A stretch of 64,000 nt of DNA from Pagrus major. Its lineage: Eukaryota; Chordata; Actinopteri; Spariformes; Sparidae. Location: contig NC_133234.1 of NCBI RefSeq assembly GCF_040436345.1, positions 11,098,446-11,162,445 of the forward strand. The letters are read 5' to 3'. Below the pieces are notes generated by a model. That model saw nothing but the letters and a program-made list of their open reading frames with translations. It was not told where the DNA came from and made no database searches. Of this stretch, positions 1 to 64,000 are shown one piece after another (position 1 is the stretch's first letter; every line of letters begins with the position of its first letter). The position numbers and the translations under genes are program-made.

Positions 1-260
1 GGCTTCCCTCTCCTCCATGTAACCCAAAGACTGAGACAAAGAGAGAGATGGCGGTGGTGTGCCTATCAGAGGTTGAATGTCAGGATGATGCAAGCGTCTC
101 CACACAGCATCAGTCAGAGTTTCTTATTCCTCTGTCTTTATTGCTCTGTAAGCAAGCACTTGTAGGCAGGTAAACTAACCCCTTTCACCTTCCCTTCTCC
201 TGTGTCTCTGGGCTGTCTCCTGTTATTTCTGTGTGGGTGTGTTCATTCTGGGGTTTTCAG

Positions 261-3200
261 TATCTGCAGACTCTCCATCTTCAATCCTGCGACCTGCTGG
301 ACGTGTTTGGAGGCATCAGCTTCTTCCCACTGGACAAGATGACCTACCTTAAGATCCAGTCGTTCGTCAACAGAGTGGAGGAGAGCCTCAGTCTGATCAA
401 ATACACAGCCTTCCTGTATAACGACCAGCTCATCTGGTACAGACTTGAAACTTTTTTGTAAATTGTGTTTTATTCCCCCAGCTATTGATACTGATATTGA
501 ATTTGGAAGCCCTCTTGAACACACCACCTGCAGAAATAACACTTTTACCGACAAAATCAGCTCTTTACAAATCAAAAATGCTTGCTGCACACATAACATT
601 AGCATCCTGAGTGTCTGGATCCCCCAGTTTCCCAATTTTTCCCACTGATGGCTGTTGCCTATATCCACTTTTGTCTTCTTAAGGCTCAGTTTTTCAGTTC
701 AGCAGCTTATAAAAAATTAGTTCTAGGTTCTTTAACTTATTGGTAGTGCCTCTCTCCAGCACACAGCAGCTTTTAGCCATTTTTTTGTTGTTTGCTAGCA
801 GACAGAAGTTGCTAGGAAACACCTTCACACAATACAAAGTTAGCAGAGATGATTTGTAAGGTGGGCGGCACTTAATGGCACTGTCTCTATCCTTGGTAAA
901 CAGAGGTGGGTCCTGTAATCCTCTTTGCGGTTAACATGCTCACTGAAATGTCACTTTCGCTCTGGGAACAGTGGCGCAGTGTGTAAGCACGGGGGATTAC
1001 ATGATTTGTAATGAAATTACTCGAGAGCAGTGTGATCTTTCATTGTCAACAGGCAAACAGAAGAGCTGTTTAATTATTGTCTAAATTAAATAGCATTGCT
1101 CTGGAGTATTCATAGCAGCACAATTTAATTAATTAATATAGCACCCGGCCCCTGATGCAAATTCAACTGGAAGCACACTGAAAATACTGTCAACAGCCAC
1201 ATATTATTTGGATCTTGGCAGGGCGCGTTGTAAAGGTTGTAATTTAGTCCCTGCGGTTTCGTCTGCAGGAGCGGACTGGAGCAAGATGACATGAGGATCC
1301 TGTACAAGTACCTGACCACTTCGCTGTTCCCCAGGCACTCTGAACCAGAGGTGAGGAGGTGGGAGTGCACATGGGGTTAGGATAAAACTGTGGAATCTGA
1401 TCCTGTTTTTGTTTCACTCAATCAGTATATATACATGCAGCATTAGTCCACCACAAATTCATTGGTTTTGCAGATAGTGAGCTTGAGGTGATTGTTGTTG
1501 AACATGTTCACTGGAAATTATTCACTGAAATCATACATGTCAATGTAGTGAGAACTTCTATTTTGCCAGAAAATACACTTAATACCTTTTATCAAATTCC
1601 TTCAAAGTCTTCACTACATACAGTATATTATGTGTTCTGGACAGATATAATTGCAAAGCACAACTTGACCGCTGCACAGAGGCACACAACCCTGAGGTGG
1701 TAATTCTTTTATGATGACAGCACCATCTTAGCACTGATAGTGTGCTCCCGATACTATGCTCCTGCATGATTACGAAGAATGTAATGTGAGCTGATGTTTT
1801 TTTTTTTATGTTAATGATCCAGACAGTATGGGGTTTCATTTGAGCCAACAATTTGAACTGCGCTTGTGTTGTCTTGTTGCACCCTGTGTCAGTGTCAGTT
1901 GACTGTTTTGCATGTCGTAATGATGTGACGTAACAATTATATTAATTTGAGTAAATGAAATATTATTATTTTGTACACTATCACTATTATTTTGATAAAT
2001 GTCTGACTTATAAATATAAACATTCTTCTTCATCAGGGAGGAGCTTAGTATTTGGAGCACACACAATTGGTGCTAAGATGGCCGTGTAAGAAAAAATAAA
2101 TGCATACAGTGGTTTTCAGTGACATCAGTTTGGCACAAATGGTGCCTCATAAGACAGAAATTAATAGACGACTGTCCTGTATACGAGCTGTGAATGTTGC
2201 TTGCAAAGCTGTGTCGAACATTTTCCACTAACCCACTCTTTTCTCCTCATAGCTGGCTGGCAGGGACTCTCCACTGAGGCCAGAGGTCGCAGGGAATCTG
2301 TTGCACTATGGGAGGTAAGTCCCCGATCACATGTACCTGTATCTGTATCTGTGTTCGTCTGCAGAGGGTCCCGTAAAAACAAGAGTGGGATTTTGTTGAG
2401 ATGTCTGTCAGTGGAATAATGTCTTCAATGTAAAAGGTGTCCAACATTACACATCAACAGGCGTACTGTTTACATCCACGTGCATGTGTGTGCACCAGCG
2501 TCTTGTGGTCTCGACCCACTGACGGTAATGAGCTGTGCTTGCAGTCAACCAAATTATTTAAGGAGGCAACTCCCTTGGCTAGCACTTTGTATTTAAATAA
2601 GAGAGCAGGGGGTAGAGTTTCACTGCACGCTCGGGGAAAGAAAATAAAGTCTACTTTCTATTCAGTTTCAGTGTACATATGTAACCAGAGACAGTTTGCT
2701 CAAGTGTTTTCCGTCTGACAAAACTTGTGTGTGAATGCTGCTTCAAGTCATTTGTCCCTGAAGGTGAAGTGGAGCTGTTGCAGTAGTCCAAGGCTGACTC
2801 CTGGTGACCTATAAGTATAAGGTCTGATTGAATGACACTCGAGAATATAAAGAATATTAAATGAAGGACAGCAAAATTGTTAGAACTACGTTGAAGTAAA
2901 ATAGGTTACAGATGCACTTGGAGAGAGTTGGAGAAACACATGTAACACAAAGACAGGCCTCAGTGCTCATGGTTTATAATATGTGGCATCCTTGGAGTCT
3001 TGTGTATAAACAGTATAACAGTGAGTCCTTTGTTCAGTTTGGATCTGTCATGAAGGGATACATGGTGAAGAGGAATGAATCTTTTAGTTCTTTTATAATC
3101 AGTATGATATGGTCTGGTTCAGTCTTTTCAACACTTTTGTCCAAGATATCTTGACGACTACTGGCTGTGTTGCTGTGTATTTGGTACAAATATTCAGGAA

Positions 3201-6200
3201 AGCTGATGATTCATACCCGTTTTGGTAACCCGCTGACCTTACATCTAGTGCCACCATCAGGCCAAACCTTCCCCCATGAGCAACACTTAGATTTGTCTTA
3301 TGACGCCATAATGAATACCACAAATCCTCGCTTCCAATGCTTTTTGCTGGAGATGTACAGGATCCACTTTGAATGAATCTTGAGCTGAAATGTCAATTAA
3401 TTAATTAATTTTTACAGCATTACCGGCAATCTCTCCTAAATTTGTTTTGTAAATAGTCTCTCAGGTAGGCTTGCAGTTTTGACTTTTTGGACTGTTCATG
3501 CTCTCCTCTGTTTTCTCCAGGTTTCTTACAGGACCTACTAACCTTAAAGACCCTGAGGCCAAATTCAGATTTCCAAAAATATTTGTCAGCACAGACGATG
3601 GCTATGAGGAGCTGCACCTGATCGTTTATAAGGTAGAGTAAACATGATCTGCTATTTTTGTGACAGTCCATAAAGGAGTTTTTTAATGTATTAAAATAGG
3701 GGGGAGTTGTTATTCATTTTTATAATCTGTGACTGGAGGATTTGTTTATGAACAGCAGATTTAGGATGAAATATTCCACTGCTCTATCACACGATATGGA
3801 TTTTTTGGGATTAGACAGCTGAATTTTAAAATGATGAAGTTTGCCCACGATGCTTATCATCATGTTAATGTGATTTCTAACCTGTGTGACCTTGATACTG
3901 CATTTAACCTGCACCCATCTGCTCTTTTCCAGGCGATGAGCGCTGCAGCGTGTTTTATGATCAGTGGTAAGTGTGCACCCAGTCACCCACCTGCCCACTG
4001 AATAAAAAGAGTCAACTTTCATTTCCCTTTTCCTGGTTAATTTATTCTGGTGCCGTTTTACTGCTCATATAAAGCTAAAATGTCCCTTTCTCTTCAGATG
4101 TCCCATAATGTCCGTCTCATCTCTTTTCTAGCCTCTGTGGAGCTGACGAGGGACTTCTGTGAACAGCTGGACGGCTTGGTGGGCCCTCAGCTCACTTTGT
4201 TGGCATCAGACATCTGTGAACAGTTCACCATTAACCGCAGGATATCAGGGTCAGTTGACCGCTTAATTAACAATATTTCTAATTGCTGCCAACAATTTAA
4301 TTACAGCAACAACTCATGCATATATTCATTATTAAATACTTTTCCCCTCATAAACCATTTAAAGTGAAATATACGACATTTTGATGAAATTATTCCTGCC
4401 ATAGGCAGAACGTGTTTTGGCAACAAAGCCAAAAAATTTACCGTTTAAAAAAAAAAAGGAAAAAGAAGAACGAAACTTTGGTGACATTTTAACTGCCAGC
4501 TTATTAAAAATTCTCATATTTCAAACTAAATTCTTCAGTTTGACTTTCTTGACTAAATTATCAGTGCATTAATTGAAAGAAAAAATAGTTGGTTGTAGCC
4601 CTACTGTAGACTTATTTGTTCATCAGTTATTTATGTTAGTACTGCATCATAAATAGTCAAAAACTGTTTCCAGAACATTCTCAGAATTAGAGAGAATGTA
4701 GCATAAGGGCACGAGATGATTTTAATGAAATGCAGTCCCATGATTAGCCATGTTGTTGTCATCAGTTTGTATTAACTCTGCCTGGCTGCCAGCGTTAGAT
4801 GAGACTCTAATACCACTGGATATCGTCAGGGCACTACTTAGGGGTAACTCAAGCAGAGTAGCTGTAAAGACTGGCATCCTGGCCCGCTCTCCTTTAACCC
4901 CAGCAGTTAGCTTCAGATTCGTCCGTGCCTGTAATCCAAGACTGGACTCCCTGGCACGGGCAATTTGATGGGCCCCTTTTTTAATCACCCAAGTGAAGAA
5001 TCCACTGAATAAATGATGGCGTCCCAAATTCCTCTGCTGGCGTTCAGGCCTGTGTCCTGATTTGGCCTGTTGGAACTGTAAATAATTAGACGACGCAGAG
5101 ATAAAATCAGTTGTATGGCCTGTTTGAATACCTACACGCACTCTTCCAGAGATGCTATTACAGTACTGTTGTCAGGTAAGCTGTGGTAATAACTGTATCC
5201 TCAGTTGACCTTAACGTGGGTGGACAATGGAGTGGGCTTAATTAAAATGCACAAGTGGCTTTTTGGTGGATGTTATCATCCAAAGTGATTTGGCCTTCCT
5301 GTATCATCTATTAATAATGTATGTTTACTGAATGGCTTGCCACAGAGACACCCAAACTCTTTGACTGGACATCGTTAGTCTCCTACTGATGTATACAAGG
5401 GCTATAGTGTTAAAACAAATTAGCAAGATATGTCTTCCCTCCATATCAGCTCAAATAAAAGCTGAGGGCAGCACCTCTAACAACCAAACAATGTCACCTT
5501 GAAAATGAAGTAGCACCCTTTCAAAAAGATGCACATCATAGACTTGTCCTTGTTTTTCACAAGCAGGGGGTCATACAGCTTTAACATTTTGTGTCCATTC
5601 AGGCCTGAGAAGGAGCCGCAGTTTAAGTTCATCTACTTCAACCACATGAACCTGGCGGAGAAGAGCACCATCCACATGAGGAAGACTGCCAGTGTTTGCC
5701 TCACCTCTGTCCACCCCGACCTCATGAAGATCCTGGGAGACATCAACTGTGACTTCGCCAGGTGAGGCAGGGAAAGGCTGTGGCTGTGTTTATCTTGAAG
5801 GCCTCCACACATTTGTTCAAAAGTTTTTCCTAAATATATCGCAACATTATTTTCAGGCCTTATTGCTCCCAGCCCTAGCAGGTTGAATTCCTTTTACACA
5901 AACCCTTCAGGAATAACTCGTAGATACAATGAGAAAAGCATCCAAAGCCAAGTATCCTTGATACTAAGCATCCCACTCTCTCCCGAAAAGGCTGAACTTG
6001 TGGAATATGTGGGCGTGCTGATACACATTCCTTGCAGCATCAACACTGGGTCCCAGCTAATTTGGATTTCTGCTGAGGGGTTTTAAAAAAACCAAATCAA
6101 AAATTTACTACAAAAATCCCCCCACGTCAATGATTTAGTGGAGCTACACTGAGTTTCCCGGAGACATTTAGCCTCATCAGGGATTTTCATCTCATTCTCC

Positions 6201-6588
6201 CTCTCCCAACTCTGCCTGACATGATTTGTTGAACTAGCTGTGTCATTTTCATAGATAATGTGATGTCTGTGGGAACTTTGTAAACTCACTCAGTTTAGAT
6301 GCAGTCATGAGACTGTAGTCATGTGAAAGTCCCATTTCCAGACTGTGGGACATAAAGTGGCATCTACATTCATAGCTTTGATGCTGGTATCAATATCAGT
6401 TCCTCTTTTTGCGCAGATGTTGTACAGATGTTCTTTCCTTGTCTGCATACTCAAAACATACACACTGTTATCTGTGCAATTTAGATATTGAAATGTAGGT
6501 AATTTCTTGCGGATTTCTGTTGTGTTTTAATGAGAAATGCATTCACTTCTGACTCAACCCTTGAGAAATATTCAATTATAGGACATTT

Positions 6589-6637
<49 letters not shown>

Positions 6638-7061
6638 TATATATATTATATATATATATATGAGGTTTTTGAGTCAGTGTAGCTAAATACATTATCTTGG
6701 AAGCACAGTTCCCCTCAGATACAAAGCTGTAAGATAACCTTCTGTAAATGTGATAGTTTCCTTCACTTGACTTTGTATTTGTCTCCCAGGGTGGATGAAG
6801 ATGAAGAAATCATCGTAAAAGCTATGACAGATTACTGGGTAGTTGGAAAGAAGTCAGACCAGAGAGAACTGTACGTGATCCTGAATCAGAAGAACGCCAA
6901 TCTGATCGAAGTAAACGGTAAGTCTCCACCAATTGGCAATGACTAAATCTGTGTCAGTCATCGGTACTCCAACCTTAATACCCTTTTCTCTTTTCTCCCT
7001 TACAGAGGAGGTCAAGAGGCTTTGTGCAACACAATTCAACAACATTTTCTTCTTGGACTGA
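261..7061 (+). CDS. ccz1: CCZ1 vacuolar/endosomal trafficking protein, 3' part (last 308 residues)
   Basis: Ccz1 pairs with Mon1 to form the guanine nucleotide exchange factor for Rab7 on late endosomes. Nine exons are in the window: 261-436, 1269-1350, 2253-2314, 3521-3632, 3933-3966, 4132-4249, 5603-5761, 6790-6917, 7006-7061. All join in phase to a TGA stop. The translation runs from YLQTLHLQSCDLLD through LEQDDMRILYKYLTTSLFPRH, EKEPQFKFIYFNHMNLAEKS and VKAMTDYWVVGKKSD to the end NNIFFLD, near identical to the C-terminal two thirds of human CCZ1. The upstream exons (about 170-200 residues) lie beyond the left edge; bases 1-260 look intronic. The junction ATC TG|G AGC uses donor GTACAG. No frame break is seen. 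The ORF is conserved throughout, so I am confident of both identity and exon limits. Confidence 0.97.
6593..6661. repeat. (AT)n microsatellite
   Basis: About 70 bp of nearly pure AT dinucleotides with two TTATAT interruptions, inside the ccz1 intron before the exon at 6790. Likely length-polymorphic. Confidence 0.95.
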
Positions 7062-7169
7062 TGCAGCAGACAGACAGAGACTGTTCCACCACACTAAAAA
7101 CTGTCAGCGTTGCAGGGTATCATGACAGCATCAGCGTAATGCAATAATTGCATTGTAAAATAAGAAAAA

Positions 7170-7175
7170 AATAAA
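7170..7175 (+). other. AATAAA poly(A) signal for ccz1
   Basis: Canonical hexamer about 110 bases after the ccz1 stop codon. Further AATAAA hexamers occur near 7540 and 7681, so longer 3' UTR forms are possible. Confidence 0.6.
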
Positions 7176-7179
7176 AAGC

Positions 7180-8139
7180 TCTCTCACTAAGTTTTTTTTA
7201 TTTTTTATTTAACCTATAAAAATTGTAATTTTCTCTTGTAATTACATGTAAATCCAGATTTTTACTGTACATGTACTTTATTTTCCGTCTTTCTTTGTAC
7301 ATACTTGTAGGGTTTTGTTCACTGGACATATTGATTTCTTTGAAATTCCAACTTCTTCATGTTTTTTTTTTTGTTTTGTTGTTTTTAATGACCACATCAT
7401 GATAGTGTCTCAAATTAATTTAAAAACTGACATGCACAGAACAGTTTACTCCAGGTTCCTTTGATGATCAGTGATGGTTTTAAAATAAGATGTCATTATG
7501 TCAAAACTATTGTGGTTTGTAAACAACTACGCTAACTTTAAATAAATTAAGAAGTCATTTTGCGTAGTGTAATTTTTCTACTTGTTGTTGAAGATGCACA
7601 CTAAGCGGATGTTTTCCTTCCTTCCAAATAACAGCATCGTGTTTATCTGAATATTATGGGGCCCATTTTCCAATCACGAGAATAAACTTTAATTTTAATT
7701 TTAGATGAACATGTCGTCATGGAATTTGACCCTGGAACATGGAGGAGATTACACGTTTATTGTTTCAGGGACCTGATGGAATAACTTTGTGAGAAATGTG
7801 AAATGAAAGCTCCTTATAGTAGCTTTCTTATGAAAAATCTACAAATGCAAAATGTAAATCTGGAGGACAAAAACAAATGGTACATATTTCTTAGAAGAAA
7901 TGTTAAACAGAAATTGAGACTTATTGGCCTATATTAAGCAGACTGCAAGATGAATATATATATATATATTTACTGTGACATATATCGAGAAAAACGTGTG
8001 TTAATATTGTATATCGAATGAAAAACATGACAAAACACGAGTAACAGTAAATTGATACACTTGCACTTCACACTACAGACCAATAGATGGCGTGAAATCA
8101 TGCAATTGTAACCATCGAAAAAACCTGAAGAAGAAGAAG
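7180..8139. other. ccz1-dlgap5 intergenic region
   Basis: AT-rich sequence between the ccz1 poly(A) signals and the dlgap5 promoter. It contains a short (AT)n run near 7952-7968. I see no coding exon or RNA gene here. Both flanking genes are on the same strand. Confidence 0.6.
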
Positions 8140-8336
8140 AACCAATCAGAGCGCACCGTTCCTGTCTGGTTTGCAGCCAATCAGCGTCACCGTAGATTCA
8201 TTTCAAAAAGTCACCCGCCATGATTGTTGTGTTTTTCAGGCTCAACTGAGTCCGTCCGTTGTGTAGCAAGTTTTTTTTACTGGACGGCCCGAAGAGGAAG
8301 TTTGTTTTTATACGTGTTTTTTAAAAAGAGAGTACG
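8140..8336 (+). promoter_or_regulatory. dlgap5 promoter and untranslated first exon
   Basis: Two CCAAT boxes sit at 8142-8146 and 8177-8181, 35 bp apart, and TTCAAA (reverse complement TTTGAA, the CHR consensus) at 8202-8207. NF-Y CCAAT boxes upstream of a CHR are the known signature of G2/M genes bound by DREAM/MuvB. A plausible noncoding first exon follows and ends at 8336 (TACG|GTAAGA). The coding exon begins at 9321 after a TTGACTGCAG acceptor, and 8337-9320 is then a 5' UTR intron. The transcription start itself cannot be fixed from sequence. Confidence 0.6.
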
Positions 8337-9330
8337 GTAAGATGGCTGTGTAATTATACATTTTCCAAAATAGTTGTAAACCTTTGGTTGCTAAATGAAC
8401 CGTTACGGTGGCTCGTGGCTTCCTCTTGTTTCAGGATCAATATTTAGCTAGTTGAGTTGGTGGCTAACGTGTTAACATACAGCTTGCACCAATCTAGTTT
8501 CTCGCAGTTTTCACGGACTTAAACATTAGCAAGCTAACTTAACTTGGTTACGGTAAGTGGTCGAAGTGAAATTGTTTTAGGCTTTGATAAGTTAGCTAAA
8601 CTTGACGTTAGATATTTGAACCACTGCCTTTAAGCTGTCGTTAGCTTCGGTGTTGTGTAACGTGAAATGGTTCAGGAAAGTTGTTTCTTTATACACACAG
8701 AAGGTTATAACGTGTGCTGACTCACACAATGGCCCACTTTCGCCACTTAATGCCATGTTGTTTGGTTTGGTTGATATAACGTTAACATTAGAGTATTACG
8801 TATTTCTTAAAAAAACCTTTAATCCGTCAACGTTAGCGTCAAACTTTTAGGTTTGAGTCAAACCTCCCAGGACGTAAACAACAAAGCAAAAAAGAAATAC
8901 AATTGTGTATAGTTCACATATTTGACATAGCGTTTGTCGTGTCTGCTAATTTTATTTATTTTGATAGGAAGCTGCTTGTTTCATATATATTTTGATTTGC
9001 CATCAATGTTTTGAATTTTGTTGACTACAAAAAGTATAAAGCGAATGACATGACAATAAAAGTCTGTTAAAGCCTTTTGTTTCATTTTTTAAATCGAATT
9101 CCTATACAGTCACCAGATACAAGAGCTGTAATGGTTTACCACAGTACAAAATAGGTATCATTATGTTATCTAAAACCCCTTTCCAAAATGAGTACCTCCA
9201 TTATTGTGTAAGTTTCATGGTGGCTAGCACATCTAATATGATGTGTTTCGATACCTCTGATAACTGTCTCAGGCAGTGTGCTTATAATACATCATCTGTT
9301 CCTCTTCCTATTGACTGCAGATACCTGAAC

Positions 9331-12300
9331 ATGGAGTCTCGATTTTCTCACCTGCGCCAGAGGGACACCAGTGTGTCTATGCTGAGGGTAAAATTGTCCC
9401 GTAGAAGGTCTCAGTCCCAGAAGGAGAACCGAGAGCGAGCCGTGAACACACGCAGGCATCTAGACAAGCTCCCAGAGCTGGAAATCTCTTCCCTGGATGC
9501 CTCCATTGCGATGGCCAACATGTCGACCATTCATGAGAAGACGATGAACAGTACAAAACTTGATAAAAGTAAGGCTTTATTCGCCATCACTGCTAAAACT
9601 GTGCCACCCTTTTTTCATGCCCATAATTCTAGCTAATTTGTGACTCACCACACACCCTTTCCTCCACAGAAATGGCCTTAGAAGAGAGGATGAAACAGCT
9701 TGAGCGCTGGAAAGAGCGTAAGACTCTTGAGAAGGAGAAGGAAAGGAGAGAGAAGGAGCGTAAAGGGATTTTCAAGACTGGCGTGTATCATCCGAAGGAC
9801 ACTCTTATCATTGTCCCAGCTGCCTCAACCAGAGCTAAGGAGGTGAAAGATGACTCGCACGTAGACTAGTATTTACTTTCAATATCTTCCCCAAATGTAG
9901 GACTCCAATGATCAACATGCAATATTTGCTTGTCTTCCAGACAAAAGTGAACACAGCTCCACCCCAGAGTACCAGAGTCACTCGTTCAATGAAACAGCAA
10001 GTGCAGAGGGTACTACTTTCTCTAAAATATCTTTCTCACATGTTCTCATATTAATTTCCATAACGCTAAAAGCTAACATGTGCTTTGTTTCTTTTGCTAA
10101 AATTTCTACAGCCTCTCAAGATTCAGGATCCAAATACTGCAGCAAAGAAAGGTAAATTTAAGTGAACGTGCCTTTACTTAAGCAGACTGTGGTGCTTTTT
10201 AGATCTGACCTCTGACTCCTCCTGTAGCTCAACCTGCTGTGGAAAGATCAACTAGGAGCCGGGCAGCCCCTGTCAAGCCTGCTCCTGCACCTGCTCCAGC
10301 AAAGCAGACCAAGACCAAAGTTTGTGCAGGTAACAAAATAAGAATCGAAATCCTCACACATAACTGTACCTTCCGACCAGCTATCGTGTTGGTTTCACCC
10401 TATTGTGTTCCCTTATTTGCATCTCAGTCTGTGTCTCTGTGTCATGTCTTCCTGGTGTAGTGGAGCCTGTCGTAAGACCTTTGTCCACCAGATCAGCCAA
10501 CAGGCTTCCTGTTACAGCAGCTCCTGTAGTGAAGGACAAACCTAAGGACAAGCCTGCAGGTACACACAGAGCAATGGCCATATTTGAAGCAGTTTATTAT
10601 CATTATTATTATTATTATTATTGTTGTTGTTATTATTATCATTATTATTATTATCTTTATTATTGTTATTTGCTGTAAAAGCGCTGGAGATTCAGAACTA
10701 AACGGGGAGAGACACTTTTGTTTGAAACTACTTGTAATATTTTTAAATTCTTTCCCCTCAGATGTAAGACCTACAAGAAGCAGAGCATTTGTCAACACTA
10801 TGGCCCCCCCTTCTGACGAAGAAAAGAACTGTGAAGGTATCGTTAAATGTAAAAATATCAAATATCCATTTTGTTTTCCCTGCATGGACTTTTTAAATTT
10901 CTGACACAATGTTTTTGTTGATAACCTTTCCTTTTGATATACAGAAACTGACAACAACTTTGTCCAGCCTGCTGTCCCAAAGGTGAGCATCTCTGGGAAT
11001 TCTACACACGACGTTGTTGTTGTTGTTGTTTTGATTAATGATTAATTAATTTGTTTCTGTCTTGCGTAGGAGCCTGAGCTGGATCCTGTTGAAGCGCTGA
11101 CCTCCTTTGCTCCCCAGGGTTTTGTTTTCCAGGCTCCCACTGGCTTGTCATCCTTCAGGTTTGAACCTCTCACTCCCCGCTCCGCAGATGCCTTCTTAAC
11201 ACCAAGGTCTGTCTGTTTTCTATCTTGTTTGTTTTATAGTCATTGTTGAAGATATTTAAAACACTTTAAAGCTTTTGTATTATTGCACGTAAGCCCTATT
11301 ATGTAAATAGTAAATATTAAACCCATGCTAAAGATTTTTGTCTTTGACACCTCTAAGAAATGTAGTTAAAACTTGCAATGTTTTCTTTCCTTTATGCCAT
11401 TTTGTTACTCTATGCGACTTTAGCCCCACCTTCTGTATTCCTGCGGCCCCTGCGTTTGACACTGACCCTCAGGCTGAGACAAGCGAGCCCTCTCCGCCTA
11501 AGTCCCCCCGCCGCTCTCCTCCTCCCACAGTGGCTCCTCCGACTCCTGGCAGCCCCCTGGAATCAAAGCATGACGTACCATACTTTAGGTGACATACCTA
11601 ACTTTTGCTGCATTTCTTGTTCTGATTTTGCAAAGTCAATGTTTTTAAATCATTTTCTTATTTGTATATTATTCAGATTGGAAATTGCCAATGAGACAGA
11701 CAGACTGATGAGTCTTTGTGTCGTCTGGGAGTCTAAAGTGGAGGATGAGTCCATCCCAGAAGAGAGTGAGTTTATCTTCTCACCATCCTGAATATGTAGC
11801 CATGTTTTAAATTTAGTGCTGTAAAAGGTCGTGATCTTAATTCGGGAAACATGACCACATCCATTTAACAAATTAGTGTAAATCGATGTCATTCTTGCTC
11901 TTGTCTGTTCAGTGAGAGACCGTATGCGTACAGCAGTCGGCCAAGCGAGGCTGTTGATGAAGGAGCGCTTCAAGCAGTTCAGCGGTCTGGTGGACGACTG
12001 CGAGCTGGGCCGAGGGGAGAAGATCACCACCTGCACTGACCTGCAGGGATTCTGGGACATGGTTTATTACCAGGCGAGTGCCTCATAAGAAGAGAGGGAC
12101 ATCACTTTGTTTCAGAAACCAACCACACAAGGAAGAAGAAAGATTAATATTTTTTCTGCTTTTTTGCCATCTTTCAGGTAGAGGATGTCAACAAGAAGTT
12201 TGATGCTCTGAAGGAAGCAGAGAGTCGTGGCTGGGTAGAGGAGCACAAACCACTGCCGCGACAGAGGAAAGTAGTGAAGGTGAGAATGGTGATAAAAGGA

Positions 12301-14397
12301 AAAATAATAATACAAAAAAAAAACTGTCCATCCTGGGGCCCTTCTTTATACTCTATAAACTTTATTGTGTGTGTGTGTGTGTGTAAGTGTGTGTAAGTGT
12401 GTAAGTGAGGTCTCTATTTCTGAGTTAAAATAACAGTTGACCAAATTATTCCTGTCCTGTCCTTTCCCAGAAACCATCAGCTGCACCCACCAAGCCAACA
12501 GGAACCAAAACGGCAGCAAAGTCTCGCCTGGCTGCAGCCAAAGCAGCCATGAAAGCCAGACAGCAGGCAGCGGAGGCAGAGAAAACCGAAACGGATGCTG
12601 GTACTGATAAGGACGACACCAGCCACAACTCTCAGGAACCACAACCCCAGGCAGAACCCCAACCGACTGACTCAGTGGTCTTTGATGGAGGCTTCTTCCA
12701 GGTGGAGAGTCCAGCCAAAACATCAGGTGAGAGAAAAAAACTTGATTTTCATTCATCCTGCTGCCTGATCTATACGATTTAGTCTTAAAGGTGTTTTGTA
12801 TGTGTTGATATCTGTAGGTACAGTGAGGAGATCCAGCCGTCTGAGTGCCGCCGTGCTGCCTCAGGCCTCTCCCTGCTCCAACTACCTCTCTCCCAGAAGA
12901 GTAACTCGACGATCCCTAGCACTGGCACTGACTCCTGTTAACGCCGCTGCCGCCTCTCCTGCTCAGCCCACCCAAACTCCTGCCCAACTCCGCCTTACCC
13001 TCAACCAGACCCCGGCGCAAGCGCCAAAGTCTCAGCATGGCACTCCTCAGTCATCCCAGAAGAGAAAGGACACTGTAAATGTCTCTCTTTGTTTTTCACC
13101 TGTGAAGGAAGTGCTTTCAGACAACACCCAGCCTGAGGGAAGCCCTGCACAACAGTCAGAAACGGCTCCTGAACTGAGCATAGCAACACCTGTACATTCA
13201 CTTCCATCAATTTCTGTAGTTGAGGAGCAAGATGAAGCAGCTGAAGTTGTCGATATTGACCTCCCTCTCTCTCCAAGACTTTCCCCCTCTCCGTGCAAAG
13301 TACCTCTTCCGGTCTCCCAGGCCCCTGAGCTGTCAGCGTGTCTGAGTTTCACGTTGTCACCCTGCGTGACTCCGAGTCAGCCTCCAATCTCGTCCCCTCC
13401 CGCTGTGCAGGGCCCAGTGCAGACCCAGGAGTCTGTGTGTCACACTCCAGACAGCTCAGTTGTCGAGGTAAACGCATTTTCAGGTTCACTGTACTGAAAA
13501 ATCTCAGCCTCATAGGATGCCCTTTTAATAAAACCTCTAATCCAATCTTGCTATACAACAAAGTTATTCTCTTGTCATTTCAGGAACTTCCTGGGTTGGA
13601 CTTTGAGCGTTACCTCCAGCCTTCACAGAGCTGCAGCTTGTCACCCATGGGGGAGCCAGTTGCCATGGAGACCCTCTCACCTATGGCAGTGGATGTCGAA
13701 ATGGAGAGTCCCAGAAGTCAATCTGAAGACCTGCTTACTCAGCAAGAAGCAGGTATGATTGATGCCCATAGGTACCGTTCATGCACGCACAATGTGTACG
13801 CCTGGGTTTCATAGCTCAGCACTAATGCATCCGGTCGGAGTTGGGATTTGTTTTAAATGAGCAAAACTAAAATTCATACTGAAGGAATTGCAGTAAAAGT
13901 TGCGAAAGCAAGATTATTTTGGCTTCGTTCTTTTTTTTTATTTTAAAGAAAATGTTGTACTTGCCTGGTTATAAGGGAGTTACCACACTGTATTCTTCTG
14001 GCACAGGTTTATTTTGAACAAAGTGCACACTTGTATGTCTTAACTCACTGTTCTGCTCACTTCTCACTGTCATCACAGCACTGCCACCGGTGTCTTCAGT
14101 GTTAACTCCTCAGTCACCACAGGTCAAAGTTTTTCCCTTTTTTTTCTCTTTTCTTTTTTAAATTATTTTTTACTTCCAAATATTCACTTTTAATCCACAC
14201 TGAATAATCAATTAAATTAGCTTTTATTTCTTCTTGTATTTCTTTATTGTGGCTTTATTATTGCTGAATATTCTTTCTGTATTTCTCAGGCCCAGACAGC
14301 AGACTCTGCCCTGCTTCTCTTCACCCCGGACCTGAAGGACCGGATACGCCAGTCTGTCTGTCCAAGTGACCTCATGGTCTTCACCCCTCCTCTCTAA
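9331..14397 (+). CDS. dlgap5: DLG-associated protein 5 / hepatoma up-regulated protein (HURP), mitotic spindle factor
   Basis: HURP is a Ran-regulated microtubule-bundling protein of kinetochore fibres. Coding exons: 9331-9568, 9670-9842, 9941-10009, 10112-10151, 10228-10329, 10461-10559, 10762-10836, 10945-10982, 11070-11206, 11424-11588, 11677-11765, 11913-12073, 12178-12279, 12471-12726, 12818-13467, 13584-13752, 14079-14122, 14290-14397; 904 aa (human 846). The N terminus has the family pattern LRQRDTSVSMLRVKLSRRRS followed by QKENRE, a KEN box at residues 31-33, then a charged coiled coil ending RKGIFKTGVYHP. Residues about 325-500 are the GKAP/DLGAP domain (VPYFR, TAVGQARLLMKERFKQFSGL, VDDCELGRGEK, DLQGFWDMV). 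ATG 9331 is the first in-frame Met. Exon 12 ends at an apparent GC donor. Exons 3 and 5-7 each carry a TRS motif. Strong match. Confidence 0.95.
10594..10670. repeat. (TTA)n / (TTG)n trinucleotide microsatellite
   Basis: Imperfect ATT/GTT repeat in the dlgap5 intron before the exon at 10762. It creates spurious poly-Ile and poly-Tyr reading frames on both strands. Confidence 0.9.
12366..12402. repeat. (GT)n microsatellite
   Basis: GT run with GTAA interruptions, inside a dlgap5 intron just upstream of the exon at 12471. Confidence 0.85.
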
Positions 14398-14541
14398 TGT
14401 ACAAAAAATATATTTTCTTTTACATTTATAACTTTGACATATTTACTACTATTAACTCTTTTTGGTGAAAAAAAGTATCTTTGTGATTCTGACTTTTATT
14501 TTTAGATCAATGGAAAATAGTTTTGTCTGCAGTTTGATCTT

Positions 14542-14547
14542 ATTAAA
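14542..14547 (+). other. ATTAAA poly(A) signal for dlgap5
   Basis: Common variant hexamer about 145 bases after the dlgap5 stop codon, followed by GT-rich sequence. Confidence 0.5.
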
Positions 14548-14599
14548 GTTTTAGTTACTACAAGGAAATGGTCAGTACTCTTTATTCACATCTGAAGGC

Positions 14600-15150
14600 A
14601 CAAATGTACTCGGTGCTTTTATTACTATTGCTATTGACACAGTATGAGATTTTACTGTATTCAAAACCTGGATAAGCAATGTACATGATATGATAACACT
14701 TAATTTTCCTTACCATGAAACTGGTACCACTGTATTTGAAAGCATTTTGTTAATTTTTTATACTGTTTGGATAGTTGAGGTACAGAGCAATTGGCTTCAT
14801 CCTGTGTTCGTTACTGCATCATCATTCTACCTGTAACACAATACAGCACAACATTAACCACTATACATGTCTAATGGCACAATCGTGTGCGGAGCTGATA
14901 TTAAAAGCTACATGGAGGGAGAGTGATGGGTGCCATCTGGTGGCTGTGTTTATGACTAAGGAGTGTGGCTTGAATTCTTGATGCAAACAAGTTGAAATAC
15001 AGTAACATTAAGCCAATAATTCTGCTTAGACTTTATCTGTGTCAACTAGTGAACTAAACAACTCTTGTACTTGGTTAAATCTCATGACTGGTATAAACTC
15101 ATACATAGACTGAGCCATTGACTATATAATGTTGCCTTAAGTGTGCTACC
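14600..15150. other. dlgap5-rsph10b convergent intergenic region
   Basis: Space between the 3' ends of two convergent genes. No exon was recognised. The only distinct feature is a CTCF-like match on the minus strand at 14930-14943. Confidence 0.6.
14930..14943 (-). promoter_or_regulatory. CTCF-like motif
   Basis: The minus strand reads CCACCAGATGGCAC, which fits the CTCF core CCASYAGRKGGCRS at every position. It lies between the convergent dlgap5 and rsph10b genes. Sequence match only; binding is not shown. Confidence 0.4.
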
Positions 15151-15155
15151 TGGCT

Positions 15156-15161
15156 CTTTAT
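15156..15161 (-). other. AATAAA overlapping the rsph10b stop codon
   Basis: The last codons read CAA TAA A on the minus strand, so the poly(A) hexamer contains the stop codon. If used, the 3' UTR would be only about 15-25 bases. Confidence 0.5.
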
Positions 15162-18100
15162 TGGTTCTTGACCAGAGCAATGCATCTCTTGGTCTCCAGG
15201 TGGAGCTTTTCTTTCATATTTCTGGACACTAACTGGTAATGTTCAAAAGCTGGGAAGAAAAAATGGTTGAAGAATTGATGGATGGTCTTAATCCAAAGGC
15301 CCAGTTCATGGTCTTGGACCTCCATTCCTCTTGATTGCACCCCATGTCCTTCACCTCTAGGTTCTTCTGTTTGTTCTACAGGAAATGTGAGATGTGTGTT
15401 TATAATATTAGAAAGTATTTTTGAAGATTAAAGCCAAAAACTAAACTAGTAAATTACCAAGAAAACAAACCTGCAGACTGAGGTTCCTCATTGCCTTTAG
15501 TCTTGACATCTTGTGGACCCTCCATGTCCTGGGCGTTGGATAATTCTGCTGTGTCACTTGATTTCTCTATCTATGATAAGATGTAATTACATGATTATAA
15601 AGATTGCAGAATATTTCAGCATTATCAACAGGGGTGGGACAACACTAATATCAATATTGAATATTTTTTTAATCTTTTCACATAAAGATGAGTGATTTCT
15701 CAACAGATAGTCATAACTTGTGTTGGCTGTGAAAAATTGTAAATGCAATTCATTGGAGCTGCCACCAGGATAGAAAAAAACCCTGTAAATTGTTTTCTTG
15801 TGCAGAATTCTCAGCTTTACCTAGTAGTATAAGTATAAAAGTCACAGTTTGCTGGAATGACTACATTCTTTACATAGCGTGGTAAGGTGTGCAGAAGGCA
15901 TCAGTGACTCGAGAAAGAATCTGACCGACTGGGAAGGGCTGTTTGTAGTCTGCAAGATTTTCTCGCTGGCCTCCCCCTCAGGTAGATCCTTGGGGCTGAA
16001 CAGTGACTGGCCCTCCTCCTGGCCTACAGAAACCTGCTGACACTTCACCTCAGCGGAGCCCAGGAGTGCCTCAAAAAACTCCAGGAATGTGATCTGCAGC
16101 AGAAGGTGTGGGACAAGGACAATGACACAGAATGTTAATCTGTAAAGGACAATGAGACATAACGAATGAGTCTGTAGACACTAGAGGTGGACCTCCAAAT
16201 CCAGACAGGAGGACAGGTTGCTGGGGTCACGGCTCTCTGCTGTGATGATCTCCATTAATTTCAATGTGGTCAGGTTATTGTCCAGCAGATGGAGATCCTA
16301 GCAGAGAGAAAAACAGTCGACCACTAATGCAAACTGAATGTTAGTAGAAGTTCCTTGTATTTATAACCATACAATACATTTAATTCTTTAATCGAGTCAT
16401 TCACAATTGGCCAACCCTCTGGCTTTTTCTGTAGTAACAAGCAACAGGATTTGCATCCTTTTCCTATGGTTAGTTGGGAACAATAATGCAGCAGTTAAAA
16501 AATATGGTTATCTTAATGCTGCAGTGTGTTGCACCTTAAACAGCCACAGCAGGTGCCGGCAGGTCATGCTTTGATCATCTCTGGCGGCCACACTGACTTC
16601 GCAGTAGGTCTGATAGATTTCCCAGCTCTTCTTCAAATAGTTCACAGCCACCACAGCACAGTCTGGCTGCTTAAACAGGAAGTCTGGATCAACAAAGTCA
16701 TAGTCAACAAACACAGCTATTACAGTAGGTTCACTGTAATAGGTTCACAGTAGACGGACAAGGAACCTGCACACTGATGTTCTTCTCATCATTATTTTGC
16801 TAAATAATGCTTAAATATCTGGTTATGCTGCCATATTTTCCACATTTGAGGCTTCTGATGCTGTAAATTTTCAGTTTGCAGGTTCATTTGACATCTAATA
16901 CGTGTGTACACATGAGCCTTTAACATTACAGTGTTAGCACCTTTTACATTCTTAGCATTAGGAAGGATGTTGTCTGTCATCAGTTTGGAAAAGCAGGCAG
17001 CCAGAAGGTTATTTTGTGACCTGTGAAAAGAGAAGTAATGTTTCTTCACCAAGGCTAAAAAAAAAGTTTATACTAAGTTGTGTCCTTACATTGGTAGTTT
17101 TTTTGTGTCCCCATGTTGCTTTTTGAGCAAAAGCCTTGAGCTATCACCAATAGAGCACATTTATAGTTTGAAAAATATCTGACCTCTTCAGCTCTGTTCA
17201 AACTGGAAAATATTTAATAGAAGTACTCTAGCGCTACAATGAAGCACTAGAGCCATTAGCTGTTATGCCTTTGAAACGATATGCTAGCATGGCTAGAAAC
17301 TTGGCTGTTTTTCTTAGATTCTTCATCAAGAGTTACAAGTGTTTCATCTAATGTTGAAGATCTATTAGGAGTCATCCCTTACACCATGTCCTTATGGTAA
17401 ATGTGGTAGGCCACAACCACAAGATAGCTGAGGAACCTATGAAGAAGTATAGTGGCAAATGGAGAGTGGATCTCAGCTGTAGTGACATCCTCTGAGACAC
17501 ACAGAGAGAAAAACATTAAGCAGTGTCCAAAACTACTGTAATTATAATGCCATTGATGTCCTATCCTGTGTCTGTGTAGGTTCTCACCTCTGATAAAACG
17601 GTCAATCTGTGTCAGAGTGATGTCTTGATGGTGGATCTTACAGTCTTTGAGCAGGCGCCAGAACTGCAGGCGTGTCAGCAAGGAGGTGTTATTTGGGGAG
17701 CGCGACCGGCCAAGTCTGCTGTAAAAACTGTAGATGGACCTCAGCTCTGTGCCATGCATCATTACCGCAAACTCCACCTGTTACACATGAGCATCAGGAT
17801 CCACATTGAAAATAAGGATGTGGGGAAAAGATTTTATAGTGACGCAGGACCTGACCTTTGTGCGCTCGGTGCCTCGCTCTCTCTCAGGGATTATATCCAG
17901 CAGATATTCAATGCTCAGAGCCATGTCTGTTGAGATAGATGAATCACTGCCTGACAGAGAAAGTGCACCTGTAACAAGACACAAAACTGTGAGCCAGTGT
18001 ACCAGCATACTGTAACACTATTAATGATCTCCTTCATGTGAATTTTGAAAATACTGTAGGTGTTTACCACATGGAGGGATGGGAGCTCCATTTCCTCTCA

Positions 18101-20303
18101 GATTGTGTGTCATCATCTGATCATCCACAAGCTCTCCTACCTTAAAATAGAATTTTCTTTAACATATACAGTATGTGTATCATAGGTGTGTTACTGAATT
18201 TGAGTGAGTCAAACAAGTGGCAAAAAAGTAAGTTCTGAGTACATTTTGATGCAAAATGCACATACAGTACGACACTCTCTTTGGAAAACTTGTTGGATGC
18301 TTGATTAACAGCTGGATATGTTGATATAAATAGTCTGTAAGAAGTCTAAGATAATACTACATATAAGTGTGCATGGTTTCATACCTGAACTCCATTTTGC
18401 CACAATCCAACATACTGCTGTCCCAGTATGAGCCACCTCATCGTGCCCTCTCCATGTCTCTGGTTGTTCTTCCACTCACCAGAGTAAAGGTTACCAGAGG
18501 GGTAGCTGTTAAGACACATATGTCACCTTTAGGCATTTCAAATTGAAGCCTAATCTCAGGCTACAGATTAGCCGTGCACTCCATACATACCGTCTCTCTC
18601 CCCTTCCCTCTCTGCTGTTCTTCACCCAGTCTCCTTTGTACCAAGATGTCTTATCCTGATTGTAATACACTGTGCCCTGAAACAAAGACAATCAATTTAA
18701 AGAAATCTTTTTAAAAAAGACTGTACCTTAATTATGAATTGGTAGATCATACCTTTCCGTGCCTCTTGCCCCGATCCCACTGCCCTGTGTAGTATACACC
18801 AGTTTTTGCACATTTGTAGGTTCCAGTCCCATGTTGTATACCATTGTACACTTCACCCTCATAGGAACTGCCATCTGGCCAGGTGTAGGTGCCCTGGCCC
18901 ATGGGGATGTTGCACACAAATTCTCCCTGTTAGATAAGAATATACTTCAAGATTTTGTTTGCATTTATTGTTAAACTATTTTATTATATTCCAATTTTTT
19001 TTTTTACCTATTCTATTTGAATATGTATGTATACAGTGGCATGTTTAGAATGGTTTATGTACACATGGTGTTTTAAATTTTATTAAGCACAAATTCCTTA
19101 ATAAAATTTAAGTTATTTTCATTATTGTGCCCTACCTCATATTTCATTCCGCCAGTCTGTGTGAAGACACCGTGTCCATCCATAAATCCCTTGGAAAACA
19201 TCCCCTTCAGTGAAACAAAGCAGTGACTTAATGATATAGTTTTGTTAATTCTTACTGCAAATGAAATTTGTATTTTTGTCTTGGTAATACACAAGAGTAC
19301 GATAAATTAATGTATTTAAAGGAAAACAATAGAAATACAATTTCAAGCAGTTTTAAAGGTGCGATACGTAAGAATTGGCCACTTGTTGAATTCATACTCA
19401 GCAAATATAGGGCAACATAATAGAGTAATGACTAACTGCTGCCAATTTTAGCTGCCGTTAGCTAGTTAGCTCAGTTAGCCGTGCAGCTAGTGGCCAGGGC
19501 TGGAAGCTCAGAACACCAAGGAAGTGTTAGTGTTTACAGGGCTAGCTGGTTAGCATGCTACAATACACAGACCTAATAATGTCAATACTGTCATTCCTCC
19601 ACATTCTGTTGATATTTTTAGTGAAGTCGTCAATGTATTGACTGATATTCTTACATATTGCCCCTTTAAATAAATTGAAAAAGAAAATAATATTCTTACC
19701 GATTGAAATATTTCTAAATTTTTTTTGTTTTTTTTAAAATTGACAATTGTTTGCCTAATGTTCTACAATAGGCTAAAATATACATAAAGTAAGTATTAAC
19801 TGTAGGCTGCTGAAAAATCAAAGATAGTCTTTCCCCCATGGCATCAAAATATGACGTCATTCGCACCGTACCTTGTACATATGGCCTCCTTCAAAACAGG
19901 CGACTCCTTCTCCATGAAACAGACCTTCACATGTCCCCCCTTCGTATCTGTAAATGCGACACTACAATTTACACTTTCAGCTACAGCCAGTTTAACGTAA
20001 GGATGCTCTAAAAATAATTATGTAATGAATGTTATTGGTGTGTATTTACCTCTGCACAACTAAGCTAAAAAGTGTTGGAAGTTTATAAATGTCTTCACTC
20101 TCGGGCTGCTCATCACTGACAGGACGGCTTTGGTTCTCTACCACATCCGCTGAATGTGCCTTCAAACTGACAGAGATGCTCACTAACTTTCTTTTTTGTT
20201 TCCCCCCCGCTGTCTGTGGTAATTCTGCGTTTCCGCACGTTTGCTCGGTGTCCTGTTTGTCGTTTTGTATCGTGTTTTTTTCCTTTTCTTCCCCCTGTCT
20301 CAT
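15158..20303 (-). CDS. rsph10b: Radial spoke head 10 homolog B, MORN-repeat ciliary protein
   Basis: Rsph10b is an axonemal radial-spoke-associated MORN protein of motile cilia and sperm. Exons in transcription order: 20303-20050, 19947-19872, 19204-19136, 18926-18753, 18676-18591, 18505-18385, 18140-18068, 17968-17856, 17777-17588, 17491-17383, 17020-16941, 16662-16535, 16297-16193, 16093-15926, 15570-15471, 15375-15158; about 687 aa (human 870). Residues about 85-260 hold MORN units such as YEGEVYNGIQHGTGTYKC, YTGQWDRGKRHGKG and YKGDWVKNSREGRGER. Downstream blocks IYSFYSRLGRS, LTRLQFWRLLKDCKIHHQDI, EIHSPFATILLHRFLSYL and FSKLMTDNILPNA match human RSPH10B. Start: the frame is open upstream to a TTG, but the first ATG is at 20303 with A at -3. 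The 3' end of the exon at 16093-15926 (donor GTCAGA) and the acceptor at 16662 are the least certain joins. Confidence 0.9.
19353..19669. mobile_element. TTAA-flanked MITE, copy A
   Basis: Begins TTAAAGGTGCGATACGTAAG and ends CTTACATATTGCCCCTTTAA, imperfect terminal inverted repeats flanked by TTAA. About 317 bp with no coding capacity, in an rsph10b intron. The inner sequence (GCTGCCGTTAGCTAGTTAGC) is shared with copies at 54741, 60753 and 26851. TTAA target sites suggest mobilisation by a piggyBac-like transposase (inference). Confidence 0.8.
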
Positions 20304-20348
20304 TCTGCGCTTTATGTAGGCTATCTGTCGTTCAAGCAAGGAATCTCT

Positions 20349-20395
20349 CCATGGTAACAGTCTCTGTGGTAACGAACGCTTCCACCTACGGCAAC
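20349..20395. promoter_or_regulatory. Cluster of RFX (X-box) half-sites upstream of rsph10b
   Basis: Three same-direction half-sites matching GGYAAC lie within 47 bp: 20353-20358, 20368-20373 and 20390-20395. The first is extended to CCATGGTAAC, about three quarters of a palindromic X-box. They end 46 bases from the ATG. RFX factors are the established regulators of ciliary genes, so the placement makes functional sense. Confidence 0.5.
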
Positions 20396-20439
20396 CTTCA
20401 TCAGTCAAAAGAGCTAATGTGCTACTTTTGACACTTTAG

Positions 20440-21060
20440 GTAAATTGGGCTGCTAATGCTTCATACTTTAAGGTTTAAAATGCAGGACTTTTACTTGTAG
20501 TGGGGTATAATCACAGTGTGGTATTAGATACTTCCTCCACCACTGGATTTAACCATACATATGTTGTTTATTACCAGAGGTAGAAGTACTCAGACCTTGT
20601 ACTTCAGTAAAAGTAGCAATACAACAGTACAACAGTAAACAAGTATTAGCATCAAAATATACTTAAAGTACCAAAAGTAAAAGTACTCATTGTGCATTAC
20701 CATTTATTGATGCATAAATGTCTCCATCACTTGAATGTTGAATCTGGTTAAAGTGATTCAGCTTCTTTCTATTGTTTATCTGCTGGGCAGCTTTTGAAAT
20801 TCCCCTCAGGTCAATAAGGTTTTCAATCTGTAATATCACATCATAATTTATTTTTTGATTATATTTTGTATAATCAAACTATATCTGCAAAATAAGTAGT
20901 AACTCAAGTGGTTAAATCAATGTAGAGGAGTAGAAAGTGCAATATTTCCCTCTGAAATGTAGTGTAGGAGTAATAAGTAGCAGAAAATGGAAGTACTCAG
21001 GTAAAATATTTGAGTAAAGGTACTTTGCCTCTTTCCCCCACTGTTTATGACACCCATTAA
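20440..21060. repeat. Teleost interspersed repeats between rsph10b and pms2
   Basis: Two pieces of a repeat common in fish genomes lie in opposite orientation. An inverted piece ends near CTTCCTCCACCACTGG (about 20470-20550). A forward piece starts near AGAGGTAGAAGTACTCAGAC and ends CTTTCCCCCACTG (about 20573-21046). Runs of AGTAAAAGTACT are characteristic. No coding capacity was seen. The remaining sequence to 21719 shows no exon. Confidence 0.6.
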
Positions 21061-21719
21061 AGTGGTATTTTACTGCTGGAAAGATGGTCTTTTCATAAAA
21101 CTGGGCTGTCTCTGCAGTACAAAGATGCAAATATTTTTTTTAATTGTTGCTATATGACCAGAGAAACACACCTTCATAAACCACTGTGCTGCACCAGACC
21201 ACAAAATGCTCCTGCTGGTGGGTGACATGACAGCCCAGGACTACAGATGGAAATCTGCTAGAGACAAAGCATCTTTCCTCTTTTTTGAGATGAAAGTATT
21301 TTGCACATGTTCTCTGATATATATTTAGGTGGATGAAAAAAATGGCAGCCTTGTCTGTCTCGTATTACAGCTAAACAGTTTGATCTGAGTTTTGTGAGCT
21401 TCCCCTCACTCAATCCGACTGTCAAGACAGGCATACAAAAAACGCAAAAGTAATCTGCAGTTTAACGTTTTCCTTTAATTAGGTGTTAAAATATAAAAAC
21501 TATGATTTTGTGCTACAAAATACAAATAAAATCAGAACATCTATTACCGAGCATGTGAACCATACAAATATACAGTATCTACAACTCTGTCTTCTCTCTG
21601 CGTCAGAGCATCAGCAAGGTTGATGTTTAACAGAAATAAATGAAAGGAACGAAAGCACATTCCTGTTATAACAAGCCAGTGTAAAGTAGGATTTTCCAAC
21701 AGTTCCTTCCTTGACATTG

Positions 21720-24700
21720 TTAGTCTTGTGAGATGATGTCCAGGTTGGCGAGGTGTCTCATGGTGGGCCTGCCATGAGGACAGTTCCATGGATGCTCAAT
21801 CTCCCCCATGTGAACCAGGAGCTTCTTCATCTCGCTGACACTCAGAGCAGTGCCAATCATCACCTTGAGATGGACATGAGCAAAACAAGAGATCATGTGT
21901 CAGGAATATAGCTATGTTAGACAATAAGTCTATAGCAAAACAGAATAACAACTGCCCTTATTGTAGGTATTTAAGGACCCTCAGTGTTTTTACACTTTAG
22001 ATTACTCAAAATCATACCTTACTCTACAGATGTCTTGCTGGCTCGTTTAAAGGCACAGTTTCTGAAGATGGGCTGTGCGCAATTCTCTGTGGAGTGTTTT
22101 ACTTTCACAGTGTTGTACCTAGCCCTGCTTTATAATAAAAAAAATTATGTAAATCCCACTTTCTACCATATGGGACCTTCAAAGTGTCTGTTTATTTTCA
22201 TTATAAACTCACAGATTTTCGACAGGCTCGTGAGGCAAACATCTGCCTGACGCGGGATGGTCGACACATGACCCCTGGGCTGTCGCTCAACATGAAGATC
22301 AGCTCTTCAATGTCAGCTGGGCCAAATGTCCAGTTTTTACTGGTGGGCAGAGACACCAGCTTCACCCTCTCCATCACCTGAGCTGCAGTCACAAATAAAA
22401 AAGTTAGTTTAGTGTTTGCAATCATCAAAATAGGGAGTAATTGTTTTGAACTTCATATAAAATTATATCATCAAAATAGGGAGTAACTGATATCATCAAA
22501 TATCATCAAAATAGGGAGTAATTGTTTTGAACTTCATATAAAATTAACTCACTCAACTAAATAAAATTAAATTACTAATTGCTTGTATTCAACAGTTAAA
22601 TGTTCGTACCATCCTCATCGACGAGGAACTCAAAGCCATTCTTTCTGAAGATCTCAATGTTCTCCATGAGTACATTTTCACTGACAGCAGTAAGGTGAAG
22701 CTTCTGAGGGCTGCACATGTAAAGGGAAAAATAAAAAACAGATCACTTATTAGTAAAAAAGGTCATTCTAAACGACAGAAGGCAGAATTTATCAACAGAT
22801 TTTGATTCTTACGCAATGAGTTTCTGTCCTTGGAGCACAGTGTGCTGCTGCAGCATCTCAAAGTTGTATTTTTCATCTGTGGCATGCTGGTCGATCATGA
22901 AGATGTCCGAGTTGAGTTTGGTGATAATGAAGCCCAGGTTAAACTGACCTATGATCTCCATCTGTTTGAACATGTCTTTGCTGTATGGATGAAAGAAAGA
23001 TAACTTACAGTTGTGGAAATTACACACCAAGATTGGTAAATTCAGTCAGCAGCATTTACAGGAGCAAAATCCTACCTAATCTCCTTCTTGAGCTCATCCT
23101 CTGCACTCTGGTTTTCTCCGGGGTTGATCTTGGCCCTGAAGCGTCGATAGCGCAGATTCTCCCCGGCCCTCTGTGCCTGTGTCTCCTGTAACCTTTTCAT
23201 CTTCCCTGCTAGCTCTTGGAATGAGAACTTGAGAGGCACCGTCCTCCTCTGACGGCAGACAGACGTGTCCACCATCAAGGAGGATTTCCCTGAATGGTTT
23301 GAAGAAGAGTTGGATTTGTGCTCTTTAGTGAAATATGGTTTCTCTGTCCTGGCCCTCTTGGCATCCGGGCTCACAGGACAGTCCTCGTTGGAAGTGATTG
23401 GACCAGTCTGTAGCTCTGCTTCTTCAGGAACGGTGTGATTATCGTCGGACGTTTCTTCAAATGTTTCATCTTTCACACTGAGTCTGTCAGCTGCTGGCTC
23501 AGGAGAACTGGACTCTAGGCCTGAACACTGAACATCTGGTGTTCCCATGTTAACATCACAACTGGAGTCTGTATCCCTGACAGTCGTTCCGTACCTGAAC
23601 CCATCTAGCACAGAATTCCTCACTGGGGAGCATTTTGCTAGATCTCTTGAGGGTTTCAAAGGAGATCTTACACCACTCAGGGTGCAGTTAGTAGGTTTGA
23701 CAGTGTCCTTAAAAAAAGATTGTAGTGTTTTCTGTGTGGGGCCGATGTTGGCAGCTTTTGCAGCACTTGACTTGTTCCCAGAAGTGGAGCTGTGATGACT
23801 TGCAAAAGCAGCTTTTGGGCCGGCCAGGTTTAAGGACGACTTTGGTCTCTGGGTGACTGGTTCCTCTCCAGATTCTGGTGTATTCTCATTAGATGGGACA
23901 ACTTTGCAGATTTCAGATGCTGCTGTTGTATCTAGAGACAAAAAGCACTCTCAGTATTACTCTGCCATAATATAATAAATAAATATTATGTGTTGCTATA
24001 AATGTTAGAAGTAATGATCTGCACTTACTGGTGCTGGTTAAGGGTGTATAGTTCAGGCTTATCTTATTGACTCCTGCCTCAAACATGTTGATAAGAGAGG
24101 TCTTAAGAATAGCCAGCAAAAGTTTCTCCTCCTGAAGGAAAATCTGTCGTTTGTCTGGGGTGACGTTCACATCCACACACTCTGAAATAACACCACAAAA
24201 ATGCTCATGTAGAACAGAAAGTCTGTGGTTTGTTTGAGGAATAACTTCAGTTCAGTTATCTGCTTACCTGAGGAAACAGCTATATTCAAGGCAACAAATG
24301 GATATTGATGTCTGTTGTACATGTGATACACTTCATTCACAAGTTTGGTCACCTGAAAATTGAGGTTAACCAGAAATTAGATGTGTATTAATGTGTTTGT
24401 CAACAACTATAAATACTCCTGTAGAGAAAAGTAAAACACTGTTGTAATAATACAGAAAAAAGGTCTCAGTTATATGTGCTAACAGCTGCATTAAAATGTG
24501 CTATTACCCATTATTAAATGTTTGTATAAATTACCTTAAGGGGATCACATGGCCGGTTGTTAATGAAAAAGAACTGCCTGTCTGTGGCACTTCTCCCAAC
24601 GCCATGGTCTCCTCGTGACACAAACCCTGTGATGCTGCCAAAACAGAGTTTTTCATTTAAAAAAGTACTCTTTTGTTTGCACAGAAGGAATGAACAGGAC

Positions 24701-27664
24701 TTCCATAAAATGGTGACACTCACGAAAAGAGCTGTTTGGGTAGATCGGCTTCTTTGAGGCCGTATTCTTCAAGAACATTTTCTGTAGCAAACGCTTGCTG
24801 AAAAGGCAGAAGACTCTGCAGCTGCAGAAGACACAACAGACACTGAAATTAGATACTTAGAAAACCAAATAAGAGAAATGTTTTCGTCAACTAAGGAATT
24901 ACACAGTTCCTCTAAGGTTTGGGGAAATTCTTTAACTCTTGGATTTCAACTTAAGAACTTAAGAAAAATGTTTTATTTAATTCAAGGCAGCATTGTGGAG
25001 AATCAGACTGACACTTTCTGCAGATTACAGATAAACAGTATAGTCAAGAACAGTGTGAAACCAATGTTCCAACCTGTTTTGGTCCAAATATGGCCCCTAT
25101 GTTGTCTCTCATACTCTGGCTGCCACTGGTGCTGAGGACTGTGCTGCGCTTTCCTTGCCCATTTTGGTTGGAGCAGGTGATACGCACTCCTGTGGAGATG
25201 ATACAGTAGGACTGCAGGATATGTATCATTTTGGCATACTCCTGAAAATACAGAAGAATGAAATATTCAATTGAAGACAATGACACTGAAGAGGTATAAA
25301 CTTATACATTCTATGGCACTAAATGAAAAATGACAATTACAAGGCATTACAAGTCATATTATGTTCTAAGAAAAGAGTTTTATTTCAGAATTAGTTTGGA
25401 TTATTTATGTGATGGTTAAACTCTTGCTGCATTTACATTGGTGCTTTTGTATGCTCTTGCTCCTTTACTGTGTTAGATTTCAGTTTGAAATCAACTTGCA
25501 AAGTTATAGAGGTGTTTTCGGTGGTGTGTTCATGTGCTGCTGGGAAGCTCAGACATTCAGGATTTGATGCGCTCCTACATTAATAAAACAAATAGGTGCA
25601 CGTATGTAAATGGGAAGGGTCAAACATATGATGTGAATTTGGTTGTTTTTTTGCTTTCAGAAGGTTGAGTACAAACCACCACATGGAAACACAACTTGGA
25701 GGACCTTTTGATTGCAATCCACACTTTCAAATGTATTATAACACAATATTTAAATATTTTTCCAAGTAAGTGTAAAGTCACTGCAAGACAATCTTATATA
25801 ACAAGAATGGAAATCAATGGTTGAGAAGATAGTAGGAAAAACTGTTAAGTAAAAAAAACACATTCATGTTTGGAAAACTATCTGGAGTTTCAGAAAATGT
25901 ATGTGAGAATGATCCTTTGATGACTGACCTTCTTAATATTGCGTTGGAACTCCTTGTGTCGAACAGGCAGGGTGTAGAAGAGCTGCTGGAGACTGACTGT
26001 GGTGCCTTGCTGCCGGGGATGAGGTGACTGCTGCACAAGGTGGCCTTTTTGGTCAAACACCAGCTTGGTCCCCACCTGGCTCAACTCGTGGCATGTCACC
26101 ACAGATAGGTTACTGGAGCACGGGGGGATAAAGGGGAATTTTAGTCGATGAGATAACAGTTAATATAGGTTTATGTGCTGCGTTAACGTGGCTGTTACCT
26201 CAGAGCGCATAAAGAGCTGAGGGCTTCACCTCTGAAGCCAAATGTTTCCACATGGATGAGATCAGAGAAGTCCCTCAGCTTTGACGTGTGATGCTTCAAT
26301 GCTGTGGAACGGTCAGAAGTTTCACTTGACCAAAAAGATCAGCTAGACTTTGACTATCTGGGTGAAGATAAACAAAACTGACACTTACTCAGTCCTTCAA
26401 AATTGGCTTCTTCTACTCCTTTGCCATTGTCTGACACTTCCACCAGTTCAGCTCCACACTCCTTTAGCCTCACATCTGTAACATGTAACAATGTGGTTCA
26501 GAACTGTAGCACTCATGAGCAATTGGTGGGCTATCAAAACCTCATTAGCAAACAGAAGACCCTAGTATCACACTGTGTGCATCAACACTTACCAATGCTG
26601 GTGGCCCCTGCATCTACGCTGTTTTCCACCAGCTCTTTGACAGCGGTGGACAAAGTCAGCACCACCTGTCCAGAGCAGATTTGATGCACTGAGTGCTTAT
26701 CGATGGCCTTGATGGCTTTGGCAGGTTCAGAGCAGCTGAGAAGAAAAGCATTATTCAGTCACAATGATGTATAACTTTATCTTCTGTTGAATTCATATTT
26801 GAGCAACAGATTTAAACATGTACAGCTATTTAGAAGAGATTAAAAGCTCCTTAATGGTGCAATACAGTATGTATGTACTACATGTAAGATTTAAGATTGA
26901 AACCCCTCAAAAAAAGAACTAAAATAATCCACAGAATGTGAAGAAATCACAGTTTTGATATTACGACATCTATGTATTAGGACGTAGAGATATCTACTGA
27001 AGTTATCATGCTAATCAGCTAGCCCTGCCCTGTCCTGGACCAGCAGTATAAACATCAACACTTCCCCTGTGCTCCAAGCTCCCAGTCTGGACCACTAGCT
27101 GCACGGCTAACTGAGCTAACTAGCTAATGACAGCTAGAGTTAGCAGCAGTTTATGGTTACTCTGATGATGTGCTGCTCCCTATTTGTTTTCAGTATTAAA
27201 GCTGCTGTAAGTGTTGCTGTCGTTTTAGCAAACTTCCTGATTACTGTTGGAATATAGAGCTATTTAACACTTTATTTTAATACAAATAGATCACTTACAG
27301 CAGCTTTAATTCCACAAGTGGCAGATTCTTACATATTGCAGCTTTAAACCCTGTGTTCTCTGATCTGTGATAAATACATGAGAATTGTGGGAATAATAAT
27401 AAAATGTGATGTCTCACTTAAATGTATATTGCTTGTGGAGTTGATTTTAATCTTATTGTACTATATTGTAGAGTGGCTCCATTATTTTAGTAAGAACATG
27501 TGTTTTAGGTGTAAATAAGAATATACACGAGCTTTTCTAACGGTGTGGGTTCCAAATGTAACACACGTCTACACTGTAGATTTGCATAATGTAAAAACAA
27601 ATACATCTGCAGTCAAGATACCGAAATAATTACTCTGTTAGCTTACTTACCAAGCATCAGACAT
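21720..27664 (-). CDS. pms2: PMS2, mismatch-repair endonuclease subunit of MutLalpha
   Basis: Pms2 pairs with Mlh1 and nicks the discontinuous strand during mismatch repair. Fifteen exons, the human number, in order: 27664-27651, 26735-26593, 26475-26389, 26301-26199, 26112-25929, 25241-25074, 24821-24724, 24634-24535, 24352-24268, 24181-24029, 23931-23076, 22980-22813, 22710-22610, 22382-22213, 21863-21720; 857 aa (human 862). The GHKL ATPase has [12 protein letters not shown] (residues 38-49), VSDNGKGV and [12 protein letters not shown]. The C-terminal nuclease motif [12 protein letters not shown] starts at residue 694, and [10 protein letters not shown] is intact. The start exon codes only MSDA plus two bases. 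The long linker exon is poorly conserved but contains QKTLQSFF at residues 445-452. No inactivating change was seen. Confidence 0.98.
22421..22545. repeat. Short tandem duplication in a pms2 intron
   Basis: The core ATCATCAAAATAGGGAGTAA occurs three times, and two copies are followed by the same TTGTTTTGAACTTCATATAA. It lies between the pms2 exons at 22213-22382 and 22610-22710 and does not touch coding sequence. Confidence 0.9.
26851..27347. mobile_element. TTAA-flanked MITE, copy B, carrying a nested element
   Basis: Begins TTAATGGTGCAATAC and ends CTTACATATTGCAGCTTTAA. The interior (CATGCTAATCAGCTAGCCCTG, GCTCCAAGCTCCCAGTCTGG) matches copy D at 54741. It lies in pms2 intron 1 and is longer than its relatives because another TTAA-flanked inverted repeat has inserted at 27196. 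Confidence 0.75.
27196..27309. mobile_element. Nested TTAA-flanked inverted-repeat element
   Basis: Ends are TTAAAGCTGCTGTAAGTG and CACTTACAGCAGCTTTAA, exact inverted repeats of 18 bases with TTAA at each edge. The 114 bp unit sits inside MITE copy B. No coding capacity. Confidence 0.75.
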
Positions 27665-28513
27665 CTTCAAAGACTGAAGAGCTTCACGAGGTTTTTGACA
27701 TGCGACTCTATCTAACACGGTGGAAGGAAGAGAAACCCGCTAGTTAGTAGTCAACATTGTCAAATACAGCAAGTTTGTTTTGAATTGTAAAATTTCAGTG
27801 ACCACGCTTCACGGCATCATGTTGTAAACACAGAAGTCGAGCTGTACCGCGCGACTGCGCAGATCGTTCGCGAGCGTCAGCTTTGCGCAAAACTGCGCAG
27901 TTTGTCTCTTAAAAGTAATAATATAAAATGAAAATGTGTGGAAGAAGCAAATTCACAAAACAGACACAAATATAAGAGTGGCGACAGCATCAAACAACTG
28001 ACACACGTGCGTCAGGGTTATAAAAACAGTTGCCCAAAACTTTGTAGCATTTCATCACCGAACCTACCGGAAACGTGACGTCAGGGCGCGTGTACAAATA
28101 CCTCATATTATAAAAAAACGAATGAATAGCTTTTTCGTGCAGGGTCCTTCTCAGTGGTTTGGAGCTTTACAATTATATTTATGTTAGAACATAATAGTTT
28201 TGTTGCTTTCATACTATCATTTTTAGCATAACTTTTGTTTAGTCAGTTAGTCTTGTTCTTGGTCGAGCACGTATATTGTCAGACGGTCCCTGACTATTTC
28301 TAATGTGGAAACATGGCCGAATATATGGTTCTTGTGAGAGAAACCTTCCACCGTCTCTTCTGACATATTTATGCGATGTAAACACTTGTTAAGCCAGAAT
28401 TCAGTGATTAGTTTTGACGTATCTCACTGCTGACATGGGATAGCTGCGGTAAATTGAGCAGCATTTTAAAATACGCACTTTTTTTGACGAGTTATTATTC
28501 TTCATGCACAATA
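27665..28513. promoter_or_regulatory. Bidirectional pms2 / eif2ak1 promoter region
   Basis: About 850 bp separate the two start codons, which point away from each other. The part at 27845-27900 is rich in CpG, with TGCGCAGA and TTGCGCAA (NRF1-like half-sites). A perfect palindromic CRE, TGACGTCA, is at 28076-28083, just after an ETS-like ACCGGAAA (28066-28073). No AIMP2 exon is visible in this space, where human PMS2 faces AIMP2. Confidence 0.55.
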
Positions 28514-31500
28514 ATGTACAGTTCGACATCCAACCACGGACTCCTGCGGTCGGAGGAATGTTCTGGTAGCAGCAGTAATATTTTGGTCCACCACAACATT
28601 AAACCCCTCAGGACACATGAGGGTGAGAGTAACGGACTGATGAGTTGGGCAAGCGAGGAGGACGATGAAGTCCAGTTTGACAGTAAGCAGCTTTACTTAA
28701 GGTTTATACCTAACTGAACAGTGTTTACTGGTCCTTATCGACCTGACTTTGGTGGTGGTGGTGGTGGTTCACCCATATTACCTGACCCAATGATACCAGA
28801 ATAAAACGTAGATCTGAGTGGTTCGAGACTTTCTTGCTTGTGTAAATAGCCAGGGGCGTAGTTGAGGGATTAAAGGCAATGTCAACACATGACTCTCTGG
28901 GCCCCCCTTCTTAACTGTGGTACAGTGCCCACCCTACCTTTACTCTAGATATCATAATATTTTAAAGAATGATGAGTAAAGCCGCTGTATCCTGTACTTT
29001 TAGAAATGCAATGAAAAGTTATGACTTCAGTATGTACCCATGTCCATTTTGTTAAATGGCATAATAATAAAACATTACGCATTTTTATGTGGTTGATAAA
29101 AACGGAGTGCAAGAGTTCATTTCTGTCCACACCTGTAGGACATAACATTTTGCTTAACGTAGGGCTGGGCGGTATGTCCTCAAAATAATATTGCAATATT
29201 TTTAGGCCATATTACAATATACAATATATACCACTATATGTTAGAATTTTATCAAAAGCATTTTATAAATGTCCGGACTGGGCGACAAAATCAAATATCA
29301 GAATATTTTTAACCAAAAAGGCCCTTCTTTGATATAGATTTGATATAGATACAGCAGTATTGTAGGGAAGACTATTGATACATTCACAAAATACCAACAC
29401 AATGAGATTGCTGATCAATAATCATCATAATGTGGACATAATGACTAAGTGGGTAAAGGCAAGTGTTAGAACGAGTAGAAGAGTCTGGTAAGTTCAGAAA
29501 ATGACATCACTTTACTGTAATGGTGCCTTTAAAACCAGGATAAGACAATACTTATGCCATATAAAGATGTAATGATGTCCAAAATCTAAGACGATATATA
29601 GTCTCATGTCACGATAACGAAATTTATATTGTATATAGTGCCCAGCTCTACTTAACATATCAAACTCATAACACAGTTTATAGCTGTTATAGCTTTAACC
29701 CTGTCAGTACCAGTGTAGTACTTGTTATTACACTTTTTGAGAAAAAATGCTTTCCATTCACACAAGTTTTAGTCTCTTCCTCAGCCTAGGCCAGCCTGTC
29801 ATCCTATACAAGCCATGGTAGATTCCCTTTTTTGCATAATATAAGCCTCTGTATGATGTAAGGTTCAAGACTGATTCTTAGAAGTAGAAATAACCACTCA
29901 AATAAATATACTTCAGTCTCAGTCCTGGTCTCTATGAAGAGAAAGTATGCCAAAGCTGTTAAAGGCCTCTAAAGTTGTCTTACTTTATAATGCAATTACT
30001 AGTAGATTTTTCCCAGAATTGTTGCAGTCTAATGTTATTAACAACTAGACAGTCTGACATGTTTTTTCCATTTCTATAAAGACATATATATCACATTGCG
30101 GTATAAATCAATATTAGCAGAAGGTCTTACAGAGATATTTTGCTCATTATCTTTATACAGCTCAGCTCTAATCAACAGGCTTAAAGGGGTACTCCAGCAA
30201 TTTGATACTGCACCTTCAGAAAGTAAGAGGCCTTGCGCTGGACAGGCTGAAAATAGAATGGTTAAAATCGAAGCGACAGGTGCATGAATATCCAGACTTT
30301 TTGTTTATTAGTATGAGTTTAGGTTCAAAATAGGTGGATCTTTTTTTCTCTTCATTGCCCATAATGCACCTTAACAGTGTTCTTTCATTAGACCCCCCCG
30401 CCTGTTAAATTTAACCATCTTTCAAACTACATGCCTCCAGTTTATAACACAGTTTTTTTATTGAACGTTTGAAGTCTCAAGCCAGATCTAGGATTCCCCT
30501 GATGACATCATCAGGGTTGTTTTCACAGTCTGAGAAGTAGCCTCATGGCCCTTTACTCGTAACCTTACATAAACTTGCATTTAACGGTAAGTTGGCATGG
30601 TCTAGTGACATCATCAGGATGTTACATCAAGTCGGATCCTAGTTTAGCAATACATTTCTACTTCTCGTTTTGCCCTATGTTGTCATTTTCATTTTGTTTT
30701 AATCAGTGTAGTTGAAAAAATGTTCAGTACAGATCAATTGCTCTCTGCCTGTATTTTCACCTATAAATTTTTTTTTACATAAAGAAAAACAAGTCAGGAC
30801 TTGCCCCTCCACACTTCCTGCTGTACAGTATGGTGAAATGAGAGTAGATGAAACAGCCCCTCCTTTCCATCCTGGCACAGTGACCAAGTGTCTCAGCTTG
30901 ATCATGTGTTATTGGAGTACAGTTAGGTGGAGGAGGCTGGGGTCCACTGGAACTGGCAGATAAGCCTTACTGCTGTGCACGCCCCCTCATGTGTAAACAA
31001 GATGAGCTAATTTTTTGCCTTGGATGTGAGCAGGATAATTATTAGTAGAGCTCTGAGTGCTTAATGTCGGACCAAAAGTGTTTTTATACAGAAAAATGGA
31101 CCTAGGAGACAAAAACCTTGTTGAATTGATAGCAAAGGCTATTGAAGAAGGTAAGACTAAAGAGAAGAAATTTTGTGGTTATATGTGTATTTGATCTTAG
31201 CTGACAAAGTCAAATATAATGTAAACTGTTGTTTTGTGCCACAGTTTGAGCCTTTTAAGAGGATTTTTCATTGTAAAAACTATTTCATCACTTCCTCTTT
31301 CATTTTTCTATTCCATTTTGTGTGCTCAGCTTCAGACACAGATGATAACCATGAGGTGTTGATGGCTGGCAGGCATTACCCGTCCATCCAGGAGTTTGCC
31401 TCAGCAATCCCCAACCACCTTCTGCTGGGCTCTCTGCTGGAGCACCTGTGCTTCGTCTACGAGAGCAATCCAGCACGCTCACGTATGCTGTTTAAAGGTA

Positions 31501-34500
31501 TGTACTGAGATGAAGTGATAGCTAGTTTAAAGACTAATACATTATACATACGATTTGTCATTAATTCCTAATTCAGTTATGAATTGTTTTGTTGTAACTC
31601 TGACAGTCATTGGCCAGCGTTTAGCCGCCATGAACCTCCTCTCACCTTTGGCCGTAAGTGATGAGTTCAGCACCGTCAGACTGCAGCACAACCGGGCCTT
31701 CACTGAGCTGCTTCATGCTGCCAGCTCCTCGCTGTATCCACAGGTAACAAAATCATCAGTATGTCTTTGTAGTAGTCAGTATGTTGTCAGTTTTAATGTT
31801 GGGACTGACTTAATTTTAACTAATTATGTAAAATGAGTACTTGTACTTAGTGTAATAGACATAGTCAGTGAGAGAAGCAGCAAACTCAGCTTGTAGTTTT
31901 GTTAATTGGGAAGTGCTGTAGCCACTAACTAACTGGTACTTGTTTGTCCTCTTTTCATTTCACAGGGGCAACAACTTTTCAGTACAAACGCACACAATGC
32001 AGCAGTAAGGTAGGCTGCACTTTGAGTAGTTGACTTGCTTGAAAGGAATTTTTATTTAATCTTTATTACATTTATTTTTAGTTGCGATGATAGGTCGCTC
32101 TAGCGGACACCCGGTCGATCAACCAGTCGTGCCACTTCCAATTTCCCCACCTTTTTTTTGTTCTTGTTTGTAATTATTATGGTACGTGGGTCAAGTGTGT
32201 GTGTGTATGTGTGTGTGTGTGTATGAGAGAGAGAAGGCGTGTGTTTGTGGTCATGTCAACTGGCTAAAAGGGAGTGTGGCAGTGGGAGCGGCCTACAACA
32301 AAATACGCATAATTTTTGGATTAACAAAGTTATTAAGTTATGTGAGTAATGGATTCTGGTAACATGACCAAACTTTGTAGAAACATCCCATCTTGCCATG
32401 TAATGAGGTTGTGTACATTTAAATGCATGTACGTATGGATGCCCTTGCGTACCTGGTTGCAGCTGTTGTGAACTCACATGTTTTATTAATATAACACAAG
32501 GTCAAAGAAGTGAATACACTTACACACTTATAGAAAGGAACAAACAACACAAAAAAATACCACCTGCTGAAAACAACAGCACATTATAAAAGAGAAGTAT
32601 TTAATAAGAGATGTTTGTTTTTGTCTTCCCACAGACCGAAGGAGGGCCTGTTTCAAGCGCAGACGTCTCGGTATCTTAGTGAATTTGAAGAAATGTGTAG
32701 ACTTGGAAAAGGATCATATGGAAATGTCTGGAAGGTATTTTACTCGGTTCTACTCCATACTTTTTAACAAACTCCTCCAAAGTAGAACATGAGTTGAGTT
32801 GATCAACACAATCATATTATGTGTGACTTTATCTTGTAGGTTATGAACAAACTGGATGGACAGTGCTACGCTGTGAAGAAAATACTCATCAAAAAAGTCT
32901 CAAAGGATGACTGCATGAAGGTGGGCCATCAGTGTTTTGTCAATAGAGGCTTTATTTTTACAACCAAATACAGACAGGTGATAGACGGATAATTGTATGA
33001 TCTGGTTTTGCTTTAGGTCCTCAGGGAAGTCAAAGTGTTGTCCAGCCTGCAGCATGTAAATGTTGTGGGCTATCACACTGCCTGGATGGAACATGTTCAG
33101 CCTGCGGCACGTGAGTGTTTAGCTATTTAGCTACGTTTGTGAGTGAAGTTACTTTTCAAGGACTTTAGAAGCTTTTTGTTAAAAACATTTCTGTTGCAGA
33201 GCCTGAGTCTCTCCTGCCTGCACTGAGATCAGCTGGAGATCAAGAAAGGTAGGATCTCACACTAACTGTTCTTACATTCATTTATATTGATATTTTTCAC
33301 CAGTAAATTAATTGAAATGTAACTATTTTTCAGGAAAATAATCAGTGTATTAATCAATAATGGAAATAGTCACAAGTTGCCCTAGTATCAATTATTATAT
33401 GTCCAGAGCATATGAAACTGTATATGGAAACTGTATATGCCGAAAATATGAGCACACGTGTTGTTGTATGGAAAGTATGTGAATTAAAACAGTGGCGATG
33501 CTGGGGTTAAGCGCTAGTTATATAAAATCGATTCAGGAATTGTGAAAAAATAATCCTGTTAATTAAAGGAATAGTTCCTAGTAATAGAGGGTGAGTCGAT
33601 AATGACTGAATTTCGTTCTAGAGTGAACTATTCCTTTAAGGGAATCAATATTTTCCCCCACACCTGTTATTTATAAGGTTTATTGATATCAGAATCAGAA
33701 ATACTTTATTATCCCGAGCGGAAATTGTTTACACTACAGCTGCTCCCATTCAAGTTCAGAATATGCAGAAATAATAATAATAGTAATAGTAATAATAATA
33801 ATAATAATAATGATAATAATAATAACAATATCTATATATAACAAAAACAAAACAAAAATACAAGAAATGTACACTCCACTAGAATAAATATACACATATA
33901 CATATACAATAAATAATGCTTACTAAATAATGATACTTGTAATTACTGTGTATGTTGGATGAATTACAGACTTGATTAACTGCACATTTTTATTGTTGTC
34001 GTCAAGTACTTTTTTATTAACACTGTGTTGCAGGTCAAAAAATGAAAAAATATTCCAATCACTATTTATACCAGTGTATTCATCTCATGTAGATGCAATT
34101 ATAGTTTATACAGTAAGTAAATCATGACTCTTTCATTCACAGTTCTGATGAGAGCCCTGACAGCGGCAGCACCAGCTCCATTGTTTTTGAAAGCCTCAGT
34201 CAAGCACCGACAGATGCAGCCCCAAGTGCCAACGCACACCCAAGAGAGACCCAGTCTGTCAAAGCTTTAGTTCCAACCCAAGAGAATGGCCAAGTGGTGT
34301 GTCCCAAGACGATGCGGCGCATCCCTAAGAACTACGTCCCCTGTGTGTTCCTGGGACAACGAGATCCCATGAAGGGCACCAAATGTCCTGCCACAGGCTG
34401 GGACAGTTCAGCACTTCTAGAGGAGGAGTCTAGCAGGAGTAGCATCGAACTGAACAACAACTTCTGCATCGACAAGGAATGTCAGCAGTGGGCTGACGTT

Positions 34501-37500
34501 CCCACAACAAAGCCTCCCAAAGAGGTTTGTGCTAAAAGAGACTTTCAGTGATCAAACAAGAATTTGAAACATAAAGATTACCATGTTCTATAGCTTACTG
34601 AAAATGAAAGATTTGTTTTCAGAATTATTTTTAAAAATGTTACAGTTTTTAGTTATAGTTTGGTTGTATCTGCAGGTCCAGTTCCACCTGATGCTCTACA
34701 TCCAGATGCAGCTGTGTGAGCGCTCTCTGAAGGACTGGATCTCTGACAGGAACAACAAGCCCAAAGAAGAACTGACCTCAAAATGTAATTGTTAAAAACA
34801 TGCATTGATTTAAATGATTACAGATTAGAGAATCACAGATGGTTTAAAATGATTATGTGTCAACTTTTGTTCTGAGTTAAACTAAAATACAATTTTGGAA
34901 AATAGATTAAACGTTTTTTTATTTTCAGGTCCGTATGGATGTGTTGATACTGAACACACACTGAGCCTGCTGAGAAGGATACTTGAAGGCGTCGAGTACA
35001 TTCACTCCAGGGGAATCATGCACAGAGACCTGAAGGTAAGCTACTGTGATTTGTTTTATTTAAACAGAAGCAGCTTATGTGCAGTTTGCATCGACACACA
35101 GGTGTTAGAGAGGAGCCATGTCAGTAAGGCTATTGAATGAGTCCTGGTCACCATCACTGTCGGTCTCAAAGGAAATGCGTGAATCCTCCCAGTAGTTGAA
35201 TACAAAGTTATAGACACTCTCAGGCAGGACTTTTCTTAATTCATCTCTCTTGTCTTGGACGTATCTTAGATAAATTGCTCTCTTGCAAATATCCTGAAGG
35301 CTCCTTGGCTGCTGAATGAGTTTTAGTAGCTGCTGTGTCTGTTTGAAGAAACATGGTAGATTCAAGGTGGAGGGCAGGAGGCCTTTGTGGTTGTAGACAG
35401 TAAGCGGCGAGATTAGACTGAAGAGTTTCACCAGCAGAGACTTTTTCCTCACATTAGCCCTGCGGTTCAGGAACAGAAACAGACAGTTCTCTCCTGTTTT
35501 GCTCAGCTCGTTGATGTTGGCTCCATACCTGAGCAGCAGGTCCACCAGCTCATTGTCGCCTATGCTGCACGCCTCCTGTAAAGGTGTCATTCCTGCCTTG
35601 TTTGTAGCGTCGACCTGGGCTCCGTGTTTGACCAGCTCTGAGATGCAGCCACTGAAGTCCACTGGGGTTTTAGCAGTCTTCATAGCCGTTGCCACAGCAG
35701 CTATGTGCAGAGGGGTGTTCCCAGAGTTCTTCACACCCTTGAAAATAGTCAAGAATTTACTTGAATTTAATACAGGACATATGTAGAACCTAATGCACAT
35801 ATTTCAACAGAATAAAGAGCACTACAAGGATCGTAATGTGAGGGCAAAGTTTGGTGTCACTTGAATTTCTATGCACAGAAACGTTTGCATGTGAATCAAA
35901 AGATCTTTTGTGTTGTCTAGCACATTTACTTGTGATTAAGATATCATCAGGATCACTAATCAACAGTTATGAATCATTAATTATTTTTATTAAGAATCTA
36001 TGATTGTTTAAAAAAAACATTTAAGTACTTAATACAGAGACTGACTACATAAAATAATTCCAAATATATCTTGAAAACTCATCTCTGATGCAAAATTCAC
36101 AGGAAATAATCTGCTCGAAATTCATTCAAATGGCTCGTTATACATAAACGTCTGGCAGTTATTGCAATTCACTATTTGGGATGATTGGACAGTTTATCAT
36201 TTGTTCTGCACTGTTGTTATTATTATTCATTGAATATGATGTGAAATACCCATAAAACAGGTCAGTTTACAGAATGATAGAAAAGTGTTCCGTTAAGGGA
36301 AGAGGTTTATAAAGGGTATTTTCAGCATTTTTTTTAATATATATTGACATTTCATAGACTGAACGATTAATCGATGAATTGGCAGATAAATTGATGATAA
36401 AAATAAGCATAGGTTGCAGCTTTAGACATTTTGACTCACCATAACAGGAAAAACAGAGGTGTTAATTAAACTACAAAGATATATGATGGCTCGTGTCTGT
36501 TCAGGTGTCCCAGTAAGGCATGGAATGTAGCCCGTTGGAATGTACCTTTAGTTAATGACAGCTGTGCTTCACCTGTTTTGACAGGTCAATATGACTGCTG
36601 TGAAAGAGTCTTCAGTATTTGTCTTTTTTGTTTTATTGCGAGTCTTTAAGCAAGAAGAAATAGATGATAACAGAAGAACATCACAAACCATGTTGATATC
36701 TGCTCCCTCTTTAATCAAGCTGGCTATAATGTCCTTACGAAGGATCCCAGCGGCCATATGCAGGGGCGTCATCCCACTGCCGGCCACTGCGTTAATATCA
36801 GCACCGTAGCTGGCCAGAGTATGGATGGCAGACAGAGCTGTGTAGTGCACTGCAAGGTGGAGAGCTGTCTGGCGAATCTTGCCATCCACCTAGGGAGGAA
36901 CCACAAGACACAGTCGATTTTACATTAAACACTATACTCACAAAAGCAAAGAGGCTAAACATAGATTTTGCTATATGAAAAAGTTTTACCTTTGCATTGA
37001 TGTTAACACCGTGCTCACAGAGGAGCCGTAGACAGGCTTCTGCCTGTGTAAACCTGCTGGTAACCACAGTGCAGAGCTTGGAGCCTGGTTTTGGCCAAGT
37101 AGTCTGGAAACTAGGCCAACTGGTTATCACCAAGTGTAGAGTGGTTCGACCAAGCCCGTCCCTGTGACAGACGCAGGGGAAGTGAAACTGTTGCAGATAT
37201 ACCAAAAATGAAATTAGACACTTGCTGCATACACAATCTAACTTAACTATCCCACTGAAATGAGGGGCTCCTCCTGAGTTGTTGTAGTTGTTCATTCTGA
37301 TATGAGAGGCTTGTTTAACACTGTAGAATTGATAGGCGGGATGTTTGGTGTTTAGTGTGTGTACAGGATGTGTTTGTCCAGACCTCATCTCAGGGTCTGC
37401 CCCTGCTGACAGCAAGATCCGCATGCTGTTTACTCTTCTGTAAGAGGCAGCGAGGTGAAGAGGACGGATAGCACGACCCTAAGGCAAGACATGACATGAC

Positions 37501-39443
37501 ATGACAAGACAAGACAAACTAGACTAACCCTTCAAAAAGTACTGTCTAGTTTGCCTTCTATTTTAATAAATCAATGATCACATTAGAGCAAAGACACCTG
37601 ACAGTTCCGAGTAATTATTGAATTTTCTTGTGGTTATCATTAACTTACATGTATCATGTTCCAATTCTTACAGGTGATTTGTAAAAGAAAGAAAAAGGAA
37701 ATAACAAGAAAATGGCTGCATTGTTGCGTTTACCTTACAGAAAACCTCTGAGGGGGTGCCGTCTTGTATCTTGAGGAGATAGTTGCTGTCATACCTTTTT
37801 GTCATTTCTTCCATACGTCCCAAGTCTTCATCCCGAATAGCGTTATAGAATTCGTTGCCCTGAAACTTAGAAATGTTACTGTTCCGGTCCTGATGTTCCT
37901 CTCTCTCCTCCGACATGACTAGGCACTGAACTTCATTGCTGTCTGTATTTGGTTTTGCTCATGGTGAGCAGTGGTTAAGAGCTGGTTATTCAGGTTTGCA
38001 CATGCAAGTCTGTATTTCTTCGAGGTGTGTCAGTTCATTTTTGGCTGTGGAAGAAAATTAAGGACACTACTCCTGTTTTCTGTGTTTGGTAGTTTCAACA
38101 GCTACTTCTGTTTTTTGGGTTTGGGGTTTTTCGTCAGTCTGATTATATCATGTAGGTTTGAGTGTTGCACGTCTAAGTTTGATGTGTGGGCTTCCTGTTA
38201 CAACTGATAACTTCGTGCTGTGTGTGGGGCCAATTATGGGGACTGGTGCGTCCCTTCAGAGTAAATTAGAGGTTTTCCAGTGCTTGTGTGACTTCAAAGA
38301 ATGCACTTTGCATAAGCTCACATGCTTTGGAAAATACATGAGATACCTGAAATGCTTAAAGTCTTGAAATCTGCCCTGAAAATATTGTTTGAATACTATG
38401 ATCTCATATGCAAAAACATCTGCATCTTTACACCCAGTCACATATAAAACTAATTGTGATATTTTTGCATTTTCCCACAGCCAAGGAACATTTTCCTCCA
38501 CGGTCATGACTGTCATGTTCGGATTGGGGACTTTGGTTTGGCCTGCAGGGATCTATTAATGGATGGCCATAAAAGCACCACCTCTCCCAGCACTGGTAAA
38601 TACTGCGCACCTCTTATCTTGTTGATTTCAAGTCACAGTCCCTCACAGAATCACCACCAGATGGGGCCATTTGCTTTAAAGTCACATTTCTGGTGTGTTT
38701 TTGCAGATTCCTCACATACCACAGGTGTTGGCACATTTGTATATGCTGCACCAGAACAACTGAAGGGCTCCCATTATGATTCAAAGGTAAACAAATGAAT
38801 AATATTCAGACAACTTCAGACTTAATTTTTCATAGAACGCAACATATTTTCTTGCTACACTTTCCATTATTAATATTCATCATTATCATCTCTTCTATGA
38901 CTTTTTGAACAACTGTGAGTCTAAAATTTATTTGTGTTTTTCCCCTCCCAGTCAGACATGTACAGCATCGGGGTGCTCGCTCTCGAGCTATTCCAGCCCT
39001 TTGGGACAGAGATGGAGCGGGTCCGGACCCTTGGGAACCTGAGAGAGGGGAAAATCCCAGACTCGTTCTGCCAAAGATGGCCAGTCCTGACTAAATACAT
39101 CATGAAACTGACAAGTAAAGAGCCAAGTGTTCGGCCCACAGCCAGCCAGCTTCTACAGAGTGACCTCTTCTGCAGTAAAGACATTGTATGTAGTACATGG
39201 ATAGATCGTAGCTCTATAAATAATTAACCCCTTCATGACTTTCTGTGCCATTAAAGGTAAGAGTATTTTGGGATAACTGATCTATGTAAGTATGTCACAA
39301 TTATTTTTCCCCCCTAGGTGATCCATGGCTTGCAGAAAAGGGTTGAACAGCAGGAGGAAGAGATCATGCAGCTGAAGAGACAGATCAGCCAGCTTCAGAG
39401 CTCACAAGTCACAGTTCACATCTCTGAGCCGGACAAAGCCTGA
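28514..39443 (+). CDS. eif2ak1: Heme-regulated inhibitor, eIF2alpha kinase 1 (HRI)
   Basis: HRI phosphorylates eIF2alpha on heme loss and on mitochondrial or oxidative stress. Exons: 28514-28682, 31330-31497, 31607-31743, 31966-32009, 32635-32734, 32840-32920, 33017-33110, 33200-33248, 34143-34524, 34676-34784, 34929-35035, 38481-38595, 38707-38786, 38952-39185, 39318-39443; 664 aa (human 630). Residues 113-143 match the heme-binding N-terminal domain ([14 protein letters not shown]). The kinase has GKGSYG at 197-202, Lys219 in YAVKK, HRDLK at 476-480, DFG at 497-499 and APE at 533-535, with an acidic insert (281-408). Cys-Pro at 445-446 keeps the heme regulatory motif position. A coiled-coil tail ends the protein. 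The intron at 35036-38480 contains ankrd61. An alternative first exon lies at 31096. Confidence 0.96.
28690..31080. other. Large first intron of eif2ak1
   Basis: About 2.6 kb between the promoter-proximal first exon and the exon at 31330. It contains an hAT-like MITE (29161-29650) and, near 30181, TTAAAGGGGTACTCCAGCAA, which resembles the end of another fish TTAA repeat. No further exon was recognised apart from the alternative first exon at 31096. Confidence 0.6.
29161..29650. mobile_element. hAT-like MITE
   Basis: Ends AGGGCTGGGC and GCCCAGCTCT form near-perfect inverted repeats. The flanks CTTAACGT (29153-29160) and CTTAACAT (29651-29658) look like an 8-bp target duplication with one change, the length typical of hAT elements. 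The interior is AT-rich with ATATCG/CGATAT runs and no open frame. Located in eif2ak1 intron 1. Confidence 0.7.
31096..31150 (+). CDS. eif2ak1: Alternative first coding exon of eif2ak1
   Basis: An ATG opens [18 protein letters not shown] and is followed by donor G|GTAAGA. The exon ends with one spare base, the same phase as the promoter-proximal exon at 28514-28682, so both splice in frame to 31330 (giving Ala-Ser here, Thr-Ser there). TTTTTATACAG just before it could also serve as an acceptor. Using this exon gives a 626-residue protein. Transcript evidence would be needed to say which is used. Confidence 0.5.
32195..32234. repeat. (GT)n-(GA)n microsatellite
   Basis: GT run followed by a short GA run in the eif2ak1 intron before the exon at 32635. 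Confidence 0.85.
33563..33639. mobile_element. 77-bp TTAA-flanked inverted-repeat element
   Basis: Ends TTAAAGGAATAGTTC and GAACTATTCCTTTAA are exact inverted repeats including the TTAA. Noncoding, in the eif2ak1 intron before the exon at 34143. Confidence 0.75.
33689..33830. repeat. Retroelement 3'-end-like fragment followed by (AAT)n
   Basis: ATCAGAATCAGAAATACTTT at 33689 resembles a sequence at the 3' ends of many teleost retroelement copies. An AAT/AGT trinucleotide microsatellite spans about 33770-33830. The element identity is a recollection, not a search result. Confidence 0.5.
35055..35060 (-). other. AATAAA poly(A) signal for nested ankrd61
   Basis: TTTATT on the plus strand gives AATAAA on the minus strand, 44 bases after the ankrd61 stop. 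Cleavage 15-20 bases further on would fall at the eif2ak1 exon boundary (35035). Confidence 0.55.
35105..37916 (-). CDS. ankrd61: Ankyrin repeat domain protein 61, nested in an eif2ak1 intron
   Basis: A little-studied ankyrin protein with no assigned biochemical activity. Five exons in order: 37916-37734, 37478-37384, 37161-36990, 36889-36689, 35737-35105; 427 aa (human 418). Ankyrin units are visible: [75 protein letters not shown] and [20 protein letters not shown]. The C-terminal block [20 protein letters not shown] corresponds to [20 protein letters not shown] in human ANKRD61. The whole gene lies on the strand opposite its host, inside the intron between HRDLK and PRN of eif2ak1; the human pair is nested in the same opposite-strand way. 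Start ATG at 37916 is the first in frame. Confidence 0.93.
37484..37518. repeat. (ACATG)n / (ACAAG)n pentanucleotide repeat
   Basis: Short tandem pentamers just upstream (on the minus strand) of the second ankrd61 exon. Confidence 0.8.
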
Positions 39444-39630
39444 CCCTTTAATCTCAACTCTTCACAGACTGTCAATACTTGATTCATTCTACCACTGCTG
39501 TACTGTGTTTTGCTTACTTGGTACAAGTGGTAGAGTGTGCTTGTGTGCTTGTGTGCGTGCATGTGTAATCATTTGAGTGTGTCTTGTGCACCTGGATGTA
39601 AGGGTGCTATTATTTATCTTCATTCAGCTC

Positions 39631-39636
39631 AATAAA
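39631..39636 (+). other. AATAAA poly(A) signal for eif2ak1
   Basis: Canonical hexamer 188 bases after the eif2ak1 stop codon, with GT-rich sequence upstream of it. Confidence 0.6.
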
Positions 39637-39649
39637 ACCCATTTCTGAT

Positions 39650-40170
39650 ATGCCTTGCCAGATTTACAAACAGCAACATGTGATTATTGATCATTTAAGA
39701 TGTTTGACACTTAAAACACATTTTTACTCTGATTTTTGTCTAGCTTTGTGAGCAGCCCATTGTCAGCAAATTGTCAATCAATTGTGGACACAATTAGCCT
39801 TCCAGTTTTGATTGTATTGGGACATGGGCACATATATTTATGTGCACAGATGTACAAATACCCTGCACATGTGGTTGATGATGTTATATGCGGTTTAGTT
39901 ATTGATCACAGGGGATGCTCCCTCATGTTTTAAGGACTTTAAATTGTGGAGCTACTGTGTGCACTCGAAAATGTCTCTAGAAATGGGCATTACAGCATAG
40001 ATATGGCAGTCTGACTGTCTGTCTATAGCCAAATAAATATGCTGGTATCGTTTCTAGCATAGATTTCTGGGTATAAAGCACACATTGTTATTGTACATCA
40101 TGTACACAAAGGTCAGAGGTGTGAACATGCGACGGATCTTCCCGAAACACGTTCCTCACAGAGAAACGGC
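39650..40170. other. eif2ak1-usp42 intergenic region
   Basis: AT-rich sequence with no recognisable exon or RNA gene, between the eif2ak1 poly(A) signal and the usp42 promoter. Confidence 0.6.
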
Positions 40171-40319
40171 CGAATGAGCCAATCAGAGACCTCGTTTCAT
40201 CGCAGGTACCCGGATGTACCCGTGGGGCAATTAGCTACGTCATTGTTCACCGCCGGACACCCGCTGGAAATAAGGAATGGATTTACAACCGCTATTAGTG
40301 TATTCATAACAGATTTCAG
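40171..40319 (+). promoter_or_regulatory. usp42 promoter and untranslated first exon
   Basis: A CCAAT box (40179-40183) and a CRE-like TACGTCA near 40233 precede a likely noncoding exon ending at 40319 (TTTCAG|GTGAGT). The sequence from here to about 40900 is CpG-rich, as expected of a housekeeping promoter. The rest of the intron to 41788 shows no exon. Confidence 0.5.
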
Positions 40320-41797
40320 GTGAGTGTGTTGTTGCTATTATGATTAAGTGGCACTTTAACTGTGCAGCTGTGATATTTCGGTAGGCCTGAGCCGCTTAGA
40401 TTTGTTGTAGTAGCCTTACACCGGTTCTCTGTCATGTCGGAGACAGCGGCGCAGTGAGCACACTCAGCCGCCGGTGTCGAGCCCCTCCTGTCTCAGCTAG
40501 CTAGACGTCCCGTTACTGGGGCCCACGCTTGTAAATCAAATCTACTTCGAAGTAGAAACAAAAGAGTGCCCTTCGACATCGATAGTACGTGGTTATGTTA
40601 CTCCCCGCCATGTCACTCAGCCTCCATCGTGCCGAGCTAGCTAGCACCGTTAGCATCAATATTGCCGCACGAGCGCCGCCGCGCGTAATGTTAGCCCCGC
40701 TCGGTAGCTATATGTGTTACGTTCGCCGTTTCCATGGTGTCGCTGCCTTCACGAACCGCTCTCTCATCATCAGTCTTTCCGTCCCAGTCTTCGACAAGAA
40801 CGGTGAGCTTTTAATCGGTGCTACGTCTCCCACAAGTGCTAAAGGAGGGTTTAAATCGTGTTTTAATGAGGTTTAGCATCGCTGCGTGTTAAGGGCCTAG
40901 CTGCCGTCTGTTAGCCAACGTGAGGCAGTGTGCCGGAGCTGGTGGGAGGGAACAGCTGTTGTTGTAAACGTGCTTCCGACCAGGAAATTTGCTCTGTCGG
41001 GGTTTTGAACTAGTAACGCTCACCTGGGAACTTCAGCACTGCGAAATCATTTCCATGTTTGCTCTCAGCAGTAAGTCGATTTGAACATGTTCAAAGTAGA
41101 ATTTAATACCTTGCCAGTGTTTTCTGATGTTTGCCCAGTAAGTAAACCGTGCACGGTGCCCACAAATGGCTATCACTTATCGTAGAGCTATATTGACTTA
41201 GTTTTTAGATACAAGCGGAGGTTGAATGACAAATGTGATAGTGAAGTCAGTCAGCCGAGACTTTTCTCCCACGGCAAGCAATTGTGACCTCTTGTTTAAC
41301 CATGCGATATTATGACTGAGTTTGGATACTTTGTTACATAAATAATCAGCTATTCAGTTTATGGCGCGTTGGTGTACTCTTGCATTGTGTTTCTCAAAAT
41401 AAAATAAATTGATCTTACATAACATTCTTGACTGTTTACTAAATGTCTCGGTACTGTATAAGCGCGCGAAATTATCGAAACGAAACACTGCAGTGTTTTT
41501 ATCTGCACTTTGCAAGTGATCATTTGTGAAAAATAGTGATTATATGGTACTTAGTGGTTGTAATCAAAATGTAAGTAGTTTGTGTTAACTGGAACAATCA
41601 AAGAAGTTAAGAAAATTGTATCACTATATTTGATGACAGCCTCTCAATACCACAACATGTTGGTTGTGCCACACACACAGATTCCCCTCCATAAAAGCAA
41701 CAACAAAGAGGGAAAATGCAAAACTTTTGATCTGTCTTTTCTGCAGCTCATAAAGTTGTATACTTCTGTGTGTCTGCCCCTCCTACAGCAATGAACA

Positions 41798-44700
41798 ATG
41801 ACCATAGTTGACAGATCTTCAGAAAAGTCTGACCACGAGTCAGTCGGGTGTAAGCGATCTCCCTTCACCAGTGGAGACGTGGGCATGGACAGCAGCTGTT
41901 CCAGCAGCTGGGCAGTGGGTCCCACCACCATGCCCAGTGACTCTCCGAGGCTGAAGGCTCCAGGAGGCTGCCTGGGCCCGACACCTGGAGCTGTAGTCTA
42001 CAACAGTACGCCCTCCTCTGTGGATCGGCCCAAGGAGCAAGGTAGGCGCAAGGACTCTTATCAGCTGTGGTTTTGTGATGCATGTGTCCTGAAAGCTGAG
42101 AGGAAACAACTGAATGTTGGCAGGTTACACTTACTCCATTGTGTACATACCCCTCAGCCAAGCTATACTGTGACTCTATTTAACCATTAAACAATAGACT
42201 GATGGAAGAGTTTCCTGACTTATGTGGTCAAGCTGTACAATTGAGGAAGCATTTGAAGATGCATGCCAATAGTCAATATTTTCCCACCGATATTGGAAAT
42301 GGTGATGTACACTTCCTCAGGTCTCATTACAAATGCCAGTTCAAAGCAGACATGGATATCTTAAGATGATAAAGTAGTTTAATAAAAAAGACCATGTTGC
42401 TAATTTCCATTTTGTGTTGCTGAATTCTGTAATTGTGTGTCATAATCTTGCCAGCAATCTGAGAACTGTTCCCTGGAAACTTTATACATAAATAATACAA
42501 AGCTGCACCAATGAAGCTAAACCTATGGCCAGTGTTTCTGTACGAGAGTGTGACACAACTGGTTTTGTGGGTGTTGGGTTGCTGCTTCCACTCTTCTTTC
42601 ATTCATCCAATTACATAACCAAGCCAGTTTTGAATTGAGAGCATGATCAATCACTTGGGCCTGTGACGCAATTGTTGCTTTGACATAAAAAGCAGCAGCC
42701 TGACTTAGACAGAAACAGAAGAGAAAGCAAACTCTGTTTCCTTCAGCTGCTTGACAGCCTTATTCAGTAGCCAGAACCCCTCCCTATAGCTGTTTGGACT
42801 GATAGCTATGGCTGCAGTGTCCTGGTGTTAGTTTATTATGTGCCAGTAATATTTATTTTATATAATGCTTTTCAGGGTACACAAAGACACTTTACAGGTT
42901 AAAAAGCAGAATAATAAAACAACAACACACTAAAAATACAGTAATCAACAAAGTACATACTTGCATAGACAATGTAGCATTTATACAGATACTTATTGGT
43001 GTCCTTGACCTGGAAAATGCATTGAATCTAATTTTAGTAATGATGTTGTCTCTGTGTGTCCAGTGATAAGCAGTGATGACGGCATTGACTTGCCCCAGAA
43101 GGTCCTCTTCTCTCCAGAGCGGCTCAACCTGAAGTGGACCCAGGTTCACCGCATCGGTGCAGGCCTGCAGAACATGGGGAACACCTGCTTTCTCAACTCA
43201 GCCCTGCAGTGTCTCACCTACACCCCTCCCTTTGCCAACTACATGCTGACACGGGAGCACTCCAAAACATGTAAATTTGTCTTGCATGGTGCTTCTTTAA
43301 ACCAACAAAGTTCTTGTGTAATTGTACAGTCACGCACTGTTTATCACATCAATCTTGGTCGCTTCAGCAGTATGTATGAGTTGTTTTCTCGCCTGATTCA
43401 TATCTTACTCATCAATGTTCTGTCCATCTGTCTCTGCTGCAGGTCACGAGCCGGGGTTCTGTATGATGTGCACCATGCAAAACCACATCATTCAGGTTTT
43501 CGCCAACTCTGGGAATGTCATTAAGCCCATTGGTGTGCTCAATGAGCTCAAAAGTAAGTGTCTGTACAGCTAAAACATTGAAATTATGCCTTTTAAACAT
43601 TTTTTTTTTTACCTGAAATGAATGACAGGAGGCGCTGTGTGGCTGTTTACTTTTTAAATTTTGGAGGGAAATTTTCTGGTGGGTGTTTGTATACTGCTGT
43701 AAAAGAATTTGAACTTTTCATCGACTTATAAGTGTGATATAATCATCTATATCGACATTTTTCGTGTTTTTTCCCGACACAGGGATTGCAAAGCACTTCC
43801 GCTATGGAAGCCAGGAGGATGCTCATGAGTTCCTGCGGTACACAGTGGATGCTATGCAAAAGTCCTGCTTACCTGGAACCAAGTAAGTGTGTTCCATTTC
43901 CAAAACCAGAAACCGCTCAGGATAATAAACAATCATACACTTACTTAGAAAGTTTAATCACATTTTTGGCTTGATGAAAATAGTTCATAAATATTGATAT
44001 GGGCCATTGATTGTTTAGGGAAATATTACTATGTTCTTTATATTCTTTATTGTGATCTGATGATCCATTGAACATTCTGCAAAGGTTTCCAGTCTAAATC
44101 TTCCATAAAAGCTAAATGCAGATACATTGAAGTATTCACGTTTTTCTGCTGAAATGTATGAAATCAGTGTAGAGCCATTTCCAAGTAAGTCATGTAAACA
44201 CACAAAACATGCATTTTTAATAGATACGTTGGGCTGAGCATTCAGGATCTCAGGGGACTTTTAAAAATGTATTTTAGAAAAGTATCAAGTAGGTACTTAT
44301 TCTGTAGTAACAAGTGGCCTTTCAACTAATTACTCTTGATCTAATTCCTCCCTTTCTTACTCCTGCACTTTTTGCTGTAATATGTTGTAACTTGGCAGTG
44401 CAAAATTATGTAAAGGGATTCTCTGTGCCAATATAGCCAGAAAATATGTGTCTCTGTTGGATAAATAGGTATAAATAATAAATCAGTCAATTATGTCATT
44501 ACACTATTTGGTTGTTTTACATCCTTATTTTTGTGTTTGTAACAGATTGGACAGGCAAACGCAGGCAACCACTTTCATCCATCAAGTGTTTGGCGGGTAT
44601 CTAAGGTCCAGAGGTAAGTTTTACTAGTGTTGATTTCTTTTCTTGATTTATTCAAGTTTTTGTTTTTGTTTTTGTTGTTGTTGTTGTTGTTGCACAGCTT

Positions 44701-47700
44701 TGGTAGACTAAAAGAAAATTGTTGATTTTTCTTTTTCAGTCAAATGTTTAAACTGCAAAGCAGTCTCGGATACATATGACCCTTTTCTGGATATTCCTTT
44801 GGAAATTAAGGTAATTGATCATTATTGTCACTTTGGTTTGAAGTGTCTATTCAAGTCAATGAATTCAGATTTTTGTAAGGATCTTAAGAACAGTACAAAA
44901 AAAACATTTTTCTTGCCATGCAGACGGCCCCCAGTGTCTCAAAGGCTCTGGAGCAGTTTGTCAAGCCAGAACAGCTGGATGGAGAAAACGCCTACAAATG
45001 CACCAAGTAGGTTGTTTTACAGACAAAAGCAACTCAGAAAAGATGACGAGAAAGAGACAGTGCTCTGTTTGTGTTTTTCTCTGTCTGTCTGTCAGCTAAA
45101 CAACTGAACATTGTTTCACATAGGTGCAAAAAAATGGTCACCGCCTCAAAGAGATTTACCATCCACCGCAGCGCCAATGTGCTCACGCTCTCCCTCAAAC
45201 GCTTTGCAAACTTCAGCGGAGGCAAAATTACAAAGGTACCATGACATATGCAACTATAATATCCAGAACAATGATAAGACTATAGGACAACACCCAGCTT
45301 TCATTAATTGGATATTAATCAGCTATTTTTTGGTCCTCAGGATGTGAAGTATCCAGAGTACCTGGACCTGCGGCCCTTCATGTCTCAGACCCAAGGGGAG
45401 CCCCAGGTCTACGGGCTGTATGCTGTGCTCGTCCACTCTGGATTCAGCTGTCATGCTGGACACTACTTCTGCTATATTAAGGTACTGGCATTGCTATGGA
45501 CCACTGTTCTAATCCATCAGGACACTGTTGCCAAGTCGCATGCACACATTTGTCTCTGCAACACTCTATCAACAACTCACTACTAACAGTTTAGTGCAGG
45601 ATTTCCTACAACAAGTCTTGCTCTTACAGAGAAAATGTTTTTTAAGTTTTTCATGGTTTTATACACTTCAAATGAAACTGAGGAAAGTAAGATGGAAGAT
45701 GTGAAATGATGATGATTCTGTTAAGCAAATATGATCAAACCTGACAACTGTTTTGTTGTGTCTCTCAGGCAAGCAATGGGCAGTGGTATCAGATGAACGA
45801 CTCCTCTGTGTCTGTCACTGACATCAGGTCTGTTCTCAACCAGCAGGCCTATGTCCTTTTCTACATCAAGTGAGTAAACCTTTTGAAAAATGATTGTTGT
45901 CATAAGTGTGCTTGAATTAAGAATCAATTTATAGAACAGAACAGAAATGTAATCAAAGCAACAATTTATTATATGTTTGTCCTGTTGTGCTAAAAATGTA
46001 AATACAGTTTAAATGTGCAATATGTAGGAGTTTAAGTTTAAAACATAAAAAAAAAAAATACTAGAATTATCAACAAAATGTGACATTGAATGTTATGTCA
46101 AAGAAGTCTATGATGTTAGTATGCTAACCAGATAGTGCTAAGCAAGGGGAAACTGCCTCATTCCGGTGTTTAAATGCTCCTGTGCTAGTGCTATAAACAC
46201 CAACACTGGTCACATTGGTTGTTTCAAGTGTTTCCTATTGCTAATTTCCATTTTTTTGTGTGTCACTAGGTCAAGTGATGTGAAGAAAACAGGGGACTAC
46301 AGCCACATGAGCCATAATCCAGGCATCCCTGGTCAGTCGTCTCCACGACCGGTGGTGATACCACGCATCAACACCATCCACCACAACAACAACATTGGCT
46401 TCATAGGTCCCCAGCTGCCACCACACATGACCAAGGTACTGCAGACTTGTTTGCATCTTAATTCAAATTTATCACAATTTAAGACATATAGCCAGTGTTT
46501 GACCTAGACACTCATACTATGCATTCTTTTTTGTTTCTTCCTCAGAGCGCACTTCATGTTAATGGGAACGGATCTCTGAGGGACTATCCCACCAACTCTA
46601 AGCCCAGCACCAGCAGCAGTGTGGTGGGAAAACCTAGCCATGGACTGGCCTCTTCCTCTTCTTCCATTTCCCACTCAATCAGCCGGCCCACAATGATCCC
46701 AGACCACGACAAACGGCAGAAGCTTTCATTCTTCATCGGGCAAGGCAAACAGAGCCGCCCGTCCTCGTCCTCTTACAGCCAGCCGTCCTCTGCCAGCAGC
46801 AGCTCCTCCTCCAGCTCGCTATCCTCCTCACAGTCTACCTCAGACGTCCACTCAGACATTCGCTTCGTTCCACGTCAGCTTAACCACGTTAACGGCACGT
46901 CTTGCAGTAACGGGGATCGACACCCTGGAGGGAATGGAGCGTCGTTCTTGGTGCCGTACGGCCAAGAGTCCTCAGAGGAATCAGACCAGGAGAACTGTGG
47001 CAACGTGGATAATGGCTGTTTCGCCAAGTCTCACCTTAATGGAAACAACAGAACAGGAGAAGTTTTTGATAAATCTCCTCAGGCCACCAATGGAGAGTCA
47101 GGGGTGCACCACAACGGTAACAGATTGAACGGACCAACTTATTGCGTCTCTAAATCCAGTCAAAATGGACACCATTATGGACACCACAAAGTGAATGGAC
47201 ACAACACCCCTGATAAGGTAAATTATATGCTTTATGTTTTGCTATCCTATCATAAAACTATATTGATAAGTGAATGAACAGTAGTTGTGTGTCTTAATGA
47301 ATAATTGTGTCTTGATTTTTCCCTGCAGATTTCTGGCAGTAATGGCAGTTCATCCTCTGTGGCTACTGTTGCTACTAATGGACTAGACAGTGAGCATAGT
47401 CAAACAAGGTAAGATACACACTTGGTTGTATTGACATTTTCATTGTTTGGTTGTTTGTTTTCACTTTTAAACAATGCACAAAAAGCAGGGTTTCTGTGAG
47501 TCCTTTTTTCTGCCAGTATTCACATGATATAGGTCTTAAATTGCATTCAAAATGGTCTTTAAAAAGTCTTAAATTTAACGTGTTGAAACCTGCAGAGACC
47601 CTGAAAGTGTGATATAAAGCAGTATTTATATTGTATATTTTGTTTGTTTTCCAGCAAAGAGGCACATAATTCTGCGTCATCCCAGGCCAGTTCCTCTCAG

Positions 47701-50312
47701 AGCATCCATCCTGCTGCCAGTGAAAGCCAGCACCTCTCCACTCCTGACACAAGGGCTAAAACTGTGTCCGAACCCCTGCCTCAGCATACAGCGTCCTCCG
47801 CTGTTAGCTCTCTACCTTCAGCTACTGCTACAAAGACTCATTCTGTCACATCTAGGGAATGTGCTTCCTCTTCTGCCCATCATGGCGACATCAATGCGGC
47901 CTTATCCACCCCGCCAGACTGCTCCCAGAGCACCAATGGGCCCTCTGCAGCGCCACAGAAGGTTAGCAGAGGTGGGGATGAAGCAATGGATCTACCAGAG
48001 ACCAGTGATCCGTCAGCAGGGACTGAAGGGTGTACAGATGTTAAGGAGCAGCAGCAGTCCAAGCCCAGTTCTAAAGGCAATGAAGAGATGAAAGAGTTGA
48101 AAAGAGACAGACCGTACTCTGACTGGAGCAGAGACCGGGAGAGACACTACAGGGACAGGAGTCAGGAGCGAGACAGTGACGGTGATCGTCATCGCCACAG
48201 ACGAGACTACAGAGATCACCGCTACAGAGACCGCTCTCACAGAGATCGCTTGCCTCACGATCGTTCCTACAGGGACTGGGAATCTGAGCGTCGCAGGGAG
48301 CGGACTCACCACCACCCCAGGGAGCGAGATCGTGACAGGTGCTCAAACCATTACCACCACTATGAATACTACCGGTCCAGAGAGGACTGGGGTCGGGAGC
48401 GAAGGGGACACGGTTATTCCTACCGTGACGAGTCTCATAGTCGCCGAAGGTGGCAGGACGAGAGTCGAGACTCCCGGTCAACCAAGGACAAGAGCAATGG
48501 AAGGGAGAGGGATAAGAGCAGTGGCAGGGAAAGAGACTATTACCCGTCAAAGGAGGAAGCTTCCTCGCCTGCCACTGAGCCAGAAACCTCCACAAAGACC
48601 AAGGGATCGCCCCCTCGGGCTCGCCTCTCCTCGTTTGAATCGGCTCCAAACAGGGAGGATCAAAATCACAAGAGGACTGCTGAACCGCTGAGCAAGGAGA
48701 GGGATGACAGCTCTGAGGCCCGTCGCTCTAAAAAACACAAAAAGAGCAAGAAAAAGAAGAAGTCAAAGGATAAAGACAGACACCGTGAGAGCGGGTAAGT
48801 AATACTATCTTTGCCTCCATGCTGCTTGACACTTATCTGTGTACATTTTGCTTTGGACGGTAATATTGGCCATTTTGCACAACCTATCAGTGTTAGATCA
48901 GAGTTTCCGTTGGGGCAGGTCCATGGGTCCTGGAAAAATCACTGTCAAATTGAATGCAAGTCCACTGATGCTGTGCATCGCCAAACTAATACGTTAGTAT
49001 TTGACAACATAGGAATGAGAGTCTCTTTCCTAAGCTGACTTGGTTGGTTTGTGTTCAGTTAAGCCTCTGTCTAACTGAGCACTCACCTGAGACTGATTAT
49101 AATTTCTCTCCAGTCACATCTTTTTCTCCTCCTTTTCGTAGGTTCATGAATTAAAGTTCATTTCCCCTCCAGTCAACAAGTACAAAAGACAAATCACACA
49201 CACATGACGGTTAAAGTTGAGTTACGTGGCAAGATTGATTTTGAGCCGTTTGCTGATGAAAAAGCACATTTAGCTTCAGAGTAGAATCCGGTGTTCATTC
49301 CTTCAGAAGCCCCTGCTCTATGCCCAACTCTCTCCACCAGAGCTGACCAGCTCTCAGCAGCTGAGCAGCAGTTGTCCCCAGACAACACTCCGCAAAGCGA
49401 TATGCTCGACTTTTTAGCTCAAGTTTAGTATTCTCAACATGCGTTGATACGCTTTGCAATGACTTTGTATGAAACAGCACCACATGAAAAAATGTGCCCC
49501 TTGTTTGGTGAAAACACCAAGGAAATTATTTTCATGGGACATTATGATCAGAGAAATTTAAATATGTCGCACTTTTAAAGATTTTCTCACCACCAATTGT
49601 ACTAACCTACATTGTAAATTGAATGGCATATCAATTTAAATATATTTGTTATAAATATTTGTTCCCAATTGAGTTAGCAATTTTTCAATCAATAATAGCC
49701 AAAAAAAAATACCGACTATAATGCTTAGTATAGTAATGGGTTCTGACGATCTCACCTATCACTAATTTTCTCATCAGCGAGTTTTGTTTTTGGATTGAGA
49801 GTAATCACGGCACGTTTTCTGTCTTCTCCTAGAAGCTCCGATGCGGATTCAGACCGAGCCACTGAAACAAAAAAGAAGAAGAAAAAGAGGAGGCAGCGGG
49901 ACAGCGAGGCCGAGCAGCACAGCTCGGGAGAAGCTCGGAGCCACAAGAACAGAAGCAGCGAGGAGAGGGAGAGCCGCAAACGACGATACTACGACAGCAA
50001 AGACACTAAACATGACAATGGTTTCTCTCCAGAAAAACGCCGGCGAACAGAATACGCTGACGGCAGAGGTGACCATGTACTGCCCTCCAACCACACCTCA
50101 CCCACAAACGGTTCAACTCATCGCCATCTCAATGGATACACAGGTATGACAGGTTTCTCATATACACAGTCGTTCTCAAACGTCACTAAAATTCTGAAAT
50201 AAATGCTGCTTTGGAGCGTATCAGTTCTAACTGTTGATCCTGTTTTGTAGGAAACGGTTACAGCCAAACCAATGGCGACTCCTACGGATTCTCCGGTGGC
50301 TTGAAACACTGA
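41798..50312 (+). CDS. usp42: Ubiquitin-specific protease 42
   Basis: USP42 is a nuclear cysteine deubiquitinase (reported substrates include p53 and H2B). Coding exons: 41798-42041, 43064-43270, 43443-43553, 43783-43882, 44546-44613, 44740-44810, 44924-45006, 45124-45235, 45341-45481, 45769-45869, 46270-46435, 46546-47217, 47329-47408, 47655-48794, 49833-50143, 50251-50312; 1222 aa. The start MTIVD is as in human. The USP core (residues about 113-412) has catalytic Cys123 in GNTCFLNS, His373 in CHAGHYFCY, Asp390 in WYQMND, and a zinc ribbon (Cys246, 249, 293, 296). The rest is disordered: Ser/Asn-rich, the conserved [12 protein letters not shown], then a long RD/RE/RS-rich tract and Lys runs ([16 protein letters not shown], and again in the exon at 49833). 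An out-of-frame ATG (41791) precedes the start. Confidence 0.97.
44656..44693. repeat. (GTTTTT)n-(GTT)n microsatellite
   Basis: Simple repeat in a usp42 intron between exons 44546-44613 and 44740-44810. Confidence 0.85.
46009..46230. mobile_element. Degenerate MITE fragment, copy C
   Basis: Begins TTAAATGTGCAATATGTAGG and retains GTATGCTAACCAGATAGTGC and CCAACACTGG, matching copies B and D. The right terminal repeat is missing. Lies in the usp42 intron just before the exon at 46270, so its 3' part is replaced by splice-acceptor sequence. Confidence 0.6.
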
Positions 50313-52255
50313 CTGTGAGTGGGCGCTCATTTAACCATTATCTCATATGCTCTAGTACAGTCAGTGTGAACAAACAGCAGGAACTCCTATTTTAGATGCA
50401 AAATTTTTTAGCACACAGCTCTGAAAATAGATGACATGGAGGCCTCTTTTTTCTTGTTTCAGACGCATCAACACCATTTTAACAACAGCGGAGGAATGAC
50501 ATCAACAACTTTTTGATGTGGTGCTTCTTCACTGGGAATATATTGTATTTTTACCACACCTGAAGTGTTTTAAATGTTCGGAAATGTTCTTCTTTTTTTT
50601 TCTTTTTTTTTTTAAATGCATTGATTTATTCGCTGTAATTCTCCCGACTATGGTTTAAAAAAAACCCTGTTGAACATTTATGATGAAAAATAGTAATATA
50701 TACTTGTATGAACACAAACAAAGCCTGGAGCTTAAACATCTCAACTGCTGCTCAGTGGAACTCAGGACTTGAAAACTTGTTAACATCCATCACGGATAAC
50801 CACCTGCTTCAAATGAGAACGAGACAAAAGGGAAACGTGTTGCCTAAGAGGAGAACTGTAAGGCATCATGTCGGCTGCGAGTTTAAGATGTCACCATATC
50901 TACAGAGGCGCAACGTTTTTGAGTTTTTTCTTTGATCCCACTGGGAGCGGACAAACTAATGGAGGGTGATATTCATGAATGAGACAGACTAGTGCAGTGG
51001 TGGGAACAAGGCTTAGCTGACTGATACCTCCACGTTAACCCTGGACAGACTTGAGGACATTTCCCAGCTTTTTTCTTTTTTTTTTCTGTATGTTTGTTTC
51101 CATTTTGCTCTGAAGCCTAAGATTCACTCTCTGTAATTTTTAAACTTTTTCACAGAAGCAGAGGTTTTTTAACTCTGGATCATGCCTCTCCCTCCTCGCT
51201 CACACATTCTCTATTTCTTTTTAAACGTTTAAAAAAAAAAAGCATCAAAAATTTGTCATCATGGCTGTGGACCATTTGTGTTTGCTTTTTAATGAAAAAA
51301 AAAATACAGTTTGTGTCTTCTAGCGTCATAAAAAATACTGTGAATTTAATTTTGAACTGTACTATCAGTTATTTTTATACGTAAACAATCCTGTATCAGG
51401 GTTACCAGTAGATGTTTTGTTTGCTTTGTTTTTAGAAAAACTTACGTTAATTTTGACCATATTTTCAGTGGGTATGGTTTGCTTTTGTTTTGTTTTTGTT
51501 TGTTATGTTTCAACTTTAGACAGAGGTTGAAAAACTGCTGTTATATCTTTAGCATGTCAGAATTTATACATTGTATAAGGTAAAAGCCTTAAAATACATT
51601 TGTTAATGTCAGAAATTGTAATCTGTTCCTGGTCTTTGACTTTGTTTACAAGCTGCGGTGAAATGAATGAAAACTGCTGATTGAGATGACTGACGAGTTG
51701 CCAGGGATTTTTGAAAAAAAGCTCCCGTCTGCCTTTGTATTATACACTAGGAGTAGACTGATTGTACTCGAGCCTCTTTAAATTATGATGTAGATACATT
51801 TAGTGAAGAAACTGATAGCACTCTTATGTATTCAGGTTTTGTTAACTACACACACTTTTTTAGCTATTGAAGTCATCAAGATGGCTCTATTTTAATCACG
51901 ACACTGTTTCCATGTTTGAAAAATAACCAAAGACCTGATAAGTTTAGCGAGTCGAGCTCTTCTCACTGAATTCACATGCACACAAAAACTTGTTTTCTGA
52001 TCAGCATGTATTTTTATTCAAAGTATTCAGGAGCAGTTTTCCCAAATTCACATCAAGCCATGTTTAAAAACTCTAAACTCCATCAGCTAATAAAAGATCA
52101 GGCTGCGATTTGGCTTGATCTGTTTGGGAAAAACAGTCCTCAGATTCCAGTCAGCATCCACACAAAGTATTCAAGGGTATTTTGAACCCGCTTATGTCCA
52201 TAGTGAGTTTTTCTTTCATATAACATCATGTATTATCTGAACTTCAGTAATAAAC
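50313..52255 (+). other. usp42 3' UTR, probably containing an intron
   Basis: After the TGA the sequence reads CT|GTGAGTGG, and TTTCTTGTTTCAG|ACGC follows at 50462, so an intron (about 50315-50461) probably begins just after the stop. A long T-rich 3' UTR follows. AATAAA hexamers occur at about 52249 and 52628. No other coding sequence was seen. Confidence 0.5.
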
Positions 52256-53269
52256 ACAGTCAGGAGGTTTCACTGCTCTGCAAAGAGCTGCACAAAGTCC
52301 CCCTCCCACTATTGTAAACTGTTAGCTGTTGAACTAAAAAGGTGAACGGGTATAGGCTACGGCCGTTATGATTTACATGCTACATAAACACAACGAAGAA
52401 AAAAAAACAGTATGTACATTATATACTATACATGCATAATGTAACTCGGGGGGCTGCCCCCTTTTTGTTAAACAAATTCAGAAAATAAATACAAAAGAAA
52501 TGAACTTGATCACAGAGGTGGATCTTCAATACATGAAATGACAGTTTGAAAACACTTAAAAGGGTCATTACACTCAAAATATGTCCAGTATTATTGAACC
52601 TGCATCTTTTTCTTTTTTTTTTCAATCAAATAAAAGTTAAGGGAGCGTACTGTAAAATTAAAATAGCCTAAGTTTAATTTTCTTGAATGAATCAGTGTTT
52701 GCATATACAGATACAGTCACTTGAGGGCTAACAATCAGACCAGCTGATTTATAAGCTTGAGGCTTTCTGTAGTTAGAGGACACTACAAAACATTGTTGGT
52801 GTTGGCAGTTGTCCAAGGACGTGAGGTGAAGATAATAAAACTGGCGATTGAGAGTCCACCAGGCGAGCCAGTCTGGATGATAGGAATGTCATTATGAGGA
52901 TGGATGCTCAGGTTTCAAATCCTCACACTGCACACGCAGTAAAGTAATTTAGCTCCTGATGTGTCCAGCAGAGGGCAGTCCTGTCACAGGTTTCCTCGTG
53001 GCTGTTCTTTATCCTCATCTTTCTGTCCATTTATCAACCAGCTTGGTAAAGATTTCCCTCATCTCCATAAAGTCTGTGCTGGATTAAATAAAACCTTCAC
53101 ATAAACCAAGAATTGTGTCGCAGACAATCTTCAGGTGGAAAAAAACACTGTCTGTTGCTTGTCCTCCAGCCCTGAAAGAACCAAAGGAGGCCTTCATGAC
53201 CCCTGTAACACACACACACACACAAGGACTCTGCTGGCGATGCAGCTGTGGTCGAAGAGTGGACAGACA
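52005..53269 (-). other. cyth3 3' UTR region, convergent with usp42
   Basis: Sequence downstream of the cyth3 stop on the minus strand. A minus-strand AATAAA lies near 52010-52015. If used, the cyth3 and usp42 3' ends overlap by roughly 200 bases or more. No reading frame of interest was seen. Confidence 0.4.
52965..52978 (+). promoter_or_regulatory. CTCF-like motif
   Basis: CCAGCAGAGGGCAG fits the CTCF core CCASYAGRKGGCRS at every position. It lies between the convergent usp42 and cyth3 coding regions. Motif match only. Confidence 0.4.
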
Positions 53270-56200
53270 TCATTTCTTATTGGCTATCCTCCTCTTCCTG
53301 GTGGCCAGCATGTCGTAGAAAGGATCCCTGCTGATGCTTGCTCTGTGGAGAGAGGACAGGAAGGGACGGATCAGTGATCGAATGTTTCCAGCAGTTCGTG
53401 TCGATGCCGCATACAGTACACTGTCTAGACTATTCTATTGTCTGCAGGACTGATAATTACTATGTACTAACTTGACCTTAATCTGTCTTGTCTCCGTCAG
53501 TCGGTGCATCTTCCCCAAAATATGTCATGTCTGCACTGCATTCTGAGGGATGTAGAGATAAGCTTTGATTCCGAATGATCAACGCCGAAACCTGACATTT
53601 ACAGTGAAACCTCTTCTTCAATCTTGCAGTGCTATAAATAGCTCGACACCTCAGTATTTATGTTATCCACAGAGGAAAGAACACACACAACAAAATGCAT
53701 CTGGTAACGCAACGAAAATGTTGTCAACCAGTCGATTTAAAGCTGTCTCAGAGGAGAAAGCTGTCAAACAACGTGTGTAAATAGCATGACAGGTTAGTAA
53801 CATTCAGAGTTCAAATGCAACAATGTGCTATTATTGATAGTTATTACTACCAAATGTGAAACCGGAGGACAAGGACAACGTTTGGAACTTTGATCAAAGC
53901 AAATCATCCACATCTGTTTTCAACAGCAAACCAGCAATTTACGCTGCGTTTATCCTTTAATGCTGTGGACTGTTAGCTGACTTAAACCTGCAATTACTGA
54001 TTTTTCTTTTTTTTTTCGGCCACTGGGGGGGTACAGGAAATAAGCTTTTAAGTTAAGATGTTAGCAAACAATTGCCTATTCACACACCCAGCAGACATGA
54101 AGCAACATAATCAGTCATTTAGAGTCATGTTTTTGGCTATTTAATGAATTTGAACCCATTATTCAGTCTCCTTTAGCTCTATTTTGGTCTCCACCAACTC
54201 CAGAGGGAAAAATCTGGCTCTCTGGCCGATAAATACTTCAATATGTTCACCAGCTAATTGCTACATTTCTAAACCATTTTGTGTCAGATAAGTTAGTGTC
54301 CAGTGGGTTTGTTAGAGATTTTTTGCTTTGCAAAAAACAACATGACGAGAGCAGTTGGAGTGAACCAAAAGCTTAAAACTGTGTGCTGTAAAATCATAAC
54401 AAAGACGCTAAAACGCTCCTGCAGAGAGAACTGCACAGTCTGGTGAAGATTATTTATTATTTGTTACTGCACAGTCCTATGATACATTCTTGTTATAACA
54501 TTAAAGCCATTGTCTCCCTCGCTCCCTATAGGAAAACCAAAGCTTCATAGCCTTAACTGTTGTCATGGAAACACTGGTGGAAGATGTATTCAGGCCATTT
54601 ACATCAGTAAAAGTACTAAAACCACGCTGAGAAAATACTGCGTTTAAAACTGTCCTGAAGTAAAAGTATTTAAATATTACCATTGTTGCTGCATTAATGT
54701 GTATGTTGTTTTTTCATGCTTTATATGTCCAAGATATACTTTAAAGGTGCAATATGTAAGAATTCTAGCTAAAAACATTATGACATCTCTGTAGTGTGAC
54801 AGGTATCTACTGAGGTTAGCATGCTAACCAGCTAGCCCCATCCTGTCCCGGTCCAAAGCTCCTGTGCTAGACACCAACACCCCGCCCCTGTGCTCCAAGC
54901 TCCCAGTTTGGATCGCTAGCTGCACGACTAACTGAGCTAACTACCTAACAGTAGCTACAGGTAGCAATTATTCTCGTGATATGCTGCCCCCTATTTGTTT
55001 GAGTATGAATTTGACAGGACGTCAGTTCTTACATATTGCACCTTTAACTGCTTTATACTGTTGCTCAGTAATTTAATCTACAGCAAGCATCATATTCTAA
55101 TAGATCATCATACAGTATGTGTGTGGCGCTGCTGCCCTGTGAGAACCGTGCAAAAAGTCAACAGTAGTTGTTTATTTAGCTTAAGAAGTAGGAGAATTTT
55201 CTCAACCCATAAAGGCAGAAATGCAGATTTTGCAGATAAATGGTTTTTACTGGACAGGAAGTGTATGAAAAATAGAAATCTGAAAGTAACTAAAGCTGTC
55301 AGACACCTGCAGTGGAGTATGATGTACACTATTTGCTTCTGAGATGTATTAAAATTTCATAAAATGAAAAAAACTCAAGAAACTTAGTTACATTCCTTTA
55401 CTGCTGACACACACTGAGGATGGGAATAACGCTGACTAACCCGCTGCTTTCCCAGCAGCAGAACCACCAACATACTAAGAACACCAGTCTCATATGTGTG
55501 TGTGTGTGTGCGCGCGCAGAGCAGGTTCCAGCCTGGCAGATGAGTCAGGTGGGACAGTGTGGGCACTCTGCGTGTCTGTGTGTTTGTTTGTATGTGTGTG
55601 TGAATCTGCTGACCACAGGACAGTCTGCCGCCCCAGCAGCTGAGTCAAATGAGAGTGTGTTTGAGTCCTGCTGAGTCCAACCTGTGATCTTTATTATTCA
55701 ACAGCGACAGGAAGACGATGTGCAACTGGACTAAAACACCAACAGACTCCTGCTTCACACTTGTGCTTTTACACTAAAAGCACTTCGAGGTCGGCAACAC
55801 AAGTGTGAAATGTGTAACGCAGACTGTGTGTCATCTGAAGGTCAATCGACTAAATCTACCAAACCAAGAAGAATGACCAGCTCTCTCCTCTTTCCAATCA
55901 CTTTAACTGCACATGAAGCAGCCTCACCCGAGCAAGATTTCCAGTAACTTAGCCGAAAAAGCCATCACTTTCATTAATGGATACACATATGTCAATGCTA
56001 AATGGTTTTTTAATATCATTAGAGCATGGAAGCATTGTGTAATATGATTTCTGCTGTGATATTGATCATATTTGCTGGTGAAGCTGCAGCTGAGTGGATG
56101 ATAGCCAGCGAGCTGATCAATTACCCACTGGGTCCAATTTACTGCTGCACCTCCACTCTCCTTCCTGGTTAACAAGGCAGCATTTGGATATGACAGATCA

Positions 56201-56377
56201 GGTGTAAACGCTGCCAAAACACTTCTAAGAGTAAGTGTGTGCGTGTGTGTGTGTGTGTGTTTGCTTGCTGAGGCCAAATCAAAAGGGAAGTGAGCTTATC
56301 CAGCAGGGCAGAAATCACTACTGAGTGTTATCTGTGTGGAAGTGTGAGAAACAGAGTCACGTTTAGTCACCAGCGTT

Positions 56378-56410
<33 letters not shown>

Positions 56411-58180
56411 TTATGCTGGTCTGCACATTTGCGATTAGGCTCACAGCTCTGTGTGTGAGATTGTGTGCGTGTCGGGGTCTCACACTGTCAAGGTCAGACA
56501 TGAGAAAGTGTCACATGGGAGCAGCCCGGCCTTGGCTAAGTGCCCTTTCAGTGTAAATGGATCCACACGAACACCACGTCTCTTACTTGATGGATTTGAT
56601 CCACTCCTCCTTCTCCTCCGGCGTGGGGGCAGATATCCTGTACACTACGTGGTTGCCCTCGACGACTCGCCCGTCAGCCTCCGTCTTGCAGGCCTTGATC
56701 ACCTGACCTTTGTGGTTGGGGTTGTAGAGCTCGAAGCAGTTCTGAAGGAGACATCAGGAGGAAAATGTAAGATGTTCTGTGTATGAATACAAAAGAGATT
56801 AAAGTAGATTTAGAGGAGACAGTGGCTGGAGTTGCTCCTTACAGGTTTCCTGGGCTCGTCCACCTCTCTGATACTGAGGTTCTCCAGAGGAATAATTCCA
56901 CGAGGCTCCTTATCCTGAAACGCACACATACAAAGACAACACTTAGCATCAACACATCCCTTGTTCAGGTTGTACATGTCTCTTTATCCCAACCTAAGAT
57001 AAGGGCAAAACAGACTTAAGCAGCAACCGTGTTTAAGTAGTTATTTATAAAACCTTACTTTGACATGGAAATGTTCTTATCTCCAAGCAAAGTCTAGACT
57101 TGACAAAAGTGATTCCTACAGGTTATGTTGGGGTATTGCAGTTTGGGACACATGCATCCAAGGACTTGAGAGTTTTATGACAAATATGCAGCGCTACTTA
57201 GTTCACTGAAAAATATGCGTCATCTGGCTTCAGTCTCCTCTACCATCTCTGTGATCTCTTCTTCCAACAAGTTTGACTTTCTCTTTTGGTCCATATCTAC
57301 TCCTGACTAAACATCCATTTGTGCTGGCATTACATGATGGGAAATCACAAGGCAGGTGCCGTCAATGTAAGTTGATTTGAGATTTATGGATCACAGGCGC
57401 GTAAGTTACAAATGGGATTCCTACAACCTGCTGAAGCAAGGTTTTTATGCTGAGCATCATCGGAAATGATCTAGACTAAGTTCAAGTATTAACATTTTAA
57501 TAAATGAGAGGTTGCAGACTGCAACCAACTGAACACCCCTTGTATCTATCCTCTCCAGAGCCAGCTTCTGTTTTGTCCATTCTGGGAACAACATGGCTGA
57601 CTCCATGGAAGAGGATCCATTCCCCCATTCCCTCTCTAGATATAAAATGCTCATTCTACGGTAACAAAAACACAAGGATTCCTAGTTTCAGATGATTGTA
57701 CACTAATGAAAATATAATTATGAATATTATATTACATTTCTGTCAATAAATCCCACTAACTCCTCCACACTGAATTCTCATTTGCTATGAAATGTGTTAA
57801 AAATGTTGCATATTTAACACATTTAACCTACACTGTTCTGTCCATACTGTGGCGAAAAAGGATGCAAGTATCTGATTATTCAATTTCAAATAACAATTTC
57901 ATACAAGTTAAAAATAGAAAACAAAGAACTAATGTCACAAAGTTGATGCAGTAACATTTTTATGCCACATGCAGCACCTTTAACTCCCCTGCAGCGATGC
58001 TTTGCATTTTAACTACTATTTGAACATATTGAACCTGACAGAATAAGAGTAAAAATTAAGGGGGTGATAAAACTACACTGGGGGTTTTTATACATTCTGG
58101 TCACGTAGGGGACAGTACCTGAGGGAGACATAACCCTATACCCTCCAGCGACTGCTATTCTGTCTGCGGGGCCAGATGTG

Positions 58181-58218
<38 letters not shown>

Positions 58219-61200
58219 TGTGTGTGTGTGTGTTTAGGGGAGACCTTGAGGAACAGCCCCGTGTCCTGCTTGTCATCTTCCTACTAATGAGGGGGCACAG
58301 CGGGGGGAGGAAATGCCCTAGGACAGCTGCTCACAGCTGGCTGTGTGTGCGCCTTTTTAAGTATGTGTGTGCACCCGCTGTAGTGTGCAGAGAGATTGTT
58401 GCGTGTGTGTTTGTGTGGGGGGGGGGGGGCTTCTCAGAAACGGGGATGCTGGGGTGAAGTGTGGGGTGACAGGCAGCGGGTTGGAGGAGGCACATGGTTT
58501 GCGGCTTAGCGGTGCCAGATGTGGGCGGTAGACTTTGCAGATGTTTCCCATGATGCCTCATGTTAATTGCTGGAGTGAGGTTCATTTAGGTCAAAAGGGC
58601 TGCATCTGTTAAAGAGGCAGAGCTGGAAGGCAAAGACCTCTGTCTTAACTCTGCGTGTGTGTGTGTGTGTGTGTGTGTGTATGAGACATAGATCAAATGT
58701 ATTTTTTAATGTTTCTACTTCACATACAATCCTGTCACACAACATTTATCTACACATCAGCCATTTCGCATGGACTAGACTACCACTGTTTCCCCTTGTT
58801 TCCAGTCTTTGTGCTAAGCTAACTGTCTCCTAGCTACAGCTTCATATTTAGTGTACAGATTTGAGAGTGGTGTCGATCTTTTCATCTAACTCTCAGGAAA
58901 AGAACAACACATGGATCTGTCGTGTGTATGATACAGTCCGTTCTGACACATGTGAGCACACACTAATCTGCAGACTTACTGTTGTGTATTCAAAGTAATA
59001 GAGGCAGTTGTCGGTCAGAATGAACCACCGTCTCTTCCACGTCTTCACCCTGCCGCCTGCGGAGAGAAAACCCACAACCTTTGAGTTCAAACTGAAGAGG
59101 TGGTGGTGTTTGTGCAAGTAGAGGCTAACCTGCAGAAGACCTCAGCTCCACGTGCCACATCTGGTTCTGATCATCAGCTCTCTGCATTATTAGGCTCAAT
59201 CAGAGGCGGGATACTCCCTCCAGCACCCCTCTCAGTCTCAAGAGATCGATGCCTGAGGGCTCGATAACTGTTCCCAGACATGCACACATCTAAAACATGT
59301 GACGACTAAAGCAGGAGCAAGTACAATTAAACATCTGAATGTAGGAATAATATATGAATATCTCCTTATGAGGGACACAATCTCTCCATCTGCCTCCGTC
59401 GTCAGATAAAAGTAGATTACAGTAGATGTATTGGGATTACAGGATTTTCTGTTAATTACACCATCAGTGATGCAATTTAACTATTTACTCAAAAGGAGAT
59501 AATGTGTCTGATGTCAATGTACAGTCTGCAATATGTGCACCATAAGAACATGTCTGCTGAGTTTACAGGATGAGCACAAAGCAGCCGTTACTGATGTAAT
59601 CAATACGTAATGTTCACTTGACCCAGATTTTCATTCTATAGTGCAAGCTAGAGTAAAATCCAAGGTCTACATAATAGATGAGCAATGTTTACTACAGATG
59701 CAACCGCTGCATTTTACTCAGAAAATGGATTGAACATGTACATGTATAGTAGCAGTATGTGTATAGCTTGTTTGTTCAGTTATGGAAAAGATAAATATTT
59801 CATTTTTTGTATTATTACCTCATTAATATTGTAAATATTAAAGTTGTGAGTTTGTTTTTCTTTCTTCTCCAAAACTACACGGCGGCCCGTTAAAAGGTTA
59901 ATTTTTTGGGTGAATTCGAGTCCTCACATGCAGAATAGCCACAATGCTGCACACCGACAGGTCATTTATCTAATCTAAATATTAATTAGATGCTATGTTT
60001 GTCTGTTTACACACTGATCACTGAACATAATTTGAATGTGACCATTTTACTACATAAATGCATGATCAGCAGTGGTGCTGTGTTTGTGCTGGCCCTCTGA
60101 AATGTACTATAAAAACATCTGAATAAGTGAATTTGATGACATGCTGTTTACTCTGGATGATGATGATGGATTCAGCCACAGCAGCAGGCTCAGGCCTGGT
60201 TAATAGTGTGGTGTAATGAGAGCTTATGGGGCTTCACAGTCTCACAGCAGTGCAGCAATATGTCATATTGAACTACCTGACGGGCCAGCAGACTGCTTCA
60301 TCCAAGCTAAACCAATCTTCTCTCATTAAGCAGCATCTCCTCTGATGGAGCTAAAATTAGCGTGGAATTCACTAATGGGAAAAATTGGACCTAAAATGAT
60401 GTGGCAAGTGCAGCTGGTGGGATAGAGAGCAGAAGAGGAAGAGAGAGGGAACTGTAGAGGAAGAGGAGAAGCAGCAGTGTGGGGTACTGAGGCCTGTTGG
60501 ACAGGAACAGGAGGGAGAAGAATGAAAACAGGCTTTATTTCACTGCATGACCAAGTTAGCAGTGGTAGGTAGGTACGCATTCTCACAGCGCAGACTCAAG
60601 CAGCCCATTCACTAAAGCTCGAGCATGACTGCATGTTCTGGCAGATAGCTACACAGGAGCTGTATGATGTGCATGGCAGTCTCTAATCGCCATTTATATC
60701 AGAGCAATGTGTATTAGCGTTTCATGAAGAATTTGGTTGACTTGCTAATGTTTTAAAGGTGCAATATGTAAGAATTGGCCAACTGTCGAATTCATAGGCA
60801 TACTCCAAACAAATAGGAGGTAGCTTATCATTAGAGTAAGCGCTAACTGCTTTCTAACTTTAGCTGCCGTTAGCTGGTAAGCTCAATTAACCGTGCAGTT
60901 GGTGGTCGTATTAGCTGACTGTGCCTGGACTGGGAGCTGGTCATATTTAACGTACAGACACGTGAGCGGTATCTATCATCTCATTTAATTCTCAGCTAAA
61001 AAAAGCTAATAAGTGTATTTCCCGAAATTTTACACTGTTCCTTTAAACAAGTGCAGTTTAAATCTGTTGTCTTAACCGATATGAACGTTAACTGAAAGGT
61101 GAAGGAACCTGTAATCTTCGATATCCACTGCGTTGTAAAAGTGCATGCGCCATAACTACAGTATATACAGTAATGTTCACTTTAATTTTTGCTTTCAAAC

Positions 61201-63296
61201 AGCTTAGATTGATGTGGACTTGTTTAAAACTCGCCTGATCACTAATGACTGTATCTACCACAACATGGGCTTTCCATTTTTATTGCTAAAAGCAGCTTAT
61301 GGCTCTAACATACCTTACTTTTATGTCTTTATCCTGTAATGATGATAAGCTTTTCCGAAAAGAGGCCAAACAATAAAGGGGATTTAGCAATTTGCACTGT
61401 GGTTTGATGAGGTAAGCAGTGTACTTATGCTAAGGCTTCTCGGGATAAAAATTAACGCTCTGCGTGTGCATCGACTGAGACAAGCCCTGTGCACCATCCA
61501 GCTTCCTCCAGAGCCACAAGAGAAATGCAGCCAATCCCCATGCAGAATGACAGAGATCACTGACCTCCAACTCGCCTCGCCTTTGAATGAGATAACCCAT
61601 CACCTCAAGATGCTGATTTGATTTGCCTAATAACAGCTGTTACAATGAGCCAATTAAATGAGGCAGCTAGCATGTCAGGGGCCCAGTGTGCTTAGGAGGT
61701 AATGGCAGCCAATGCCAGTATGAGGGCACTCTGTGATGAACCGGGAGGATGGAGGAAGGAGTGTTACCTACCTCCTAATACAGAGATTTAAGGAGGAACA
61801 GCCATCACAGTACAGAATGAAAGAACAGAACAAAAGGTGAAAGGGTGAAAGGTTAGAGAGAGGGAGCGAGGGAACAAAAAACACTGAAAGACTTTTGAAA
61901 GACACAACAAGCACAAAGATCACCATGCCAGAGAGACAGAGAGAGTGTAATCACAACAAGAACATGCTATAAGAGAGGAGAGGAAGGAGAGACAAGAAGA
62001 GGAGAGTTCATGGGATGAAGGACAAGGACAGAAACTTTGCAGTTGCGTCACAGATCTCCGAGCAACCTTAATTAGCTCCATCGTGAAGGTGGACAGTTTT
62101 TGGGCGAGGGTAGGGCTGCATGGGTAGAAATGAGCTGACTAAAATGTGTTTGCTATTTAATGTAGAGTAGCGCAAAGTAGCTTTTTCAATAGTTTTTGTG
62201 TAATCACCACCAAACTAATGGACACAGGCAAAAACACTATGAGCTATGTGTTAACATGGACATGCTAACATGTTATGCAGCTGGCTAACAGCTCAGGCTG
62301 AGTCACCAGCAAGGAGAGGTAATAAAAACAAAAATCTGCAAGATCTGCCTTGGGTCAGACCCAAAAGTAGCACAGCTAAATTAATTTACATATTATCACA
62401 AATCAAGTGGTGCTGCAGGGTTTGTTGCTACTTCCACTCTTGTTCACTAGTAAATCCTGTCTCATGACTGACTGAAAACTATGTCACATTTTTTTATGAG
62501 GCAATTTATACTCAGGCAGAGCAGAGTGATATCAAATGGATGGTGTGACACCACTGACAGCTTTAATGAGCTCACAAATTCATAAATATATTCCTGTCAT
62601 AGTACACACCTTGCATCATTTCCTCTTAGTGAAAATGTAGGACTTAATTCTAAGTTAAGTAATGCAATCAGCTATTTTCAGCCATTAATGCCCAAGAGCT
62701 GTCGACCTCCAACATGGCTGCTGACAGCCCATCATAAACAAGTTACACACAAACAAACAACACAAAAACTCATCACTAGAGAAATGACAGACACTGCTCC
62801 TCAATCTGATGTTGAGGGTCTTCTGACAAAAATCAACATAATCAAAGTTTCTTCTTTTTGTGACTCCTGAATGCACATACCGAGCTTCAGGAGCCAGCCT
62901 TCTCTGTCAGGGTTGAAGAACGTGTGCGTCAGATCGTTGCCATCATCCTCTGGGATTTTAAAGGGCTCGTTTTTGATGCTGTCGTAGAGGTTCTGCAGGC
63001 AGGGGGAGGAAAACTATTAATCAAAAAGGTAAACAGTGGAGGAAATGCCTCTTTCGTATGGAGTAGGTGTGACAGAACGGTCCCAGAGATCATCCATCAC
63101 ACACACACAAACACACACACACACACTCATTACAGAGAAATACTCACCCTGAGCAGTTCCTCTGGCAGATCTCCTCCTTCGTTGATGCCTCTGTTCATGG
63201 AGATAAAGCGCTCCACAGGGGGCTTGTCTCTGACGTTTGGGTTATGTAGGCTGGTGTTCAGCATGATGATAGCAAATGACAGCACGTAGCAGGTAT
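53270..63296 (-). CDS. cyth3: Cytohesin-3 (ARNO3/GRP1) Arf guanine nucleotide exchange factor, 3' half
   Basis: Cytohesins activate Arf GTPases at phosphoinositide-rich membranes through a Sec7 domain followed by a PH domain. Exons in order: 63296-63148, 62992-62881, 59056-58980, 56914-56843, 56741-56587, 53342-53270; last 211 residues. The first gives the end of Sec7 ([36 protein letters not shown]); then [20 protein letters not shown] and the PH domain ([62 protein letters not shown]). The end [23 protein letters not shown] points to CYTH3, not CYTH1 or CYTH2. The exons listed give the diglycine form (KLGGRV); a possible 3-base exon at 61772-61774 would give triglycine. The N-terminal coiled coil and most of Sec7 lie past the right edge. 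Confidence 0.95.
54570..54690. repeat. Fragment of the AGTAAAAGTACT fish repeat
   Basis: CACTGGTGGAAGATGTATTC followed by AGTAAAAGTACTAAAACCAC matches the repeat at about 20470-21046. Lies in the last cyth3 intron, immediately left of MITE copy D. Confidence 0.5.
54741..55047. mobile_element. TTAA-flanked MITE, copy D (most intact)
   Basis: Begins TTAAAGGTGCAATATGTAAG and ends CTTACATATTGCACCTTTAA: the outer 20 bases are perfect inverted repeats including TTAA. The 307 bp interior has palindrome-rich GCTAGC/GTTAGC segments and no coding capacity. Sits in a cyth3 intron. Best reference copy of the family here. Confidence 0.85.
55493..55519. repeat. (TG)n-(CG)n microsatellite
   Basis: TG run ending in CGCGCGC, in a cyth3 intron. 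Confidence 0.8.
56235..56261. repeat. (GT)n microsatellite
   Basis: GT dinucleotide run in the cyth3 intron about 330 bp from the exon at 56587. Confidence 0.85.
56379..56409. repeat. (GT)n microsatellite
   Basis: Pure GT run in the cyth3 intron downstream of the exon ending at 56587. Confidence 0.9.
58184..58233. repeat. (GT)n microsatellite
   Basis: About 50 bp of GT with a GCGC interruption, in the cyth3 intron between 56914 and 58980. A poly-G run follows near 58419-58429. Confidence 0.9.
58654..58680. repeat. (GT)n microsatellite
   Basis: GT run in the cyth3 intron about 300 bp downstream (in transcription) of the exon at 59056-58980. Confidence 0.85.
60753..61046. mobile_element. TTAA-flanked MITE, copy E
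   Basis: Begins TTAAAGGTGCAATATGTAAG and shares GAATTGGCCAACTGTCGAATTC and GCTGCCGTTAGCTGG with copy A. The right end is diverged (ACTGTTCCTTTAA) but still abuts TTAA. Lies in the cyth3 intron between 59056 and 62881. Confidence 0.7.
61772..61774 (-). CDS. cyth3: Candidate 3-base microexon (GAG) of cyth3
   Basis: On the minus strand the sequence reads CTCTGTATTAG|GAG|GTAGGT, a complete acceptor, three bases and a donor. It sits in the intron that splits the first PH-domain Gly codon after one base (G|GC). Inserting GAG gives GGA GGC GGC, turning KLGGRV into KLGGGRV. Mammalian cytohesins are known to use a three-base exon at this spot. The only AG-GAG-GT I found in the 3.8 kb intron. Confidence 0.6.
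63096..63124. repeat. (CA)n microsatellite
   Basis: CA run in the short cyth3 intron between the exons at 62881-62992 and 63148-63296. Confidence 0.85.
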
Positions 63297-64000
63297 CTGA
63301 GAGAGCAGTGAGAAAATCCAATAGGTTACACAAGTTTATGTCCAGTTAGATATACCTGGTATTATACTGTAGGTCATAGTGATAATATTTTGATGTAGAC
63401 AAATATTTTTACATTGGACAGGAGAGGCAAACTGTTTGTGGCATGTGTGCTGTAACATTTTTTGTTTTTCAGTACATATAACAGGATGTCATCAGCATAT
63501 GTTGATAATTTGCATTCATTATGACCTTTTGTGTTATAACTTCTTCTAACAAATCTTGCCGTTTGAAATATTCCTATCAGAGGTCGCAGCAGGAAGTGGG
63601 CTGTAATTCTTCTAGATTTTTTAAAAATGATATTAAGGCATTTTCTCAATAGATGATAAATACAGACAGAGAAAAGACTGTGGTTCATCTTTCTCTCTCT
63701 CTCTCTTAGTAGTGCATCACTTTTAGACTCAGCAAGACAAGTTTTTCAATAATAGTTTGGTTTTTGTGCTGCATTTGATAGATGTGTGTGGTATGAGTGA
63801 GAGGAAAAGTAAGTGGGGGAGGCAGGGCTTTAGTCTCTCTACTGTGTTAATGCTCAGACACACACGGGCCACTGGCTGCCTGTAAATGAATCATTCATTC
63901 CCCTCTGTCTGATCCTCTCACTGACACACTTTGGTCCTGGCTGTCCTGCGCTGCCTATTGTCTGCCTGCTAACACACATTCTCTATAAAAAATAGAGGAG
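63297..64000 (-). other. cyth3 intron at the right edge
   Basis: No exon encoding the preceding Sec7 segment was found on the minus strand up to the window end, so this is intron. It includes a short CT run near 63692-63708. Confidence 0.6.

Follow-up and report, generated by a model that had tools for sequence, protein, structure and literature searches.

A candidate three-base GAG microexon in a cyth3 gene of the fish Pagrus major and its counterparts in three cytohesin paralogs

Introduction

Mammalian Cyth1, Cyth2 and Cyth3 each occur as two isoforms, with two glycines or with three in the beta1/beta2 loop, owing to a 3-bp difference (GAG); the diglycine form (2G) is reported to be selective for PI(3,4,5)P3, while the triglycine form (3G) binds PI(3,4,5)P3 and PI(4,5)P2 alike (PMC9104363). 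This single-glycine microexon has been named as such and credited with opposite effects on integrin recycling (PMC10586773), and papers citing the earlier work trace the GAG microexon of CYTH1, CYTH2 and CYTH3 to Ogasawara 2000, Klarlund 2000 and Cronin 2004.

Two broader classes of exons are also relevant here. Long AG exclusion zones are described as marks of SRRM3/4-dependent microexons, where they accompany UCUC tracts, CUAAY and weak 3' splice sites (PMC8797185), and they are reported to characterise exons whose branch points are distant and which undergo alternative splicing more often (Gooding 2006, PMC1431707). In zebrafish, 16.1% of 402 mouse-conserved microexons are absent from Ensembl transcripts (PMC7821500). 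The main texts of this last paper and of PMC12626424 do not name cyth, and no cytohesin microexon of fish is recognisable by title or abstract among the matches listed, even if supplementary tables may well list one.

The window considered in this work is a 64,000-nucleotide stretch of the Pagrus major genome (contig NC_133234.1, positions 11,098,446 to 11,162,445), with a cytohesin gene on its minus strand. An initial annotation of its letters had proposed a GAG microexon that would switch this gene between 2G and 3G; the lipid preferences that it gave for mammals are as published (PMC9104363), and its remark that such exons are usually missing from annotation is in line with the zebrafish figures (PMC7821500).

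The host gene and the candidate microexon

The window gene could be modelled as nine exons in frame (the start and the end of the gene lie outside the model), with exon borders set by rule, i.e., AG/GT common to the seven paralogs described below. Compared with solved structures, its protein matches Cytohesin-3 best, and the gene is referred to as cyth3. The parts discussed here are the following:

63148 to 63296, minus strand: cyth3 Sec7 exon, 149 nt
62881 to 62992, minus strand: cyth3 exon, 112 nt, 3' end ...LLKL G/
59057 to 62880, minus strand: host intron, 3,824 bp
58980 to 59056, minus strand: cyth3 exon, 77 nt, 5' end /GC GGC AGG
56843 to 56914, minus strand: cyth3 PH exon, 72 nt
56587 to 56741, minus strand: cyth3 PH exon, 155 nt

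The host intron (62880-59057) begins with GTATGTG and ends with CCGCAG; the exon upstream of it ends with CTGAAGCTCG/ and the one downstream opens with /GCGGCAGGGT, so that a glycine codon, G/GC, is interrupted in the beta1-beta2 loop of the PH domain. Within this intron, the minus strand from 61790 to 61755 reads TAAATCTCTGTATTAG/GAG/GTAGGTAACACTCCTTC, with these features:

61775 to 61776, minus strand: acceptor AG (TATTAG), weak, score 1.86
61772 to 61774, minus strand: candidate 3-nt microexon GAG, +1 Gly (2G to 3G), from the sequence and from GAG in three paralogous introns
61766 to 61771, minus strand: donor GTAGGT, of ordinary strength, score 5.32

When GAG is skipped, the codons G/GC GGC give LLKLGGRVKTW (2G), and when it is included, G/GA G/GC GGC gives LLKLGGGRVKTW (3G), with exactly one glycine added and the frame kept. 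Both products have solved equivalents: the 35-residue 2G segment recurs unchanged in GRP1/Cytohesin-3 chains, e.g., 1fgy, and the 36-residue 3G segment in the PH domains of Cytohesin-2 chain 1u27 and Cytohesin-3 chain 1u2b. Thus, both the position assigned to the AG-GAG-GT string by the initial annotation, in the intron that splits the PH codon, and the gain of a single glycine hold.

How much the motif says by itself is another matter. The sense strand of the intron carries one copy of AGGAGGT and likewise one of AGGNGGT, while the window as a whole has AGGAGGT three times on the minus strand and seven times on the plus strand. In 2,000 draws from a first-order Markov model of the intron, 0.114 copies are expected and P(any) is 0.1055, so the motif alone is weak and not significant. 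The earlier estimate of one such string per roughly 16 kb was about right, as was the caution that the hit was suggestive and no proof; the intron does not hold the better-placed competing GAG that had been named as grounds for abandoning the reading, the AGGNGGT being single. A random AGGAGGT within a long intron is an alternative account of the motif, with a likelihood of about 10% that the host intron holds at least one, and the evidence that bears on this alternative comes from the paralogs and from the anatomy of the acceptor.

Seven cytohesin genes and three further GAG sites

The genome (786 Mb, 25 contigs) was searched with the PH exon, which gave 28 matches, seven at 96-100% identity and 21 at no more than 63%, and with the upstream exon, which gave seven, at those same seven genes. 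In three of the six other genes the same intron holds a GAG with strong splice sites:

C23:16.4 Mb: cctcag/GAG/gtatgtac, GAG from base 1171 of a 3,448-bp intron
C20:20.4 Mb: ctccag/GAG/gtatgtac, GAG from base 202 of a 594-bp intron
C17: tctcag/GAG/gtatgtac, GAG from base 488 of a 635-bp intron

The sites read CTCAG/GAG/GTATGTAC at C23:16.4 Mb and C17 and CTCCAG/GAG/GTATGTAC at C20:20.4 Mb. In the corresponding introns at C23:15.1 Mb (3,190 bp), C1 (396 bp) and C23:25.2 Mb (88 bp) there is no GAG candidate. Because three paralogs share GAG in that intron, the exon is probably older than the split of cyth1, cyth2 and cyth3.

In a tree of the seven, the window gene joins the gene at C23:15.1 Mb, to which it is 98.4% identical (support 92/92, below 95, the star level of treekit); C20:20.4 Mb joins C23:16.4 Mb (93/95), C1 joins C23:25.2 Mb (100/99), and the position of C17 is open. 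The paralog names, cyth1-like, cyth2-like and cyth4-like, are working labels. Comparison with solved structures, which covered C17, C23:16.4 Mb and C1, suggests that C23:16.4 Mb is cyth1-like (Sec7 bit scores of 421 for Cytohesin-1 vs 396 for Cytohesin-2) and points weakly to C17 being cyth2-like (397 for Cytohesin-2 vs 386 for Cytohesin-1), both names being tentative. The equally tentative label cyth4-like for C1 and C23:25.2 Mb is inferred from their distance, and there is no Cytohesin-4 structure among the structure matches of C1.

Two details of this gene set deserve mention in their own right. On each of chromosomes C20 and C23 there is one cyth3-like gene together with one member of the C20:20.4/C23:16.4 pair (at 11.2 and 20.5 Mb on C20; at 15.1 and 16.4 Mb on C23), an arrangement that duplicated sister chromosomes would be expected to show. 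The cyth4-like gene at C23:25.2 Mb (L041, G000:C23:25208800-25209300), whose intron here is the one of only 88 bp, reads LLKMGG in place of LLKLGG.

Beyond the exon, little is shared between the sites. Local alignment of the 200-nt flanks of the window site with those of the paralogs gave P values of 0.27-0.65 upstream and 0.056-0.96 downstream, none of them significant. One 12-mer is common to the window and the C17 paralog, at -149 and -159 from GAG, respectively:

61912 to 61923, minus strand: 12-mer GTGATCTTTGTG

Its simulated P is 0.02 for any shared 12-mer in 258-nt flanks and 0.00175 for one whose two offsets differ by at most 10 nt, figures that count as minor evidence only, the 12-mer having been spotted by eye ahead of testing.

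The flank of the GAG site does not look like a repeat. A 321-base flank matched itself alone in the 786-Mb genome (by a search that passes over simple repeats and words that are very common), and for this reason a repeat origin was rejected; positions 61500-62100 likewise matched only themselves in the sequence searched. No relatives were present in the prokaryote and virus contig collections, as expected, and Rfam gave no match at gathering scores over 58900-64000.

Strength of the splice sites

The weight matrices used to score splice sites were built on the seven cytohesin genes, which supplied 63 acceptors and 63 donors. The lowest score among these donors is -5.37, and one of the 63 is probably false, because the last exon at C23:25.2 Mb seems to be wrongly ended (its translation hits a stop). 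On this scale the window acceptor, at 1.86, lies near the bottom of the set (5th percentile 5.05, minimum 1.05), and the donor, at 5.32, stands just above the 25th percentile of 5.06; its sequence, GTAGGT, differs from the GTATGTAC found in all three paralog microexons.

Across 56 cytohesin introns (41,727 bases, leaving out 25 bases at the start of each intron and some 10 at its end), 12 AGGNGGT sites were ranked: the three paralog microexons took ranks 1-3, and the window site came fifth, with a GCG site from a different intron of the window gene above it. Among 117 unrelated AGGNGGT sites, drawn from both strands of 596,502 bases, 11 equal or beat the summed score of 7.18 of the window site, and splice-site scores alone were rejected as proof on this account.

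Two neighbouring signals were also recorded. A donor GTAACA (61762-61767, minus strand) lies 4 bases beyond the microexon donor, has nearly the same score (5.95 vs 6.4 for the latter), and would create a 7-nt frame-shifting exon if used. Some 190 nt before the microexon, at 61967-61968 (minus strand), there is an acceptor-like ctctcttatag with a score of 12.7 and an AG-free zone of 66 nt; no exon is evident after it, and it may be a decoy or the start of a cryptic exon.

The AG exclusion zone

The idea of examining AG-free zones comes from what is generally known about distant branch points. Upstream of the window acceptor there are two features of this kind:

61777 to 61883, minus strand: AG exclusion zone, 107 nt, pyrimidine-rich, the longest in the intron
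61852 to 61856, minus strand: CTAAC, roughly 78 nt from the acceptor; candidate distant branch point (a motif match, with a putative function)

The zone ranks first among the 243 AGs of the host intron. Those of the paralog microexons measure 196 and 104 nt, each the longest of its own intron, and 69 nt, second behind one of 71, while for 39 real acceptors of introns longer than 150 nt the median is 43 and the longest zone 187. The control set for these lengths comprises both strands of the window and of the pieces L008-L028 and L043-L059, where the three paralog sites are absent, and excludes sites less than 260 bases from the start of a piece; of its 38,032 AGs, 0.155% reach at least 107 nt and 1.19% at least 69 nt, and none of its 117 other AGGNGGT sites has a zone as long as 69 nt. 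When intronic AGs of the seven genes are counted from 150 bases into each intron, with the microexon AGs included, six of 2,121 reach 107, only two of which are the window and C17 sites. A long zone is therefore not proof, and further AGs that belong to no known exon come close, with zones of 100 and 93 in the C23:15.1 Mb intron and of 93 in the C23:16.4 Mb intron. As to UCUC content, the window site has 7 CTCT/TCTC in 118 nt, vs an intron mean of 2.03 and a 95th percentile of 11.5, and there is no UGC within the last 40 nt before the acceptor.

The 107-nt zone and the paralog copies lift the GAG site above chance. An accidental match could still appeal to the unrelated AGGNGGT sites that splice as well on paper (11/117), but it would have to place the string by luck behind the first-ranked zone of the intron (1/243), when no control site reaches even 69 nt (0/117), and to have an identical exon recur in the same intron of three paralogs. 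The product of 0.1055 and 0.00155 is about 2e-4, a value that treats the two as independent and that uses a test picked after the window site was read, with the three paralogs as later cases. We therefore regard a random origin as very improbable.

Recursive splicing is still harder to credit. In this alternative, TTAGGAG/GTAGGT would be an acceptor and a donor with no exon between them, used to remove the intron in two steps, and an AG followed directly by GT (GAG/GTAGGT), a 3.8-kb intron and a long pyrimidine tract would suit it. It would, however, require a GAG acceptor, GAG being the least used of the NAG acceptors, three bases past a TAG, and the same layout is found in paralog introns of 594 and 635 bp, where two steps are unneeded.

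The sister copy of cyth3

The duplicate (ohnolog) at C23:15.1 Mb offers no comparable site. Its intron of 3,190 bp (L037, G000:C23:15125700-15129250) lacks AGGAGGT; the acceptor of its sole AGGNGGT (GTG) is very poor; its four near-matches to AGGAGGT at 6/7 positions all score -5.0 or lower as acceptors, none being plausible; and a 16-mer core is matched at 10/16 positions at best. The closest paralog of the window gene thus seems to have lost the GAG exon, which would leave one fish cyth3 fixed as diglycine. A fuller scenario, to which we give about an even chance, is that after the teleost duplication the window cyth3 kept a weakened, tunable GAG (2G/3G), while its 98.4% identical sister lost the exon and became fixed as a PI(3,4,5)P3-selective diglycine form. 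This ohnolog-specific loss is possibly the new element of the present findings.

The same comparison raises the question of whether the window copy is itself on the way out, i.e., a once-strong CAG/GAG/GTATGT that has become too weak for inclusion and is heading toward the traceless state of the ohnolog, whose intron has neither AGGAGGT nor a plausible near-match. The weak TATTAG acceptor and the changed donor would fit such decay, but an unused 107-nt zone and CTAAC should erode, and the donor is still ordinary (5.32). We hold this to be unlikely, if less so than the two alternatives above.

The preferred reading and its implications

Read together, these comparisons make it quite probable, in our judgement, that the GAG site is a genuine microexon of 3 nt in this fish cyth3, included conditionally and already present in the ancestor shared by Cyth1, Cyth2 and Cyth3. 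A real exon that is probably weakly used is the best reading, and we hold it with good confidence. The initial interpretation as a cytohesin GAG microexon is thereby strengthened by the same-intron GAG of three paralogs and by the acceptor anatomy, and tempered by the weak acceptor and by the nearest paralog without the site.

In mechanistic terms, a distant branch point at CTAAC (about -78) and the long AG-free pyrimidine tract would pick the TATTAG acceptor, GTAGGT would serve as the donor, and the 3-base exon would be spliced between the 112-nt and 77-nt exons. Inclusion would change the beta1-beta2 loop from LGGR (2G) to LGGGR (3G), which in mammals lowers the selectivity for PI(3,4,5)P3 and may do so in fish. 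Because the acceptor is weak, the microexon is predicted to be mostly skipped, so that the gene would be 2G-dominant, with 3G in some tissues.

If this reading is true, the 2G/3G lipid switch of the cytohesins dates to the bony-vertebrate ancestor, is easily overlooked by ordinary fish gene predictions, and is gone from one of two cyth3 duplicates. The cyth3 pair would then be a natural experiment on the role of a single glycine, with switchable and fixed copies of a near-identical protein allowing a direct in vivo test of its effect.

Comparison with known systems

Since a GAG switch in Cyth1-3 has already been published for mammals, the fish site is not new in kind and is a member of a known switch. 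It resembles the mammalian CYTH1/CYTH2/CYTH3 switch in the gene family, the GAG, the one-glycine outcome and the loop, with exact counterparts of its 2G and 3G segments in solved PH domains; it differs in its weak TATTAG acceptor and in having a sister copy without the exon. With the SRRM3/4-dependent microexons, as described in PMC8797185, it shares a weak 3' splice site, the 107-nt zone, CTAAC and a pyrimidine-rich tract, but it lacks UGC in the 40 nt before the acceptor, and because this element is missing it is not assigned to that class. With the alternative exons with distant branch points (Gooding 2006, PMC1431707) it has in common a large AG exclusion zone and a presumably alternative exon, whereas its branch point is a predicted one and its exon has just 3 nt.
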